Of a DNA stretch of 60,648 bases, positions 1 through 60,648 are shown piece by piece. The notes below the pieces were generated by a model that was given only the letters and a program-made list of their open reading frames with translations, was not told the DNA's origin and did no database searches. Made by a program: the position numbers and the translations under genes. The stretch is from Akkermansiaceae bacterium (GTDB lineage: Bacteria > Verrucomicrobiota > Verrucomicrobiia > Verrucomicrobiales > Akkermansiaceae): assembly GCA_021200315.1 (NCBI GenBank), contig JAJQGU010000056.1, forward strand, positions 1 to 60,648, read 5' to 3'. Within the stretch, counting starts at the first letter, position 1, and the number at the start of each line of letters is the position of its first letter.

Positions 1-1
1 G

Positions 2-1155
2 AAGTATAACGAAGTGGTGTACGACATGGACGCAATCAGGATTACGCACGTGGCACGGGGCAACAGGGACTGGAAGCCCGCGCCGCAGGAGGAGGAAGAC
101 GAATACCACGGGAGCTTTTCGATTGCGGGGGAACGGGTGCCGAGGGAAGAAGCCGTGAGGATTGCGCGGGAGTTCGGAGCCTTGTCGGAGTCCGAGGGTG
201 TGCGGGTGGAAGCCCCCGAAGTTTACGCGGAGGATGGAAAAGAAGCCCGCGCTTTTGCGCGGGAGGTTTACCGCAAGCTTCAGGAGGAGACCGCCGGCGG
301 CAAACTGCTGGAGATGCCGGACGGACGCCGGGCGAAGGTCTCGCGAAGGGGACTCTCCGAAGTGAAAAGCCATTCCGCCGACCGCCGTGTACTGGCCGCG
401 CTGTGCTCACTCCGTGATTTGTGCCGGCAGAGTATTTATATCAACAGCGCGGCGAACACTCAGCCCGAAAAGAAGAGAAAAGAGGGCATTGTCCGTTTCC
501 ACTACTATATTGCCAAGGGAAACTTCGTCGGGGCGTCGGCCGTGAATGAGAGAGCGCAGGACGAAGCGTATGTAAATATCGTCCTTTCCGAATATGAAAA
601 CGGCGATCTCTTCTACGATCTCGACGCAACAAACGTGGAAGACGTGAACAAGAATGAAGGCGTCTCCGCCACCCTGCCCGGAGCCCGCCTTCCAAGAGCG
701 GGGGAGCAGAAAGGCGAGGCGCCTTACGTGGGCAGGATACAACAGACGAAGCAATTTGTCAACTACGTAAATAAAAAAATAAAAGAAGAAGACTCCGGAA
801 GCCATGGGAGCTTCTCGGTAATCGGCCCTCATGCGAGGACGTGGGACAAGCACGCGGACAGAGCCTTCGCAGGCCGCGACGACGGGAAGATGCGTGCGGA
901 GATTGACGCGAGCCAAGCGAGGCTGAAGGGCGCGTGGACGCATCCGGGAGATTTCGATAAGATACTCGACAGCAAAGCGACGGAGGAGCAGCGGGAGCAG
1001 CTCGGCAAGCTCCGCGGGGCGTGGGACAGGTATCAGCCGCTCGTACACAAGAGCGATAGAACGGAGAAAGAGGAAGCCGAGCTGCAAAGCCTGAGAAAGC
1101 GGGCGATTGCCGCAAGAAAGGGGCTGGAAGGGCTTGCCGAGGGAAGGGCCAATAT
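2..1155 (+). pseudogene. 3' fragment of a phage/conjugative polyvalent protein, fused by read-through to downstream DNA
   Basis: The frame is open from the first bases of the window, so this is the continuation of a gene that starts outside it. The product is highly charged (many E, K and R). A segment around positions 805-940 (HGSFSVIGP... AFAGRDDGKMRAEID) resembles modules I associate with large polyvalent proteins of phages and conjugative elements. A second related HGSFSIAGERV segment lies near positions 107-140. No stop closes the frame before an unrelated lipoprotein gene, so the natural 3' end appears lost and I treat it as truncated. The end at about 1155 is where composition shifts from GC-rich coding to AT-richer sequence. 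Family identity is from memory of motifs only. Confidence 0.45.
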
Positions 1156-1237
1156 CCTGGTGTCTCACCTATTTCCCCTTCTGTTGGCTGTCTTATTGAC
1201 AACAAAGTTTATGTCCGCTTTATTATTGAAATCGTCC

Positions 1238-1266
1238 TTGACTTCCCTTGGCAGCATCGCCATAAT
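1238..1266 (+). promoter_or_regulatory. Promoter of the lipoprotein gene (TTGACT-17-CATAAT)
   Basis: TTGACT at 1238-1243 and CATAAT at 1261-1266 are separated by exactly 17 bp. The start codon at 1274 follows only 7 nt after the -10 box, which matches the near-leaderless arrangement of other backbone genes here. It indicates that the lipoprotein is expressed independently of the upstream fragment. Confidence 0.5.
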
Positions 1267-1273
1267 GGCAACG

Positions 1274-2041
1274 ATGAATTTCTTTATGAACAGGTGTTTC
1301 CTGCCCATTGCCTGCATGATTATCCTGTCGGCATGCACATCCGATTTAAAACCGGACGGTTCACTGATCACCCATGAGCTTACCCATGAGCCGGGCAGTA
1401 AACTGGACGGCGTATGGAAAGCAAAAGAGACAGGTCAGTACAGACAAGTGAAGAGAGGCTACATCTATTTCGCTCCTCTTGACACGAGCATGATCGAGAA
1501 GGCTCATCCGGAAGAGGCCGTACAGCTTCGCAACCAAATGAGCAAACATATTGTCAAATATCTGGGGAACACACTTGACGAGTGCAACAAAGTAATGAAA
1601 AACCAGTGGCATCTTACGGACAATCCACACAAGGCCACTATCCGCGTCGATATTCAAGTGGTCAAATTACGCCCCACCCGCAGCGGCGCCAATTTCGCCA
1701 ATCTTGCAGTCAGTCTCTTTTCCCCCATTCCCGGCACCAGCGCGATACTCTCCGAATTCAACAAGGGTGCCATCAGCATCGAGGGCAGAGTTTCTGATGC
1801 GAAAACGAAGGAATCGCTTTACGAATTCAAGGACTCCAATCGTGATCGGACTCTCCTTTTTTCTCTGAACGACTACAAACGTTTCGGCCATTCCGAGAAA
1901 TACATGCAGAAATGGGCCGAGGGCATGGCGGAAGGGCTGCACAGACACATTGAAATCCAACGCGAAAAGCAACTTCTATCTGCGCAGGGCGAGAGAGAAA
2001 CGGCACACTCTTCCTCGAACGGAAAAGACAATATCAGATGA
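1274..2041 (+). CDS. Predicted outer-membrane or periplasmic lipoprotein, DUF3313-like
   Basis: A 255-residue protein. The N-terminus has a short hydrophobic stretch ending in a lipobox (IILSAC), so it should be lipidated on the cysteine near residue 23. The mature part contains YIYFAPLD, a region with alternating beta strands (IRVDIQVVKLRP) and GAISIEGRVSDAKTKE, which resembles DUF3313 lipoproteins of unknown function. Although the frame continues upstream into a polyvalent-protein fragment, the signal peptide and a TTGACT/CATAAT promoter just upstream argue that translation starts here, at 1274 or at the in-frame ATG at 1286. It abuts the left edge of the low-GC island. Confidence 0.6.
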   Translation: MNFFMNRCFLPIACMIILSACTSDLKPDGSLITHELTHEPGSKLDGVWKAKETGQYRQVKRGYIYFAPLDTSMIEKAHPEEAVQLRNQMSKHIVKYLGNTLDECNKVMKNQWHLTDNPHKATIRVDIQVVKLRPTRSGANFANLAVSLFSPIPGTSAILSEFNKGAISIEGRVSDAKTKESLYEFKDSNRDRTLLFSLNDYKRFGHSEKYMQKWAEGMAEGLHRHIEIQREKQLLSAQGERETAHSSSNGKDNIR

Positions 2042-2178
2042 AACGGTTGTTTCTTTGCGCTGCCAAAATGCGCAGGCTAATGAATCTTCATTCGAAGAAA
2101 TCAGCCAGAGCGGCCTATCATGCACTTAAAATCTACATTGAATACTTGCACTCAAAGGCCATTAGGATCAGCAGATAA
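2038..2178 (+). CDS. Possible 46-residue basic peptide at the island edge
   Basis: An ATG at 2038 overlaps the lipoprotein stop codon as ATGA and opens a 46-codon frame ending at TAA 2176-2178. The product is basic, with about ten Lys/Arg and several His and Tyr (for example SARAAYHALKIYIEYLHS). It could be a real coupled small gene, a remnant of a truncated gene at the junction, or chance. No family is recognised. Confidence 0.2.
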   Translation: MKRLFLCAAKMRRLMNLHSKKSARAAYHALKIYIEYLHSKAIRISR

Positions 2179-4027
2179 AAATCTGCTCCCGAAACGAGCT
2201 AATCCAGGAACAGATCGAGATGCGTGCGTAGTTGACTTCAACGCATCTGTGAGTTATGCCCATACAAAACCAATTAGCTGCACATATAAGGGGAATCCGG
2301 TTTCTGGAACTGCTTGGAACGCCCTGTTTATAAATGTTGTTCGGTTGATATATCAGGACTGCAAAGAGACGTTCCCTGTTGGAAAGAGCCTTTCTGCCAG
2401 CGCTCGCATTGACATTGGCCCTGTTGAGGACATGATTAATCCCAAAGAAATAGCAGATGGGGTTTATTTAGAGTGCAATGTTAGTGCGACTGGTATTGTA
2501 AATAAACTTCAATCCATCATGAACTATTGTGGGCTGGATTACGACTGTCTTGTTATTCAGTACAGAAGAAATGATAAATCTATAGCTTCTCAAAAGACTG
2601 CTACTAAAAAAACAGAAACTGCTGAAGAACAAAAACAATGGGCACCGTCATATTCGGCGCAGATAGAGAAACTGATTTCCACCCATTATAAATACGGATT
2701 TCGTATGGGCTCCCCCATTGAGCTGATAAGATTTCGGAATTATGCGGAGGCTGCAGATCTGAATCTTCCAACATCTGATGAGGAATTGGAAAAAGAAATT
2801 AGTGCTGCCGGTACTGTGATTGATGGAAAGGTATTTGTTTTAGCTTCAAGCACCGTGGATTACTTGAAAAAGCAGCTTGCTGAGATTTTTGAATCCGGTT
2901 ACAGTGTGATTTTTCTTAAAGCATTTTATGACAAAAATATCGACTTTATGGGAGAAAACCATATTGCATCGCCAGACATGCTGAAGGATATCTTGAAGAG
3001 AATCTGCCCGGATAACTATTACGGTCAGAACATCGTCACTGCAGGTGAAAAGAAAACAGAAGTGGCAGCTATCATGGACGATATCTATCGCCTATGTGAA
3101 GGTGACAGTATAATTGTGTGCTCCGATATTGTTAAACAGTTGGTGTATGTTCCGGAAGGGAAAATCCTGCGGACACTGTCGTGCTGTGATGAGGTGGTCC
3201 GCATTGGAAAAGGAAAATATTTCAACCTCGATCATTTCATTGTCAACGAAAGCGATGCGGCTGCCATCAAGGAATATGTGAAATCTGAGTGCGATCGAAA
3301 TGGATATGCGTCTATTTCGGACATTCCCATGGGAAACATTCCAGAGGAAAACTACGAACTGAATCAACCGGCTCTTTATTCGGCAATCTATACGTTGCTC
3401 CTGAAGAACGAATATGGCCTGAATGGAAAAATTCTCACCAGAGAAAATGCGCAGATAGATATCGTTTCCCTGTTGAAGGCATTTTGTCAAGATTTGTCTG
3501 AATGCACAGTTGCGGAAGTGACCGAAAGGATGAAGGAACTGACAGGAACGACAAACAAGCAGTATTCCATGGTGGCGCTTTTCGATACGATGATTCGTGT
3601 AGACGATGAACATTTCATCTCCGAAGACCAGATCGAATTTGATGTTGAAACAATTGACAATTTACTCAGCGAATATGTTGGTGAGAGATTTTCACCCATT
3701 AGAAGTATCCCTACGTTTATACTGTTTCCATTGTGCGGAGCTAATTGGAATTACTATCTGTTGGAAAGTTATTGCTACCGCTTCAGCCGAAAGTATCATC
3801 TTTCCGTCATAAATTACAACGATAAAAACGCAGGCATAATCGTGTCAAGAAGTTTGACAATGAATTACAATGATATGCTCAGTGAGGCGGCTGCCAATGC
3901 CGACATTGAGTTGACTGAAGAAGCCGTGGGAAAATATTTCTTCGACCTCGGATATACGGCGCGACGCAAATACGCAAGTCTGCCCGACATAATTGCCAAG
4001 GCAATCACCATTAGAGAGGAGAGCTAA
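2120..4027 (+). CDS. Unrecognised 635-residue protein leading the BREX-4 locus
   Basis: First gene of the operon, ending 5 nt before brxP. The first 45 codons are doubtful: there is no Shine-Dalgarno sequence and a perfect hairpin lies in them, and the conserved-looking part begins near residue 44 (SYAHTKPISCTYKG). An in-frame GTG at 2249 is an alternative start. Residues about 44-150 form a compact alpha/beta region (WNALFINVVRLIYQD, YLECNVSATGIVNKLQSIM) similar to a module I have seen at the ends of Firmicutes restriction and defence proteins. The rest alternates helical, winged-helix-like segments without obvious catalytic motifs and no membrane segments. Context suggests a DNA-binding, accessory or regulatory subunit of the defence system. 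I cannot name a family. Confidence 0.6.
   Translation: MHLKSTLNTCTQRPLGSADKNLLPKRANPGTDRDACVVDFNASVSYAHTKPISCTYKGNPVSGTAWNALFINVVRLIYQDCKETFPVGKSLSASARIDIGPVEDMINPKEIADGVYLECNVSATGIVNKLQSIMNYCGLDYDCLVIQYRRNDKSIASQKTATKKTETAEEQKQWAPSYSAQIEKLISTHYKYGFRMGSPIELIRFRNYAEAADLNLPTSDEELEKEISAAGTVIDGKVFVLASSTVDYLKKQLAEIFESGYSVIFLKAFYDKNIDFMGENHIASPDMLKDILKRICPDNYYGQNIVTAGEKKTEVAAIMDDIYRLCEGDSIIVCSDIVKQLVYVPEGKILRTLSCCDEVVRIGKGKYFNLDHFIVNESDAAAIKEYVKSECDRNGYASISDIPMGNIPEENYELNQPALYSAIYTLLLKNEYGLNGKILTRENAQIDIVSLLKAFCQDLSECTVAEVTERMKELTGTTNKQYSMVALFDTMIRVDDEHFISEDQIEFDVETIDNLLSEYVGERFSPIRSIPTFILFPLCGANWNYYLLESYCYRFSRKYHLSVINYNDKNAGIIVSRSLTMNYNDMLSEAAANADIELTEEAVGKYFFDLGYTARRKYASLPDIIAKAITIREES
2170..2187. 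repeat. Perfect short inverted repeat near the left island edge
   Basis: AGCAGAT and ATCTGCT form a perfect 7-bp stem around an AAAA loop. It lies in front of, or within the doubtful N-terminal extension of, the 635-codon gene. It could be an operator for the lost WYL regulator or a leader hairpin. Its placement favours this stretch being non-coding. Confidence 0.4.
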
Positions 4028-4032
4028 TTCCC

Positions 4033-6369
4033 TTGTACTCATATACATATGATCCGATTTCAGGTGGGATTAAACTGAACTCCACACCAACCAATTTTTC
4101 CAAGGAGCCCCGGCCTGTCTATGCACAGGAAATGGACTTGCTTGGTTTTGACCAATATTGGGGTTATGAGAAGCAGAACGATATTCCGTACATGTGGGCA
4201 GAGTCTAATGTCTACTGGTACCATGGGGTTCAGATTGCTAAAACAAAGGGTGGCGACCTATATAACGCGCCGGAGCTTTTGCCAATTAGGACGGAAGATG
4301 GACTGATTCGATTTTCCAAATTAGACGGCGAGATGCTGAATCCGATTGATATTGAAGCAATGTGTATTCAGAACACAGAGCTGATGACAATCATCGAGGA
4401 TACAACGGTCAAAAAAATTGTTCGGGAATACGAAAAATTCAAGAAAAAGCTGGACATATTTCATGTGGCATATTCGGGCGGAAAGGACAGCGCGGTTCTT
4501 CTTGACCTGGTAAAAAAGGCACTTCCTGTCGGAAGCTTTGTAGTGATATTCGGGGATACAGGTATGGAGTTCCCGGATACCTATAAAGTGGTCGAACAGA
4601 CGAAAAAACAATGTGAAGAAGATGGTACGCCATTTTATGTCTCCAGATCGCATTTTGAGCCGGATGAATCATGGCATTTATTTGGCCCACCTGCACGGGT
4701 TCTGCGCTGGTGCTGCAGTGTCCACAAGAGCACACCACAGACGCTGAAAATGCGTGAGATCACCGGGAAAGACAATTATGTCGGCATGGATTTTGTGGGC
4801 GTACGTGCACATGAGAGTGTCACAAGAAGCAAGTACGAATACGAGAATTTTGGAAAGAAGCAAAAAGGTCAATATAGCTTTAATCCCATATTGGAATGGA
4901 CTTCGGCTGAAATATGGCTGTATATGTACATGAATGGTGTACTCATAAACGAGGCCTATAAAAAAGGCAATTCTCGAGCTGGATGCCTTTTTTGCCCAAT
5001 GGGTGGAGGTTCTAGTGATTATTTTAGGCACTGCTCCTACATTCAGGAAGTAGATCAATATGTTAATTGGATCGCAGATTCGTATAACTCAAAGGATAAA
5101 GAGAAACGAATCTCTTATGTTACAAACGGTGGTTGGAATGCCAGAAAAAACGGGAGAGATTTAGCTGATAATCCATTCAGATGCATTGAATCGACACGCG
5201 GCGACTGCATTACCATTTCGGTAGTTTCCCCATCTTCTGATTGGAGAGAATGGATTAAAACTATTGGAGATATTTTAGAAACGCCGCATGGGTATACTAT
5301 CATGTTTGATGAACGCAGTTATGAATTTACTGTTTCAGAAAACGCCAAAGGTTATTTGGTTTCACTTCCTGCACGTTATGCCAAGGAGTCCCCCAAATTT
5401 GTGAAACTTTTTCGCCAAGTGTTTCGCAAAGCGAGCTATTGTAGTGCATGTCGCGTGTGCGAGACTAACTGCAGAAATGGATGTATTAAATTTAATAATG
5501 AAAAAGTCCATATAGAAAACTGCATTCATTGCCACCAATGTCATATGATAGATAGTGGGTGCCTCTTGTTTCATTCGTTACGGCATCCGCAAGGAGGAGG
5601 AAAGTCTATGAAAAGCTTAAATTCATTTGCTGATCATGCCCCTAAACGCGATTGGCTTGTTTCATTTTTTAATTTAAAAGAAGATTTCTTCACTGAACAT
5701 TCGCTGGGGCCTATGATGTACGATATGTTCCGACGCTTTTTGCGTGATGCTGGTCTTAATGAAAAAAATCACTTTACGCCCTTTGCTGAACTTATTTCTG
5801 AAATTGGCTGGGAGACAGATACTGCGTTGGGTCTCATGATTGTTAACTTGGCCATGGATAATCCTCAGATTGCATGGTATGTTAATAATTTTGATATCGA
5901 TATTTATTACGAGAGAAAACAAGTCGAAGACATGCTTGTTGCTCTTGATGTAAAGCCAAAGGACGCAAAATCTATTGTCAAAGCATATAAGAGAATTGTT
6001 GACACTCCATTCGGAAACAATTTGAACTTTGGGTATGTGTCTGATGACGATGATTTGGTTAGATTAAAGTGCTCTATTAGCGACAATAGAGTAGTTCTCT
6101 ATGCACTCTACAAATTTGCAGAGAAATGTAATTTGGATTCGGAATTTACCGTTTCGTACCTTCTCGATGATTCTATAGAACGAGACGGTGTCAGCCCAAT
6201 TCGCCTTTTTGGTTTATACGACGAGGAGGAGCTGCGTTCTATTTTGTTAGGTCTTTCCTCACAGTACCCGGAATTTATCAACGCAACATATACCAATGAT
6301 CTTCAGACAATTACGCTGAGAGAAAAAACATCCGCCGATGTCTTAAAACTCTTTGAGGAGGAAATATGA
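4033..6369 (+). CDS. brxP: BrxP: PAPS-reductase-like PP-loop enzyme with cysteine clusters and DUF4007-like tail
   Basis: A 778-residue protein with a TTG start, preceded by GAGGAG. The PP-loop SGGKDS at residues 148-153 binds ATP in the PAPS reductase/ATP pyrophosphatase superfamily, which includes the sulfur-activating DndC and SspD proteins of DNA phosphorothioation. A CLFC pair lies near residue 319. Two ferredoxin-like cysteine groups follow: C470, C473, C476, C480, C484 and C497, C500, C503, C510, likely binding one or two Fe-S clusters. Residues about 520-778 form a helical domain resembling DUF4007, which is associated with phosphorothioation loci. It stops just before brxC, whose ribosome site lies inside its last codons. 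In BREX type 4 this gene takes the place of the methyltransferase PglX, so it is the likely DNA-modifying component; the chemistry is inferred. Confidence 0.85.
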   Translation: MYSYTYDPISGGIKLNSTPTNFSKEPRPVYAQEMDLLGFDQYWGYEKQNDIPYMWAESNVYWYHGVQIAKTKGGDLYNAPELLPIRTEDGLIRFSKLDGEMLNPIDIEAMCIQNTELMTIIEDTTVKKIVREYEKFKKKLDIFHVAYSGGKDSAVLLDLVKKALPVGSFVVIFGDTGMEFPDTYKVVEQTKKQCEEDGTPFYVSRSHFEPDESWHLFGPPARVLRWCCSVHKSTPQTLKMREITGKDNYVGMDFVGVRAHESVTRSKYEYENFGKKQKGQYSFNPILEWTSAEIWLYMYMNGVLINEAYKKGNSRAGCLFCPMGGGSSDYFRHCSYIQEVDQYVNWIADSYNSKDKEKRISYVTNGGWNARKNGRDLADNPFRCIESTRGDCITISVVSPSSDWREWIKTIGDILETPHGYTIMFDERSYEFTVSENAKGYLVSLPARYAKESPKFVKLFRQVFRKASYCSACRVCETNCRNGCIKFNNEKVHIENCIHCHQCHMIDSGCLLFHSLRHPQGGGKSMKSLNSFADHAPKRDWLVSFFNLKEDFFTEHSLGPMMYDMFRRFLRDAGLNEKNHFTPFAELISEIGWETDTALGLMIVNLAMDNPQIAWYVNNFDIDIYYERKQVEDMLVALDVKPKDAKSIVKAYKRIVDTPFGNNLNFGYVSDDDDLVRLKCSISDNRVVLYALYKFAEKCNLDSEFTVSYLLDDSIERDGVSPIRLFGLYDEEELRSILLGLSSQYPEFINATYTNDLQTITLREKTSADVLKLFEEEI

Positions 6370-6370
6370 T

Positions 6371-9300
6371 ATGAGTAGCAATAACGAAAAAAAATATTGT
6401 GAATATTTCAATGTTAATGAGGTTTATTTCCCTTGTATTGATGAGTCAGCAATCAATGCAGGCGTGGACTGGAGTGCGACCTATCCGCATGAGACTTTTA
6501 TCGAGCTGTTAAACAGTACAGAAAAAATGCTTGGTGGCACGACCAATCGCTCCCTGTGGATTCATGGCGCATATGGAACCGGTAAGTCTCAGTGTGCATA
6601 TGCACTGAAGAAACTATTGGATGTTTCTGCGGAAGAATTTGAGGCATACTGGGATAAGTATGCTTCCTTGAAAAAATATTCCGGTTTAAAGAAGAAACTC
6701 CTCGGGCATAAAGAACACGGTGTTATGACCGCCTATCGCTATGCTTCCGGCAGTATCACCACTCCGCAGCAGCTCTTTTTTGCTGTACAAGAAAGCATTA
6801 AAGCCTCTTTGGATCAGATTCCGGATTCCTATAAGGGTGAGAACACTCTGAAGGAAAGTGTAATTGCATGGCTAGAAGATCCCGCGCATAACAGCTTCGT
6901 GAATACGCTGCTTCTGAAGCCTCAGTGGATGGCACAGTTTTCTCAGTCTACCGCTGACGAGATTATCAACACGCTGAAAAAGCGTTCTGATGTATCCGGC
7001 CTTATGGACAGCATTTTTAAGCTCGCTGCGGAAGAGGGTATTACTGCCCTTTCTTTGACGGCGGATTCTCTTTGCAAATGGATTAAGGATGTTGTAACCA
7101 ATAACAAGACAAAAATCGTCCTGATCTGGGACGAATTCAGTGACTTTTTCAGACAGAACAGAAATTCATTGGATGAGTTCCAGAAGATTGTTTCGCTGTG
7201 CGAGGAAACACACTTCTATTTTGTGATTGTGACGCACCCAATCTCTTCTATCGCAGGTGCCTCCGTGTCCAGTGATGGCCCTATGAGCGTAGTGCAGCAA
7301 CGATTCAACAAGGTGGGAATTACGCTGCCTCCTAACATTGCTTTTGAACTTGCCGGGCATGCTTTCTCCGTGATTCATGCAGCGAAAGACGCTTGGGACA
7401 GTATGACCGGGGATCTGAGTGCGCGAGTGCCGGATTCCAGAAATGCGGTTATGAAGGCTACCGATGTAAAGGACGAGCGGATCATGCAGCATATGCTGCC
7501 GATCCAGCCCATGGCTGCATTGGTGCTGAAGAACATTGCCTCCGCTTTCCAGTCAAACCAGCGGAGTATGTTCGATTTTATTAAAACGCCGAAGGACTTG
7601 GATGTTCAGGATTTCCAGTGGTTTATTCAGAACACCAGCCCGGTTTCGGATAGAGCTTTTCTAACCATTGATATGCTCTGGGATTTCTTTTACGACAAGG
7701 GAAAAGACTATCTGTCCTCTGACATCAAGTTAATCCTCGATACTTTCCCGCAGCAGACAAACCTACAGGAAAAGGAGAAAATTGTACTTAAAACAATTTT
7801 GATTATGCAATCCGTTGACCAGAGACTAGGCGGATCTGTTCCCCTTTTAAAGCCTACGGATCAGAACCTAAGCTACGCTTTTGAAGGTGACGCCCAGGAG
7901 TACGAGAACGAATGCAAGAGCATCGCCAAGGCTCTTGTGACGAAAGGCGTGCTGATTCAGACTCCTGTTGCTGATGGTAAAAAGGCATACTCCGTGGCGA
8001 TCCTTGCCGGCGATGGGGCCAAGATTGATCGGCTTAAAGAAGAAGTTCGAAAAAGAGGAAACATCGACAAGCTTATTGCTGAGGGACAGCAATTGCCGAC
8101 TGCATTGGGCCTCACGCCGCCTCTTCGCCTCCGTTATGCCCGGAGTATGGATACCGGTGCGTTGCCGGTTGTGACAATAACAAATTTTGTCAAATCGATG
8201 GATGCACTCAAGGCCAAGGATTTGAACTGGCATTTTTACGCAGTGCTTGCACTGGCAAAGACAGAGGAAGAAGCACAAGCTTTCCGTAATCTTATCAAAA
8301 AAAACATGGGCAATGCGGCATATCGAAATATCACCGTGATCGATGCGCTTTCTTCGCCTCTTGGCTTAGAAGAATTTGAAAAATATGTTGATTACTCTGC
8401 TATGTCTATATACTACAACGGCAATAATAAGTCGCAGTCTGAGGATAATGCAAGGAAGGCCAAAGAGGTTCTTGATCGCACATGGAAGGATCGCATTCAC
8501 GACGGTCAGTTCATCGTCTGGACGTATGATAACCAAGGTGGAGAAAAAGCCACCGGGGCTGCTTCTGTGCACACAATTCTGCAGACGATTGTTTTAAAGT
8601 GCTTCAAATATACATTCGACTTTACGAAGGGATTGACCGAAACCCAGCTGAAGTTGACCCAGCCCAAGCCTGTTGCGAAATACGGCATGGATGTTCTGGA
8701 AATCAAGGGATTAATCGCCGGATGTGAAAAGTCAGTTCTTGGCAAAGTTTGGAAGCGGGAAAACTATTGGAAAGACAGCGAATTAGCGTCAGATCCGGTT
8801 TCTATCATCAAGAAGTCAATCGATACCATGATTGAGCAGTCTTTTAAGGCTGGCGGGCGTGTTTCTATTGATGAAATTTACGATTTTCTGGAAAGTACAT
8901 ACGGCTTTGCACCTTGCAATGTAACTGCATTTGTCGTTGGCTTCCTGCTGAAAGAATATAAGACAGATCCATATCGTTTCCAGGATTCTGCAGGCGCCAG
9001 CGAATCCATGACTCCGGACAAGCTTTCTGAAATGATTGGAAACTATATGAACGGAAAGTCAAAAACGACATACATTGTCAGTCTGACACCGGAAGAAAAA
9101 GCCTTCTATGAAATTACAGAAACTGCTTGGGGTGTTGCTCAGAATTCCTGCGCTTCGCCTGCACAGGCGGGATCCCTGATTCAGGCAAGGATGCGCGAGA
9201 TTGTGTATCCTGTATGGACGTTAGAAGAAGTCGATAATACAGGAGTATATGATATTGTCAAAAAATACATAAAACTCGTTCAGAGTGAAGCTAAGGTTGC

Positions 9301-10537
9301 GCATGGCATCGCAAGCGAGATTGGCAGCATTGCTATGCAACGTAAAACCAGTGCGGAAAATCTGAAGAACTTGATCACTGCAGATAATTGTCAGCAGGGT
9401 ATGAAACTTTTCCTGGAACACTTTGATGGTGGAAGATTGCTCACACTCGCGCAGGAAATCAATGCGTCTGGCAATGTGCTCAGCGATATTAAGAAGCTAT
9501 TTAGCGTAAAGCATTCTGCACAGTGGATTGCATCTACCGGAGAAGATGAAATCCGGAAACTGACCACAGAATATGAGTTTGTAAAAAATACGAACCTGAT
9601 GCTCAATGTATCGACAAGCTCAAAAGAAAATGCATTTAAGGAGTGGAGAGAATTTCTGAAGTTCATCGGATTCTCTTGTGAAGCCGTCCAGACAACATAT
9701 CCTGCTCTCAAGAAATTCTTCGGATATCTTCTTATGATTGTCAACTATGAAGACATTTTGCCGGATATCATGAAGCAACTTCTTGACGAAATGACAGAGC
9801 ATACCACGGAAATCAGAGATATCTTGGCAGATACAGTTTCGGTATTTTCAACTATTTATAGTCCTTATTTAAAGGGATTCAACACAGTTGAAATCGAAGA
9901 TATCAAAAATTCCATCAAGGATGATATGTTTGTGCTGTCTGCGACAAAGAGCAATGCAACAGTGAAAAAAGCCGCTGAAGATTCACGAAAGAATCAGATC
10001 AAGGCGCAGTTGTTTGAGCTTTGGAGCACAAAGACAGGAGGTACAAAGAATCCACATCAATGGTCTAAAAAACACAGGACACCGATTCTCTGCTGTATTG
10101 ATGAGGATACTTATGCAACCGCCAAGAAGGTATTTGCTACGCTAAACAGCACGGTGCAAACCGAAGCTGAAATTCGGTATGCACTGGAATTCTTGGAAAA
10201 TGCTACCTTCTTCGAGAAAATCGAGAGCGATGAGTTCCGGAACAAGCGCTTTATGGAACGCATTGTTGGATATTACGCAAGATTGCTTCCTGATATCAAC
10301 CCCATTCGGACTGCGCTGGAAAATTTAGCAGTGGACGTATATGATTGGACGGATGATCCAACTGTTCGCAAAAAAATCGAATCCATGGCCAGAGCGGAAT
10401 ACAACGCAGGCGGAAGCGATAATGCCATCAGTACCATCGATTCTATGAAGGAAAATGAATTGAGAGATTGGCTCAAAATGCTGGTTTCTAAAGATATGGA
10501 ATTAGGAGTTAAAATTATCAATAACGGAGGGAGATAA
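6371..10537 (+). CDS. brxC: BrxC/PglY-type large P-loop ATPase of the BREX-4 system
   Basis: A 1,388-residue protein. I choose the ATG at 6371 (MSSNNEKKYCEYF) because GAGGAG at 6355-6360 lies 10 nt upstream; an in-frame ATG six codons earlier lies inside brxP. A Walker A motif (GAYGTGKS) is at residues 66-73 and a Walker B-like IVLIWDEFSDFF near residue 250. The long C-terminal part is mostly helical, with no membrane segment. Size, early P-loop and position between brxP and pglZ fit the BrxC/PglY ATPase, a core BREX component needed for modification and phage exclusion. Translation is probably coupled to brxP because only one base separates the stop from this start. Confidence 0.85.
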   Translation: MSSNNEKKYCEYFNVNEVYFPCIDESAINAGVDWSATYPHETFIELLNSTEKMLGGTTNRSLWIHGAYGTGKSQCAYALKKLLDVSAEEFEAYWDKYASLKKYSGLKKKLLGHKEHGVMTAYRYASGSITTPQQLFFAVQESIKASLDQIPDSYKGENTLKESVIAWLEDPAHNSFVNTLLLKPQWMAQFSQSTADEIINTLKKRSDVSGLMDSIFKLAAEEGITALSLTADSLCKWIKDVVTNNKTKIVLIWDEFSDFFRQNRNSLDEFQKIVSLCEETHFYFVIVTHPISSIAGASVSSDGPMSVVQQRFNKVGITLPPNIAFELAGHAFSVIHAAKDAWDSMTGDLSARVPDSRNAVMKATDVKDERIMQHMLPIQPMAALVLKNIASAFQSNQRSMFDFIKTPKDLDVQDFQWFIQNTSPVSDRAFLTIDMLWDFFYDKGKDYLSSDIKLILDTFPQQTNLQEKEKIVLKTILIMQSVDQRLGGSVPLLKPTDQNLSYAFEGDAQEYENECKSIAKALVTKGVLIQTPVADGKKAYSVAILAGDGAKIDRLKEEVRKRGNIDKLIAEGQQLPTALGLTPPLRLRYARSMDTGALPVVTITNFVKSMDALKAKDLNWHFYAVLALAKTEEEAQAFRNLIKKNMGNAAYRNITVIDALSSPLGLEEFEKYVDYSAMSIYYNGNNKSQSEDNARKAKEVLDRTWKDRIHDGQFIVWTYDNQGGEKATGAASVHTILQTIVLKCFKYTFDFTKGLTETQLKLTQPKPVAKYGMDVLEIKGLIAGCEKSVLGKVWKRENYWKDSELASDPVSIIKKSIDTMIEQSFKAGGRVSIDEIYDFLESTYGFAPCNVTAFVVGFLLKEYKTDPYRFQDSAGASESMTPDKLSEMIGNYMNGKSKTTYIVSLTPEEKAFYEITETAWGVAQNSCASPAQAGSLIQARMREIVYPVWTLEEVDNTGVYDIVKKYIKLVQSEAKVAHGIASEIGSIAMQRKTSAENLKNLITADNCQQGMKLFLEHFDGGRLLTLAQEINASGNVLSDIKKLFSVKHSAQWIASTGEDEIRKLTTEYEFVKNTNLMLNVSTSSKENAFKEWREFLKFIGFSCEAVQTTYPALKKFFGYLLMIVNYEDILPDIMKQLLDEMTEHTTEIRDILADTVSVFSTIYSPYLKGFNTVEIEDIKNSIKDDMFVLSATKSNATVKKAAEDSRKNQIKAQLFELWSTKTGGTKNPHQWSKKHRTPILCCIDEDTYATAKKVFATLNSTVQTEAEIRYALEFLENATFFEKIESDEFRNKRFMERIVGYYARLLPDINPIRTALENLAVDVYDWTDDPTVRKKIESMARAEYNAGGSDNAISTIDSMKENELRDWLKMLVSKDMELGVKIINNGGR

Positions 10538-10542
10538 AGGCC

Positions 10543-12807
10543 ATGTTATGTAATGAAGTCGAAAAATACATAGCGAGTGCACAGGGAACCCCCTTTTTCT
10601 ATGCTGTCGGTGATGATGATTATGCGGAGATTCTCTCGGAATTAAAGCAGAGAGGCATTGTGGTTGATCGAGTCAGTGATTTCTGCCCTAGGGATGATAA
10701 ATATCCGGATTTAGTCGATATTATTGACCATTTCAGAACCTTGGATATTGATTGCAACACAAATAAACATGTCTTAATTGGGCTTGGAGAATACTTGGCA
10801 CTGAGAGGATCTGTTTTTGCGGAGCAGACTTTGAGGCAGTTGAAAAACACTACACTTGGAACTGCGCGCGTTATTTTACTGTTAAGGTCGGTTAGGTCTC
10901 AAGTAGATAGCATGGTCAACGATGACATCAGATTGTCTGCGCAAAAAAGAGTGCACATTACTCCAAATGCTTTTTCAATGGTCTCCATCTCCAGAATGAA
11001 ATATTCGCTCAAAGACGATGTCGCAAACGGCGTAAAGGGATTGTTGCGTCGGTTGGAAGACGGTGCAGCTGGAATTTGCAGTGTAAATACGAACATGGAG
11101 TTTCGAGATTCCATTTATCCCGTTTCAAGTATCAATACCGCTTATGAAGCGCTTGTTAATACGCTGAAGGATTTTGATATTGCGGAGAAATATGGAACTG
11201 AGGATCAGTGGAATAGGCTTTTTCAAGAGCTTTCTAAAAAGAAAAGCCTTGACACTGTATATACCGAGAACAACATAACCAATGATATAGAGGATAAGCT
11301 CTATCTGAAATGTGCTGGATTAGAATTTCGCAATTGGCTTTACTTCATTTTCCTTAAGCAGTACATCGACAAGATAGAGAATGAATACCTGAAGTATGTT
11401 GTTGAAATGACAGAGCAATTTGACTTGCTTAAGAACAACATTCTTAATTTAATCATTGGTGTGGATAGGTCAGATCCCAGGTATGAACAATTTTACTGGG
11501 ACAGGAAGAAGCTAATTAGTGGATTTCCTGAGTCTGACCTTGCTATTTTTGTTCATGCGAATGAGGTAGATCCAGAGGAAAGCATTTACCGCTTTACAGA
11601 CACAACTGATCTGGAATGCTCCGAAATTATAAAGTGGATCTCCAAGCATGGCTACATCGAAGAGATTAATACAATATATCCTGCACTGAGACAGTATCTG
11701 GCCGATTATGTTTTCGATTGTGGAGACCTTTCTGAATTGCTTACGCAGTATTTTAAGCAATATCGAATGAGGAAGATTAAAAATTATATCGATGACGAGT
11801 TTCTTGAGCAAGTCATATCAAACGCTAAAGATTTGCCGTATACCAGACTAGAAACACGCGACAGTGCGATCTTGAATATAACTGAAAAACAATCGTCCTT
11901 TCTGTACTGGATCGATGCACTAGGGGTGGAATTTTTACCCTATATAACAGCTCTCGTGGAGAAAAAAGGATTAGCAATGCATGTAGATATTACATATGCA
12001 GAACTACCGACCATTACATCCATTAATAAGTCATTCTATGAGAACTGGCCTGGTTCAAAGTTTAAAGAGGAAAAACTGGATGATATCAAGCACAAGGCTA
12101 AGGGTGGGTATAGCTTTGAAAAATGTGATGCTCCTATCCATTTAGTGTCTGAGCTAAAAGTGATTGAATGTGCTGTCGATAGGGCTGCTACCAAACTGGC
12201 AATGCATACATGTAAGACCTTTGTGATTGCAAGTGACCATGGCGCATCCCGACTTGCGGTAATTCAGCGCCAAGAAGAAAAGTATGAAACTGATACAAAA
12301 GGCGAACACTCCGGCCGTTGCTGCAAAGAATTTGATGGCTGTGACCTGCCCTATGCAATCTTAGAAAATGGATATTTAGTGCTGGCAGATTACGGACGAT
12401 TCAAGGGCAGTAGAGCCGCCAATGTTGAAGTGCATGGAGGGGCATCGCTGGAAGAAGTGATTGTGCCTGTCATTACGCTTAAACTCAAAAAGCAATCTAA
12501 TATTGTTGATATTAAGGTTATTAAGCCTGACTCAATTTATGCTGACCGTCATAATGGAACGTCAATTAATCTCTACATTTCGGATATAAAGACCTCTGAG
12601 AACGTGAGTATTGTCATTGGAGATAAGCGTTACAAGGCGGTTTGCAAAGATGCAACACATTTCGCCGTTGATATGCCGGACATTAAACGCGCTAAAAAAG
12701 ATATATCCGCCAATGTATTTGATGGTGACGATTTAGTTGGAAACGTAAGATTCAACGTAAAGGGTAAAATGGCTGCTGTAGTCAGTGACTTCGATGATCT
12801 GATTTAA
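10543..12807 (+). CDS. pglZ: PglZ-domain protein of the BREX-4 system (alkaline phosphatase superfamily)
   Basis: A 754-residue protein with GGAGG 11 nt before the ATG and 5 nt after brxC. The C-terminal third carries the PglZ fold: YWIDALGVE near residue 456 (metal-binding Asp), ASDHGASR near 563 (Asp and His ligands), and EVHGGASLEEVIVPVI near 630, the usual end of PglZ domains. The N-terminal 450 residues are a mainly helical region typical of BREX PglZ proteins. PglZ is the one gene shared by all BREX types; its exact reaction is not settled, and phosphatase-type hydrolysis is inferred from the fold. All visible metal-ligand motifs are intact. Confidence 0.85.
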   Translation: MLCNEVEKYIASAQGTPFFYAVGDDDYAEILSELKQRGIVVDRVSDFCPRDDKYPDLVDIIDHFRTLDIDCNTNKHVLIGLGEYLALRGSVFAEQTLRQLKNTTLGTARVILLLRSVRSQVDSMVNDDIRLSAQKRVHITPNAFSMVSISRMKYSLKDDVANGVKGLLRRLEDGAAGICSVNTNMEFRDSIYPVSSINTAYEALVNTLKDFDIAEKYGTEDQWNRLFQELSKKKSLDTVYTENNITNDIEDKLYLKCAGLEFRNWLYFIFLKQYIDKIENEYLKYVVEMTEQFDLLKNNILNLIIGVDRSDPRYEQFYWDRKKLISGFPESDLAIFVHANEVDPEESIYRFTDTTDLECSEIIKWISKHGYIEEINTIYPALRQYLADYVFDCGDLSELLTQYFKQYRMRKIKNYIDDEFLEQVISNAKDLPYTRLETRDSAILNITEKQSSFLYWIDALGVEFLPYITALVEKKGLAMHVDITYAELPTITSINKSFYENWPGSKFKEEKLDDIKHKAKGGYSFEKCDAPIHLVSELKVIECAVDRAATKLAMHTCKTFVIASDHGASRLAVIQRQEEKYETDTKGEHSGRCCKEFDGCDLPYAILENGYLVLADYGRFKGSRAANVEVHGGASLEEVIVPVITLKLKKQSNIVDIKVIKPDSIYADRHNGTSINLYISDIKTSENVSIVIGDKRYKAVCKDATHFAVDMPDIKRAKKDISANVFDGDDLVGNVRFNVKGKMAAVVSDFDDLI

Positions 12808-12819
12808 GGAGGCACGTTG

Positions 12820-14313
12820 ATGAATTGTGATGATAAACTCAGAGACTGTTTCGATGAAATGGTCGTCTATAAAGATTTAAAAAAGACAAATTTTTTTTCC
12901 ACACTGAGTCTGCCGGCTTTTATGCGTGACTGGCTTCTAAAGAAATTTGAAGACGATGAAGGAAATTTTGACCGGGATGATTTAACCCGTTTTGTAAAAA
13001 AGTATATTCCCAGAAAAGATGATTGGATTTCAATAAAGAACCGAGTCATTGTTGAGGGTGAGCGTGTAAAATTCTTAGCTAAGGTTTCTGTCAATATTGA
13101 CATTAAGACCGGAGAGGTATCTTTTGCACTGCCAGATTATGGCCTTGGATACAAGGAAACCATTATTGAAAGTGATGTATGGGATGCTTGCAAAGAAGAC
13201 TTAGTTCATGGCGGAGATATTTGGGGAATGATCGAACTAGGTTATCGCTCTCCGGAAGAGTTTGACATCGAATTTGAATATGAATCCAAGCGCTCCAGAG
13301 GCAAGACATCACAGGATGGAAAAATAAAATTGGTGTCTTTTAAAAATTTCTGCCCTTATCAGATTGACCTGGATCAGTATAAGGATGCCAGAAGCGAGTT
13401 TACTATCGAGGAATGGCTTGATGCCATTCTTGGTGCTGTTGACTATAACGCTAAAGGATATAAGTCGGAAGAAGAAAAATTAACTATGATTACTCGACTG
13501 CTTCCTTTTGTTGAAAAACGACTGAATCTGATTGAATTGGCACCGAAAGGCACTGGGAAATCGTATCTATTTGGAAATGTAAGCAGGTACGGATGGCTTT
13601 CCAGCGGCGGAACAATGAGTAGAGCCAAGATGTTCTATGATCAGACTAAACGAAAAGAAGGTCTGATATCTGCATGTGACTACGTTACACTAGACGAGGT
13701 TCAAACTATTTCGTTTACAGATACAGATGAAATGCGGGGCGCACTGAAGGGATACATGGAGAATGGCAAATTCACAGTCGGTGATTACCAGGGTGTGGCC
13801 TATGCAGGCGTAGTTTTGTGCGGAAATATCAGACAGGAAATTATGGATGCGGACGGATACAGTAATATGTTTACGGAGTTGCCGGTAATCTTCCATGAGT
13901 CAGCACTGATTGAAAGATTTCATGGATTCATCAAGGGGTGGCATATCCCGAGAATGAATGATGATTTGAAAATCGATGGGTGGGCGCTGAACTCTGAATA
14001 TTTCTGCTCAATTATGCATGAACTGAGAGATGACATGACCTACCGCAGTATTGTTGACGATCTTGTAATTGTACCCGATGGCGCGGATACAAGAGACACG
14101 GAGGCGGTAAAAAGAATCGCAACAGCATACTTAAAACTCCTATTCCCCCATGTACAAAGTGCTTCCGATATCTCAACCAGAGAATTTAGACGCTATTGCC
14201 TAGATAGGGCCAGAAAAATGAGGGATACAATTAAGTACCAGCTTGGCTTGCTTGATGTAGAATACAGCGGCAAAGACCTTCCAATGTTTGGTATTAGAGA
14301 GTTTGGTGAGTAA
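12820..14313 (+). CDS. brxL: BrxL AAA+ ATPase, short form without an evident Lon protease domain
   Basis: A 497-residue protein. I prefer the ATG at 12820, because AAGGAGG at 12806-12812 lies 7 nt upstream, over the TTG three bases earlier. Walker A is APKGTGKS at residues 241-248, and a Walker B-like VTLDEVQ follows near residue 290. The N-terminal segment (CFDEMVVYKDL, KYIPRKDDW) matches the start of BrxL proteins. Type 1 BrxL proteins are, from memory, about 680 residues and end in a Lon-like domain with a Ser-Lys dyad. Here the sequence stops about 180 residues earlier and no such dyad is visible, so it is probably a DNA-dependent AAA+ motor only. It is the last of the four core BREX-4 genes. 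Confidence 0.8.
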   Translation: MNCDDKLRDCFDEMVVYKDLKKTNFFSTLSLPAFMRDWLLKKFEDDEGNFDRDDLTRFVKKYIPRKDDWISIKNRVIVEGERVKFLAKVSVNIDIKTGEVSFALPDYGLGYKETIIESDVWDACKEDLVHGGDIWGMIELGYRSPEEFDIEFEYESKRSRGKTSQDGKIKLVSFKNFCPYQIDLDQYKDARSEFTIEEWLDAILGAVDYNAKGYKSEEEKLTMITRLLPFVEKRLNLIELAPKGTGKSYLFGNVSRYGWLSSGGTMSRAKMFYDQTKRKEGLISACDYVTLDEVQTISFTDTDEMRGALKGYMENGKFTVGDYQGVAYAGVVLCGNIRQEIMDADGYSNMFTELPVIFHESALIERFHGFIKGWHIPRMNDDLKIDGWALNSEYFCSIMHELRDDMTYRSIVDDLVIVPDGADTRDTEAVKRIATAYLKLLFPHVQSASDISTREFRRYCLDRARKMRDTIKYQLGLLDVEYSGKDLPMFGIREFGE

Positions 14314-14318
14314 TTAAA

Positions 14319-14519
14319 ATGAAAGAATTCAGCTGTTATGTTTGCGGAAAGGCAGCCTTGACGAGAAACGAGGTTGGTCTAACTAAAAAACTGATTAATC
14401 CAAAAGCAGTCAATTTCTATTGTATTGATTGCCTAGCTGAGTACTTGGAAGTAACTACTGAAGAGCTGGAAACCAAAATCGAAGAGTTTAAGGACGAGGG
14501 TTGTACCCTCTTTAAGTGA
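14319..14519 (+). CDS. 66-residue zinc-ribbon-like protein of the BREX-4 locus
   Basis: It lies between brxL (5 nt gap) and the cysteine desulfurase (9 nt gap), in the same operon. Two Cys pairs, CYVCG near residues 6-10 and CIDC near residues 35-38, make a typical four-cysteine zinc ribbon. The C-terminus is an acidic helix (TTEELETKIEEFKDEG) followed by one extra cysteine near residue 62. It has no enzyme motif. It could be a metal-dependent adaptor, a sulfur-carrier partner of the desulfurase or a small DNA-binding regulator; the sequence does not decide among these. Confidence 0.7.
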   Translation: MKEFSCYVCGKAALTRNEVGLTKKLINPKAVNFYCIDCLAEYLEVTTEELETKIEEFKDEGCTLFK

Positions 14520-14528
14520 GGTCGGATT

Positions 14529-15659
14529 GTGAAAGAGTACATCTATGCGGATAATGCCGCGACATCTAAACTGAATATTGAAGCCTTCGAGGCAATGAAG
14601 CCGTTTCTGATGGAGCAGTATGCAAATGCCTCACAGCCGTATTCGTTTGCACACCCCGCAAAAATAGCTCTTAAAAATGCACGAGAAACTGTAGCATGTT
14701 CTATCGGCGCATCGCCAGATGAAATATTTTTTACATCCGGTGGCACTGAAAGCGACAATTGGGCTATTAAGGGAGCGGCTGGCCTTTTCCCGGAGCGAAC
14801 GGAACTAATTACATCGGAGATTGAACACCATGCCGTTTTGCATTCAGTTAATGCGATGACTGCATTCGGTCTGTCTATACAATATTTACCTGTAGATAGA
14901 GAAGGAGTTGTTCATCCGAGCGCTTTAAGAAATTTAATAACAGGTAAAACAAAGCTCGTCTCTGTAATGCTATCCAATAACGAAGTTGGAACAATAGAAC
15001 CGATATCCGAACTCGCGGAGATTGCACATGCACAAGGTGCTCTCTTTCATTCGGATGCTGTGCAGAGTGTTGGGCATATTCCTATTAATGTTAGAGAACT
15101 AGGAGTAGATATGTTGTCTGCTTCTGCGCATAAATTTAATGGTCCTAAAGGAATTGGATTCCTTTATGTGAAAAGCGGGTTAGATATTCCTCCGTTAAAT
15201 GACGGAGGTGCTCAAGAGTTTAGAAAGCGTGCCGGAACTGAAAATATAGCTTCAATTGTCGGAATGGCTACAGCGCTTAAGTGCTGCTGTTCACATCTAA
15301 AAGAAACGGGCAATTATCTTTTAAAGCTGGAGTCTATTCTTCTTTCAATGTTAGACGATGCCAAAGTTGACTATTTGAGAAATGGCGCAAAAACGCATAC
15401 ACCAGGGAATATAAGCCTTTCATTCAAAGATGCACAGGGAGAATTGTTGCTACACAGGCTTGATTTGATTGGTATATGTGTTTCAACCGGGTCGGCCTGT
15501 GACGGTCAAAACACGCAGATATCGCATGTTCTAAAAGCAATGAAAATACCGGAAGAATACGCATTTGGAACAATTCGTGTGTCATTGAGCAAAGATAATA
15601 CCGAAGAAGAAGTAAGAAAAATCGGAAATGCCCTGATTAAGATTCTGAAGTCTAGCTAG
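14529..15659 (+). CDS. Cysteine desulfurase (NifS/IscS/DndA class), likely sulfur donor for the defence locus
   Basis: A 376-residue PLP enzyme that takes sulfur from L-cysteine as a protein persulfide. The start is GTG, with GAGG just upstream. The N-terminal YADNAATSKLN is the usual opening of the family. The PLP lysine is K202 in SASAHKFNG, and the catalytic cysteine is C324 in STGSAC. It is complete. A desulfurase next to a PAPS-reductase-like PP-loop enzyme is the arrangement seen in dnd and ssp phosphorothioation loci, so it most likely feeds sulfur to BrxP rather than serving general Fe-S assembly. An Fe-S maturation role for BrxP's cysteine clusters is an alternative. Confidence 0.85.
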   Translation: MKEYIYADNAATSKLNIEAFEAMKPFLMEQYANASQPYSFAHPAKIALKNARETVACSIGASPDEIFFTSGGTESDNWAIKGAAGLFPERTELITSEIEHHAVLHSVNAMTAFGLSIQYLPVDREGVVHPSALRNLITGKTKLVSVMLSNNEVGTIEPISELAEIAHAQGALFHSDAVQSVGHIPINVRELGVDMLSASAHKFNGPKGIGFLYVKSGLDIPPLNDGGAQEFRKRAGTENIASIVGMATALKCCCSHLKETGNYLLKLESILLSMLDDAKVDYLRNGAKTHTPGNISLSFKDAQGELLLHRLDLIGICVSTGSACDGQNTQISHVLKAMKIPEEYAFGTIRVSLSKDNTEEEVRKIGNALIKILKSS

Positions 15660-15674
15660 CAATAGGGGGCTGCT

Positions 15675-16066
15675 ATGGCCAACAGAAGTAAACTTAGACT
15701 ATTGTATCTGTATCAATACCTTGTTCATAATACAGATGCAGAGCATCCAATGTCCACTATGGAACTCATAAGGATGCTTAAGAATGAATATGACCTCACC
15801 GTAACAAGAAATACAATCAGTGATGATTTAAGCATTTACATGATTGCGGGCTCCATATCGAACACTATGAATCAGCCCAAAATAAATACTATTATGATGG
15901 TCAAGTTTACAGCACAACGGAATTAAAGATTTTAGCAGATGCTGTTGCATCTTCTAAATTTATAACACAGCGAAAAAGTGAGGCCCTTATTGCAAAACTG
16001 CTTGCATTAACAAATACTCAAAATGCAAATATGCTACGTCGCCATTCGAGCAATAAGAATTGTTGA
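15675..16066 (+). pseudogene. Broken WYL-type transcriptional regulator
   Basis: Residues 1-55 encode a winged-helix start (RSKLRLLYLYQYL, STMELIRMLKNEY, TRNTISDDL) preceded by AGGGGG. A frameshift near 15840 then moves the frame. In the other frame the family resumes: HDCGLHIEHYES, YYYDGQVYSTTELKILADAV, SSKFITQRKSEALIAKL, and it stops at 16064-16066. The WYL domain proper and C-terminus are missing. WYL regulators often control BREX and other defence operons, so this was probably the local repressor. Its loss predicts deregulated expression of the upstream operon. Confidence 0.7.
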
Positions 16067-16301
16067 CCCAGACTGCGTTTTGAAACAGTACAGAGAGATG
16101 CTTCTAAATGCGGCTAATGATTAGTAATAGCAAGTATTAACTGATTTGTATAAATCGAAAATTCCGGACAGACGCATAAACCACTTCATTTGTAATTACG
16201 GCCTGATATCATGTATATTCACCATCCTAATTTAAATCGTTGGTGCAGATTATACGTGATAACACAGACAGAATACAGCATGTTTAAGGGAGGGGTATTG
16301 A
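16067..16301. other. Non-coding decayed stretch
   Basis: There is no frame of useful length and stops occur in all frames. It probably contains the eroded remainder of the WYL gene and an intergenic region. A GGGAGGGG Shine-Dalgarno-like run at 16289-16295 precedes the TTG of the next remnant. Confidence 0.4.
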
Positions 16302-16542
16302 TTGGAAACTTCGGATATATACTCTGTTGAAAATGCATACAAACAGTTTGCCTAATGGCTGAGAATCAACCTTTTTGGTTGCAGGAACGCTTGCTGTGCA
16401 AAGGCTGTATGCTAGCGAAAAAATTGATGATGAGCAGATTGTGCGATATGCAACCATGTGCGTTGAACAGTACCGAGGAATTGTCCCCAATTATGCGAAA
16501 TTGACTCAAAGTGAAATCTTTGCGCCAAAGGCTGGAAAATAG
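16302..16542 (+). pseudogene. Remnant of a small unrecognised gene
   Basis: A TTG at 16302 after GGGAGGGG starts METSDIYSVENAYKQFA and then meets TAA. In another frame, after a shift near 16360, the sequence continues as FLVAGTLAVQRLYASEK and YATMCVEQYRGIVPNYAKL, ending in TAG at 16540-16542. It looks like a gene of about 75-80 codons with at least one frameshift. I do not recognise the family; the style is Firmicutes-like mobile-element cargo. Confidence 0.4.
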
Positions 16543-16544
16543 CA

Positions 16545-17262
16545 TTTCAGTGTTATCTCTGTCGGAAATTGCTGGAGTAAATGCTTTAGCATATGATGCA
16601 TTGAAGGAAGTGTCCGTGACCATTTGCGCGGATTTTTCCATACGATTCCTGCATTCCTTATTGCCTACGGCGATGAAAGCACTACCCTTGCGAGCTTTGA
16701 CACACTTGTACCGGAAGAGGTCTTCTGAGCGGTTACTGTCAAATCCGCAGAACGGTCAGGGTGTGACACTCGATCAATTTCAACGACGCTGTTCAGGAGT
16801 TCCTGAAAAGGCGGGCTGACCTTGCAAATTACTTCGAACCGGATCACAAGGGAGATATTTTTGATTACATTCCTCCGCAGCGTACAAACCAGATTTCTAC
16901 GCCTAAAAAGGTTGTGCAGGATATGGAGGACAGGCTTGAACAGGAAAATCCCGGATGCAACCTTCGCCGACCTGTATATGAAGTCGGGAATGTATATAAC
17001 GGAAATTGTAACAAGGCTCTACCAAAGCAAACACATAAAGGCACTTTATCCTGATGGCGCTGAAAGGCTGAATCTTATCTTTGCTAAGCAAGTGTACGGT
17101 TGTGCGCTGACAGAAATCATATATCGTATTTGCCTGCGTTATATTCTCGGATTCAGTGATGAGATACACATCGAAAAGAATAACATTCGTCTTTGCGATA
17201 CCCTGAAATATGCAAAGAACAGAACAATGGATGCAGAGATGCGGAAATTATTTGATTTGTAA
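16545..17262 (+). pseudogene. Remnant of a restriction-type helicase/N6-adenine methylase gene
   Basis: Several frames together read as one decayed gene: ALAYDALKEVSDHLRGF, TIPAFLIAYGDESTTLASFDTLVPEEVF (then TGA), FNDAVQEFLKRRADLANYFE, DIFDYIPPQRTNQISTPKKVVQ, and TFADLYMKSGMYITEIVTRLY through to KLFDL. The QxTPKKVVxxM and DxYMKSGxYITEIVxRLY blocks are like the methylase part of large DEAD-helicase/N6-methyltransferase restriction proteins of Firmicutes. At least three frameshifts or stops and internal loss make it non-functional. It suggests that a second restriction system once occupied this island. Family identity is from remembered motifs. Confidence 0.5.
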
Positions 17263-17370
17263 AAAATTATAACTGAGAGATAGCAACATGAAAACGAATG
17301 ACAGAACACTTACAGATTTAATGAAGACCGTAGATAATAGCAAGGAACAGGAGTAAAAGGATACAATAGA

Positions 17371-19050
17371 ATGAAGAAGAGACGTTGTTATATTTACACC
17401 CGTGTATCTACGGAGATACAGGTTGACGGCTACAGCCTGGACGCGCAAAAACAGAAGTTACACGGCTACGCAGATTATCAGGATATGCAGATTGTCTCGG
17501 AATACTGCGACGCAGGAAAATCCGGGAAGAATGTCGCCGGTCGCCCTGAGTTTCAAGCAATGATGGAACGGATACAAAGTGGTGAGGATCCGGTTGATTT
17601 TGTGCTTGTATTCAAACTGTCACGGTTCGGACGTAATGCGGCTGACGTATTATCAAACCTGCAATTAATGCAGGACTACGGGACAAATCTGATATGCGTT
17701 GAGACAATATCGACAACAGCAAGGATTCCGGAAAACTGATGATCGCGATTCTTTCTGCCGTTGCCGAAATCGAGCGCGAGAACATACTTGTGCAGACGAT
17801 GGCAGGACGGAAACAGAAAGCAAGGGAAGGACGCTGGAACGGCGGACAGGCTCCCTATGGTTATGAGATAGACAAGGAACGCGGCGTTGCTGGTTGTGAA
17901 CCCGGATGAAGCGGACGTTATAAGGCTTATTTTTGATAAGTTCGCGAATGATAGATTAGGTATCAACGGCACGGCTGAATGGCTCAATGATAACGGCTAT
18001 AGAAAGATAATGCGCCAGAACGGCAAATATACTTTATTTTCTATATCATTTATAAAAAATGTTCTGGATAATCCGGTGCATACCGGAAAGATAGCTTACG
18101 GCAGAAGGTCGCATGAAAAGGTTCCGGGAAAGCGTAACGAATACAGGGTATTGAAACAAGATACTTATGATGCGTATGATGGACAGCATGAAGCAATTAT
18201 TTCTGATGAACTGTGGGAAGCGGCACGGGCAAGACGTCAGGAGAGCGGCGAGAAGCATGAGAGAACACACAGTTTAGGGCATGAGCATGTTTTGTCCGGG
18301 ATTCTCCATTGCCCTGTATGCGGTGCGCAAATGTACGGCTCTGTAAACAGAAAGAAAAAGAAAGACGGGACGTACTATAAAGACTGCTTTTATTATGTCT
18401 GCCGCAACCGGAAAGCACAGCGGGGTTCAGTCATGCACATACAGACGGCAACCCCTGCAGGAAGCAATCAACGCGGAAGTAATGGCTGTAATCGGTGACG
18501 CGTTCGGCGGGCGGATTTTTCGGAAATCATGCAGGAAGTGCTGAACGAGACGACAGATGAAGCTGTATTGAAACAACGGCTGGAAGGTCTGCAGCAATCC
18601 CGCGAAAAATACGTCTATGCAAAAGACCGGCTGTTCGGATAGATTGACCGGCTGGATTACACGGATCCAATGTATGATGTCAAGGTAGAGGACATGGAAC
18701 GGCGGCTCGATAATCTGTACGCAGATATTGCACAGGTAGATAGCGAGATTGAGAAAGTCAACCGTGATTTGAAGGATTCAAAAGACGCGAAAGCCACAAT
18801 AGAAGATGCGTATTATGTTCTTCAATGCGCCTCAACTGATATGCAGACATGGGACGATGCCGCCAAAAAAGAAATAGTCAATGCGTTTATCGAAAGGGTA
18901 GATATCTTTCCAGAGATGACAAACGGGCGGTGGGTAAAATCAATAGATTTCCAGTTCCCTGTTGTAACATCTGACGGGGAAGACGGCTCGACATCTATTC
19001 CGCGCAAAGAAGCACACGTTGAAACGATTCGCGTTCAGAGAATCAATCGA
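17371..19050 (+). pseudogene. Large serine recombinase, inactivated by frameshifts and a nonsense codon
   Basis: The N-terminal resolvase domain is intact (CYIYTRVSTEIQVDGYSLD with the catalytic serine, then FKLSRFGRNAADVL). A one-base loss near 17703 breaks the next block (DNIDNSKDSGKLMIAILSAVAEIERE). An extra T near 17885 breaks before VLVVNPDEADVIRLIFDKF. The zinc-ribbon part HCPVCGAQMYGS is followed by another shift near 18430, one more near 18515 and an in-frame TAG near 18640. The coiled-coil tail (DMERRLDNLYADI) is readable to about 19050, where backbone sequence starts. This was very likely the integrase of the island; it cannot be made as one protein now. Confidence 0.85.
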
Positions 19051-19066
19051 CAAGCCGATGGTGTGG

Positions 19067-20119
19067 CTAGACTCGCTGAGCGGCTGCGCGGCGGAGGCGA
19101 TCCATCATGGGAACACCCAGCCCTGTTTCAGGCAATGATTCGGCCACAATCACATCCACTTCAGGCGTTTCGTCCATGCGGCGCATCACGGCAAAAAGAC
19201 GCACGGCCGCTTCGGCCAGACGTCCGCTGCCCGGACTCAGAGAAATGACGGCGGCCCAACAGTCCTGTCTAGCAAGGGGGGAATCACCTTTGTAGCTGAT
19301 CAACCCATAGGACTCTCCCGGCCGAGCTTCGAAAGGCTCTTTCGGATCAACCAAAATAAGAGGCTTCGAGGGGGCGTAATGGCTTGTCAGCTGCCCGGGC
19401 GCCGCAGGTCTCTCGTCATCTTCCTCTCCCCCCGACGCCGGCAGACGAGGATTCTTGAGTACTCGGACGACGCCCCGCAAACGCTCACGCGTGACGGGAC
19501 CATGCCGCAGAATGCGCACAGCGGGTTTGCCCCGGTCGTCAATCAAGGGGAAAAGAATCGTGCTCTCCAACCCCTCGGAGCAGGCTCCGGCGTCAAGAAT
19601 GAGGGGAATGCGCCCTCCCAGCTCCTTCTTCACAGCCTCAGCGCTCGTCGGGCTGATGTGACCGAAGCGATTCGCACTCGGTGCCGCCACGGGGTGCCCC
19701 AGAGCCTTGCATACGCCCCGCATGACGGGGTGGGCGCTAACCCGCACAGCCACGGTGGGCAGCCCGCTGGTGGCGATGTCCGGCACGACGCCTTTTTTGG
19801 GAAGGACTAGAGTCATCGGCCCCGGCCAGAACTCCCCAGCCAGAGCATCGACCGTTTCCCGAAGAGCTTCGGGCACCTCTGTGATTTCATCCAGTTGACG
19901 CGCATTTGACAAATGAAGTATGAGCGGATCAAAAGATGGACGTTCCTTCACAGCAAACACGGCCGCCACAGCGTCGGGCTGAAAGGCATCGGCTCCCAAG
20001 CCATATACAGTTTCCGTGGGAATCGCCGTCAGCCCGCCCGATGCCAGCAACTCGGCCGCTTTTTGATAGAACGGACGGGCGTTTTCCAAGGGATTTATTT
20101 CGATGATCTCGGTTTCCAT
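19067..20119 (-). CDS. sua5: L-threonylcarbamoyladenylate synthase (Sua5 type)
   Basis: A 350-residue enzyme that makes threonylcarbamoyl-AMP from threonine, bicarbonate and ATP for the t6A37 modification of ANN-decoding tRNAs. The YrdC domain is clear: GGLTAIPTETVYGLGADA, KERPSFDPLILH, EFWPGPMTLVL, AAPSANRFGHISPT, STIL. A linker and a C-terminal Sua5 domain follow (LTSHYAPSKPLI), which distinguishes it from single-domain TsaC. The last residues (MDRLRRAAAQRV) run up to the island's right edge, so the insertion point is at or within a few codons of the stop codon and may have replaced the original C-terminal residues. Confidence 0.9.
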   Translation of the reverse strand: METEIIEINPLENARPFYQKAAELLASGGLTAIPTETVYGLGADAFQPDAVAAVFAVKERPSFDPLILHLSNARQLDEITEVPEALRETVDALAGEFWPGPMTLVLPKKGVVPDIATSGLPTVAVRVSAHPVMRGVCKALGHPVAAPSANRFGHISPTSAEAVKKELGGRIPLILDAGACSEGLESTILFPLIDDRGKPAVRILRHGPVTRERLRGVVRVLKNPRLPASGGEEDDERPAAPGQLTSHYAPSKPLILVDPKEPFEARPGESYGLISYKGDSPLARQDCWAAVISLSPGSGRLAEAAVRLFAVMRRMDETPEVDVIVAESLPETGLGVPMMDRLRRAAAQRV

Positions 20120-20129
20120 TCCGCCCCCG

Positions 20130-20157
20130 AAGATACCCCAATGCAGAGGAAAAGCAA
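20130..20157 (-). promoter_or_regulatory. Promoter of sua5 (TTGCTT-16-TATCTT)
   Basis: Read on the minus strand, TTGCTT (20157-20152) and TATCTT (20135-20130) are 16 bp apart. The ATG at 20119 follows 10 nt after the -10 box, so the leader would be only a few nucleotides. Confidence 0.45.
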
Positions 20158-20186
20158 AGCCTAAACCTCACTGAACGGCTTGCAGC

Positions 20187-21338
20187 TTACCCAGGCAGCA
20201 GTCTCTGCACGCGATCGAAGCGGGGCAGAGTAATCGTCACCGTGGTACCCAGACCAGGACGGCTGGCAATCCCCAATGAACCGCCGTGATCTTTGACAAT
20301 ACGGCGTACGATCAAGAGCCCCAAACCATGCCCGTCTTTTTTCGTAGAGCGGAAGGGTTCGTAAAGCGTTCCCATCATTTCGTGAGAAATCCCCTTTCCC
20401 GTGTCGCTGACTATCATCCGAACTTCGGCATCTCCGTAATCTGTCTGCAGGAAAATGCCGCCCTCCGAATTGGGTATAGATTGATACGCATTGCGGATCA
20501 GATTGTAAAGGACCTGAGAGATTTGCACGGGATCCGCGTCAATGGCGGGCAAATCATCCTTCAGACTCAGACGTACGGAAATGCCCCGCGAAGCGATTTC
20601 GGGTGTGAGCAACTCGAGTGTCTCTTTAATCAAAGTGTTCACATTCAGTTTTTCGCGACGAGGGTGCGTCGGGCGGATTGCTTGGAGAAATTGTTTCAAA
20701 ATGGAATCGAGGCGCTTTGCTTCGTGATGCGCTGTGCGGAGCAGCGATTCAATGGCTCCCCGGGATTCTTCTGGGAGCGAGGAAAGATTGCGTTCGATGA
20801 GTTGGATATGCAATCCCAAAGAATTGAGCGGGTTGCCGATCTCGTGGGCCACGCTGGCCGCCAGCAGCGCCAGCGTGTTGAATTGTTCCGTCTCACGATC
20901 GGCCTCGTTCAAGGCGCGGGATTCGGTATCGTCTCGGATGAGGAGGAGATAACCTTCCCGTCCTTCTGCCACAGGAGTGATGGTAAAATTGTAATGCCGA
21001 AGTTCGGGATAATTGACCTGCAGATCCCGCGTCAACGCCACACCGCTGCCCTGCAGTTCCTTCCATGTACAGGTCTTGCCTACGAGCGTCTCAAACGGAA
21101 TCTTGAGAAGGTCACGCAGAGCGCATCCATAAATGCGGCCTGCCTCCCGGTTGGCCAGCACGGCCTCTCCCCAACAATTGAATAGAATCAATCCATCGCG
21201 CAAGGCATCAAACACATCCTGAAACAACCCCTTGTCGGTGGCCAGGCGCATGATGAGCCCCTGCACATCGTCACGGTTCATCCGGTCGATGCGCGCCACG
21301 ATCTTGTCGAGCGTTTCCTTTTTCACGGTGCCAGGCAA
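20187..21338 (-). CDS. Soluble sensor histidine kinase with PAS domain (NtrB-like)
   Basis: A 383-residue kinase without membrane segments. A PAS domain spans residues about 35-130 (FDALRDGLILFNCWGEAVLAN). The HisKA dimerisation helix carries the phosphorylated His in VAHEIGNPLNSLGL. The ATPase domain has an N box (LYNLIRNAYQSI), G1 (VSDTGKGIS) and G2 (HGLGLLIVRRIVKDHGG). The organisation is that of cytoplasmic NtrB-like kinases that activate a sigma-54 response regulator, but no regulator gene is adjacent, so the partner is unknown. The start is uncertain: a TTG at 21338 or a GTG at 21326. Confidence 0.8.
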   Translation of the reverse strand: MPGTVKKETLDKIVARIDRMNRDDVQGLIMRLATDKGLFQDVFDALRDGLILFNCWGEAVLANREAGRIYGCALRDLLKIPFETLVGKTCTWKELQGSGVALTRDLQVNYPELRHYNFTITPVAEGREGYLLLIRDDTESRALNEADRETEQFNTLALLAASVAHEIGNPLNSLGLHIQLIERNLSSLPEESRGAIESLLRTAHHEAKRLDSILKQFLQAIRPTHPRREKLNVNTLIKETLELLTPEIASRGISVRLSLKDDLPAIDADPVQISQVLYNLIRNAYQSIPNSEGGIFLQTDYGDAEVRMIVSDTGKGISHEMMGTLYEPFRSTKKDGHGLGLLIVRRIVKDHGGSLGIASRPGLGTTVTITLPRFDRVQRLLPG

Positions 21339-21390
21339 TGGGAATAACTTCCAAACCGCTCCTGCCGAGTGATCAATCGAAAAAAGAAGA

Positions 21391-23721
21391 CTACTCGGAA
21401 AGGTCGATCATATCCTGCAGGATGTGCAGGCACTCGCGAAGCTCAGGATCCAAGTGCGATGGGTAATCGGGCGATTCTGAAAGCTTGTCCTCGGGATCTT
21501 CCGCCATATCCATGAAAGACTCTTCGTCCTCGTTCGTGGCCAGAGGCAGTTCCTCTTCGTCCACATCAGACAGGGAAAGCCGGTAAATGGTAAGCGTGCC
21601 GGCATCTTCTTCCGCCATCCTTTCATAGCGTATCTTGCGTTCGTGGTCAATGTCCTTTTTTCGCTGCAGAAGGAAGTTGTTTTCTTCCTCCCGCTGGTTC
21701 TTGTTGAGAGAAACGCTGTTCTTCTCGGTGCGTTCCCGAAAGCGTTGGATGTCCTCCTGCATATACTGCATATCCTTGTCATTCGCCACCCGCGCCCGGC
21801 TGCGCCGAAGCAGTTCAGGAAGCATCCTCACCCATTTCATGGATTTCTCATATTTTGACGCTTTGGGAATTTCATCATAAGGCATCGCATTATCAAGCAC
21901 ATTTTCACCAATTTCAAAACCCGCCGAGGCAGTCGGAAGGACGATATCGCTTTCTACTCCCTTGAGTTGGGTCGACTTGCCGGAAATCCGGTAAAATTTC
22001 TGCGTGGTCACCTTGAGCATGCCGGCTCCTTCCTTCGAAGCAAAATAGGGGAGGAAATCCCCCAAAGAACGGGGCACCTGCACCGTGCCTTTGCCGAAAG
22101 TCGTCGTGTCCCCTGCGAGAATAGCCCGTCCGTAGTCCACCATGGCTCCGGCAAAGATCTCGGAGGCCGAGGCGCTCAATTTATTGCAGAGAACCACCAA
22201 GGGCCCGTCGAAGATCGCCTTGCCGGAGACACGGAGAATTTCTACATTGTTCCGATAGTCCCGTATCTGGACTACAGGTCCCGCTCCAGTGAAAAAACCC
22301 ACCATTCTGCGGACTTCTTCCAGAGAACCTCCTCCATTGCTGCGGAGATCCACCACGAGCCCCTCGACATTCTCCGCGTTCATGCGGCGCAGAATCCGTT
22401 TGACATCAGCCGCGCAGCGCACGCCGTCGCCACCGTCGAGATCTACATAAAACGAAGGGAGCGTCAGTATTCCAAGCCGGTGTTTTTCTTTCCCCGCTAA
22501 TTGAATATCGATAATCTTAGCAGATGCAAACTCATCTTTCATCTCGACTTTCTGTCGGACAATCCGCACAATCTTCACCTCGCCGGGATTGGCTTCGGGC
22601 ACTACGCGCAAAGCGACGGATACGCCTTCCTTGCCGCGGATAAGATCCACCACCTTGTCGATGCCCATGTAGAGAATATCCGTGAAATGTCCAGAATTAT
22701 CGGCATCGACGGCTATAATCTTATCGCCGAGCTTGAGCTCGCCGCTCTTTTCCGCCGGCCCGCCTTTCACGATGCCGTTGATTTTAGTGGAGCCGTCATC
22801 ATCCGCCTGCAGCAAGGCTCCGATACCGATGAGAGAATTGACCATCATATCCTTGAACCGCTGTTCCTCACGAGCCCCCATATAATCGGTATGGGGATCG
22901 TATACGTGAGCCACCGCGCTCAGCAACTTGGTCACCATGTCTTCGAGATCTGCCTCCTGAATCGAGTTCTTCATCCGCTTGTAGCGGGCGGCCAGCTTGG
23001 CGGCCGGAGGAAGATCGTGAGCGGAGGGGTCTTCTTTGCCCTGTTCTCTGGCTAGCCTTGCCACATTCTCCCGCCGAAGCATTTCGGCAAGGAAATATTC
23101 CTTGAGCTGAGCGTTCCACACGGCGTCAAGCTCTTCATCATCCTTCGCCCAGCCGACCTTGCGCCTCGAACGAACAATTGTCTCATTGCCAGTAAAATCA
23201 GGCAGCTTTGACTGAGCTAGGGCTATTCTTCTGCGGGCATCCTCCGCCTCTTTCTGATCGCCGGTCTTTTCGGCGGCGGCCAGTTTCTGCTCTGCCTGAG
23301 CGAGCTCATTTTCGGCTTTCTGGTAAGAGGCGACGATCTTTTCGGCGCGCGCAATGCGAGCGAGGGCTTTCTCACTGAAGAAAGCATACAATTTCTGAGC
23401 CAGAGCGGAAGTCTGTCTAGCCAGAAGATATTCGCCCATACTTTTCCCATACACGTCGTTCAAAAGATCTACATCCTTCTGAGTAAAGTACAGATGAGCG
23501 GGATCCACGCTCTTCAGATAGCTTTCAAGAAAACGAGCGGATTGTTTCTTGTCATATGGAGTATGGGAAAAATGAGCATTCTGGAGGACAAGGGAAAACT
23601 GCCGCCCGATCTCGTCGTAATCAGGAATCGCCTGAGCTGTACCCGTGCATGAGGCCACCGCAAAAGACACCGCCGCGGAGAAGACGCACTTGCGCAAAAA
23701 AGAGAAGATGTTCATTTTCAT
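21391..23721 (-). CDS. prc: Tail-specific protease Prc/CtpA (S41A) with signal peptide
   Basis: About 776 residues from the ATG at 23721 (MKMNIFSFLRKCVFS); upstream ATGs at 23745 and 23775 are possible but precede the signal peptide. The N-terminus ends in a possible lipobox (FAVASC), so the protein is exported and perhaps lipidated. A helical N-terminal domain, a PDZ domain (NGIVKGGPAEKSGELKLGDK) and the S41 core follow, with Ser518 in SASASE, Asp529 and Lys544 in FGKGTVQ as the catalytic residues. DLRSNGGGSLEEV is the usual substrate-strand motif. A charged C-terminal extension of about 200 residues resembles the long Prc form. It should degrade or trim periplasmic proteins at their C-termini. 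Confidence 0.88.
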   Translation of the reverse strand: MKMNIFSFLRKCVFSAAVSFAVASCTGTAQAIPDYDEIGRQFSLVLQNAHFSHTPYDKKQSARFLESYLKSVDPAHLYFTQKDVDLLNDVYGKSMGEYLLARQTSALAQKLYAFFSEKALARIARAEKIVASYQKAENELAQAEQKLAAAEKTGDQKEAEDARRRIALAQSKLPDFTGNETIVRSRRKVGWAKDDEELDAVWNAQLKEYFLAEMLRRENVARLAREQGKEDPSAHDLPPAAKLAARYKRMKNSIQEADLEDMVTKLLSAVAHVYDPHTDYMGAREEQRFKDMMVNSLIGIGALLQADDDGSTKINGIVKGGPAEKSGELKLGDKIIAVDADNSGHFTDILYMGIDKVVDLIRGKEGVSVALRVVPEANPGEVKIVRIVRQKVEMKDEFASAKIIDIQLAGKEKHRLGILTLPSFYVDLDGGDGVRCAADVKRILRRMNAENVEGLVVDLRSNGGGSLEEVRRMVGFFTGAGPVVQIRDYRNNVEILRVSGKAIFDGPLVVLCNKLSASASEIFAGAMVDYGRAILAGDTTTFGKGTVQVPRSLGDFLPYFASKEGAGMLKVTTQKFYRISGKSTQLKGVESDIVLPTASAGFEIGENVLDNAMPYDEIPKASKYEKSMKWVRMLPELLRRSRARVANDKDMQYMQEDIQRFRERTEKNSVSLNKNQREEENNFLLQRKKDIDHERKIRYERMAEEDAGTLTIYRLSLSDVDEEELPLATNEDEESFMDMAEDPEDKLSESPDYPSHLDPELRECLHILQDMIDLSE

Positions 23722-23745
23722 GTTTGTGAAGAAATCCTTCCGCAT

Positions 23746-24046
23746 AGCCGCGGGAGGGAAAGGTTCGCTCTGCACATCATTACGCCAATTGAGGTGCTTG
23801 TCTATCTAAATCTCGTGACAGGCCGCCTGTAGGACACAAATTCCGAGGCTTTTCAAGATGGGGACCGCTCTTCCTCCTCCCCCCCCCCTTCAAATAGGCC
23901 GTCCCCTCAAAGCAATGTCCCAGGGATGTGACCTCCTGATGATTCTTTGCCATCGAGAAATCCTTGCCGCAGAGATGGCCGCCCATGCGGAAAAACATTC
24001 GGAGAATCAAGGATGCGCCGAATTCGACGCTCGACGCGCCTCTCGA
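23746..24046. other. Intergenic region with a C10 tract; no gene seen
   Basis: Between the prc 5' end and the AP2-like gene there is no convincing coding frame. The only notable element is a run of ten C at 23879-23888. Both flanking genes are on the minus strand, so this holds the prc promoter region and the 3' end of the AP2-like transcript. Confidence 0.4.
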
Positions 24047-24418
24047 TCAGAGCGAGGAGCCTCTCTCCTTTCTTTCACTTGAGGATGTTCCTCCTTCTTC
24101 ATGTTCTTTGGATACGGCGCTCAATCCGATGTCAATTTTGACGCAGTGATTGTTCTTGGATTGCTCCGCTGTTTCCAAGAATTTAGCAAACCTATTTTCA
24201 AGGAGGTTCTCCAATTGTTTGAGAACCTCGCGAACGTTATCCCTCAATTCAATCGCGGCGTGCAGCGATGCTTCTTTGCTGCCATAACGGCGATCTGGGA
24301 AATATCGCACAAGATGGCGGCCATGACGACAAAAAGCAACCCTCCAGCCGAGGAATGATGCAAATTCATATGTGTAACGCGTAATGTTTTTCATGTCGGT
24401 GTCCATAATAAGAAGCAT
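24047..24418 (-). CDS. Small AP2-like DNA-binding domain protein
   Basis: A 123-residue protein. Residues about 12-65 (ITRYTYEF, GWRVAFCRHGRHLVRYFPD, YGSKEASLHAAIELRDNV) follow the AP2/ERF-like pattern of three strands and a helix: GWxVxxxRxGKxxxxxFxDxxYGxxxAAxxxAxxxRD. Such short AP2-like proteins occur in mobile elements and recur in Verrucomicrobiota genomes; their targets are unknown. A helix and a low-complexity Ser/Glu/Lys tail follow. A perfect TATAAT box ends 9 nt before the first ATG, which supports the start at 24418. It could be a chromosomal regulator or an orphan homing-endonuclease-derived domain. Confidence 0.5.
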   Translation of the reverse strand: MLLIMDTDMKNITRYTYEFASFLGWRVAFCRHGRHLVRYFPDRRYGSKEASLHAAIELRDNVREVLKQLENLLENRFAKFLETAEQSKNNHCVKIDIGLSAVSKEHEEGGTSSSERKERGSSL

Positions 24419-24427
24419 TGAAATATA

Positions 24428-24457
24428 ATTATATCAGACGAACTGCGTCAAAGGAAA
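24428..24457 (-). promoter_or_regulatory. Promoter of the AP2-like gene (TTTCCT-18-TATAAT)
   Basis: On the minus strand a perfect TATAAT (24433-24428) lies 9 nt before the ATG at 24418, with a weak TTTCCT 18 bp upstream. The -10 box fits the near-leaderless pattern of neighbouring backbone genes. Confidence 0.45.
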
Positions 24458-24657
24458 CGCAAGAACGCAGTCCATATTGATTAGAATACCAGATTTTCCT
24501 TTTTACGTCGAGAAAAGAAACTCTATCCTCGCAAAAACATTCTTTTTCTACTCCAGTGGCTTCCCTCATGAGATAGCATGAACTCCCCGCGGAAGAGAAC
24601 TTCTCGTCCGCGGCCGGTCGGCGGGTGGACGCCAAGAAAAACGTTCTCGGCACATGA

Positions 24658-26514
24658 TCAAGAGAGAGTCTGCTTTTTGGCCGGATTGAAGAAGATGCTG
24701 ATATCCGCCTTGCTGGTGCCGAGAAGCTGTTGGGCGCGGAGGAGCGCCTTCCGTGTAGAAATATTGGCGTTCTGAGGCGTGTAGAGGAAAAAGTTGCGTT
24801 CATCTGCCCTGCAGCCCTCCTGCAGGGTGCGGAGCACGCCTGAGCGGCGGAGAATGCGATAGACTTCTTTGCTCATCCCGGAGATAATGAGGTGGCGCCC
24901 GTGCTCGCGGGTGGAGCGGATGAGGTCCTCCAGCGCCCAGACAGAGGTCGCGTCCAGATTGCGCGCATTCTTGAGGCGCAGGATGATGGCGGCCAATGAT
25001 GGATCTTCGGCGATGCGCTGCACTTGGCTCCGGAAGAGTTCTGCCGCACCGAAGAAAAGATCTCCCTCCACGTGCACGATCGAGATTTGCGGCACGCGCT
25101 CTTCGCGGCGCATGGCTTCCCTAAGCTCTCCAGCGTCGTCCACGGTGTATTCCACCAGTTCTGGTTTGGCGGCTTTATGCAGGAAGATCATGATGGACGT
25201 GCCCACGCCGATGAAAATCGCTGTGTGCAGAGGCAGGAGCAGAGCGGAGACGCAGGTGACGCAGAATACGGCCGTGTCGCCCGGCGTGGAACGGAAACAG
25301 ATGCGCAGCGAGCGGCGGTCATAAAGAGAAATGGCGTTGGCCAGCACCAAAGCGGCCAGTACGCTGCGGGGAATATAGGAAATGATCGGATAAGCTGCCA
25401 GCAGGAACGTGATGCCCAAGCAGATCAGCCCGCAGAAAACGCCCGAGAAACGCGTGGCGGCGCCGGCCGTGTAGTTGAGCATCGAGCGTGTGAGAGAGGC
25501 TGAGCAAGGCAGCGACGTAGTGAACGACGAGGCGATGTTGGCGAGGCCGACGGCATAGGTGTCTTGATTGAGATTCAACGATTCGCCCGTGCGCGCGGAA
25601 ATCGTCTTGCTCATGACGGTCTGTTCGAGCGTCGAAAGGAAGGCCACGCCGAACACGATGGGAAAGAGAAGGAAGATTTGGGAGAAGATGTCTGAGCCGA
25701 ACAAATCCGGAGCACGGAAGACAAGGTCCTGCATGGTGAATTGACGCAGCATCGCCACGTCGGAAAAGAGCCCTCCTGCCCATTCCATCGAAAGCGCGTA
25801 GTTGAGGCCGCTCATGACGGCCATCACTACAGCAAAAGTGGGCAGGGCGCGGAAATATTTCTTCAGAAAGAGAAAGAGAACCAGTGAGAGACATCCCAGC
25901 AGCAGAGCCTGCCAGCTCGCCTCCCCGACGCCGGACACAAGCCCCGAGCACATGGAAAAGAACGTACTGCCGCCATTGCGTTGGATACCAAGCACATCGT
26001 ATGCCTGGGAGGCAATAATGAGCGTGGCTGCTCCAGTGATGTACCCCACGAGTACGCTCCGGCTTACATATTGAAGCAGTTCGGTGATCTTGAACAGACC
26101 GCCGGCCACGCAGAAACAGCCGGCAAAGAACACGATCAGAGGGACGAAAACAGCCTTTTGTTCTATGGGAATGTCCGGATGGGCGAGGAAAAAGCTCGCC
26201 AGCATGAACGAGGTGGCGTTCGATGGGCCGCTCACCGTCAGGCTGCATTTCGTGAAGAAGGGAGCCACAAAGGTGCCCACCGTTGCAGCCATGATGCCAT
26301 AGATCGGATCGAGCCCAGCCATGGCGGCGAAGGCCATCCCTTGAGGAAGCCCGACGAGCGAGACATCCAGAGCCGCCTTCAAGTCCCGCGCCGCCTTTAT
26401 GCCGTTGTATCCTTTTACGCTGTGAATCAAAGGTATAGGCTCGATAGCCCCGTCGAGGAAAAATCGCCGGAACCCACGGCGGGCAAAAGGAATAAAACGC
26501 CTCAGTCGAATCAT
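24658..26514 (-). CDS. SulP-family anion permease with STAS domain
   Basis: A 618-residue inner-membrane transporter from the ATG at 26514 (MIRLRRFIPFARRG). The Arg/Pro-rich upstream extension of the frame is the antisense of the next gene. It has about 10-12 hydrophobic segments, an early GLPQGMAFAAMAGLDPIYGI motif and SGPSNATSFML as in SulP proteins, and a cytoplasmic STAS domain from about residue 480 (SIVHVEGDLFFGAAELF, NARNLDATSVWALEDL). SulP members carry sulfate, bicarbonate, dicarboxylates or other anions; the substrate cannot be read from the sequence. Confidence 0.88.
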   Translation of the reverse strand: MIRLRRFIPFARRGFRRFFLDGAIEPIPLIHSVKGYNGIKAARDLKAALDVSLVGLPQGMAFAAMAGLDPIYGIMAATVGTFVAPFFTKCSLTVSGPSNATSFMLASFFLAHPDIPIEQKAVFVPLIVFFAGCFCVAGGLFKITELLQYVSRSVLVGYITGAATLIIASQAYDVLGIQRNGGSTFFSMCSGLVSGVGEASWQALLLGCLSLVLFLFLKKYFRALPTFAVVMAVMSGLNYALSMEWAGGLFSDVAMLRQFTMQDLVFRAPDLFGSDIFSQIFLLFPIVFGVAFLSTLEQTVMSKTISARTGESLNLNQDTYAVGLANIASSFTTSLPCSASLTRSMLNYTAGAATRFSGVFCGLICLGITFLLAAYPIISYIPRSVLAALVLANAISLYDRRSLRICFRSTPGDTAVFCVTCVSALLLPLHTAIFIGVGTSIMIFLHKAAKPELVEYTVDDAGELREAMRREERVPQISIVHVEGDLFFGAAELFRSQVQRIAEDPSLAAIILRLKNARNLDATSVWALEDLIRSTREHGRHLIISGMSKEVYRILRRSGVLRTLQEGCRADERNFFLYTPQNANISTRKALLRAQQLLGTSKADISIFFNPAKKQTLS

Positions 26515-26526
26515 TGCGCTTTCCCT

Positions 26527-26555
26527 AGTGTAGCGGAAGATGCTTCCTGCCGCAA
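26527..26555 (-). promoter_or_regulatory. Promoter of the SulP gene (TTGCGG-17-TACACT)
   Basis: On the minus strand TTGCGG (26555-26550) and TACACT (26532-26527) are 17 bp apart, and the ATG follows after 12 nt. It implies transcription of sulP separately from the upstream glycosyltransferase cluster. Confidence 0.5.
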
Positions 26556-26639
26556 GAAGAAAGTTGGGAAGGCTGGAGATCTGGAGCCATGCGGCAGACA
26601 AAGAGCCCGCACTCCGGCGCAAAGCTCTCCTCCTCGCCT

Positions 26640-27755
26640 TCAGTCCGGGGCGCCGGCGGCTTCCGCATAGAGCTTCAAGTGCTCTTCGATCATGTTGGAA
26701 CGCCGGTAAGAAAGAGGGATCCCTGCGGGCGGGGCAGGGGGGGAGCCGTGCCATCGGGCGAGAAGAGCAGCCATAGCGGCGGTGTCTCCGGGAGGCACGA
26801 GCCCGTCGGGGAAGAGCGACTGTAGCTGTTCGGCGACGCCGCCGTGAGCGTAGCCGGCGACGGGACGGCCGAGAGCCAGGGCTTCGAGCGTAGTCTTGCC
26901 GAAAGACTCCGGCACGTGAGAGAGGGAGAGAACGGCATCGCAGGCGCAGAGAACCGAGCGCAGATCCGTACGATGGCCGGCCCACGTCACCGCGTCGGCA
27001 AGACCCGCCCGGGCGAAGCCGTCCGCGAGCTCCCGGCGATAGGTTTCCTTGCCTTTCTTGGTCTCCCCGACAATGACTGCGTGGGCGGGGACGCCCTGTG
27101 CGCGCAGAGCCGTGAGAATGGGTACGAGATCCTCATGTCCCTTGAGGCGCGTGATGCGGCCGGGAAGGCAGAGCGTGTATTTGCCCCGGAGCGCGGGATG
27201 GCGGAGCTGCCATTCTGCAAGCCATTCGCCGGAGGGGCGGAAGTCGGGGGAGTACAGCGCCGGATCGATGGAATTGGGAATGACGCGGATTTTCCCGGCG
27301 GGTGTGCCGGGATAGGCGGCGAGAATGTGATCGCGCACGCACTGCGAGACGGCGACGACGCGCCGTCCGCACGTCATGATCTTCGAATAGAAATTGACGG
27401 AGTAGAAGCCATGAAACGTGGTGACGAGTTCGGGGCGGGCGGTGAGGGGCAGGCGGTTCCACGCGAGGTATCCGAGCCATGCCGGAACCCGGGAGTGGAG
27501 ATGGACGACGCCCGGCGCCTCTTCCTCCATGAGACGTTTCAGGCGAGGCATCGCAAACAGGGTGAGCGGCGACTTGCGGGAGATCTCCATCGTGACGTGA
27601 CGCGCGCCCGTGCGTTCCAGCCGCCTGACCATGGCGCCTCCGGCGGAGACGACGACATTCTCCGCCCCTGCGGCGGCGAGACCTTCGCAGAGCTCGAGCA
27701 CGACTTGTTCTACTCCCCCGGATTGGAGGGAGGGGAGCAGGTGCATGATCTTCAT
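26640..27755 (-). CDS. Glycosyltransferase family 4
   Basis: A 371-residue GT-B glycosyltransferase. The N-terminal domain has SLQSGGVEQVVLELCEGL, the donor domain begins near residue 190 (KYTLCLPGRITRLKGHEDL), and the nucleotide-sugar site has SFGKTTLEALALGRPVAGY with the EX7E-type acidic residue. It most likely transfers a hexose or similar sugar during LPS or exopolysaccharide synthesis at the inner face of the membrane. Its ATG overlaps the stop of the ELM1-like gene (ATGA), so the two are translationally coupled and probably act in the same glycan pathway. Confidence 0.8.
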   Translation of the reverse strand: MKIMHLLPSLQSGGVEQVVLELCEGLAAAGAENVVVSAGGAMVRRLERTGARHVTMEISRKSPLTLFAMPRLKRLMEEEAPGVVHLHSRVPAWLGYLAWNRLPLTARPELVTTFHGFYSVNFYSKIMTCGRRVVAVSQCVRDHILAAYPGTPAGKIRVIPNSIDPALYSPDFRPSGEWLAEWQLRHPALRGKYTLCLPGRITRLKGHEDLVPILTALRAQGVPAHAVIVGETKKGKETYRRELADGFARAGLADAVTWAGHRTDLRSVLCACDAVLSLSHVPESFGKTTLEALALGRPVAGYAHGGVAEQLQSLFPDGLVPPGDTAAMAALLARWHGSPPAPPAGIPLSYRRSNMIEEHLKLYAEAAGAPD

Positions 27756-28702
27756 GGCGCGGGGACTTGTGCGGGGGTGAGCAATTGCGGGTAGCGATCC
27801 AGAATGTATCCGGCGGCGCGTTCCGCTTCGAAAAGAGGTTCTTTCTGCCTGACGAGGCGATGGGTGGAGGCCCAGGTGCGGTAGAGGGTGACGCGCTCTT
27901 CATGGAGCAGCATCTGCAGGCCGCGGGCCACCCTCGAAGGCTTTTCCGGCCTTGGCTGCATGTCCAGGATGCCCACGGGAGCGCCAGACGCGAGCGATTC
28001 ATAGACCATCGACACGCTGTCCTGCGACACCCAGATCTCACGGGCCGAGGCGAGGTGGCGCGACACCCAGGAAGAATCCGTCTGTTCAAGGGGAACGATG
28101 CGGATGCTCGGGCATGTCTTGGCGAGCTCGGAAATGAAATCCTGCGGCGTGCGCCGCGAGGTGGTGAGCACCATGGGCGTGGCGGTGTGGCGGGCGATGT
28201 CATCAAGCTGGGTGACGATCATTTCGGAGTCCCACTCGTACTCCTTGCTGGGGCCGCCGATGAGAATGAGCGTGTGCCGCTTTTCCCGGCCGGGATCGCA
28301 CTTGATGCCGTTGATCGCCCCGATGGTGGGGAAGATGTGGGGCGTGATCCCCGTGTTCTCCGGCAGGTCGTGCCTGGGGACGAGGCAGAGATCAAAGAAG
28401 GCGGCGGGCAGACTCGGCTTCATGCAGACCATGCAGAGGGCGTTGAAGCGGTGCGCCATGTGAAGCATGGGGATGTGCACGCCGTGACCCGCGCCGAGAA
28501 TCAGGTCAGGGCGGGGAAGATCCAGATCTCTGCCCAGATAGAAGAATTTGGCGGCGCAGCTCATCCCTTCGACGCTGACGACATGAAACGCGCCGTTTTC
28601 TCCCGGACTTCTTCTCCCCGCCTCGGCCAGCAGCGCCTCGGCCAGCCCGAAGGTCTGAGAGGTGTGGCCGCGCTTTCCGTCGCTGACAATCCAGATGATC
28701 AT
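27752..28702 (-). CDS. ELM1/GtrOC1-like putative nucleoside-diphosphate-sugar epimerase or glycosyltransferase (DUF1022-like)
   Basis: A 316-residue protein starting IIWIVSDGKRGHTSQTFGL, the typical opening of the mitochondrial-fission ELM1-like family (DUF1022). Other family features are GAGHGVHIPMLHMAH, IGGPSKEYEWDSEMI and ISQDS-type WVSQDSVSMVYES. The bacterial members have a GT-B-like fold and occur in LPS or capsule gene clusters, but their reaction is not established. It starts 10 nt after pyrC' and overlaps the GT4 gene by 4 nt, so it belongs to this minus-strand operon. Confidence 0.7.
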   Translation of the reverse strand: MIIWIVSDGKRGHTSQTFGLAEALLAEAGRRSPGENGAFHVVSVEGMSCAAKFFYLGRDLDLPRPDLILGAGHGVHIPMLHMAHRFNALCMVCMKPSLPAAFFDLCLVPRHDLPENTGITPHIFPTIGAINGIKCDPGREKRHTLILIGGPSKEYEWDSEMIVTQLDDIARHTATPMVLTTSRRTPQDFISELAKTCPSIRIVPLEQTDSSWVSRHLASAREIWVSQDSVSMVYESLASGAPVGILDMQPRPEKPSRVARGLQMLLHEERVTLYRTWASTHRLVRQKEPLFEAERAAGYILDRYPQLLTPAQVPAP

Positions 28703-28712
28703 AGGAGGCCCG

Positions 28713-29966
28713 CTATAAAGGGTATACCCGGCCGGAGAGCCTGCTCCCGAGCAGAGGCGTGTTCAGTGCGCCCGCTTTCAAGAAAGCGGGGGAGACCTCG
28801 GTGAGACCCTCGGGATCGAAGAGCACGAAATCGGCCGGCGCCCCTTCCTTCAGTTCGGGAATCTCGAGGCCGAGGATGCGGCGTGGGTTGAACGCGCACA
28901 CTTCCAACAGCTTCTTCCAGCTGAGGCGCCCGTCTTTCACCAGAAAAGTGTAGAGGGCGGGCAGCCAAGTGTCCAGCGTGATCATGCCTGCGGGCGCGGA
29001 ACAGAAATCCTGCTTCTTGAAGAAAGGGATGCACGGGCTGTGATCGCCTGTGAGACAATCGATGACGCCGTTGTTCACAGCCTCGAGAAGCGCGGCGCAG
29101 TCCTCGGGATCGCGCAGGGGCGGGAGAGTCTTGAAGTTGGTGTCGTAGTCTCCCATGCATTCATGGGTATACAGCAGGTGATGAAGAGCGGCCTCGGCCG
29201 TGACGGCCTGTCCGGCTTCCTTTGCCCTTCGGATGATTGAGGCTCCGGCGCCCGTGCTGACCGTCTGGATGTGAACGGCGGCGCCGGCGTCTGCCGCCAG
29301 ACGGATGACCGTGTCGATGCCGATCTCCTCTGCGCAGGCGGGTGAGCCGTGCAGACCCAGACGATAGGAAGTGACGCTGGGGTGGGCGCAGGTTTTCTCC
29401 GTGAGCGCGGGGACATCGCCGCGCAGGGCGAACGTGAGGCCGAGTTCCCCGGCATATTTCATGGCGCGGTGGAGCATTAGTATATTGCGGGGGAAGCGGC
29501 CGGCATCGGTGATCATGCGCACGCCCTTGCCGCGCAGTGAATCGTAGGGCGCCTGCTGTTCCCCCTCCATGCCGCGGGAGAGGCAGCCGGCGGGAATGAT
29601 CTCGATTTCGGAGCGGCAGGAGACAATTTCCATCAGGCTGGCGATCTGTGCCGCCCCGTCGAGGGGAGGCGAGAGATCCGGCATGCACTGGATCCCGGAG
29701 ACACCGCCCTGCCGCGCCGCTTGGGAGGTGCAGCTCACACAATCCGTCAAGCTCTTGCTGGTGATTCCAATGCGGGCGTGCAGATCAAAGAGGCCGGGAA
29801 GAATCAGCTTGCCCATGGCGTTGACGGCCGTCACGCCCTGAGGCACCCTCATGCCGCCGGCGGGAGCGACGGCCGCCACCGCGCCGTCCGCCAGAAACAG
29901 GTCGACGCATTCTCCCGCCAGGATATCGCGGGCTCCGGTCACATAGAGAGGAGACTTGCTTTTCAT
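28713..29966 (-). CDS. Dihydroorotase-like protein with lost metal ligands (PyrC' type)
   Basis: A 417-residue amidohydrolase-fold protein, started at the ATG 29966 that overlaps the pyrB stop as ATGA. The family outline is kept (KLILPGLFDLHARIG, TGDHSPCIPF, FNPRRILGLEIPELKEGAPADFVLFDP), but the metal site is not. The HxH motif is HAR (residues 63-65), the position normally reading like HAED is RGDV, the histidine before VST is replaced (HIQTVST), and DHAPH is DHSPC. It is therefore unlikely to make dihydroorotate. Inactive PyrC' subunits that pair with aspartate transcarbamoylase are known in Pseudomonas, also overlapping pyrB by 4 nt. A true pyrC would be elsewhere. Confidence 0.8.
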   Translation of the reverse strand: MKSKSPLYVTGARDILAGECVDLFLADGAVAAVAPAGGMRVPQGVTAVNAMGKLILPGLFDLHARIGITSKSLTDCVSCTSQAARQGGVSGIQCMPDLSPPLDGAAQIASLMEIVSCRSEIEIIPAGCLSRGMEGEQQAPYDSLRGKGVRMITDAGRFPRNILMLHRAMKYAGELGLTFALRGDVPALTEKTCAHPSVTSYRLGLHGSPACAEEIGIDTVIRLAADAGAAVHIQTVSTGAGASIIRRAKEAGQAVTAEAALHHLLYTHECMGDYDTNFKTLPPLRDPEDCAALLEAVNNGVIDCLTGDHSPCIPFFKKQDFCSAPAGMITLDTWLPALYTFLVKDGRLSWKKLLEVCAFNPRRILGLEIPELKEGAPADFVLFDPEGLTEVSPAFLKAGALNTPLLGSRLSGRVYPL

Positions 29967-30892
29967 ACTTGACGCGTGTGAGGTGTGAGATGGTACAAAA
30001 TGGACATGCGGGCGGCGACTCCGTTTTCCACCTGTTTGTTGACGAGGCAGTTGCGGTATTCCATGGCTAGATCGCAAAGCTCGACACCCCGGTTGACGGG
30101 GCCGGGGTGCATGATGGCGAGATCAAGGTCGCTGATGCGCTTGAGGCGCTCTTCCGTCACCCCGTAGACGCGGTGATATTCCCGAGCGTTGGGAAAGAAC
30201 GGGGAATCCATGCGCTCATTCTGGACGCGGAGAAGATAGATGACATCGGGTCTCCACGAGAAAGCGTCATCGAAATGCGTGAAGCGGGGGATGCCGGTAT
30301 GCCGCTCGAGAGGCACCAGGGAACCGGGCCCCAAGTAAGCCACCTCCGCGCCGAGACGCTTGAGAATCAGTGAAGTCGAACGCGCGACGCGGGAGTGCAG
30401 AATATCCCCCACGATCACCACGCGCCGGCCGGCGATCGAGCCGTATTTTTCACGGATGGTGAAAGCGTCGAGAAACGCCTGCGAAGGGTGGGCGTGGGCG
30501 CCGTCCCCCGCATTGACGACCGAGGCGCGCGTGTGGCGGGCGATGACGGCGGGAATGCCGCTGTTCTTGTGGCGCACGATGATGTAGTCCATCTTCATGG
30601 CTTGGAGGGTGTCGATCGTGTCATGCACGCTTTCACCCTTCACGACCGAAGATTGGGAGACGGTGAAGCTTGTGACGTCGGCGGAGAGGCGTTTGGCAGC
30701 CACTTCAAAGGACGAGTGCGTGCGCGTGCTGGGCTCGTAGAAGAGCGTGAGAACGGATTTTCCCTTGAGCACGGGCACCTTCTTCACGCTTTTCGTCAAC
30801 AATTCCTTCATGGCGGAGGCGGAATCGAGGATGGTGCGGATGTCCTCGTCGCTCAGTGCCCGAATGGTCAGCAGATCCTTGCGGGAGTTCAT
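29963..30892 (-). CDS. pyrB: Aspartate carbamoyltransferase catalytic subunit
   Basis: A 309-residue enzyme joining carbamoyl phosphate and aspartate, the committed step of pyrimidine synthesis. The carbamoyl-phosphate motif FYEPSTRTHSSFE lies near residue 52, GDGAHAHPSQAFLD near 130, RVQNER in the aspartate domain and HPGPVNRGVE near 265. All key residues are present. Its ATG overlaps the pyrR stop and its stop overlaps the pyrC' start, both as ATGA, giving tight coupling. No pyrI regulatory subunit gene is nearby; the PyrC'-like partner may take the structural role. Confidence 0.92.
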   Translation of the reverse strand: MNSRKDLLTIRALSDEDIRTILDSASAMKELLTKSVKKVPVLKGKSVLTLFYEPSTRTHSSFEVAAKRLSADVTSFTVSQSSVVKGESVHDTIDTLQAMKMDYIIVRHKNSGIPAVIARHTRASVVNAGDGAHAHPSQAFLDAFTIREKYGSIAGRRVVIVGDILHSRVARSTSLILKRLGAEVAYLGPGSLVPLERHTGIPRFTHFDDAFSWRPDVIYLLRVQNERMDSPFFPNAREYHRVYGVTEERLKRISDLDLAIMHPGPVNRGVELCDLAMEYRNCLVNKQVENGVAARMSILYHLTPHTRQV

Positions 30893-31425
30893 GGTTGTAA
30901 GGGGGCGGATATCACGCGATCGACGCCGTCCGTCTCTTCCAGACTCAATTTGACGGGGCGTGCGGGATCGTTCAGCGTCAGACCTACATAGTCGGCTCGG
31001 ACAGGCAGTTCGCGCCCGCCGCGGTCGATCAGGCAGGCCAGCTCCACCCGAGCGGGGCGTCCGTAGTCGAAGACAGCGTTCAGCGCGGCACGGACGGTGC
31101 GGCCCGTGAAGAGCACGTCGTCCACCAGTACCAAGCGCATGCCGTCCGTTGAAAACGGCAGATCGGATGAGCGCAGGGCGGGGCGGTTCTCGAGATTGAA
31201 CATGTCGTCCCGGTAGAGCGAGATGTCGATGGCTCCGCAGAGCGCCTCCCTGCCGGAGGCTTCGAGGCGGCTGGCGAGGCGGCGGGCGACGATGTCGCCC
31301 CGGCTGAGGAGCCCCACGAGAGCCAACGGCTCCGGCGCCCGGGACGCGGCGATCCGGGCGGCCATTTCATCGAGGGCGAGCGCGATGCCCCCCTTGTCCA
31401 GAATGATGTCCGACGAGTCACTCAT
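30889..31425 (-). CDS. pyrR: PyrR-type uracil phosphoribosyltransferase/regulator
   Basis: A 178-residue protein from the ATG at 31425 (MSDSSDIILDKGG). The PRPP loop LVLVDDVLFTGRTVRAAL and the GLLSRGDIVARRLA and IDISLYRDD blocks are typical of PyrR. Such proteins bind pyr mRNA to control attenuation in Gram-positive bacteria and have uracil phosphoribosyltransferase activity. I see no PyrR-binding anti-antiterminator hairpin upstream of purE or pyrB, so a purely enzymatic role or another regulatory mode is possible. The gene lies 13 nt after purE and overlaps pyrB by 4 nt. Confidence 0.88.
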   Translation of the reverse strand: MSDSSDIILDKGGIALALDEMAARIAASRAPEPLALVGLLSRGDIVARRLASRLEASGREALCGAIDISLYRDDMFNLENRPALRSSDLPFSTDGMRLVLVDDVLFTGRTVRAALNAVFDYGRPARVELACLIDRGGRELPVRADYVGLTLNDPARPVKLSLEETDGVDRVISAPLQP

Positions 31426-31438
31426 GAGGGAAGCGAGC

Positions 31439-31846
31439 CTATGCGGCAAGCGTCAGAATGCGGTGGGCAAACATGGCCGCGTTCACGGGAGTCTTCTTGT
31501 GCAGGCCCACCGAGGCGCAGGGCACTCCGCCGGGCAGCTGCGCAATGGCCAGCAATGCGTCGACGCCGTTCAGGGGGCCGCCGGGCACCGGCACGCCGAT
31601 CACCGGCAGAGAGCAGCTAGCGGCCACGACGCCGGGCAGTGCCGCCGAAAGACCCGCTACCGCCAGAATCACCGCCTTCTCTCCGCTCTTTTCCAGATTG
31701 CCCAGATATTGCAGAAGAGCCGGAAGATCGCGATGGGCGGAATAGACCGCCTCTTCGTGGGCGATGCCGTTTTCCCTGAAATAGGCGCGAGCAGGCTCCA
31801 TAAAGGGGAGATCGCTTTTGCTCCCGTAAATGGTGATCACTTTCAT
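31439..31846 (-). CDS. purE: N5-carboxyaminoimidazole ribonucleotide mutase
   Basis: A 135-residue PurE. It moves the carboxylate of N5-CAIR to C4 in purine synthesis. The start is the ATG at 31846 (MKVITIYGSKSDLPFM). The conserved GSKSD, SAHRDLPALLQYL, GLSAALPGVVA and PVPGGPLNGVDALL motifs are present, with the catalytic histidine in SAHR. It heads the purE-pyrR-pyrB-pyrC' cluster, linking purine and pyrimidine synthesis in one transcript. No purK is visible nearby. Confidence 0.9.
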   Translation of the reverse strand: MKVITIYGSKSDLPFMEPARAYFRENGIAHEEAVYSAHRDLPALLQYLGNLEKSGEKAVILAVAGLSAALPGVVAASCSLPVIGVPVPGGPLNGVDALLAIAQLPGGVPCASVGLHKKTPVNAAMFAHRILTLAA

Positions 31847-31856
31847 GCCGGGGGGC

Positions 31857-31885
31857 ATTCTGCCAGATCCGTCCCTTCAGTTCAA
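31857..31885 (-). promoter_or_regulatory. Promoter of the purE-pyrRBC' cluster (TTGAAC-17-CAGAAT)
   Basis: On the minus strand TTGAAC (31885-31880) and CAGAAT (31862-31857) are 17 bp apart. The purE ATG follows after 10 nt, leaving almost no leader and no room for an attenuator in front of purE. Confidence 0.5.
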
Positions 31886-31934
31886 GAAGAAAGCCCGCCC
31901 TGTCCCAAAAAGAGGGCATCCTGCCGAAAAACGC

Positions 31935-31963
31935 TTGCCGTGCGGGGAGAACGCTGATATCTT
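31935..31963 (+). promoter_or_regulatory. Promoter of ilvC (TTGCCG-17-TATCTT)
   Basis: TTGCCG at 31935-31940 and TATCTT at 31958-31963 are 17 bp apart. The predicted start near 31970 gives a leader of about 42 nt, unlike the near-leaderless genes around it. It is divergent from the purE promoter. Confidence 0.45.
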
Positions 31964-32011
31964 AAATCCATCCAAACAACCGATGTTTGGGAGTTTTAAC
32001 CAATCAGAATT

Positions 32012-32992
32012 ATGAATATCATTCATGACAACGCCGCTGATCTCAGTGTGCTGAACGGCAAGACCGTCGCCGTGATCGGATACGGAGCCCAGGGCCGCGC
32101 CCAAGCTCTCTGCATGCGCGATTCGGGAGTGAACGTCATCATCGGCGTCCGCCCCGGAAAGTCGCATGACGCCGCCGTGCAGGATGGCTTCCAAGTGATG
32201 AGCGTGGACGAAGCGGCCGAAAAGGCGGACATCATCCACCTGCTTCTGCCGGACGAGAACCACGGCGCGGTGTACGAAGCCCAAATCAAGCCTCATCTCA
32301 AGGCCGGCAAAACGCTGTGTTGTTCGCACGGCTTTGCGTACGTGTTCAACACCATCGTCCCCCCGGCGGATGTGGACGTGATCATGGTGGCGCCGAAAGG
32401 GCCGGGCACGGAAGTGCGCCGCGTTTTCGAGGAAGGCTTCGGGTGCCCGGGGCTGATCGCCGTGCATCAAAACCCCTCGGGGCATGCCCGCGAGGTGGCT
32501 CTGGCCATCGCGAAGGCCGAAGGGCTCACCCGCGGCGGTGTGCTGGAATGCACGATGGCGCAGGAAACCTATGAAGACCTCTTCGGCGAGCAGAACGTGC
32601 TCTGCGGCGGTCTGGTGGATCTCATGAAGTATGGCTTCGAGACGCTCACGGAAGCTGGTTACCCGCCGGAAATGGCCTACTTCGAATGCGTGCACGAAGC
32701 GAAGCTCATTGTGGATCTGATCTATGCGGGCGGCATCCAGAAGATGAACGCCGTCATTTCGAACACGGCTGAGTTCGGCGAATATTACAATGGGCCGAAA
32801 CTTCTTACGCCCGACGTGAAGGAGCGCATGAAAGAATCCCTCAAGCGCATCGAGAGCGGCGAATTCGCCAGGGAGTGGCTCGCCGAGGCGGCCGCCGGAG
32901 CCCCTGCTCTCAAATCGAAACGCGAGGCTCTCGGCCAGCATCCGGTCGAAGTGGTCGGCGCCAAAATCCGCAGCCTGTTCGAGCGCGGCTGA
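32012..32992 (+). CDS. ilvC: Ketol-acid reductoisomerase (class I)
   Basis: A 326-residue enzyme of valine, leucine and isoleucine synthesis that converts acetolactate or acetohydroxybutyrate to the dihydroxy acid with NADPH and Mg. The Rossmann motif is VIGYGAQGRAQAL, followed by SHGFAYV, MVAPKGPGTEVR and FGEQNVLCGG. The knotted C-terminal domain has YFECVHEAKLIVDLIYAGG with the metal-binding acids. The length is that of class I short forms. It is monocistronic: it has its own promoter and a GC hairpin terminator follows. ilvBN and ilvD are not in the window. Confidence 0.93.
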   Translation: MNIIHDNAADLSVLNGKTVAVIGYGAQGRAQALCMRDSGVNVIIGVRPGKSHDAAVQDGFQVMSVDEAAEKADIIHLLLPDENHGAVYEAQIKPHLKAGKTLCCSHGFAYVFNTIVPPADVDVIMVAPKGPGTEVRRVFEEGFGCPGLIAVHQNPSGHAREVALAIAKAEGLTRGGVLECTMAQETYEDLFGEQNVLCGGLVDLMKYGFETLTEAGYPPEMAYFECVHEAKLIVDLIYAGGIQKMNAVISNTAEFGEYYNGPKLLTPDVKERMKESLKRIESGEFAREWLAEAAAGAPALKSKREALGQHPVEVVGAKIRSLFERG

Positions 32993-33021
32993 TTGCCTTC
33001 GGACTGCCCGGCGGGTTTTCA

Positions 33022-33061
33022 CGGGGCGCCGTGCAGAGGCGGGTTCGGCGCCCCGTTATTT
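33022..33061 (+). terminator. Rho-independent-like terminator of ilvC
   Basis: CGGGGCGCC (33022-33030) pairs perfectly with GGCGCCCCG (33047-33055) around a 16-nt loop and is followed by TTATTT. It lies 30 nt after the ilvC stop. Confidence 0.6.
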
Positions 33062-33070
33062 CCGTTCAAG

Positions 33071-33862
33071 ATGGAACACGTCATTCGAGTGGAGCATGCG
33101 CGCGTCATGCTGGGAGGGGTGGAGATTCTCCATGACCTGACTTGGAGCGTGGAAAAGGGTGCGCGCTGTTTCATACTCGGCGCGAACGGCGCTGGGAAGA
33201 CGACGCTCGTCAAGCTGTTGATGGGCTATGTATGGCCTGTGTTCGGCGCGAAAGTGCAGGTGTTGGGGCACACCTTCGGCGCAGTGAATCTGCGGGAACT
33301 GCGGCGTTCGATCGCCTGGGTGAGCCCGTTCGTGCACCAGTGGCTCGGCGGAGAACGGCAGTGGACGGGGCTGGAGATGGCGCTTTCCGGACTGGACGGC
33401 ACCATTGGCTTCTTCCGCACGGCTTCGGACGGAGAGAAGCGGCGTGCACGGGAAATTCTGGAATCTCTCAAGGCCGGGCATCTGTCCGATCGTCCGGTGG
33501 CTGCCATGTCCTCCGGCGAACAGGTGAAAGTGCTGATCGCCCGTGCGTTGATGACCCGTCCGGAATTGATGATTCTCGACGAGCCGAGCGTTTATCTCGA
33601 CATTGCCGGACGCGAATTGCTGCTGCGCACCATCGCGGACATGGCACGCCTCCGCCCGGAAGTCACCATGGTGTTCATTACCCAGCGCATAGAGGACATA
33701 CTCCCGGAATTCGACTGCGGCATGATTTTGAAATCGGGGCGCATCGTCGCCTCGGGAGGACGCGGCAGCGTGCTCACCGAGCGCAACCTCAGGAACGCCT
33801 TCGATCTGGATATACGCCTGATCAGAACGCAGGCAGGGCGGCTCTGGACGGTCATTGAGTGA
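33071..33862 (+). CDS. ABC transporter ATP-binding protein, orphan
   Basis: A 263-residue single ABC ATPase, started at the ATG 33071 (MEHVIRVEHARVML). Walker A is GANGAGKTT, the signature motif is the variant MSSGEQVKV, Walker B is LMILDEPSVYLD, and the switch histidine is replaced (VFITQRIEDI has Q where H is usual). It resembles ModF/YlmA-type ATPases that lack an adjacent permease. No membrane partner is next to it, so it may not drive transport. It overlaps the GntR gene by one base (TGATG), so the regulator and ATPase are probably one unit. Confidence 0.75.
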   Translation: MEHVIRVEHARVMLGGVEILHDLTWSVEKGARCFILGANGAGKTTLVKLLMGYVWPVFGAKVQVLGHTFGAVNLRELRRSIAWVSPFVHQWLGGERQWTGLEMALSGLDGTIGFFRTASDGEKRRAREILESLKAGHLSDRPVAAMSSGEQVKVLIARALMTRPELMILDEPSVYLDIAGRELLLRTIADMARLRPEVTMVFITQRIEDILPEFDCGMILKSGRIVASGGRGSVLTERNLRNAFDLDIRLIRTQAGRLWTVIE

Positions 33863-34611
33863 TGCAGCTGCGCAAACCAGTAAGGCGATCCCTTTCCCGC
33901 CAGGCTCTCGAGACCATGGAGGAAATGATTCGGGGCGGGCAATGGAAGGTCGGCGACCGCATCCCTTCCGAGCCTGAGCTTGCGAGAAGCCTTTCCGTGA
34001 GCCACAACACGATCCGCGAGGCGCTGCAGTCGCTCATCCATGCGGGCATGCTCGAAGCGAGGCCGGGCGACGGGACCTATGTGACCGCCAGCGACCGCTT
34101 TTCGGTAGTGGTGGGCAATCGTCTGAAAGAGGCCGAACTGCCGAAAATTCTTGAGGCTCGCCTGGCGTTGGAGCGGGAAATCGCCAGGCTGGCCGCAGCC
34201 AACCGCACGGCGTCCGATCTCGCTTCCCTGCGGAGCGCCCTGGCCAAGTGCCGAGAGAGAAGCGGCGGCGGCATTGCTGACGACATGGCTTTTCACGCCC
34301 GTGTGGCGGAGGCCGCGCACAACTCTATTTTAGCCGAGTTTTACCAGGTCATCATATCGACGGTCACGGAAAATCTGGAATTCCTCCTTCGGGAAAAACA
34401 GTACGACCCCGGCGCCATGGCGCTTCACGACCGCCTTTATGAAGCCATCGAAACGCGCAATCCCTCGCTTGCGGAGGAAATGGTGGCGGCCATCGTGCGC
34501 TTTGACACGGAAAGCATCGCGGAGCTTCTGCCGGAGAGGTGTCAGACGCCCCCGCAGAATGCGTTCTTCCCGTGCTCCGAGAAGTCCGCGGCGCGTTCGA
34601 GAATTCGCTGA
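33862..34611 (+). CDS. GntR/FadR-family transcriptional regulator with FCD domain
   Basis: A 249-residue regulator. The winged helix is at residues about 10-75 (GGQWKVGDRIPSEPELARSL, SHNTIREALQSLIHAGMLE, GDGTYV). The FCD ligand-binding domain follows (EARLALEREIARLAA, DMAFHARVAEAAHN, LHDRLYEAIETRNP) with metal-binding-like Asp and His residues. The last 24 residues (after ELLPE) look like an accidental tail that overlaps the convergent aroK gene by 70 nt. Start: ATG 33862 overlapping the stop of the ABC gene; a GTG three bases earlier is possible. The ligand, probably an organic acid, is unknown. Confidence 0.8.
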   Translation: MQLRKPVRRSLSRQALETMEEMIRGGQWKVGDRIPSEPELARSLSVSHNTIREALQSLIHAGMLEARPGDGTYVTASDRFSVVVGNRLKEAELPKILEARLALEREIARLAAANRTASDLASLRSALAKCRERSGGGIADDMAFHARVAEAAHNSILAEFYQVIISTVTENLEFLLREKQYDPGAMALHDRLYEAIETRNPSLAEEMVAAIVRFDTESIAELLPERCQTPPQNAFFPCSEKSAARSRIR

Positions 34612-35120
34612 GCGATTTCGAATACCTCGCTGTGGCCCACTTCGAGCGTCCAGTGGGCGGTTTCTGCGTAAAAGGGGGCGCGCTGGGAGGAAAGCTCGTT
34701 AATTCTGCGCTCACGATCCGTGTCTTGCAGCAAAGGCCGGTTCGCCGTGTGCGCTGTCCTTTGCAGAAGGACGGGCACTTCGGCGTGCAGCCAGACGGTG
34801 AAGCCCAAGCGGCGAAGCAGGGGGCGGTTGGCCGGGCGCACGACGATGCCGCCTCCCGTGGCTATAATGCAGGATTCCGGGGCCTGATGCTCGAGCAGGT
34901 AGCGCAGCAGAGCCGTTTCCAGCGAGCGGAAGCGCTTTTCGCCGTATTTGCGGAAAATCTCAGGAATACTCATGCCGACCTGCTCTTCGATGACGGCGTC
35001 CGTGTCGAGGAGCGGCAGCCCCGTGAGCTTCCCCAGCGCCTTGCCCACAGTGCTTTTCCCGCATCCCATCAGGCCGATCAGGACGATGTGGCGCCGCGGC
35101 TTCTCGTGGAGGCGCTCCAT
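34542..35120 (-). CDS. aroK: Shikimate kinase
   Basis: A 192-residue kinase that phosphorylates shikimate with ATP in aromatic amino-acid synthesis. Walker A is GLMGCGKSTVG, the shikimate-binding DTD motif is LLDTDAVIEEQ, and IATGGGIVVRPANR and the lid arginine NRPLLQ are present. It begins 3 nt after dapF and ends 70 nt inside the convergent GntR gene. The C-terminal residues (ERAADFSEHGKNAFCGGV) lie in the overlap. Confidence 0.9.
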   Translation of the reverse strand: MERLHEKPRRHIVLIGLMGCGKSTVGKALGKLTGLPLLDTDAVIEEQVGMSIPEIFRKYGEKRFRSLETALLRYLLEHQAPESCIIATGGGIVVRPANRPLLRRLGFTVWLHAEVPVLLQRTAHTANRPLLQDTDRERRINELSSQRAPFYAETAHWTLEVGHSEVFEIAQRILERAADFSEHGKNAFCGGV

Positions 35121-35123
35121 GGA

Positions 35124-35963
35124 TCAGGCTTTTCGGTTTTCGCGGAAGCGATCAAGGTCGACTTCTCCCTGGAAGACCACCTGCGCCGGCCCAGTGAGCG
35201 TGACGCGGCGGAATGAGCTCCCCTCGCGCTCGAAGCCTACATCCAGTGTGTCGCCGCCGGCCACGTCGAGACTGACAGGCGAATCGCAACCCGTCAGAGC
35301 GGCGTGGACGAGAGCCGCGGCCGTCATGCCCGTGCCGCAGGCGAGCGTTTCGTCTTCCACTCCGCGTTCGTAGGTGCGGATTTTAAGATGCCGCGGGGAG
35401 AGTATCTCTGCAAAATTGGCGTTTGTGCCGGCCGGAGCGAACATCTCGTGCCAGCGCAGAAAAGCGCCCATGCGCACGACATCGACATCGGACACCCTGT
35501 CGAGATAGGCGACGGCGTGCGGTACGCCCGTATTGATGAAGTGGACGGGCGCGGGGACGGCGTCCGAGGCCGGCAGCACATTCAGCTTCATGTTTTCCGG
35601 GGCGGTGAGCCCGACGGTCACGCGCCCGTTGTCTTCGAAGCGGGCATGGATGGTGCCCGCCCGGGTTTCGAAGGAGAAAGGAGACTCTTCGTTGCCGAGC
35701 AGGCTTCCGACGAAACGGGCGAAACAACGGGCGCCGTTGCCGCACATTTCAGCTTCGCCGCCGTCGGAATTGTAATAGCGCATCCGCAGTTTCCCGCCGT
35801 CCGATTCCGCGGCGATCAACCCGTCGCCGCCTATGCCGAAATGCCGGTCGCAGAGAGCCGCGATCAGTTCCCCAGTCAGGGATTCCGAGAGCGACAGATC
35901 GAGATTGTCGAGCATGATAAAATCATTCCCTGCGCCCGTCATCTTGATAAAATGGAACATCAT
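35124..35963 (-). CDS. dapF: Diaminopimelate epimerase
   Basis: A 279-residue PLP-independent epimerase that converts LL- to meso-diaminopimelate for lysine and peptidoglycan. Two catalytic cysteines are visible: MCGNGARCFARF near residue 80 and LACGTGMTAAAL near residue 220. The N-terminal FHFIKMTGAGNDFIMLDN is standard. I use the ATG at 35963, which lies 10 nt after a -10 box; the next codon is also ATG. It is followed at 3 nt by aroK, so the two biosynthetic genes share a transcript. Confidence 0.93.
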   Translation of the reverse strand: MMFHFIKMTGAGNDFIMLDNLDLSLSESLTGELIAALCDRHFGIGGDGLIAAESDGGKLRMRYYNSDGGEAEMCGNGARCFARFVGSLLGNEESPFSFETRAGTIHARFEDNGRVTVGLTAPENMKLNVLPASDAVPAPVHFINTGVPHAVAYLDRVSDVDVVRMGAFLRWHEMFAPAGTNANFAEILSPRHLKIRTYERGVEDETLACGTGMTAAALVHAALTGCDSPVSLDVAGGDTLDVGFEREGSSFRRVTLTGPAQVVFQGEVDLDRFRENRKA

Positions 35964-35973
35964 GTCGCGTGAT

Positions 35974-36002
35974 AGAATATCACGATGGTTGCCCCCGCGC
36001 AA
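35974..36002 (-). promoter_or_regulatory. Promoter of dapF-aroK (TTGCGC-17-TATTCT)
   Basis: On the minus strand TTGCGC (36002-35997) and TATTCT (35979-35974) are 17 bp apart. The dapF ATG follows after 10 nt. It lies entirely in the 47-nt gap after nadE, so dapF need not depend on nadE transcription. Confidence 0.5.
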
Positions 36003-36010
36003 GATGTTCC

Positions 36011-37933
36011 TCAATCGGGACAGCGATCCAGCCAGGCTTTCGCTTGGGCGTCGCTCGGCATGCGCCAGTCGCCGCGGGGCGAGAGGGCAATGGTGCCCAC
36101 TTTGGGGCCGTCGGGCATGCAGGAGCGCTTGAACTGTTGACTGAAGAAACGCGAGAGAAAGACCCTCAGCGTGCGGCGGATAAGCGCGGGGGAAAACTGC
36201 CCGTCAAAGGCCAGTCCAGCCAGGAAGAGCATCTTTTCGGGGGGGGCGCCGTATTTGATCATATGGTAGAGGAAAAAGTCATGCAGGTCGTAGGGGCCGA
36301 GAATGTCCTCCGTTCTCTGTCCGACGCCGCCGTCGTCGGCGGGCGGCAGCAGCTCCGGGCTTACGGGGGTGGCGCTGATGTCGGCCAGAATGGCTGCGAG
36401 CCCGGGTTCCGCCCTGCCGGCGGCGTGTTCGATCAGACAGCGGATGAGCGTCTTGGGGATGGAACAATTGACGGCGTACATGGACATGTGGTCGCCATTG
36501 TATGTGGACCAGCCGAGCGCGATTTCAGAAAGATCTCCCGTGCCGATCACGAGGCCGCCGTGTTTGTTGGCGAGATCCATCAGAATCTGCGTGCGCTCGC
36601 GGGCTTGGACGTTTTCGTAGGTGGTGGTGCGCTCTTCGGCGCGGTGGCCGATGCTGCGGAAGTGCAGCAGACAAGCCTCCCGGATATCCGCCTCGCGCAG
36701 CTCAGTCCCCAGTTGGCGGCAGAGCGCCAGCGCGTTGTCGTGCGTCCGGCCGGTGGTGCCGAAGCCCGGCATGGTGACGGCCATGATCGTATCCGCGGGA
36801 AGCTCGAGCAGACGGCAGGTGCGGGAGGCGACGAGCAGCGCCAGAGTGGAGTCAAGCCCCCCCGATACGCCGATGACAAGCTTGCGTGCGCGGGTATGCT
36901 CGATGCGCCGGGCGAGCCCTGCGGTCTGAATGGAAAGAATCTCTTCGCAGCGCCCGGCTCTGTCCGCTTCATCGGGGAGGAAGGGGCGGGCGGGGTTCAG
37001 GATTCCCTCCAAGACGTCGGGAACGGGCAGTCGGCCGAGACGTATGCGGCGCACCTCCGCCGCTTCCAAGGGGGGGCCGGCGTTGAACGAGCTCTCGCTG
37101 AGGCGGGCGGCGGCAAGCCTGTGGCAATCGATGTCGGCGCGGATGATGGTGCTTGTGCGCGCGAAACGTTCGTTTTCAGCAGAGATGCGGCCGTTTTCGG
37201 CGATCAGCGCATGGCCGCCGTAAACGACGTCCTGCGTGGATTCGTGCACGCCGGCGGAAGCCAGCACATAACCGGCCAGGCAGCGTGCGCTCTGCTGCCG
37301 CACAAGCGCGCGGCGGTATTCCGCCTTGCCGGCCAGCTCCGTACTGGCAGAGGGGTTCAGAATCAGCAGCGCTCCCGAGAGGGCGAGCGAGCAGCTCGGC
37401 GGGATGACGCTCCAGAGATCTTCGCAGATTTCCACCCCGAAGCGGAAATCGCCCGCCTCGTTCTCAAAAATCAGATCCGTACCCGCGGGCACGGATCTTC
37501 CCCCGAACGTTACCTCTTTCTGCCTCAGCCGCGCCGCCGGAGTGAACTGCCGGCGTTCGTAGAACTCGCGATAATCGGGCAGAACCGTCTTGGGCACAAA
37601 GCCGAGCACGCGCCCGCCCTGCAGAACGGCCGCCACATTGTAAAGCGCGTCATTGATGCGCAAAGGCAGCCCGACGACGAGCGCGAGAGGCAGACTGCGG
37701 GTGGCGAGAGAAAGCTCTTTTAACCCCGCCAGCGCCGCCTGCTGCAGGGTGGGTTGGTGAAAGAGGTCGCCGCAGGAATAGCCCGTCAGACACAGCTCCG
37801 GGAATACCAGCGCCGCTGTGCCGCTTTCCGCCGCTCGGATGCATGCCAGGATCTCCTGCAAATTGAAGTCGACGTCGGCCACGCGTAAACGGGGAACGGC
37901 CGCCGCCACTCGATAGAATCCGTATGTGCTCAT
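36011..37933 (-). CDS. nadE: Glutamine-dependent NAD+ synthase
   Basis: A 640-residue two-domain enzyme: an N-terminal nitrilase-type glutaminase with Glu in VFPELCLTGYSCGD, Lys in FVPKTVLPDY and Cys in GVEICEDLW, then a C-terminal NAD synthetase with the PP-loop VIGVSGGLDSTLAL and GTGDLSEIALGW. It amidates nicotinate adenine dinucleotide with ammonia channelled from glutamine. The ATG at 37933 (MSTYGFYRVAAAVP) is chosen because a promoter ends 12 nt before it and the upstream extension has no family similarity. Confidence 0.92.
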   Translation of the reverse strand: MSTYGFYRVAAAVPRLRVADVDFNLQEILACIRAAESGTAALVFPELCLTGYSCGDLFHQPTLQQAALAGLKELSLATRSLPLALVVGLPLRINDALYNVAAVLQGGRVLGFVPKTVLPDYREFYERRQFTPAARLRQKEVTFGGRSVPAGTDLIFENEAGDFRFGVEICEDLWSVIPPSCSLALSGALLILNPSASTELAGKAEYRRALVRQQSARCLAGYVLASAGVHESTQDVVYGGHALIAENGRISAENERFARTSTIIRADIDCHRLAAARLSESSFNAGPPLEAAEVRRIRLGRLPVPDVLEGILNPARPFLPDEADRAGRCEEILSIQTAGLARRIEHTRARKLVIGVSGGLDSTLALLVASRTCRLLELPADTIMAVTMPGFGTTGRTHDNALALCRQLGTELREADIREACLLHFRSIGHRAEERTTTYENVQARERTQILMDLANKHGGLVIGTGDLSEIALGWSTYNGDHMSMYAVNCSIPKTLIRCLIEHAAGRAEPGLAAILADISATPVSPELLPPADDGGVGQRTEDILGPYDLHDFFLYHMIKYGAPPEKMLFLAGLAFDGQFSPALIRRTLRVFLSRFFSQQFKRSCMPDGPKVGTIALSPRGDWRMPSDAQAKAWLDRCPD

Positions 37934-37945
37934 GCCGTGCTGCGC

Positions 37946-37974
37946 AGTATGCCTGAAACCGGGCGGCAAGTCAA
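37946..37974 (-). promoter_or_regulatory. Promoter of nadE (TTGACT-17-CATACT)
   Basis: On the minus strand TTGACT (37974-37969) and CATACT (37951-37946) are 17 bp apart, with the ATG 12 nt further on. Confidence 0.5.
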
Positions 37975-38246
37975 CATCGGTGTGTCCCCGCATCGCCGAA
38001 TCATGCGGAGCCCGCTGCCAATCTTTGGATGGAGGGGAAATTCCCGAAGCGGCGGGCTTCAATCGATAAGGATTGATTCTCAAATCTTGCCGGCTGAACC
38101 ACGCCGCGCCAGTCCCGTCCCCCGCGGAGACCGTGCGCAGAAACATCCTGTCCCCGGCGCTGGGGCTGTGGCATCCCATGGAGTCGCACTTCCTTACCGG
38201 CCATCCAGCCGCGAAGGAGGAATCTCAAAAAAGGCTCGTTTTTGTC

Positions 38247-38275
38247 TTGTCACCGCGGGGAGCCTGCGCTATGGT
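38247..38275 (+). promoter_or_regulatory. Promoter of the flavodoxin gene (TTGTCA-17-TATGGT)
   Basis: TTGTCA at 38247-38252 and TATGGT at 38270-38275 are 17 bp apart. The predicted leader is about 23 nt. The rest of the 370-nt divergent region back to nadE holds the nadE promoter and nothing else I can identify. Confidence 0.45.
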
Positions 38276-38304
38276 TGCCCTGTCGCTTAGAGACACCACG
38301 AATT

Positions 38305-38739
38305 ATGGATATCACAATTATCTACGGAACTGAGACGGGCAATTCGGAGGGCCTTGCCAACGATGCCGAAGCAAAACTGAATGAACTGGGTCACTCTGCA
38401 AAAGTCTTCGATATGGCCGACGTGACGGTGGAGCAGCTGAAAGAGGCTGGAGTGGTGCTTGTGGTCACCAGCACATGGGGAGACGGCGACGCGCCTTCCA
38501 ATGCGGAAGATCTGCACGACGCCTTGGAAAGCTCTTCGGAAGATCTGTCGGGCGTGGCGTATGCGGTGTTCGCTCTGGGCGATTCAAGCTTTGACAATTT
38601 TTGCCAGGCGGGCAAGGATTTCGATGAATATCTCGACAAGCTGGGGGCAAAGCGGCTTCTGCCCGTTGTCCTCTCCGACGGGGACTATGACGACACGTTC
38701 CCCGAATGGGTGGAAAACGTCGCGGAACAGCTGTCCTGA
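38305..38739 (+). CDS. Flavodoxin
   Basis: A 144-residue FMN-binding electron carrier. The phosphate loop is YGTETGNSEGLA near residue 8, the aromatic/glycine loops are STWGDGDAPSNAEDL and FALGDSSFDNFCQAGKDFD, and the acidic C-terminus is typical. The sequence is closest in style to the flavodoxin domain of sulfite-reductase/MioC-type proteins. The start at ATG 38305 follows a promoter and leader. Partners are not nearby. A hairpin terminator follows. Confidence 0.88.
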   Translation: MDITIIYGTETGNSEGLANDAEAKLNELGHSAKVFDMADVTVEQLKEAGVVLVVTSTWGDGDAPSNAEDLHDALESSSEDLSGVAYAVFALGDSSFDNFCQAGKDFDEYLDKLGAKRLLPVVLSDGDYDDTFPEWVENVAEQLS

Positions 38740-38763
38740 TTGGATATCGCCTTTATTTTCAGG

Positions 38764-38808
38764 GCGTCTCTCGGTTCTTCCCGCAGAGATGCTCTTTTCT
38801 TTTTCTCC
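38764..38808 (+). terminator. Terminator after the flavodoxin gene
   Basis: GCGTCTCT (38764-38771) pairs with AGAGATGC (38785-38792, one G-U pair) around a 13-nt loop, followed by a T-rich run (TCTTTTCTTTTTC). Confidence 0.5.
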
Positions 38809-38817
38809 CTGTACGGC

Positions 38818-39363
38818 ATGAGAAAACTCTCTATGGAATGGGATCCCTGCTGGAAACCGGATATTGCGGCCACGCTGCTCTTCATTGTGCGCGGCGGGCG
38901 CATCCTGCTCATTCACAAGAAAAGAGGCATCGGCGCCGGAAAAATCAGCGGGCCGGGCGGAAAATTCGAGCCGGGAGAAACCGCCCGGCAATGCGCGCTG
39001 CGCGAGCTGAAGGAAGAATTGGGCATAGAGGCCGCTGCGCCCGTCGAGCGGGCGCGGCTCCATTTCTCCTTTGCCTGCGGCACGACGCCCGAAATCCGCT
39101 GTCATGTGTTCCTTGCCCGCGATTTCAGGGGCGACCCCATCGAGACCGAAGAAGCCGAACCGGTATGGTTTCCCGCGGACGCGCCGCCGTACGAACGCAT
39201 GTGGGCGGATGATCCCGTGTGGTTTCCCCATTTTCTGGCAGGAGAACGCTTCGAGGGCTTCTTTCGTTTTCGCGGTGAACAGCTTCTTGAGCATGAGATC
39301 GTTGTCCTCGAACAGGGGGAATCGTGGCCGCTCCTCTCTGAATTTTTCGATTTTACGGATTGA
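38818..39363 (+). CDS. Nudix hydrolase, MutT/MTH1-like
   Basis: A 181-residue protein with a complete Nudix box near residues 45-68: GGKFEPGETARQCAL, then RELKEELGI. The N-terminal beta strand LLFIVRGGRILLIHKKRGIG and WFPADAPPYERMWADDPVWFP resemble MTH1-type enzymes that hydrolyse oxidised purine nucleoside triphosphates. Cleansing of 8-oxo-dGTP is the likely role, though substrate prediction in this superfamily is weak. The start at ATG 38818 or 38833 is undecided. The nagB promoter -35 box overlaps its stop codon. Confidence 0.8.
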   Translation: MRKLSMEWDPCWKPDIAATLLFIVRGGRILLIHKKRGIGAGKISGPGGKFEPGETARQCALRELKEELGIEAAAPVERARLHFSFACGTTPEIRCHVFLARDFRGDPIETEEAEPVWFPADAPPYERMWADDPVWFPHFLAGERFEGFFRFRGEQLLEHEIVVLEQGESWPLLSEFFDFTD

Positions 39364-39388
39364 AACCGGGCGCGGATTGAGATAGTAT
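39360..39388 (+). promoter_or_regulatory. Promoter of nagB (TTGAAA-17-TAGTAT)
   Basis: TTGAAA at 39360-39365 and TAGTAT at 39383-39388 are 17 bp apart. The ATG at 39398 follows after 9 nt, so the transcript would start within a few bases of the start codon. Confidence 0.55.
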
Positions 39389-39397
39389 TTGCCCGCT

Positions 39398-40144
39398 ATG
39401 CAAGTTAACGTTTTCGATACTCCTCAGGCAGCGGCGAAATCTTTGGCCGCTGAGGTTGCGGAACTGATCCGCTCCCGCGCGGCGCAGGGCAGGCCCGCCG
39501 TTCTCGGTCTGGCGACGGGTGCCACTCCGCTGCCGTTTTATGCGGAACTGATCCGCATGCACAGGGAGGAGGGGCTCTCTTTCGCGCATGTGGTGACGTT
39601 CAATCTCGACGAGTATTGCGGCCTGCCCCGGGAACACCGGGAATCGTATTGGTATTTCATGCATCACAACCTGTTCGACCACATCGACATCAAGCCGGAG
39701 AACGTGAATCTGCCTTCCGGTACGCTCAACGCCGATGAAATTCCGGCCCATTGCGCTGCTTACGAACAGAAAATCAAGGATCATGGATGCATTGACATCC
39801 AAATTCTCGGCATTGGCCGCACGGGGCACATCGGCTTCAATGAACCGGGATCGGACGACACCACGATCACCCGCCAGGTGCATTTGGATGACCTCACACG
39901 CAGTGACGCCGCGCCTGCTTTCGGCGGCAAGGACAATGTGCCCGCCTCGGCCATCACGATGGGCGTCGCCACGATCATGGGCGCCCGCCGAGTGGCTCTC
40001 ATGGCGTGGGGCGCGAAGAAAGCACCGATTGTGAAAAAGGCCGTGGAGGGCCCGGTGACAGCCGACGTGGCCGCTTCGTATCTTCAGAAGCATCCGAACG
40101 CCGCTTTTTACCTCGACAAGGCCGCCGCCGCCGAACTGGCGTAA
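39398..40144 (+). CDS. nagB: Glucosamine-6-phosphate deaminase
   Basis: A 248-residue enzyme converting glucosamine-6-phosphate to fructose-6-phosphate and ammonia, the last step of amino-sugar use (mucin, chitin or cell-wall glycans). LATGATPLPFYAEL, FNLDEYCGLPREH with the catalytic Asp and GIGRTGHIGFNEPGS are all present. The ATG at 39398 is favoured by the adjacent promoter over an in-frame TTG nine bases upstream. It is followed by a hairpin terminator, so it is transcribed alone; no nagA is next to it. Confidence 0.92.
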   Translation: MQVNVFDTPQAAAKSLAAEVAELIRSRAAQGRPAVLGLATGATPLPFYAELIRMHREEGLSFAHVVTFNLDEYCGLPREHRESYWYFMHHNLFDHIDIKPENVNLPSGTLNADEIPAHCAAYEQKIKDHGCIDIQILGIGRTGHIGFNEPGSDDTTITRQVHLDDLTRSDAAPAFGGKDNVPASAITMGVATIMGARRVALMAWGAKKAPIVKKAVEGPVTADVAASYLQKHPNAAFYLDKAAAAELA

Positions 40145-40178
40145 CCGTTCCGGCGGAGGATCCTCGGGCATCGCCGCG

Positions 40179-40214
40179 AAACCGGAGGGAAGTGCATGCT
40201 CCTTCCGGTTTTCC
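40179..40214 (+). terminator. Terminator after nagB
   Basis: AAACCGGAGGGA (40179-40190) pairs with TCCTTCCGGTTT (40200-40211, one G-U pair) around a 9-nt loop, giving a 12-bp stem ending in a TTTT run. Confidence 0.6.
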
Positions 40215-40270
40215 GTCTCGTTCAGCCCCTGCAGCGCCCGGTCGGGTGCCTCTTTTCGGGGAAAATCTTC

Positions 40271-41359
40271 ATGCACCTCTACATCCACATTCCCTTTTGC
40301 CGCCGCATTTGTCCCTATTGCGCCTTTTACAAGCACACGCCGGGTGCCACGCCCATGGGGGATTTCGTGAAAGCTCTGCTGGCGGAGGCGCGATTGAGAG
40401 CTCTGACCGGGGAGCCGCTCACCACGCTGTATTTCGGGGGCGGCACCCCCAGCATGCTTTCGCCGCACCATTTCGGAAAACTGATGGATGGGCTCGAAAG
40501 CCTGCTTGATTTCTCCGGTCTGGAGGAATTCAGCCTCGAAGCCAATCCGGCCACGTTCACTTTGAAGAAAGCCGTGCAATGGCGGGCCCGAGGCGTCACG
40601 CGCGTTTCACTGGGGGTGCAGACATGGGAACCTGAGCTGCTTGAACTACTGGGACGCGATCACGGCGCCGATCAGGCTGTCGCCTCCGTGAGACTCTTAC
40701 GTGAAGCCGGAATCCCCGAGATCAACATCGATCTCATGTACGCCCTGCCGGGGCAAACGCCGATGCAGTGGGAGCGCACCCTCGGACAGACGCTCGCTCT
40801 TGAACCGGAGCACATCTCAGCATACAGCCTTACGATCGAGCGGGGAACCTTGTTCGAACGCCTGTACGGAAACATGGAAGCAGACGAAGAGCTCGAGGCG
40901 TCCTTTTACGAAACGGCGGATCTTCTGCTGACAGAAGCCGGTTATGCACATTACGAAACCTCCAATTACGCTCTTTCCGGGCACCGGTCGCTGCACAATA
41001 TGGCGTATTGGACAGGAGAGGATTATATAGGACTAGGCCCCGGCGCCTGCGGCACGTGGGAGCGGCGCCGCTACCGCAACAGCGATGACACGGCGGCCTA
41101 CTTGGCAAGCCTGCTCTCAGGGTGCGCTCCGCCCGGAGAACTTGAACAGCTGAGTGACGAAGCGGTGCGCACGGAGCGTCTCGGACTGGGACTGCGCACC
41201 GATCGCGGCATACCTCTGGAGCTGGTGAAACAGGAGCAATTGCCCTTGGTCAATCAGTTGATCTCCGAAGGAATGGCCGAACGTCTGCCCGGGGATCGGC
41301 TGCGCCTCGCGGGACGGGGACGCCTGCTGGCCGATGCCATTGCGGTGGAATTCCTGTGA
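40271..41359 (+). CDS. hemW: HemW-like radical SAM protein (heme chaperone)
   Basis: A 362-residue radical SAM protein, started at ATG 40271 (MHLYIHIPFC). The cluster motif C10-x3-C14-x2-C17 is in FCRRICPYCAFY. Then follow TTLYFGGGTPSML, TRVSLGVQTWEPELL and INIDLMYALPGQT, and the C-terminal HemW part NMAYWTGEDYIGLGPGA. The pattern fits HemW, a heme-binding chaperone, rather than coproporphyrinogen dehydrogenase HemN, because the HemN-specific N-terminal extension is missing. The following HU-like gene has its own promoter. Confidence 0.87.
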   Translation: MHLYIHIPFCRRICPYCAFYKHTPGATPMGDFVKALLAEARLRALTGEPLTTLYFGGGTPSMLSPHHFGKLMDGLESLLDFSGLEEFSLEANPATFTLKKAVQWRARGVTRVSLGVQTWEPELLELLGRDHGADQAVASVRLLREAGIPEINIDLMYALPGQTPMQWERTLGQTLALEPEHISAYSLTIERGTLFERLYGNMEADEELEASFYETADLLLTEAGYAHYETSNYALSGHRSLHNMAYWTGEDYIGLGPGACGTWERRRYRNSDDTAAYLASLLSGCAPPGELEQLSDEAVRTERLGLGLRTDRGIPLELVKQEQLPLVNQLISEGMAERLPGDRLRLAGRGRLLADAIAVEFL

Positions 41360-41372
41360 ACGTCTCTTTCTC

Positions 41373-41400
41373 TTTACAACGCGGCTCAATCGGGTACAAT
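41373..41400 (+). promoter_or_regulatory. Promoter of the HU-like gene (TTTACA-16-TACAAT)
   Basis: TTTACA at 41373-41378 and TACAAT at 41395-41400 are 16 bp apart. The ATG at 41407 sits where transcription should start, predicting a leaderless mRNA. Confidence 0.5.
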
Positions 41401-41406
41401 GCCGCC

Positions 41407-41688
41407 ATGAGAAAGCGCGAACTGCTGGAGCGGGTGCGGCGGAATCTGGGCGGTACAGCCACTCGGGAGGCGGCGGCATATGCCTTCGACGCCGTGATGG
41501 ACTCCATCAAGCTGGGGCTCAGACGCGATGCCGCCGTGCGCATCGCCGGGTTCGGCACCTTCCTGAAAAGACGCCGCAAGGCGCGCTGTGTCCTGCGTCC
41601 GGGCACGCGTGAGATCCTGCAGGTTCCGGAGAGAGACAGCGTCATGTTCCGCCCTTCTTCCTGTCTGAGGAGGCGGGAGGGACGCTGA
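41407..41688 (+). CDS. HU/IHF-family DNA-binding protein
   Basis: A 93-residue basic protein of the right size for HU/IHF. The helical half (KRELLERVRRNLGG, AAAYAFDAVMDSIKLGLR) and the turn RIAGFGTFLKRRRKARCVLRPGTREI are recognisable, but the usual GRNPxTGE of the DNA-gripping arm is replaced by CVLRPGTREILQVPE. It is probably a divergent nucleoid protein that bends DNA as a dimer. The start at ATG 41407 agrees with the promoter 6 nt upstream. Confidence 0.8.
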   Translation: MRKRELLERVRRNLGGTATREAAAYAFDAVMDSIKLGLRRDAAVRIAGFGTFLKRRRKARCVLRPGTREILQVPERDSVMFRPSSCLRRREGR

Positions 41689-41729
41689 GACCACAAACAC
41701 GCTAGGCGCGCTTGATCAGACTCCTTGAA

Positions 41730-42866
41730 ATGACACGGCCAACGATGCGCCCGATCCTGCCGGCTCTGCGTTCCCTGCTCACATGTGCGCTTGCGCTGGC
41801 GGCTCTGTACATGGCCTCCTTCCCCGATTCCCTGTTGTCAGAAGAGTTCGCGGCGGTCGTTCCCGGCGGCCGGACGGCGCAGCATCTGCATGATTGGCTG
41901 TGGGTGCTCCCCGTCGTGTTGATGGAGGTCGTCTCCGGCATGGGGGGCAGACGCAACGCCGTCTGGTTTTCCGGGCTGCTTTCCGCCTGGGGGCTTGCCG
42001 CGCTGGCATTGCCTCTGCTGCGCTGGCATGCGCCCGAGTGGGTGATGAAAACCCACGAGGCCGAGGATATCAAACTTTACGCGGGCTTTTTCGGCATGAG
42101 CCTGTTTATCGGGGCGAGCCTGTTTTTCCGTCTGGCGGTGCTGCGCTATCTGTTCCCTCCGGCGGCCGGAGCCGACGAGGAAAAGTACGCTTATTCGGGG
42201 GAGACTTTGAAGCTCGTCCCGGCGCGCACCGTGCAGGAGATCACATCCGCTCCGCCCCGCCGCAGAAGACATTTTCTTTTTGGAGAAGTGGATGAGGAGA
42301 GAATACGGAAATGGGGGCTGGCCGGGCGCGCCGCGCTTGTGTTCGTCCGCACGCGCGCGAGATTGACGGCCGCCGTCTGCGCCGCTATCCTGGTGTGGAA
42401 TGCGGCCTTTTATTATGGCACGGGGGGAGCCGAAGGCGAGCGCGCCCGGGATTTTCTGCGCATTCGGGAGTGCCGTTACGAGGCTGCCGGGGGGCGTTTC
42501 GCCGCGACGGATCGTGCCGTGCACGCGGCCTATCGCTTGTTCAGGGAAGCGGACGAGTCGGGAGTGTTCAACGGCAAAACGACGCGGGAAATGGAGGTGT
42601 GGTTTGCGCTCGACCAATGGAACCCCGCCTACCTCAAACAGGCGATGACGCCCCCGGAGGATGCGGAAAATGATGTTTTTTCGCTCAAGGAATGCTGGCT
42701 CACCATCGACGACGGCACGAAAAGAGCCACGCTTTCCCTGTACAGAAACCAAGAAACAGATCGCATCAACGTAGTGGAGCTGGGCGAACGGGGCTGGGAT
42801 CCCCGCCGGGACGCCCGTCGCGGCGCACTCGGCGCCGATTGGGGCGTCAATGTACATACAAACTGA
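41730..42866 (+). CDS. Hypothetical membrane protein
   Basis: A 378-residue protein of unknown function, started at ATG 41730; a TTG six codons upstream is possible. About four or five hydrophobic segments are visible: residues 12-30 (LLTCALALAALYMAS), 55-70 (WLWVLPVVLMEVVSG), 76-96, about 115-140 (FFGMSLFIGASLFFRLAVL) and 215-235 (LTAAVCAAILVWNAAFYYG). A soluble domain of about 140 residues follows the last one (YRLFREADESGVFNGKT). No family is recognised. It overlaps the thioesterase start by one base. Confidence 0.65.
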   Translation: MTRPTMRPILPALRSLLTCALALAALYMASFPDSLLSEEFAAVVPGGRTAQHLHDWLWVLPVVLMEVVSGMGGRRNAVWFSGLLSAWGLAALALPLLRWHAPEWVMKTHEAEDIKLYAGFFGMSLFIGASLFFRLAVLRYLFPPAAGADEEKYAYSGETLKLVPARTVQEITSAPPRRRRHFLFGEVDEERIRKWGLAGRAALVFVRTRARLTAAVCAAILVWNAAFYYGTGGAEGERARDFLRIRECRYEAAGGRFAATDRAVHAAYRLFREADESGVFNGKTTREMEVWFALDQWNPAYLKQAMTPPEDAENDVFSLKECWLTIDDGTKRATLSLYRNQETDRINVVELGERGWDPRRDARRGALGADWGVNVHTN

Positions 42867-43255
42867 TGAGCTTTATTTATCGACGAAAAATAGCCTTTCA
42901 CGAGACCGATGCCGCCGGCATGGTCTACTTCGCCAATTTCTTCAAACTGGCCGCCGAAGCGGAGACGCATGCGCTGAATTCTCTGGGATGGCTTGTGCCC
43001 GGCTCAAAATACTACTGGCTCCGCGTTCATGCCGAAGCCGACTATAGACACCCGCTGCATTTCAACGAGGATGCGGAGGTCGAGGCGGGCATTGCGGAGA
43101 TGGGGCATTCTTCCGTGCATTGGGAACACCGAATCCGGGCGAACGGCGTCTTGTGCGCCGTGCTGAGGATTGTGGCCGTGCGGACGACCCGCGGCAATGT
43201 TCCCGTTCCTCTCTCAGATGAGGAGAAACGGCAGCTTTCCCCTCTGCTTCAATAG
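42866..43255 (+). CDS. Acyl-CoA thioesterase, YbgC/4HBT hotdog family
   Basis: A 129-residue hotdog-fold protein. The active-site motif is FHETDAAGMVYFANFF, matching the TDxAGVVYxxxY pattern with catalytic Asp, followed by the long hotdog helix (KLAAEAETHALNSLGW) and LHFNEDAEVEAGIAEMG. It would hydrolyse small or aromatic acyl-CoA esters; 1,4-dihydroxy-2-naphthoyl-CoA (menaquinone pathway) is one candidate because the sequence resembles the MenI/YbgC group, but no men gene is nearby. It is coupled to the upstream membrane protein by a TGATG overlap. Confidence 0.8.
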   Translation: MSFIYRRKIAFHETDAAGMVYFANFFKLAAEAETHALNSLGWLVPGSKYYWLRVHAEADYRHPLHFNEDAEVEAGIAEMGHSSVHWEHRIRANGVLCAVLRIVAVRTTRGNVPVPLSDEEKRQLSPLLQ

Positions 43256-43358
43256 GCGGAGTTTCCAAAAATTCCACGCGATCGGCGGGCGCTTTTCCAG
43301 ACGTCCGCCGCAGAGCCTGCGCCGCCGTTCCCGTCCGTTTCCGCAGCGGGCCGGATAT

Positions 43359-43381
43359 TGCCTCCGGAGATTTCGGAGGCA
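43359..43381 (+). terminator. Hairpin downstream of the thioesterase, possible terminator
   Basis: TGCCTCCG and CGGAGGCA form a perfect 8-bp stem with a 7-nt loop, about 100 nt after the thioesterase stop. There is no T-run on either side, so termination is only possible, not shown. Confidence 0.3.
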
Positions 43382-43415
43382 GGATGCGTAAAATCTTCGT
43401 TCGCGAAAAAAAGAC

Positions 43416-43444
43416 TTGCACCCGTCTGAAAACCTGTGTACCAT
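43416..43444 (+). promoter_or_regulatory. Promoter of the tRNA-Val gene (TTGCAC-17-TACCAT)
   Basis: TTGCAC at 43416-43421 and TACCAT at 43439-43444 are 17 bp apart, placing the transcription start about 22 nt before the tRNA. Confidence 0.5.
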
Positions 43445-43472
43445 CGCCCCGCACCTTACAGCACCCATCGAC

Positions 43473-43547
43473 GCGCGGTTAGCTCAGTGGTAGAGCAACA
43501 CCTTGACATGGTGGAGGTCGTAGGTTCAAATCCTATACCGCGTACCA
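43473..43547 (+). tRNA. tRNA-Val (anticodon GAC)
   Basis: A full cloverleaf can be folded: acceptor GCGCGGT/ACCGCGT (G1-U72 wobble), D-arm GCTC/GAGC, anticodon loop TTGACAT with GAC, T-arm GTAGG-TTCAAAT-CCTAT and an encoded CCA. The first anticodon-stem pair is an A-G mismatch (A27-G43). It decodes GUC and GUU. Confidence 0.93.
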
Positions 43548-43849
43548 TTTTCTGGTCTTCATGTCCCGCCTCTTCCCCGAAGTCTGGGAGAAAATTCCTG
43601 AGGTGCAGAATTTCAGCCCTGACGCCGTTCTTGTCCGCCGCGGGTATGCGCGCGCCGGCCGGCAGCGAAGCCGCGGAGCCCATGCGTCCGCCGCATGGGG
43701 GCGATTGCATCCTGCGGCGGCATGGTTTCCCTGAGGAGCGAATTCCCGGGCGGAGGAGAGGGGGGGGACGGGCGATTCCTGTGCATCGGCGCGGGGAAGC
43801 GTCAGGCGGCTCTTGACAAAACCGGCGATTCGCGGTACTGATACCGCGC
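43548..43849. other. Intergenic region with the typA promoter; no gene seen
   Basis: About 300 nt between tRNA-Val and typA. Frames running through it on the minus strand are antisense artefacts of the tRNA. Only a promoter near its end is recognisable. Confidence 0.4.
43813..43841 (+). promoter_or_regulatory. Promoter of typA (TTGACA-17-TACTGA)
   Basis: A perfect TTGACA at 43813-43818 is 17 bp from a poor -10, TACTGA at 43836-43841. The ATG follows after 8 nt, the same near-leaderless spacing as in other backbone genes. Confidence 0.4.
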
Positions 43850-45673
43850 ATGTCCGATACCGCCAAGTTCCGCAATCTCGCAATCATCGCCCACGTCGAC
43901 CATGGAAAGACCACTCTCGTGGATCAACTGCTCAAGGCGGGCGGCGCCTATCGGGAGAATCAGGCCGTGCAGGAGCGGGCGATGGATTCGATGGATCTCG
44001 AGCGCGAGAAGGGGATCACGATTCGGGCGAAGAACACGTCCATCCATTGGAACGGCTATACGATCAACATCGTGGACACTCCCGGGCACGCCGATTTCGG
44101 CGCCGAGGTGGAGCGCGTGATGAAGATGGTGGACGGGGTGCTGCTGGTGGTGGACGCCTACGAAGGTCCTCAGGCGCAGACGCGCTTCGTGCTGAAAAAG
44201 GCGCTGCAGGAGGGGCTGATGCCCATAGTGGTCGTCAACAAGATAGACCGTCCCCATGCGGACGCGGCGTCCGTGCGCGATCAGGTGCTGGAACTGCTGC
44301 TGGAACTGGGCGCCACGGACGAACAGTTCGAGGCCCCCTTCGTCTACGGCTCAGCCCGCGACGGCTATTTCATGGACGCTTTGGAAAACGAGCCCCCCGT
44401 GGACTGCACGCCGCTTCTCCAAAAGATCGTCCGGCGCATTCCTCCGCCGCGCGGCGCCGATCCGGAGGCGCCTTTCCGCATGCTCGTTTCCAATATCGAT
44501 TGGGACGACTACGTGGGGCGCGTGGCCGTGGGGCGCATCACCTCCGGCCGCGTGCGCAAGGGCGATCTGCTGTACCTTCATGGCGGCGACGGTTCGGTGA
44601 CGCCGGGCAAGGTGACGCGCCTTTTTGAATATTCGGGTCTGCAGACGACGGATTCCGCCGTGGGCGAAGCCGGCAACATCGTGGGCCTCTCGGGATTCGG
44701 GAATGTGGACATCGGCGAGACGCTCACCGCCGAGCCCGACGCCGCTCCCCTGCCTTTCGTGGCCATCGATCCGCCCACCATTTCCATGGAATTTTCGATC
44801 AATGACGGCCCCTTCGCCGGGAAGGACGGCAAATACGTCACCTCGCGCGCCATCCGGGAACGCTTGGAGCGCGAAATGAAGACCAACATCTCGATCAAGA
44901 TGGAAGAGACCGGTTCGTCCGGCGTCTTTTCCGTGTCGGCTCGCGGCGCGATGCAGATCGCCGTCCTCGTGGAGACCATGCGCCGCGAGGGCTTCGAGGT
45001 GTGTGTTTCGCGCCCCCATGTGATCGTGAAGGAAATCGACGGGCGGAAGATGGAGCCGTTCGAGACGCTCTACATCGAAGTGCCGGACGAGTATGCCAGC
45101 GGAGCCGTACGTCTGCTTTCCGCTCGCAGGGGCGTGCTGGAGAGCATGGAGGCGCACGATTCCGGCCGCACCTCCCTGCAGGCGTGCATTCCCACGCGCG
45201 GGCTCATCGGGCTGGAGTTCGAACTGGTGAACCTCACTTCCGGGCATGGCGTCTTTTCTCATCTGTTCCGTGAATACAGGCCGTGGGCCGGCGAGATCTC
45301 CACGCGCCAGACGGGGGTGCTCGTATCCATGGAGACGGGCGCGGCCCGCGCTTATTCGCTCGCATCCATCGAGGAGCGCGGCCCGCTCTTCGTGGGCGCG
45401 GGAGAAGAGGTCTACGAAGGGCAGATCATCGGCGAGAACCCGCGCGCCGGCGATATTCCGGTGAATCCGTGCCGCGAAAAGCACCTCACCAACCACCGTT
45501 CGGCCACGAAGAACGACAGCGTTCAGCTGACCCCGAAAATTGAGTTCTCCCTGGAACGCTCGATCGAATACATCGGCCCCGATGAGCTGGTGGAGGCCAC
45601 GCCGCGTTTTATCCGCATGCGCAAGCGCATCCTGAACGCGCTCGACCGCAAGCGGGCAGGCCGCAGAGCCTGA
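43850..45673 (+). CDS. typA: TypA/BipA ribosome-associated GTPase
   Basis: A 607-residue translational GTPase that binds the ribosome, helps 50S assembly at low temperature and affects stress responses. The G domain shows AHVDHGKTT (G1), GITIRAKNT (G2), DTPGHADFG (G3), VVNKIDRP (G4) and YGSARDG (G5). Elongation-factor-like domains and the TypA-specific C-terminal region ([33 protein letters not shown]) follow. The full length is normal. Confidence 0.95.
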
Positions 45674-45740
45674 GGAATTCTCTCCGGACGACGGCCGGAG
45701 CCCCGCCCTCGGAGCCAGCGCGTCCGTCCGCGATCAGAAC

Positions 45741-45769
45741 TTGACACCGCCGCCCGTTTTCCCTATCCT
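45741..45769 (+). promoter_or_regulatory. Promoter of the ABC exporter operon (TTGACA-17-TATCCT)
   Basis: TTGACA at 45741-45746 and TATCCT at 45764-45769 are 17 bp apart. The leader is about 35 nt, longer than at most backbone genes here. Confidence 0.5.
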
Positions 45770-45810
45770 CGCGCAGGGAGCGCCCCGCGTTTTCTCCGTC
45801 ACTCTCCGCC

Positions 45811-47646
45811 ATGTCCGCCCAAGCCGAAGATTCAGTCTGGAAAAAGTACGGGTTTCTGTTCCATACGTACATTTCAGGCGAAAAGGGGCGCGTGGTTCCG
45901 GGGCTTCTCTTCGGCGCGGCCGCCGCGGCCTTGGGCGGCGCAGGGCTGCCGGCCATCGTCGAGACGGTGCTTCCGATCGTGTTCGGCGGCGAACCGCTTC
46001 CGGAGCCTCTGGCAGGCTGGGTGCGGGACCGCTTCTCCCCGGAGGAGATCCCGTCGGCGGCCATGTGGGCGGCGGCCGTGCTCATCCCGCTCGTAATCAT
46101 GGTGCGGGGGGGGGCGGCGTTTCTCAACAGTTACCTGCTTGCCAAGGCGGGCCTGCGCATCCTCGAGAAACTGCGCCTCCGCCTGTTCGAGCGTCTGCAG
46201 GAGCTTCCCCTAGCCTTTCACGAACGGCATAAACGGGGCGAACTGCTCAATCAGGTACTGGGCAACACATCGCTGCTGCAAGGCAATATGATCGCGATTC
46301 TGAACGACCTGGTTATCCAGCCGCTCACGCTTCTGTCCGCATTCGGCTACCTGCTGTACACGGCTCTGCGGCATTCCGAGGCGGCCATGCTGCTCGTCAA
46401 CCTGGCTGTCACGGGCGCCTGCATTCCGGTCATCAAGCGGGTGGGCTCCCGCATGGTCAGGAAGACGCGGCGGATTGTGGACAGCTACGCCGACATGACT
46501 TCGGTGGTGGAGGAAAACCTGACCGCCCAGCGCGACATCCGCTCCCTCAATCTCGAAGAAATGCAGGTGGAGCTTCTGCGGGCCCGCGTGCGGGAATATA
46601 TCGCCCACTCGCTCAGATTGTCCTTCTGGTCCCAGGCGCTTGCCCCCGCCATTGAAGTCATCAGCGCGTGCGCCCTGGCGTTCTCGCTCTACATGGGGTG
46701 CCGCGGCGGACTCTCGCTCGAGCAGTTCGCCGCTATTGCCATGGCCTTCTACTATTGCTACACCCCGATCAAGACTCTCGGCGGCGTCCAGAATCTCATC
46801 CGTGTCACCGGGGCCGTGTACGAGAAGATGGAGGAGGTGCTCGAGGCTCCCGACGAAACGCCGGAGCCCGCGAGGCCGGTGCCGCTCGTCCGGGCGCGGG
46901 GCGAAGTGTCCTTTCGCAGGGTGAGCTTTTCCTACCTGCCCGGCGTTCCCGTCCTGCGGGAGGTGAGCCTTGAGGTGCCCGCCGGGCAGATCGTCGCGCT
47001 GGTGGGGCCGAGCGGTTCGGGCAAGACGACATTCATCAACCTCATCTGCCGTTTCTACGATGCGCGGGAGGGAAGCGTCTGTCTGGACGGCGTCGACGTG
47101 CGTTGCCTTTCCCGAGCGGACCGCGCGCGCGCCGTGGGGCTGGTCTCGCAGTTCCCCGTACTCTTCCGGGGCAGCGTCGCGGACAACATCCGCGTCGGCC
47201 GTCCCGGCGCGTCGGACGCCGAAGTGCGCGAAGCCGCCCGCCTGGCTTGCGCGGACGAGTTCATCGACTCTTCTCCCGGGGGCGCCGCCCGCCTCATCGC
47301 CGATGGGGGCGAAGGGCTCTCCGGCGGGCAGAGGCAGCGCATCTCCATTGCCCGCGCCTTCCTGAAGAACGCGCCCGTCCTCATCCTCGACGAGGCCACC
47401 GCCTCGCTCGACATGAACAGCGAGGCGCAGATCCAGCGTTCGCTGGAAAGTCTCGCCCGCCGCCGCACCACGTTCATCGTGGCTCACCGCTTCAGCGCCA
47501 TCCGCATGGCGCAGCGCATCCTCGTCTTCGATCGCGGCCGCATCGTCGGCGACGGCTCCCACGATGAGCTCTACGCTTCATCCCCCCTGTATCGCGGCCT
47601 CTTCGACCGGCAGGCGGCCGGCGCCGGGAAAGGAGGCGCGGCATGA
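45811..47646 (+). CDS. ABC exporter half-transporter, subunit 1 (MsbA-like)
   Basis: A 611-residue half-transporter: a six-helix exporter-type membrane domain (residues about 25-320) and a nucleotide-binding domain. Walker A is GPSGSGKTT, the signature LSGGQRQRI, Walker B LILDEATASLD and the switch His in IVAHRFS. It overlaps the next gene by 4 nt (ATGA). Both NBDs have complete catalytic motifs, so the likely complex is a heterodimer with two active sites. The substrate is unknown; lipid (MsbA), peptide or drug are possible. Its C-terminal coding region nearly repeats that of subunit 2 at DNA level. Confidence 0.85.
   Translation: MSAQAEDSVWKKYGFLFHTYISGEKGRVVPGLLFGAAAAALGGAGLPAIVETVLPIVFGGEPLPEPLAGWVRDRFSPEEIPSAAMWAAAVLIPLVIMVRGGAAFLNSYLLAKAGLRILEKLRLRLFERLQELPLAFHERHKRGELLNQVLGNTSLLQGNMIAILNDLVIQPLTLLSAFGYLLYTALRHSEAAMLLVNLAVTGACIPVIKRVGSRMVRKTRRIVDSYADMTSVVEENLTAQRDIRSLNLEEMQVELLRARVREYIAHSLRLSFWSQALAPAIEVISACALAFSLYMGCRGGLSLEQFAAIAMAFYYCYTPIKTLGGVQNLIRVTGAVYEKMEEVLEAPDETPEPARPVPLVRARGEVSFRRVSFSYLPGVPVLREVSLEVPAGQIVALVGPSGSGKTTFINLICRFYDAREGSVCLDGVDVRCLSRADRARAVGLVSQFPVLFRGSVADNIRVGRPGASDAEVREAARLACADEFIDSSPGGAARLIADGGEGLSGGQRQRISIARAFLKNAPVLILDEATASLDMNSEAQIQRSLESLARRRTTFIVAHRFSAIRMAQRILVFDRGRIVGDGSHDELYASSPLYRGLFDRQAAGAGKGGAA
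47474..47563 (+). repeat. 90-bp near-identical repeat, copy 1 (in ABC subunit 1)
   Basis: Matches 49276-49365 with only two mismatches, including a 58-bp identical block. It encodes the switch-histidine region and following strand of the NBD (IVAHRFSAIRMAQRILVF). Confidence 0.85.
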
Positions 47647-49451
47647 ACGCCTCCGCCCGCCGCGTCCTGCGCTTCCTGCGCTATCTTCTGCCGTACAAGG
47701 GGCTTTTCTGTCTGGCGATCGCTACGGGATTTCTGGCCGCCGCCGCCAATGGGGTGGGCGTCCCCTTCATGGTCAAGGTGGTGTTCCCCATCGTGTTCGA
47801 GCCCGGGCACCATGTGCCCGCCGTTCTCCAGCCCTGGATGGAGGGCCTCTCCCGGAATGCGGTGCTCCTGCTGGCCTGCGCCTTTATGCCGGCCGTCTTT
47901 GTGGTGCGCGGCGCGGCCATGTGGGGAAACGCCGTGGTGACCGGCTATCTGGGGCTGCGCATTCTCGAAAACATCCGCACGGATGTGTTCCGCCGCCTGC
48001 AGCATCTGCCGCTCTCCTTCCATGACCGGTGCCGCAAGGGCGATCTGATCAGCCGCGTTCTGGCCGATACCCAGAGCGTGCAGACCATGATCTCCCAAGT
48101 CTCCAACGATATTGTCAAGCAGCCGTTCACCGCTCTCTGCGCCCTAGCGGTCTTCATCGCGCTCCTCGTCCGCACGGGGGAGCCTTCCCTGTTCGCCGTC
48201 AATCTCGTGTTCGTGGCCCTCGCTGTCTTCCCGGTTTTGACGATCGGACGGCGCGTCACCGGAAAGGCGCGCCGCACCCGCGAGGGGCTGGCCGAGATGA
48301 ACTCCATCGTGCAGCAGAATCTCGCCTCGCAGCGCGAAGTGCGTTCCTACGCCATGGAGGCCGCTCAGGTAGCAGCGCTGTTCGACGCCTCGCGCCGCTA
48401 TTGCGTCCAGATGCTCAAAATGGTGAAATATCAGAAGGCTCTGGTGCCTCTGGTGGAGACCGTTACGGCTCTCGCCCTCTCCTTCCTTCTGGTGCGTGGG
48501 CGGCAGATGGGCATGGCGATGGAGGATTTCATGGCTCTGGCAGCCTCTCTCTACTTCTGCTTCGATTCCATGAGACGGGCGGGTACGGCCTTCAACCGCT
48601 TCAGTGAAGGACGAGCCTCGCTGGAGCGCCTGGAGGCCATCCTCGACGCGCCGGACGACGCCCCTGATCCCGCGTCTCCGGCGGAGCCCGCTTCGGTGCG
48701 GGGGCGCATCACTTTCCGCCATGTATCCTTCGATTACGGCTCCGGCTCTCCCGTGCTGAAGGACATCGATCTGGAGATCCCGCCCGGACAGATCGTCGGG
48801 CTTGTGGGCCCCAGCGGCGCGGGCAAGACCACGTTTGCCAGTCTCATCCCCCGGTTTTACGAAGTCACGGAAGGGGAAATTCTGCTCGACGGCCTGCCCA
48901 TCCGCCGGATGCGCAAGAGCTTTCTCCGCGGCCGCATCGCGCTCGTTTCGCAGAACGCCCTTCTGTTCCGGGATACTATTCAGGAGAATATCCGCTTCGG
49001 GCGTCCCGGCGCCTCCGATGAAGATGTGGCGGAGGCGGCGCGCCAGGCCTCCGTCACTTCGTTTCTGCCCGCCTTGCCCCAGGGGATGCGCACCTGCGTC
49101 AACCAGGGCGGGGAGGGACTTTCTGGCGGGCAGCGCCAGCGGGTGGCTCTCGCCCGCGCCTTCCTGAGGGACGCGCCCATTCTCATCCTCGACGAGGCCA
49201 CCGCATCCCTGGACTCGGAGAACGAACAGGCGGTTCAGCGCGAGCTCGAACTCCTCGCGCGGGGACGCACCACACTCATCGTGGCTCACCGCTTCAGCGC
49301 CATCCGCATGGCGCAGCGCATCCTCGTCTTCGAGCACGGCCGCATCGTCGGCGACGGCTCCCACGGCGAACTGTACGCCGCCTGCCCGCTCTACAGGGAG
49401 CTGTGCGAAAAACAGGCGCTCCGCTCCGGGGAGGAGCCGCCCGCGGGCTGA
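47643..49451 (+). CDS. ABC exporter half-transporter, subunit 2 (MsbA-like)
   Basis: A 602-residue partner of the preceding gene with the same layout: membrane domain (residues about 15-310) and NBD with Walker A GPSGAGKTT, signature LSGGQRQRV, Walker B LILDEATASLD and switch His in IVAHRFS. The coupling helix region has ERLEAILDAPDDAPD as in MsbA-type exporters. The GTG/ATG overlap with subunit 1 implies equal synthesis of both halves. The 3' ends of the two genes share a 90-bp stretch with two mismatches, much more similar than the rest of the genes. Confidence 0.85.
   Translation: MNASARRVLRFLRYLLPYKGLFCLAIATGFLAAAANGVGVPFMVKVVFPIVFEPGHHVPAVLQPWMEGLSRNAVLLLACAFMPAVFVVRGAAMWGNAVVTGYLGLRILENIRTDVFRRLQHLPLSFHDRCRKGDLISRVLADTQSVQTMISQVSNDIVKQPFTALCALAVFIALLVRTGEPSLFAVNLVFVALAVFPVLTIGRRVTGKARRTREGLAEMNSIVQQNLASQREVRSYAMEAAQVAALFDASRRYCVQMLKMVKYQKALVPLVETVTALALSFLLVRGRQMGMAMEDFMALAASLYFCFDSMRRAGTAFNRFSEGRASLERLEAILDAPDDAPDPASPAEPASVRGRITFRHVSFDYGSGSPVLKDIDLEIPPGQIVGLVGPSGAGKTTFASLIPRFYEVTEGEILLDGLPIRRMRKSFLRGRIALVSQNALLFRDTIQENIRFGRPGASDEDVAEAARQASVTSFLPALPQGMRTCVNQGGEGLSGGQRQRVALARAFLRDAPILILDEATASLDSENEQAVQRELELLARGRTTLIVAHRFSAIRMAQRILVFEHGRIVGDGSHGELYAACPLYRELCEKQALRSGEEPPAG
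49276..49365 (+). repeat. 90-bp near-identical repeat, copy 2 (in ABC subunit 2)
   Basis: Second copy of the repeat at 47474-47563. Confidence 0.85.
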
Positions 49452-49470
49452 GGACGCGCCGCCGCGCGGA

Positions 49471-51384
49471 TCACCAGTCGTTGTTGAGATTTTCGGCCTC
49501 CGCGTTCCCCGCTTCGCGGTTTCTGTCCCTCATCCCGCGGATGGGCTGCGCTTCGTCCATTTCGAGATCGAGCACCGTGATCTCGTTGCCGCCTTCCCGA
49601 AGAAAAGGCGCCGGGCAGTAGAGGCGAAGCTGCGGGCCCACGTTCCAGTAGCGGCCGAGGCAGCGGCCGTTCACCCACACATAGCCGCGGATGTAGCGCG
49701 ACATGTCGAGGAAGGTATCCTTCGGCGCGCCGAGCGTCAGCCGCGCGCGGAAGAGGGCTCCGCCCCCGCGTCTTCCCGCTTTCGCGGCGCGGGGAAGGCG
49801 CGGGACGGCGTCGAGAGCGAGAGGGCGCACCGTCCATCCCCCGAGCTTGCGGCCTCCCAGAGCCGCCTTGCCGAAGAGCCCCTTCCGGTCGCGCTCCATA
49901 TCGGCATGGAAGTTGATGTGCCCCATGGCGTCGACCACGACGTCGAGGCGGGCGGGGCCGGACCGCGCCGGGAGGGTGAGCGAGCGTTCCGCACGGCGGC
50001 GGTCGAGCGTGCCGACGCGCTTCCCGTCGAGGTAGACGAGCGCGTAGTCATGCACGTGCTCAAACTCGAGCCGCGCTTCGGGGCCTGCGGGCGCGGACGC
50101 GCTGTAGACCGCCAGACCCTGGTTCTGCCCGAAGGATTCGAACCAAGGCGGTTCGGCCGTTTTCCCGGCTGCGGGCGCGGGCAGGAGCTCCCATAGACCC
50201 GCCTCGCGTTCGGGGGTGAAGGCGGGCAGCTCCATCGTTTCGACGGGGGACGGGGGATCGGGCAGCGCGACGCCGTCCGGCAGTCCGTCTTGGATGACGG
50301 CCCGCAGCTGGTGGTACTCCGGGGTGGTCTTGCCGCTTTCATCGAGCGGCGCCCCGTAGTCGTAGCTGGTGAGATCTGGCTGGTATTTTTCCCCGGCGGC
50401 ATTGGCTCCCGCCGTCTTGCCGAAGCTGGTGCCGCCGTGAAAGACGTAGAGACTGAAAGAGCGACCCGTGTCCATGAACCACCGCACCGTGCGGAGAATC
50501 CCGGGCGACGCCGCCCAGTCGCCTTCGCCCCAGTGGCGCAGCCATCCGGGATAGGTCTCCGAAGAGAACACGGGCACGCCGGGATTGGCCTTGCGGGCGG
50601 CCGCCCAGTGGCCGTCGTTTTCTCCGGGGTCGAGCCCTACGGCCGCACCGGGCAGAGTGTAGCGCAGGTGGCCGGGGGAGGAGCCGTCCGAAGTGTAGAA
50701 GGGGCCGAAGCCCCGCTTCTTCCACCAGCGGTGCAGCCACTCCACATATTCCCTTTCGGGCTCGCCGTTGTAGCTGCCGTATTCGTTCTCGATCTGCGTC
50801 ATGAGGACGGGACCGCCGTTTTTGCAGAGAAAGGGCTCGACCACGCGGGCGATGGCTTCGAGATAGCGCGTCTGGGCTCTCATGAAGACTTTGTTTTTGG
50901 TAGTGCGCAGAGGAGCGTCCCCTTCTTTCAGCAGATAGGCGGGCAGGCCGCCGAAATCCCATTCGCCGCACACGTAGGGCCCCGGACGGAAGAGCGCCCA
51001 CATGCCCTCCTCCCGGCAGATCCGCAGAAATCCGGCGATGTCGCGGCTGCCCGTCTTGAAGTCGAAATTGCCGCCGGGCTGTTCGAAATCGTTCCAGAAA
51101 GTGTAAAAGGAGATTGTGTTGAGCCCCATGGCCCGGGCGGCGCGGATGCGGTGGCGCCAATATTCTTTCGGGATGCGCTGGGGGTGCATTTCGCCGGCGC
51201 GTATCTGGAAGGGCCTGCCTTCCAGCAGAAATTCCCCGTTGTCCTTTCCGCCGAAACGGAAGGAGATTTTCCTGCCGTCCGCCGCGGGTGTCAGGGTGTT
51301 CGCCGCCGCCTCGGGCGGCGCCTCCCGCCCCCATGCGGGGCCCAGGAGCCCGCCGCACAGAATCGCCGCAAGAATGGAGCGCAT
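49471..51384 (-). CDS. Secreted beta-galactosidase, glycoside hydrolase family 35
   Basis: About 637 residues from the ATG at 51384; the ATG two codons upstream is equally usable. A signal peptide (SILAAILCGGLLGPAWG) precedes the mature enzyme. The TIM barrel contains QIRAGEMHPQRIPKEYW, GPYVCGEWDFGGLPAYL, the acid/base E201 in QIENEYG and the likely nucleophile E276 in SSETYPGW, followed by LYVFHGGTSFG. C-terminal beta domains end in GYVWVNGRCLGRYWN. It should remove terminal beta-galactose from dietary or host mucin glycans in the periplasm or outside. A TAGAAT -10-like box lies 11 nt before the ATG at 51384. Confidence 0.9.
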   Translation of the reverse strand: MRSILAAILCGGLLGPAWGREAPPEAAANTLTPAADGRKISFRFGGKDNGEFLLEGRPFQIRAGEMHPQRIPKEYWRHRIRAARAMGLNTISFYTFWNDFEQPGGNFDFKTGSRDIAGFLRICREEGMWALFRPGPYVCGEWDFGGLPAYLLKEGDAPLRTTKNKVFMRAQTRYLEAIARVVEPFLCKNGGPVLMTQIENEYGSYNGEPEREYVEWLHRWWKKRGFGPFYTSDGSSPGHLRYTLPGAAVGLDPGENDGHWAAARKANPGVPVFSSETYPGWLRHWGEGDWAASPGILRTVRWFMDTGRSFSLYVFHGGTSFGKTAGANAAGEKYQPDLTSYDYGAPLDESGKTTPEYHQLRAVIQDGLPDGVALPDPPSPVETMELPAFTPEREAGLWELLPAPAAGKTAEPPWFESFGQNQGLAVYSASAPAGPEARLEFEHVHDYALVYLDGKRVGTLDRRRAERSLTLPARSGPARLDVVVDAMGHINFHADMERDRKGLFGKAALGGRKLGGWTVRPLALDAVPRLPRAAKAGRRGGGALFRARLTLGAPKDTFLDMSRYIRGYVWVNGRCLGRYWNVGPQLRLYCPAPFLREGGNEITVLDLEMDEAQPIRGMRDRNREAGNAEAENLNNDW

Positions 51385-51450
51385 GCGCATGTCAAATTCT
51401 ACGGAGGGAAGCCCGCGCCGATTTCAGCGAATTGCGCCGGGCGCCGCGAT

Positions 51451-52065
51451 TCATTTCACGACGACTCTCGAGCCGACGTCGAGCTTGTCGAAGAGAATCT
51501 CGCAAGCCTCCCGGGGCACGCGGATGCAGCCGTGCGAGTTCTCCTCCCGGTAGACGTTGCCCACGTGCAGTCCGATGGCGCCGTTGATGCGCATCCAGTA
51601 GGGCATCTCCGCCGGCACGTAGCGTCCGCCGGCGGGCACGGGCGAGGCGGGTGTGGCGCTGCGGTTGACGATCTTGCCCGCGGCGTCCGTCACCGCGCCG
51701 TAGAGGTTGGAGCGGTAGTCTTTCGCCTTCTGCGTGATGCGGAAATTGCCGGCGGGAGTGGTCCTGCCCGTGCGCCCCGAGCAGATGGGGAAGTCCATGG
51801 CGATTTCGCCGTTCACGTACAGGCGTCCGCGCTGAACGCCGCGCAGGATGACCACTTCGCTGTTGCGGCCATGAGCGGCGGCGATTCGGTCGTCCTTTTT
51901 CCAGATGTCGCGGGAGAACCGGTATTCCGGGCTCCCGGCGAACCGTTCGTAGTCAAAGGGAAGGCGGCCTGCCTGTCCCTCCTGTTCCGCGGGGTTCGGC
52001 GAGGTCCGGCAGCCGGCCGCACCGAGCGCGGCAAGGAAGAGAAGAAGAATGGGCGGGGTTTTCAT
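51451..52065 (-). CDS. L,D-transpeptidase (YkuD) lipoprotein
   Basis: A 204-residue protein starting at ATG 52065 (MKTPPILLLFLAALG) with lipobox LGAAGC, so it is lipid-anchored in the periplasm. The YkuD domain has HVGNVYREENSHGCIRV with catalytic His and Cys, preceded by RTGRTTPAGNFRI. It forms 3-3 cross-links or attaches lipoproteins to peptidoglycan. The minus-strand order is ldt followed by the GH35 gene after a 66-nt gap; they may be co-transcribed. Confidence 0.85.
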   Translation of the reverse strand: MKTPPILLLFLAALGAAGCRTSPNPAEQEGQAGRLPFDYERFAGSPEYRFSRDIWKKDDRIAAAHGRNSEVVILRGVQRGRLYVNGEIAMDFPICSGRTGRTTPAGNFRITQKAKDYRSNLYGAVTDAAGKIVNRSATPASPVPAGGRYVPAEMPYWMRINGAIGLHVGNVYREENSHGCIRVPREACEILFDKLDVGSRVVVK

Positions 52066-52075
52066 GCCGCCGTTC

Positions 52076-52104
52076 ATCCTGCATCGCTTCCGCGCTTTCG
52101 TCAA
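52076..52104 (-). promoter_or_regulatory. Promoter of the L,D-transpeptidase gene (TTGACG-17-CAGGAT)
   Basis: On the minus strand TTGACG (52104-52099) and CAGGAT (52081-52076) are 17 bp apart. The ATG follows after 10 nt. Confidence 0.45.
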
Positions 52105-52286
52105 GGCCAGAGTGCACACATTCCCCCGACAGGGGCCTTCCGACGCTGCGCGCCCGGCCTCCTTCCCGAAGCTCCGCGCACCGCTCCGGGAGCGGACCTC
52201 CGCGGCGCGTTCGGTGGCTCTGCGTTTTTTTTGCTGGAAAAACAGGCGGGGTTGGGGCTATAGTGCCTCCAACGCAACACCACACC

Positions 52287-53780
52287 ATGAGCTATCACAC
52301 ACTCACAGCGGAGGAAGCCGCCGCCCTCATCCGGCACGGCGAGAACATCGGACTGAGCGGCTTCACGGCCGCCGGCGTGCCCAAAGCCGTCACGCGCGCC
52401 CTTGCCGCGAAGGCCGAAGCCGAGCATGCCGCGGGAAGACCATTTAAAATCAACCTCTTCACCGGGGCATCCACAAGTGCCTCGACGGACGGGGCCCTGG
52501 CCAAGGCTCACGCGATCGCCCACCGCACCCCCTACCAATCCAGCGCGGATCTCCGCAAGACGATCAATTCGGAGGACACCCAGTATTACGACCAGCATCT
52601 CTCGCACGCCGCGCAGAACATGCGCTACGGCTCCATTCCCAAAGTGCGCACGGCCATCATCGAAGCGGCAGACATCACCGAAGACGGCGAAATCACCCTG
52701 ACCACGGCTGGGGGCAACTCCCCCACCTACTGCAAGCTGGCCGAGCGTATCATCATCGAGTGGAACTCCTACCATCCCAAGGAGCTCAAGGAGATGCACG
52801 ATATCTACATGCCCCTCGACCCCCCCCACCGCCAGCCCATTCCCCTGCTGGCTCCGGATCACCGCATCGGCGGGCACACTCTCCGGATCGACCCCGCCAA
52901 GGTGGCGGGCATCGTCCATACCCATGAGCCGGACGGCATCGGCGCATTCAAGCCCGGTGACCCCGTGACGGACAAGATCGGCGAAAACGTCGTCTCCTTC
53001 CTCGAAGGCGAGCTGGAGGCGGGGCGCCTGCCCGCGAGTTTCCTGCCGATTCAGTCCGGCGTGGGCAACATTGCCAACGCCGTGCTCGCCGCGCTGGGAC
53101 GCAGCCGCACGATCCCGCCCTTCAAGATGTATACCGAAGTCATCCAGGATTCGGTGATCAGCCTGATGGAATCCGGCCGCTGCACGATGGTGGGCGGCTG
53201 CTCCCTCACTGTCTCCGACGACATGCTTCGGAAGATCTACGCCAATCTTGACTTCTTCAAGACGCGCGTGATCCTGCGTCCGCAGGAGGTCTCCAACAAC
53301 CCCGAGATCATCCGCCGCCTCGGCCTCATCTGCATCAACACCGCCATCGAGGTGGATCTCTTCGGACAGGTCAATTCCACGCATTTCTACGGCAGGCAGA
53401 TGATGAACGGCATCGGCGGCTCCGGCGACTTTGCCCGCAACGGCTGGCTCACGATCTTCACATGCCCCTCGATCGCCAAGGGCGGCGCCATTTCCTCCAT
53501 CGTGCCCATGGCCTCGCACCACGACCACACCGAGCACGATGTGGACATTGTCGTCACCGAACAGGGCGTGGCCGATCTCCGCGGCAAGTGCCCCCGCGAG
53601 CGCGCCGAGGAGCTCATCACCCGCTGCGCCCACCCGGAGTACAGGCGTCTGCTGCGCGATTACGTGGCGCTCACGCCGGGTTTCCACACTCCGCACTGTC
53701 TCGCCAAGGCATTCGAGATGCATACGAAATTCCTGACTACTGGCGATATGCGCAACGCGGACTTCTCGTCCGGCGTGTAG
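52287..53780 (+). CDS. Succinyl-CoA:acetate/propionate CoA-transferase, class I family
   Basis: A 497-residue enzyme, started at ATG 52287 (MSYHTLTAEEAAALIRHG). It has the family motifs GENIGLSGFTAAGVPKAV, GGNSPTYCKLAERIIIEWN, PIQSGVGNIANAVL, the catalytic Glu in KMYTEVIQDSV and FYGRQMMNGIGGSGDFARN. Close relatives (AarC, Cat1, SCACT) swap CoA between succinyl-CoA and acetate or propionate in gut fermenters, so a role in succinate-propionate fermentation or acetate handling is likely. The gene is monocistronic with a strong terminator. A TATAGT box at 52259-52264 is a possible -10. Confidence 0.85.
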   Translation: MSYHTLTAEEAAALIRHGENIGLSGFTAAGVPKAVTRALAAKAEAEHAAGRPFKINLFTGASTSASTDGALAKAHAIAHRTPYQSSADLRKTINSEDTQYYDQHLSHAAQNMRYGSIPKVRTAIIEAADITEDGEITLTTAGGNSPTYCKLAERIIIEWNSYHPKELKEMHDIYMPLDPPHRQPIPLLAPDHRIGGHTLRIDPAKVAGIVHTHEPDGIGAFKPGDPVTDKIGENVVSFLEGELEAGRLPASFLPIQSGVGNIANAVLAALGRSRTIPPFKMYTEVIQDSVISLMESGRCTMVGGCSLTVSDDMLRKIYANLDFFKTRVILRPQEVSNNPEIIRRLGLICINTAIEVDLFGQVNSTHFYGRQMMNGIGGSGDFARNGWLTIFTCPSIAKGGAISSIVPMASHHDHTEHDVDIVVTEQGVADLRGKCPRERAEELITRCAHPEYRRLLRDYVALTPGFHTPHCLAKAFEMHTKFLTTGDMRNADFSSGV

Positions 53781-53813
53781 GCGCGCCCGCCATCCGCCGG
53801 CTCCGCCTTTCCC

Positions 53814-53845
53814 GCTCCGCCCCTCCCCGGGCGGGGCTTTTTTTT
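53814..53845 (+). terminator. Rho-independent terminator after the CoA-transferase gene
   Basis: GCTCCGCCC (53814-53822) pairs with GGGCGGGGC (53829-53837, one G-U pair) around CTCCCC, followed by eight T. Confidence 0.85.
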
Positions 53846-53909
53846 CGCGGCTCCCTCCGCCGCGATCCCTCCCGCTTCCGTCCGGGCTGCGATTTTTGGA
53901 AAAACGGGC

Positions 53910-53938
53910 TTGACAACGCGTGCGAAATGATGAAAATA
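53910..53938 (+). promoter_or_regulatory. Candidate promoter of the giant repeat protein
   Basis: A perfect TTGACA at 53910-53915 is followed 17 bp later by AAAATA, a poor -10 in an A-rich run. AAGG just before the ATG at 54006 may act as a ribosome site. The spacing fits a leader of about 60 nt. Confidence 0.35.
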
Positions 53939-54005
53939 AAGAAGATTTTCATGCGACGGCCGCCCTGGTGCCGGAGCATCCGAATATCAAACGACATTTC
54001 AAGGT

Positions 54006-57000
54006 ATGAAACTCCACTTGCCTCTCAAGCTCCGTGCGGCGCTCGCCGCCTGCCTCTCCGCCGTCTCTCCGTTCGTCCCCACCGCCGCCTCCGGCTCCCT
54101 CGCCGTCGGCGCGGCGGTCTTCGCGCTCGCCTCAGCCGCGCAGGGGGAGGATTACGCCGACGTGACCTATTCGACGGACACAACCACGATCTCGACGAGT
54201 GATGCGTCTCTGACGGCTGATGTGGAGGATGCGCCGGACGCGTCCTCCGGCGCCATTGACCTGAACGACGGCACGGACGCCTACACCGGCACGCTGACCA
54301 TCAGCGGCGGCGGCAGCACGATTTCCACCACGAATACGAACGGCAGCTCCGGCGGGCGCGTGACCATCTCTCTCTCGGGGGAGGCGCTGAGCGCGGATTT
54401 GGGATGCCTCGTCTTCACGGGCGGTATCGAAGCCAACCTGGGGAGCGTCTTCTCCAGCTCCGACGTCATCGCGAACGAGAGCTTCTACATTCTCTTCGAC
54501 AACGCTTCGTTCTACATCGACAACGGCAGCACTTTCGCCGCCGACTTCGAGGTGGGCTCGGGCGGGGTGCGCCTCAACGGCTCCGGCAGCGCAAGCTATT
54601 ACTACACAGGCAAGATCACGGGCAGCGGCAACATCTACGCGAAGACCTACGGCAACAATCAATGTCAGTACATCCAGGGCGACGTGTCGGAGTACACGGG
54701 CTGCTTCGGGGAAATCGCCTCTTCGACGCAGTCGGACGCCAAGACTTGGTATTTCGGCAGCACGGACGGCTCCCTTTCCGCGGCGGAGGTCACCAACGGC
54801 GTCGTGGGCGGGAATATCGGCCGCAGTACGTCCGCCCGTTCCAAGGTCACGTACAACTATGCGGATGCCTATGAAGTGACGGGCTGCATCTACGGCCAGA
54901 GCCTCACGGTCGCCGGGGGCGAGGCGTCTTTCACCGGCTCTCTGGCGGACTCCACCGCCATCACCGTGTCGGAAGGCGCCTCGGCCACGTTCAAAAACAG
55001 CGGAGGGGTGACTTCCTCCGGCACGGTGACGGTGGCGGGCACCGCGACCTTCGACACCACGGCCGATCTGGCCGCCCTGTCGGTGACGGGTACGGCAGTC
55101 TTCAACGGCGTTTCCACGGCGGTAAGCTTGACGGCGGCAGAGGGTTCCACGCTGACCGTGGGCGAGAGCGGCAGCATGACCGTGAGCGGAGACGCGGCGC
55201 TGGCAGGCACGCTGACCAACAACGGCAGCCTCACCCTGGGCGGCACTCTGTCGCTCACCTCGGTTTCCATCGTCAACGAGGGCGCTGTGACGCTCGCGGA
55301 AAGTCTCGTGCTCGACCTGAGCGGACTGACGGCGGAGGAAAATGAAGGCGTCTATACCTACACCCTCTTCACGGGGAGCTCCGCCGTGGATCTCTCGTCC
55401 CTGACGACGGATGCCCTCACGGGCGTCACCGTCGCCGGCAAGGAATGGTCTTTCAACGACGACGGCACCATCTCCTACGTGATCACCTCCAGCGAAGTCG
55501 TCTGGGCGGGCACGGAGAGCTCCCATGCATGGGACGCGGAGTCGGCGAACTGGACGGGAGGCGCGGTCTTCACCGCCGGCGACAGCGTCGCCTTCGACTC
55601 CACGGCGGCATACAAGACCGTCTCTCTGAGCGGAGACTATGAAGTGACGGACATCACCGTCAGCGACGCCTACACCTTTCTCGTGGAGGACGCGGCGAGC
55701 ATTACCGTCTACGGCGAAGTGACGGGCGGCGAAGGCTCCCTGACGGTGACGGGCGGCGGCAATCTCACCGTTTCCACGGCGCTGGCTCTGGGGCTCTCCG
55801 CCGTGGAGATCGCGGAGGGAACGATCCTCACCCTCGCCGACGCGGTGGCGGACGAGGACGATTTCTCCGCTGTCACGGGCGCGGGCACGCTCGCTCTCAC
55901 GGGCGGCACGCTCTCCGCCTCTTCCGTGTCAGATGCGCTCTCCAACCTGAGTCTGGCCGGCATGACGCTGAGCGTCGGCGAAGAGACCACTCTCTCGCTG
56001 AATCTCGCGCTGGACGGCGCGGTGACCGTTTCCCTCGTCGCGGACGCCGCCGTGACGGGCGATGTCTCCGGCGAGGGCGCGACAGTGACGGTGACGGGCA
56101 GCGGCTGCTCCCTCATCCTCGGCGAGGGGACGTCGGGAGGAGAGGAAGGGGAGGATGAGCTGGCCTCCGTCGTCCTGGGCGATCTCGTCCTGTCGGACGG
56201 CGTGACCTTCGGCGTGGGGGACTACGTGACGGGCACTATTTCTAACACGGACAAGGAGTATGTGAACGGCTATTCCTTCACGATCACCACGGGCACGGGC
56301 TCCACGCTGACGGACGGCCGCTACTACAACCTGACCAACACAACACTGACCATCAGCGGAACGGGTGTGTACGAAATCGACGGGCTGACGCTCTCCGCCA
56401 ACGACGCCGACGAGCGGTCCGCCTACGTGGTCGTGGAGGCGGGAGCGACGCTGCACATCACCGGAACGACGACGAGCATCACGGGCGGCGAAGGCTCGCT
56501 CATGCTTTCGAACTGGAGCGCCTCTAATACGTTCGACGTCTACGGCACGCTCATTTCCGAGGCGGGCATCTCCGGCCGAGACGGTACGGGCACCCTCAAC
56601 GTGCACTCCGGCGGCACGCTGACGCTCAATGCGGGCCTCACGGCATCCAGCCGCGGCACCAACGTGCTGAACGTGTACGCCGGCGGCACGCTCAACCTCG
56701 GCGACCAGGAGAGCACCACGGCGGGCGCGCTCACGGTCAATGTCTACGCGGGGGCTGTTGTCAACGCTGTGGATGAGGAGACCACCGTTGCCCGCACCAT
56801 CGTCTTCGGCGCGGCGGATGAGGAAAACGCCGAAGTCACCCTGAATGCGGACGAGGGGCTCGCACTGATCTTTTCGACCGCGCAGACGCTCACGAACGTC
56901 GCCGTCACAGGCGCGGGCGTGGTGTCCTTCACCGGGGCGCTGACGAGTTCGGACAGCGATTCGGCCATCCGCGTGACGGACGGCGCCACGCTGAAGCTGA

Positions 57001-60000
57001 GCGGCGGCAACGGCAGCTGGGCGGGCACGACCACGGTGGAGAGCGGCGGCACGCTCGTCGCGCTGGGCAGCTCCGTCGCCTCCATGGGGGGCAGCGGCTC
57101 GACCGTGACTGTGGCGGAAGGCGGCGTGCTGACGGTGGGCAGCGAGGCGGACGGCACGGCCGCGGTGAACTACTACGGCAACATTGACGGCGCGGGGGAC
57201 GTCGTCGTCTATTCGGGCTCTACGCTGAAGCTGTTCCTCGGCGGCGCGGAGACGCTGAGCTACTCGGGGACGCTGACGGTGCAGTCGGGTTCCGCGCTGT
57301 CGATGACCAACTCCAGCACCAAGCTGGCCAACGCCTCGCTGACGATGGAGGAGGGAAGCTCGCTGACGCTGACGGGCGTGACCTCCATGACCGTCGGCGG
57401 TGCGCTGACGCTGGGCGACAATCTGACGTTCAGCCTGTCGTCTCTGACGCTGGACGCGTCGGTCTCCAAATCCTACACGCTCGCCACGGCCGGGAGCATC
57501 GTCTGCGGAGATCTGACGACCATTTCGCTGGAGAACTATACGATCGACGAGGCCACGGCGGAGTCCTACAGCCTGACGCTGACCGTGCAGGACAACGGCG
57601 ACGGCACCTCGTCTCTCGTGCTCCTGCTGACGAACAGCGATCTGTACTGGGTGGCGGGTGACGGCACCTGGTCGGCGGCTTCGGGCGCCTCGCAGTGGGC
57701 GCTTGCCAGCGGCGCGTCGGCTACCAATGATTTCCTGAACGGCGCCTCGGTCTTTTTCGATCAGGATGTGAGCGCGGCCATCTCGGTGGAGGGCGCCGTC
57801 AGCGTCGACGGAATGACGGTGAGCGCGGGCAGCTACACCTTCACCGGAGAGGACGGCGCGGCCTTGACGGTCACCGGCACGCTGGCCGTGACTGGCTCGG
57901 CTGCGGCGATCATTAACGTGGAGACCGACCTTTCCGCCGCCGAGGTGACTGTGGACGAGGGAGCTTCGCTCACTCTCGGCGAGGGAGCTGACATCGGCGT
58001 GCTGACGAACGGCGGCAGCCTGACCGTGAGTACGGGCGATTTGACGGTCGGCGAGCTGACGAACAGCGGCAGCCTGACCGTGAGCACGGGCGATTTGACG
58101 GTGGAGACGGCCACGGCCGCCGGCGGCACAGTGACGGTGGGCGGGGATCTCATCCTTTCCGACGGGGAGAACAGTTTCGAGAATCTCTCGGTCGCTGGCA
58201 GCGTCTCCAACAGCGGCATGCTTACCCTCAACGGCGCGGCCTCCGTCGGCGGCTTTGCGGACGGAGTCTCGGGAGATCTCGTGGTGAATGAAGGAGCGTC
58301 CCTCGTTGTCACCGGGAGCGGCGCCGTCACGGTGTCTTCCCTCTCCGGCGCGGGTACGCTGACGGCGGAGAGCGCCTCCCTCACTCTGGCGGACGGCTCG
58401 GAAATCGGCAGCCTGACGGCCACGGACATCACGCTGGAAGGCACGCTGACGGTGACGGGCACGCTCACCGTCTCGAACATCACGCTGAACACCCTGAGCG
58501 GGGGCACTGTCTCCCTGACCGCGGGCACGCTCGCGGGGGGAACCGGGGATACCGTTTCTTTCTACATCGGCGATGAGCTGCTGCAGGCTTTGGGACTGAA
58601 AGACGGCTCAAGCTGCACGATCGCCTCCGCCGTCGTGGCGGACGGCACATCGCTGAGCCTCGGGGATGAAGGGACGGTGACGCTCAGCGGCTACACCTAC
58701 AGCCTGACCTACAGTGATTCGTCTATTTCCATCACGGCGGCGCTCGCGGGTTCCCATTGGACGGGCACCGGCACATGGGGCACGGATTCCAACTGGAGCG
58801 GCGGAAGCACGCCCGGGGCGTCCGACGCGGCCAACTTCACGGGGGAAGGATCGTCTGAGGTGACATTGGAAGGTGCGGTGACGGCAGGTTCCGTGAATGT
58901 GGACACCTCTTCCGTCGGGAGTGTGACATACACCTTCACGGGATCCGGCTCGCTGACGACGGATGCTCTGTCCGTGACCGCGGGCGGCCTCGTCATCGGG
59001 ACGAGCGTGACTGTCAATGAGGCGGCCGTGGTGGGCGCCGACGGTTCGCTGAGCGTGAATACAAGCGGCACGCTCGAGGCGGGCTCGCTGACCGTGAACG
59101 AGGGCGGATCCTTTGCCAATGAGGGAACGACCACGGTTTCGGGCGCGCTGACCGCGGATGAAGTCGCCAACACGGGGAGCCTTTCCGTGGGCGACGGAAC
59201 GGACATCGGTACGCTGACGGGAGGCGGCTCGCTGACGACGGCCGGCACGGCCGCCGTCGAAAGCGTCTCGGACACCCTGACCTCCCTCACCATTGACGGC
59301 GGCAGCATGACCGTAAGCACGGGTGATCTGACGGTCGGCGAGCTGGCGAACAGCGGCACGCTGGCCGTGGAAAACGGGGCGCTGACGGTGAATGCTGCCG
59401 CGGCGGCCGGCGGCACGGTAAGCGCCTCTTCCGTGGACCTGAGCGGCGCGGCGGGGAGCGGATTCACCTCTATCACGACCGACGCGCTGACAATCTCGAT
59501 CTCGGAGAGCAACCTGACCGCCGCTTCGCTGACGGTGGAGACGCTGAGCGGCCTGACGGCGGACTCGATCACGCTGACCCTCTCCGGGCTGGATGAACTC
59601 ACGATTTCGGAGGGCGACTACTACTTGGTGACCGTATCTTCCGGCTCCGCGGATCTGACGCTTTCCGGCGAGGTGGTTGCCTGGTTCTCCGCCGAGGGAT
59701 ACACGGCTTCGCTCACGTTTGATGCATCCTCTCAGACGAGGAGCGTCGCGGGCGCGGGGAGCTGGGTGCTGACCCTCACCGAGGCGACGGACGAGGGACG
59801 AACTTGGTATACTTCAAGCGCAACCACCGGAGCAGGCTATACGGTGGGTACGCTGACGTACCAGCCTGACGGCAGCACGCTGGTCTCGATCAGCGGAACG
59901 GACGTGTACACAGAGACGGAAGACGTCCTTTCCACCGTGCAGAACGTGTACGCCGACGGTGATCTGAGCATCGATCTGACGGAGTCGAACCGCGAAAGCG

Positions 60001-60648
60001 CAGACGATGCGCTTGTGCTCAACAACCTCACCCAGGCAGAAGCGGATGAGGATATCACCATCACCATCGTGGGCGACGGTACGGCCTCCGGCACGGAGGG
60101 CGATCTGGTGATTCTGGCTGCGACTGAGGACGCGGCCGCCGGCAACGAGCGCAGCGGCGCCGAAAGCATCGAGGCGGAATCCGTGACCGTGCGGGTGACC
60201 GGAGACTATTCGCTGACAGTCGGCGATTTCACCCTTACCGGCGCGGAGCTGGCCGTGGAACTCGAAGGGGACGATGCCCAATTCACGGTTTCGTCGCTGA
60301 CCGGCGACGAGGATTCCATCCTCTCGGGAACTATCTGCATCGACGGAGCGACGGGTACGGCCGGTGTCTACAGCGGCTCCTACTCCGCCGACGGCGCGGC
60401 CGTCTACGCGGTGGGGGAAGCCGCCGCTCAGATCCTGGCCGTGGATGAGTCGTCTTCATCGCTCACGGTAGGCGGCACGGCGGGCACCATCACCCTCGAC
60501 TACACGGCGGGCGACGCGGAAATCGCCGCTATCTCCGCCGCCGGAGCCACCATCGTCCTCAACAACGCCGCCGCGGACAGCGGCGTCAACACTCTCACTT
60601 TGACGGAGGAATCGAGCATGGGAGGCGGGACGCTGGCGCTGAGCATCG
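54006..60648 (+). CDS. Giant secreted beta-helical repeat protein (autotransporter-like), 3' end beyond window
   Basis: An open frame of 2,214 codons with no stop before the window ends. A basic N-terminus (KLHLPLKLRAALAACLS) and two hydrophobic stretches give a long signal peptide; cleavage is likely after ALASAAQ. Most of the protein is Thr/Ser/Gly/Ala-rich short strands (such as GSLTVSTGDLTVGEL) typical of right-handed beta-helix passenger domains. Three Trp-rich junctions resembling the NWxxG...DxAxF motif of PATR-type proteins occur near residues 498 (VWAGTESSHAWDA), 1211 (YWVAGDGTWSAAS) and 1581 (HWTGTGTWGTDSNWSGG), dividing it into large modules. No C-terminal translocator or sorting domain is visible because the end is missing. 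It is probably a surface adhesin or a secreted structural protein. Confidence 0.85.
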   Translation, partial: MKLHLPLKLRAALAACLSAVSPFVPTAASGSLAVGAAVFALASAAQGEDYADVTYSTDTTTISTSDASLTADVEDAPDASSGAIDLNDGTDAYTGTLTISGGGSTISTTNTNGSSGGRVTISLSGEALSADLGCLVFTGGIEANLGSVFSSSDVIANESFYILFDNASFYIDNGSTFAADFEVGSGGVRLNGSGSASYYYTGKITGSGNIYAKTYGNNQCQYIQGDVSEYTGCFGEIASSTQSDAKTWYFGSTDGSLSAAEVTNGVVGGNIGRSTSARSKVTYNYADAYEVTGCIYGQSLTVAGGEASFTGSLADSTAITVSEGASATFKNSGGVTSSGTVTVAGTATFDTTADLAALSVTGTAVFNGVSTAVSLTAAEGSTLTVGESGSMTVSGDAALAGTLTNNGSLTLGGTLSLTSVSIVNEGAVTLAESLVLDLSGLTAEENEGVYTYTLFTGSSAVDLSSLTTDALTGVTVAGKEWSFNDDGTISYVITSSEVVWAGTESSHAWDAESANWTGGAVFTAGDSVAFDSTAAYKTVSLSGDYEVTDITVSDAYTFLVEDAASITVYGEVTGGEGSLTVTGGGNLTVSTALALGLSAVEIAEGTILTLADAVADEDDFSAVTGAGTLALTGGTLSASSVSDALSNLSLAGMTLSVGEETTLSLNLALDGAVTVSLVADAAVTGDVSGEGATVTVTGSGCSLILGEGTSGGEEGEDELASVVLGDLVLSDGVTFGVGDYVTGTISNTDKEYVNGYSFTITTGTGSTLTDGRYYNLTNTTLTISGTGVYEIDGLTLSANDADERSAYVVVEAGATLHITGTTTSITGGEGSLMLSNWSASNTFDVYGTLISEAGISGRDGTGTLNVHSGGTLTLNAGLTASSRGTNVLNVYAGGTLNLGDQESTTAGALTVNVYAGAVVNAVDEETTVARTIVFGAADEENAEVTLNADEGLALIFSTAQTLTNVAVTGAGVVSFTGALTSSDSDSAIRVTDGATLKLSGGNGSWAGTTTVESGGTLVALGSSVASMGGSGSTVTVAEGGVLTVGSEADGTAAVNYYGNIDGAGDVVVYSGSTLKLFLGGAETLSYSGTLTVQSGSALSMTNSSTKLANASLTMEEGSSLTLTGVTSMTVGGALTLGDNLTFSLSSLTLDASVSKSYTLATAGSIVCGDLTTISLENYTIDEATAESYSLTLTVQDNGDGTSSLVLLLTNSDLYWVAGDGTWSAASGASQWALASGASATNDFLNGASVFFDQDVSAAISVEGAVSVDGMTVSAGSYTFTGEDGAALTVTGTLAVTGSAAAIINVETDLSAAEVTVDEGASLTLGEGADIGVLTNGGSLTVSTGDLTVGELTNSGSLTVSTGDLTVETATAAGGTVTVGGDLILSDGENSFENLSVAGSVSNSGMLTLNGAASVGGFADGVSGDLVVNEGASLVVTGSGAVTVSSLSGAGTLTAESASLTLADGSEIGSLTATDITLEGTLTVTGTLTVSNITLNTLSGGTVSLTAGTLAGGTGDTVSFYIGDELLQALGLKDGSSCTIASAVVADGTSLSLGDEGTVTLSGYTYSLTYSDSSISITAALAGSHWTGTGTWGTDSNWSGGSTPGASDAANFTGEGSSEVTLEGAVTAGSVNVDTSSVGSVTYTFTGSGSLTTDALSVTAGGLVIGTSVTVNEAAVVGADGSLSVNTSGTLEAGSLTVNEGGSFANEGTTTVSGALTADEVANTGSLSVGDGTDIGTLTGGGSLTTAGTAAVESVSDTLTSLTIDGGSMTVSTGDLTVGELANSGTLAVENGALTVNAAAAAGGTVSASSVDLSGAAGSGFTSITTDALTISISESNLTAASLTVETLSGLTADSITLTLSGLDELTISEGDYYLVTVSSGSADLTLSGEVVAWFSAEGYTASLTFDASSQTRSVAGAGSWVLTLTEATDEGRTWYTSSATTGAGYTVGTLTYQPDGSTLVSISGTDVYTETEDVLSTVQNVYADGDLSIDLTESNRESADDALVLNNLTQAEADEDITITIVGDGTASGTEGDLVILAATEDAAAGNERSGAESIEAESVTVRVTGDYSLTVGDFTLTGAELAVELEGDDAQFTVSSLTGDEDSILSGTICIDGATGTAGVYSGSYSADGAAVYAVGEAAAQILAVDESSSSLTVGGTAGTITLDYTAGDAEIAAISAAGATIVLNNAAADSGVNTLTLTEESSMGGGTLALSI
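58008..58115 (+). repeat. 54-bp tandem repeat within the giant repeat protein
   Basis: Two adjacent 18-codon units (58008-58061 and 58062-58115) begin NGGSLTVSTGDLTV and NSGSLTVSTGDLTV and differ by a few bases, more toward the 3' end of the unit. A diverged relative is at about 59310-59390. Confidence 0.7.

What the first reader, a model, noticed from the sequence alone, without database searches (positions are those of the whole stretch)
2120..15659. BREX type 4 locus with a cysteine desulfurase: sulfur-based phage defence
Seen: seven genes in one direction with short gaps, comprising an unrecognised 635-residue protein, PP-loop/PAPS-reductase-like BrxP, BrxC, PglZ, BrxL, a zinc-ribbon protein and a NifS-type desulfurase. 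Known: the brxP-brxC-pglZ-brxL set defines BREX type 4, and desulfurase plus PAPS-reductase-like protein is the sulfur-activating pair of dnd and ssp phosphorothioation. Inference: the locus marks self DNA by phosphorothioation or another sulfur modification. dndB, dndD and dndE homologues are absent, as are an SspB-like nickase and a PglX methylase.
Basis: partly seen in the sequence, partly recalled or inferred. Interest (0 to 1): 0.78.

Follow-up and report, generated by a model that had tools for sequence, protein, structure and literature searches.

The report
BREX-4 operon with DNA-reading first gene
A foreign stretch of this bacterial chromosome carries a complete, already described kind of anti-virus system that is reported to mark DNA with sulfur (BREX type 4), and its first gene, which none of the libraries searched recognises, turns out to be a constant partner built from interchangeable DNA-binding parts, so it may be the piece that decides where the marks go.

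Summary
The seven genes are there as described. BREX-4 phosphorothioation, and the desulfurase plus small zinc protein in BREX-4 loci, are already in the literature, so the headline is known. One stated absence is doubtful: BrxP's C-terminus is DUF4007-like, which the literature equates with SspB.

What I did not find described is the 635-residue first gene. No Pfam, NCBIfam, PADLOC or PHROG family matches it, yet a homologue lies directly upstream of brxP in 23 of 23 testable related loci. Its C-terminal core (about 460 residues, tandem winged helices) is co-inherited with the operon. Its N-terminus is a mosaic: here a SeqA-like DNA-binding domain (structure Z 8.6; profile E 2e-7), elsewhere integrase SAM-like or Cro-type heads, which change as often as shuffled labels on the BrxP tree. 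The core is absent from distant BREX-4 loci, including a second, four-gene BREX-4 in the same genome.

Best reading: a seven-gene BREX-4 subtype whose first gene is a DNA-recognition subunit with swappable heads. DNA binding is likely; setting the modification site is inferred and untested.

The parts
2120..4027 (+). first gene of the operon, 635 aa: SeqA-like domain plus tandem winged-helix core; candidate DNA-recognition subunit
   Evidence: ORF; no family hit; homologue directly upstream of brxP in 23/23 testable loci; AF2 model pLDDT 84.9
2222..2581 (+). SeqA-like DNA-binding module (residues 35-154 of the first gene)
   Evidence: VIA-align Z 8.6, rmsd 2.4 over 93 residues to E. coli SeqA 1lrr; hhalign of the extended family against SeqA E 2e-7, score 46.6 versus at most 14.1 in 20 column shuffles; intermediate L105 hits Pfam SeqA at 5.6e-5
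2648..4021 (+). conserved core of the first gene, tandem winged helices (residues 177-634)
   Evidence: core profile 1e-186 in the window; structure elements; Foldseek matches to winged-helix arrays of SelB and UFL1
4033..6369 (+). brxP: PAPS-reductase/PP-loop domain, Cys-rich Fe-S-type motif, DUF4007-like C-terminus
   Evidence: PADLOC 3e-248, Pfam PAPS_reduct 1.7e-31; SGGKDS 148-153, Cys227/228/318/321 and eight ferredoxin-type Cys conserved in all homologues that cover them; DUF4007-like
6353..10537 (+). brxC ATPase (the listed TTG start may be too early; homology begins near residue 13)
   Evidence: PADLOC E 0, 1516 bits; Walker A GAYGTGKSQ 72-80 and WDEF 259-262 conserved
10543..12807 (+). 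pglZ, type 4
   Evidence: NCBIfam NF033445 498.8 bits against a cut-off of 140; D458, D565, H566, H631 in 26/26
12817..14313 (+). brxL, N-terminal and AAA+ ATPase parts only (498 aa)
   Evidence: TIGR02688 404.2 bits against 329.3; Pfam BrxL_N and BrxL_ATPase
14319..14519 (+). small protein with two CxxC pairs (66 aa, probable zinc ribbon)
   Evidence: ORF; Cys6/9/35/38/62 in 21/21 homologues; no Pfam hit
14529..15659 (+). cysteine desulfurase, DndA/SspA-like
   Evidence: PADLOC 4e-122 and 9e-121; H100, D176, Q179, K202 and Cys324 in 19/19
15675..16060 (+). remnant of a WYL-type regulator gene, frameshifted and cut short (right end approximate)
   Evidence: frame 0 then frame +2; similar N-terminus in L012 2282-3163, which has a WYL domain 2.2e-10
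17371..19000 (+). remnant of a serine recombinase gene, broken by frameshifts (right end approximate)
   Evidence: Pfam Resolvase 1.7e-24 on 17371-17739; continuation in other frames

Best explanation
This is a horizontally acquired, intact BREX type 4 operon of a seven-gene subtype. The desulfurase draws sulfur from cysteine as an enzyme-bound persulfide. BrxP, with ATP and its conserved cysteines, places it on the DNA backbone as a phosphorothioate, helped by the BrxC ATPase and PglZ; BrxL and PglZ act against unmarked invading DNA. Published for the BREX-4 family: phosphorothioation and anti-phage action. Inferred here: the division of labour. The first gene encodes a multi-domain DNA-binding protein: a tandem winged-helix core that stays with the operon, plus exchangeable N-terminal heads, in this copy a SeqA-like one. 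I propose it is the DNA-recognition subunit that brings BrxP/BrxC to particular sites, taking the role the PglX methylase's recognition domain plays in BREX-1. Shown: conservation, fold, module exchange, co-inheritance. Inferred: DNA binding and site choice.
For: Six genes hit BREX-4/desulfurase profiles or conserved homologues, with catalytic residues intact. Homologue of the first gene upstream of brxP in 23/23 testable loci; in 391 Clostridia genomes all six strong core hits lie next to brxP. Core distances correlate with PglZ (r 0.89) and BrxC (0.85), about as well as those genes with BrxP (0.80). N-terminal heads are SeqA-like, integrase SAM-like (Pfam 9.9e-12; XerA Z 6.0) or Cro/C1 HTH (4e-18). 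Their distribution on the BrxP tree equals shuffled labels (SeqA-like 6 changes versus 6.3; whole architectures 19 versus 19.1). No PglX methylase is in the island. SeqA's DNA-contact residue Asn150 (PMC6225831) is matched by Asn in all seven BREX modules and Arg118 by Arg in six of seven.
Against: No DNA binding or sulfur chemistry was measured. Three homologues have almost no N-terminal head (L017, L018, L027), so a head is not essential. BREX-4 operons of other clades lack the gene altogether (L081, L082, and G000 contig C4), so BREX-4 can work without it. BrxP already carries a DUF4007-like DNA-binding region. SeqA-like and Cro-type heads would also suit a regulator. The module exchange rests on 25 rows and on profile thresholds.
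Confidence: 0.5

Rival explanations
1. The first gene is an autoregulator of the operon (BrxR-like role): it binds the operon's own promoter, and its heads vary with promoter sequence.
For: It is the first gene; the Cro/C1 head in L021 is typical of repressors; winged helices are common in regulators.
Against: A separate regulator is present: a WYL-type gene remnant lies behind the operon here, with a similar gene behind the L029 operon and upstream in L012. The protein is large (469-975 aa) with a core of about 460 residues conserved with the operon, and SeqA-like and integrase-like heads are unusual for a local repressor.
Confidence: 0.2
2. The first gene is the reader of the restriction arm: it detects marked or half-marked DNA (SeqA reads half-methylated DNA) and licenses or blocks PglZ and BrxL, rather than choosing the sites.
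For: The SeqA fold reads half-methylated GATC; the same module occurs in GmrSD-type modification-dependent nucleases (L108, L109).
Against: Such a reader should keep one head per modification chemistry, whereas heads differ between sister operons.
Confidence: 0.25
3. The desulfurase serves to build the Fe-S clusters of BrxP rather than to donate sulfur to DNA; housekeeping desulfurases supply the mark.
For: BrxP has two four-cysteine ferredoxin-type motifs conserved in all homologues that cover them. L018 and L021 lack the gene. The same genome has other desulfurase-like genes and a second BREX-4 without an adjacent one.
Against: Best profile matches are DndA and SspA, the sulfur donors of the phosphorothioation systems, though these enzymes may also do both jobs.
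Confidence: 0.35
4. The island is decaying in this host: regulator and recombinase are broken and the first gene has lost an N-terminal head and perhaps its promoter, so the system may be silent.
For: Frameshifts in the WYL and recombinase genes; nearest relative L004 has an extra head; the ORF begins about 80 bases after a host-like gene ends.
Against: All seven operon genes are open with intact active-site residues over 13.5 kb.
Confidence: 0.2

Closest known systems
BREX type 4 (brxPCZL), as in PMC11931770 and PMC12839542
   Same: BrxP, BrxC, type-4 PglZ, BrxL; desulfurase and small zinc protein as reported in PMC12839542
   Different: adds a constant first gene, a winged-helix array with exchangeable DNA-binding heads, which that paper's main text does not list; BrxP only about 27% identical to the four-gene type in the same genome
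Ssp system (SspABCD)
   Same: desulfurase, PAPS-reductase-like protein and ATPase with weak profile similarity to SspA, SspD and SspC; DUF4007-like BrxP C-terminus, equated with SspB in PMC12839542
   Different: PglZ and BrxL present; SspE/SspFGH not among the seven genes
Dnd system (DndABCDE)
   Same: DndA-like desulfurase, weak DndC similarity in BrxP
   Different: no DndB, DndD or DndE; BrxP and the desulfurase fail the curated DndC and DndA cut-offs
E. coli SeqA, C-terminal domain
   Same: fold and collinear profile match of the first gene's residues 35-154; counterparts of Asn150 and Arg118
   Different: no Pfam SeqA hit for the window protein itself; sits in front of a winged-helix array; no evidence for GATC or methyl recognition
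HsdS / target-recognition domains of restriction-modification systems
   Same: logic of a DNA-recognition subunit with exchangeable domains (analogy only)
   Different: no sequence or fold relation shown

Membership tests
BREX type 4 | BrxP (PAPS-reductase domain) in place of PglX | tested here: met
   PADLOC BrxP 3e-248, Pfam PAPS_reduct 1.7e-31; no methylase-type hit among the operon proteins
BREX type 4 | BrxC ATPase | tested here: met
   PADLOC E 0, 1516 bits; Walker A and B conserved
BREX type 4 | type-4 PglZ | tested here: met
   NF033445 498.8 bits, cut-off 140
BREX type 4 | BrxL | tested here: met
   TIGR02688 404.2 bits, cut-off 329.3
BREX type 4 | DUF4007 region (fused to BrxP or separate) | tested here: inconclusive
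   Window BrxP 534-773 aligns to PDLC02511 at 1e-10; Pfam DUF4007 found in 3 of 27 homologous C-termini, best 1.4e-4, not in the window's own
BREX type 4 | phosphorothioate in DNA and anti-phage activity | not testable with these tools
   needs LC-MS/MS, PT-seq and phage assays
Dnd | DndA and DndC at curated cut-offs | tested here: not met
   DndA 300.9 of 480 bits; DndC 31.4 of 290.4 bits
Dnd | DndB, DndD, DndE in the operon | tested here: not met
   no such hit among the operon proteins scanned
Ssp | SspB, SspC, SspD as best matches | tested here: not met
   SspC and SspD hits are far weaker than BrxC and BrxP
SeqA (first-gene head) | hit to the SeqA profile | tested here: not met
   no Pfam SeqA hit for the window protein; intermediate L105 hits at 5.6e-5, just below the cut-off
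SeqA (first-gene head) | SeqA C-terminal fold | tested here: met
   Z 8.6, rmsd 2.4, 93 of 118 residues on a predicted model; hhalign E 2e-7 for the extended family, E 0.011 for the seven BREX modules alone

The most novel reading that the evidence does not exclude
In a widespread seven-gene subtype of BREX-4, the site of sulfur marking is set by a dedicated first-gene subunit whose N-terminal heads (SeqA-like, integrase-like, Cro-like) are exchanged between operons, so phosphorothioate motifs diversify by head swapping, and the SeqA-like head reads newly replicated half-marked DNA to keep the pattern.
Probability: 0.25. Interest if true: 0.85.

Novelty: new variant of a known kind. Interest (0 to 1): 0.55.

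Why it matters
BREX-4 lacks the methylase that carries site recognition in BREX-1, so what decides where the sulfur mark goes is open. A constant subunit with exchangeable DNA-binding heads gives a concrete, swappable candidate, splits BREX-4 into two comparable subtypes (both in this one genome), and would make phosphorothioate specificity testable and perhaps programmable. It also places a SeqA-like domain in defence proteins.

Tried and rejected
Viral-contig search and tblastn against plasmids with the 635-aa protein gave nothing; the one hit in the phage collection (MT835511) is a contig holding a whole BREX-4 operon next to a PpdK-like ORF and is probably bacterial. PDB profile searches with the whole protein, with the SeqA-like module alone, and with the BrxP C-terminus found nothing useful, so the SeqA link rests on the fold match and on the extended profile. 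The domain alignment without intermediates was weak (score 20.4, against at most 16.1 in shuffles). The retroviral matrix match of the SAM-like module (Z 7.2) was taken as a common helical arrangement. The most N-terminal 'WDKYEA' module got no fold match; that shows nothing about its novelty. A mixed head alignment (A5) put different modules on top of each other and was not used. Weak core matches in other Clostridia proteins with sigma-70 region 4 domains were kept apart as a wider winged-helix group. I considered that the first gene is a chance neighbour: rejected by 23/23 synteny and the distance correlations. The left edge of the island could not be placed because the left flank is not conserved in the genus. 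The whole genome was not available as a file.
Full report
Observation. The stretch is 40-46% G+C inside a chromosome of 60-66%, and genus-conserved sequence resumes at about 19072. Curated profiles identify BrxP, BrxC, PglZ of type 4, BrxL and a DndA/SspA-like desulfurase far beyond chance. Active-site residues are intact across homologues: SGGKDS and Cys227/228/318/321 in BrxP plus eight ferredoxin-type cysteines, Walker motifs in BrxC and BrxL, the metal-ligand-type residues of PglZ, and Lys202 and Cys324 of the desulfurase.

What is known already. PMC11931770 states that brxPCZL (BREX type 4) synthesises phosphorothioates and has antiviral activity. [quoted passage not shown] So the headline of the finding is published.

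The first gene. The 635-aa protein has no match in Pfam, NCBIfam, PADLOC or PHROGs. A scan of 84,980 species genomes with BrxP returned 25 loci; in 23, all where the upstream flank is held, a homologue lies immediately before brxP; the other two are cut by contig ends. Hosts named in the titles include Clostridia, Negativicutes, Synergistota, Spirochaetales, Anaeroplasma and Prevotellaceae. In 391 Clostridia genomes, six had strong core hits (E below 1e-80), all beside brxP. Nine had near-full BrxP matches: the same six, two divergent BrxPs (27% and 30% identical to this one) without the gene, and one at a contig end. The same genome as the window has a second BREX-4 locus of that other type, brxP-brxC-pglZ-brxL alone, on contig C4. 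The core was not found in 36 other species of the genus. So the gene marks one clade of BREX-4, and this copy was acquired from outside.

Anatomy of the first gene. The predicted structure is confident (mean pLDDT 84.9). Residues 177-634 form a row of winged helices; Foldseek's best matches are the winged-helix arrays of UFL1 and SelB, low in TM-score, as expected for a flexible array. Residues 55-148 match the C-terminal DNA-binding domain of E. coli SeqA (Z 8.6, rmsd 2.4, 93 residues; next unrelated match 6.7). Sequence supports this. A profile of the domain finds other proteins, one of which (L105) hits Pfam SeqA at 5.6e-5, and others are GmrSD-type nucleases with DUF4268. A profile including those intermediates aligns collinearly to the SeqA family with E 2e-7 and score 46.6, against at most 14.1 in 20 column shuffles; without them the score is 20.4 against at most 16.1. 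The SeqA residue Asn150, which contacts GATC (PMC6225831), is matched by Asn in all seven BREX modules, and Arg118 by Arg in six of seven.

Mosaic N-termini. Across 25 homologues the core is constant while the part before it runs from 5 to over 500 residues and combines a helical 'WDKYEA' module, SAM-like modules of the integrase type (Pfam 9.9e-12 in L029; XerA Z 6.0 for the L015 model), the SeqA-like module, or a Cro/C1 helix-turn-helix. On a BrxP tree the SeqA-like module changes 6 times (shuffled mean 6.3) and whole architectures 19 times (shuffled mean 19.1): no tree signal is detectable. Well-supported sister pairs differ. The core, in contrast, tracks PglZ (r 0.89) and BrxC (r 0.85). 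Limits: 25 rows, labels set by profile thresholds, and three homologues with almost no head.

Mechanism. Shown: gene content, intact catalytic residues, synteny, fold, module exchange. Published for BREX-4: phosphorothioation and phage defence. Inferred: the desulfurase supplies sulfur to BrxP (or builds its Fe-S clusters); BrxP with BrxC and PglZ marks the DNA; BrxL and PglZ act on unmarked DNA; the first-gene protein brings the complex to its sites through exchangeable heads, as target-recognition domains do in restriction-modification systems. Alternatives are an operon regulator (a separate WYL-type regulator exists in related operons and as a broken remnant here) and a reader of half-marked DNA in the restriction arm, for which the SeqA fold is suggestive.

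Verdict. The preprint on BREX-4 phosphorothioation was not held, so earlier mention there cannot be excluded.

Noticed in passing
G000 contig C4, 218-10092 (L118 218-10092): Second BREX-4 locus in the same genome: four genes only (brxP 841 aa, brxC, pglZ, brxL), 39-42% G+C, without the first gene, small zinc protein or an adjacent desulfurase.
   Followed up: partly
window 15675-16060 and 17371-19000: Frameshifted remnants of a WYL-type regulator and of a serine recombinase behind the operon; the element looks immobilised.
   Followed up: partly
L108, L109, L111 (Clostridia); L105: The SeqA-like domain also sits between GmrSD and DUF4268 in modification-dependent nuclease-like proteins, a stretch without a Pfam family there.
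   Followed up: partly
L087 5945-9949: A 1334-aa protein with RNA polymerase alpha-CTD, sigma-70 region 4 and a distant relative of the winged-helix core lies a few kilobases upstream of apparent dndB, dndC and dndD genes.
   Followed up: no
L029 (MT835511.1 in the phage collection): A record labelled 'Bacteriophage sp.' carries a full BREX-4 operon next to a pyruvate phosphate dikinase-like gene; probably a mislabelled bacterial contig.
   Followed up: partly
L010, L015, L024, L092: brxC is split into two open frames in these BREX-4 loci: sequencing error, decay or true split genes.
   Followed up: no
L018, L021, L017: Two loci with the first gene lack the desulfurase, and a third has it after a gap of about 0.8 kb.
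   Followed up: no
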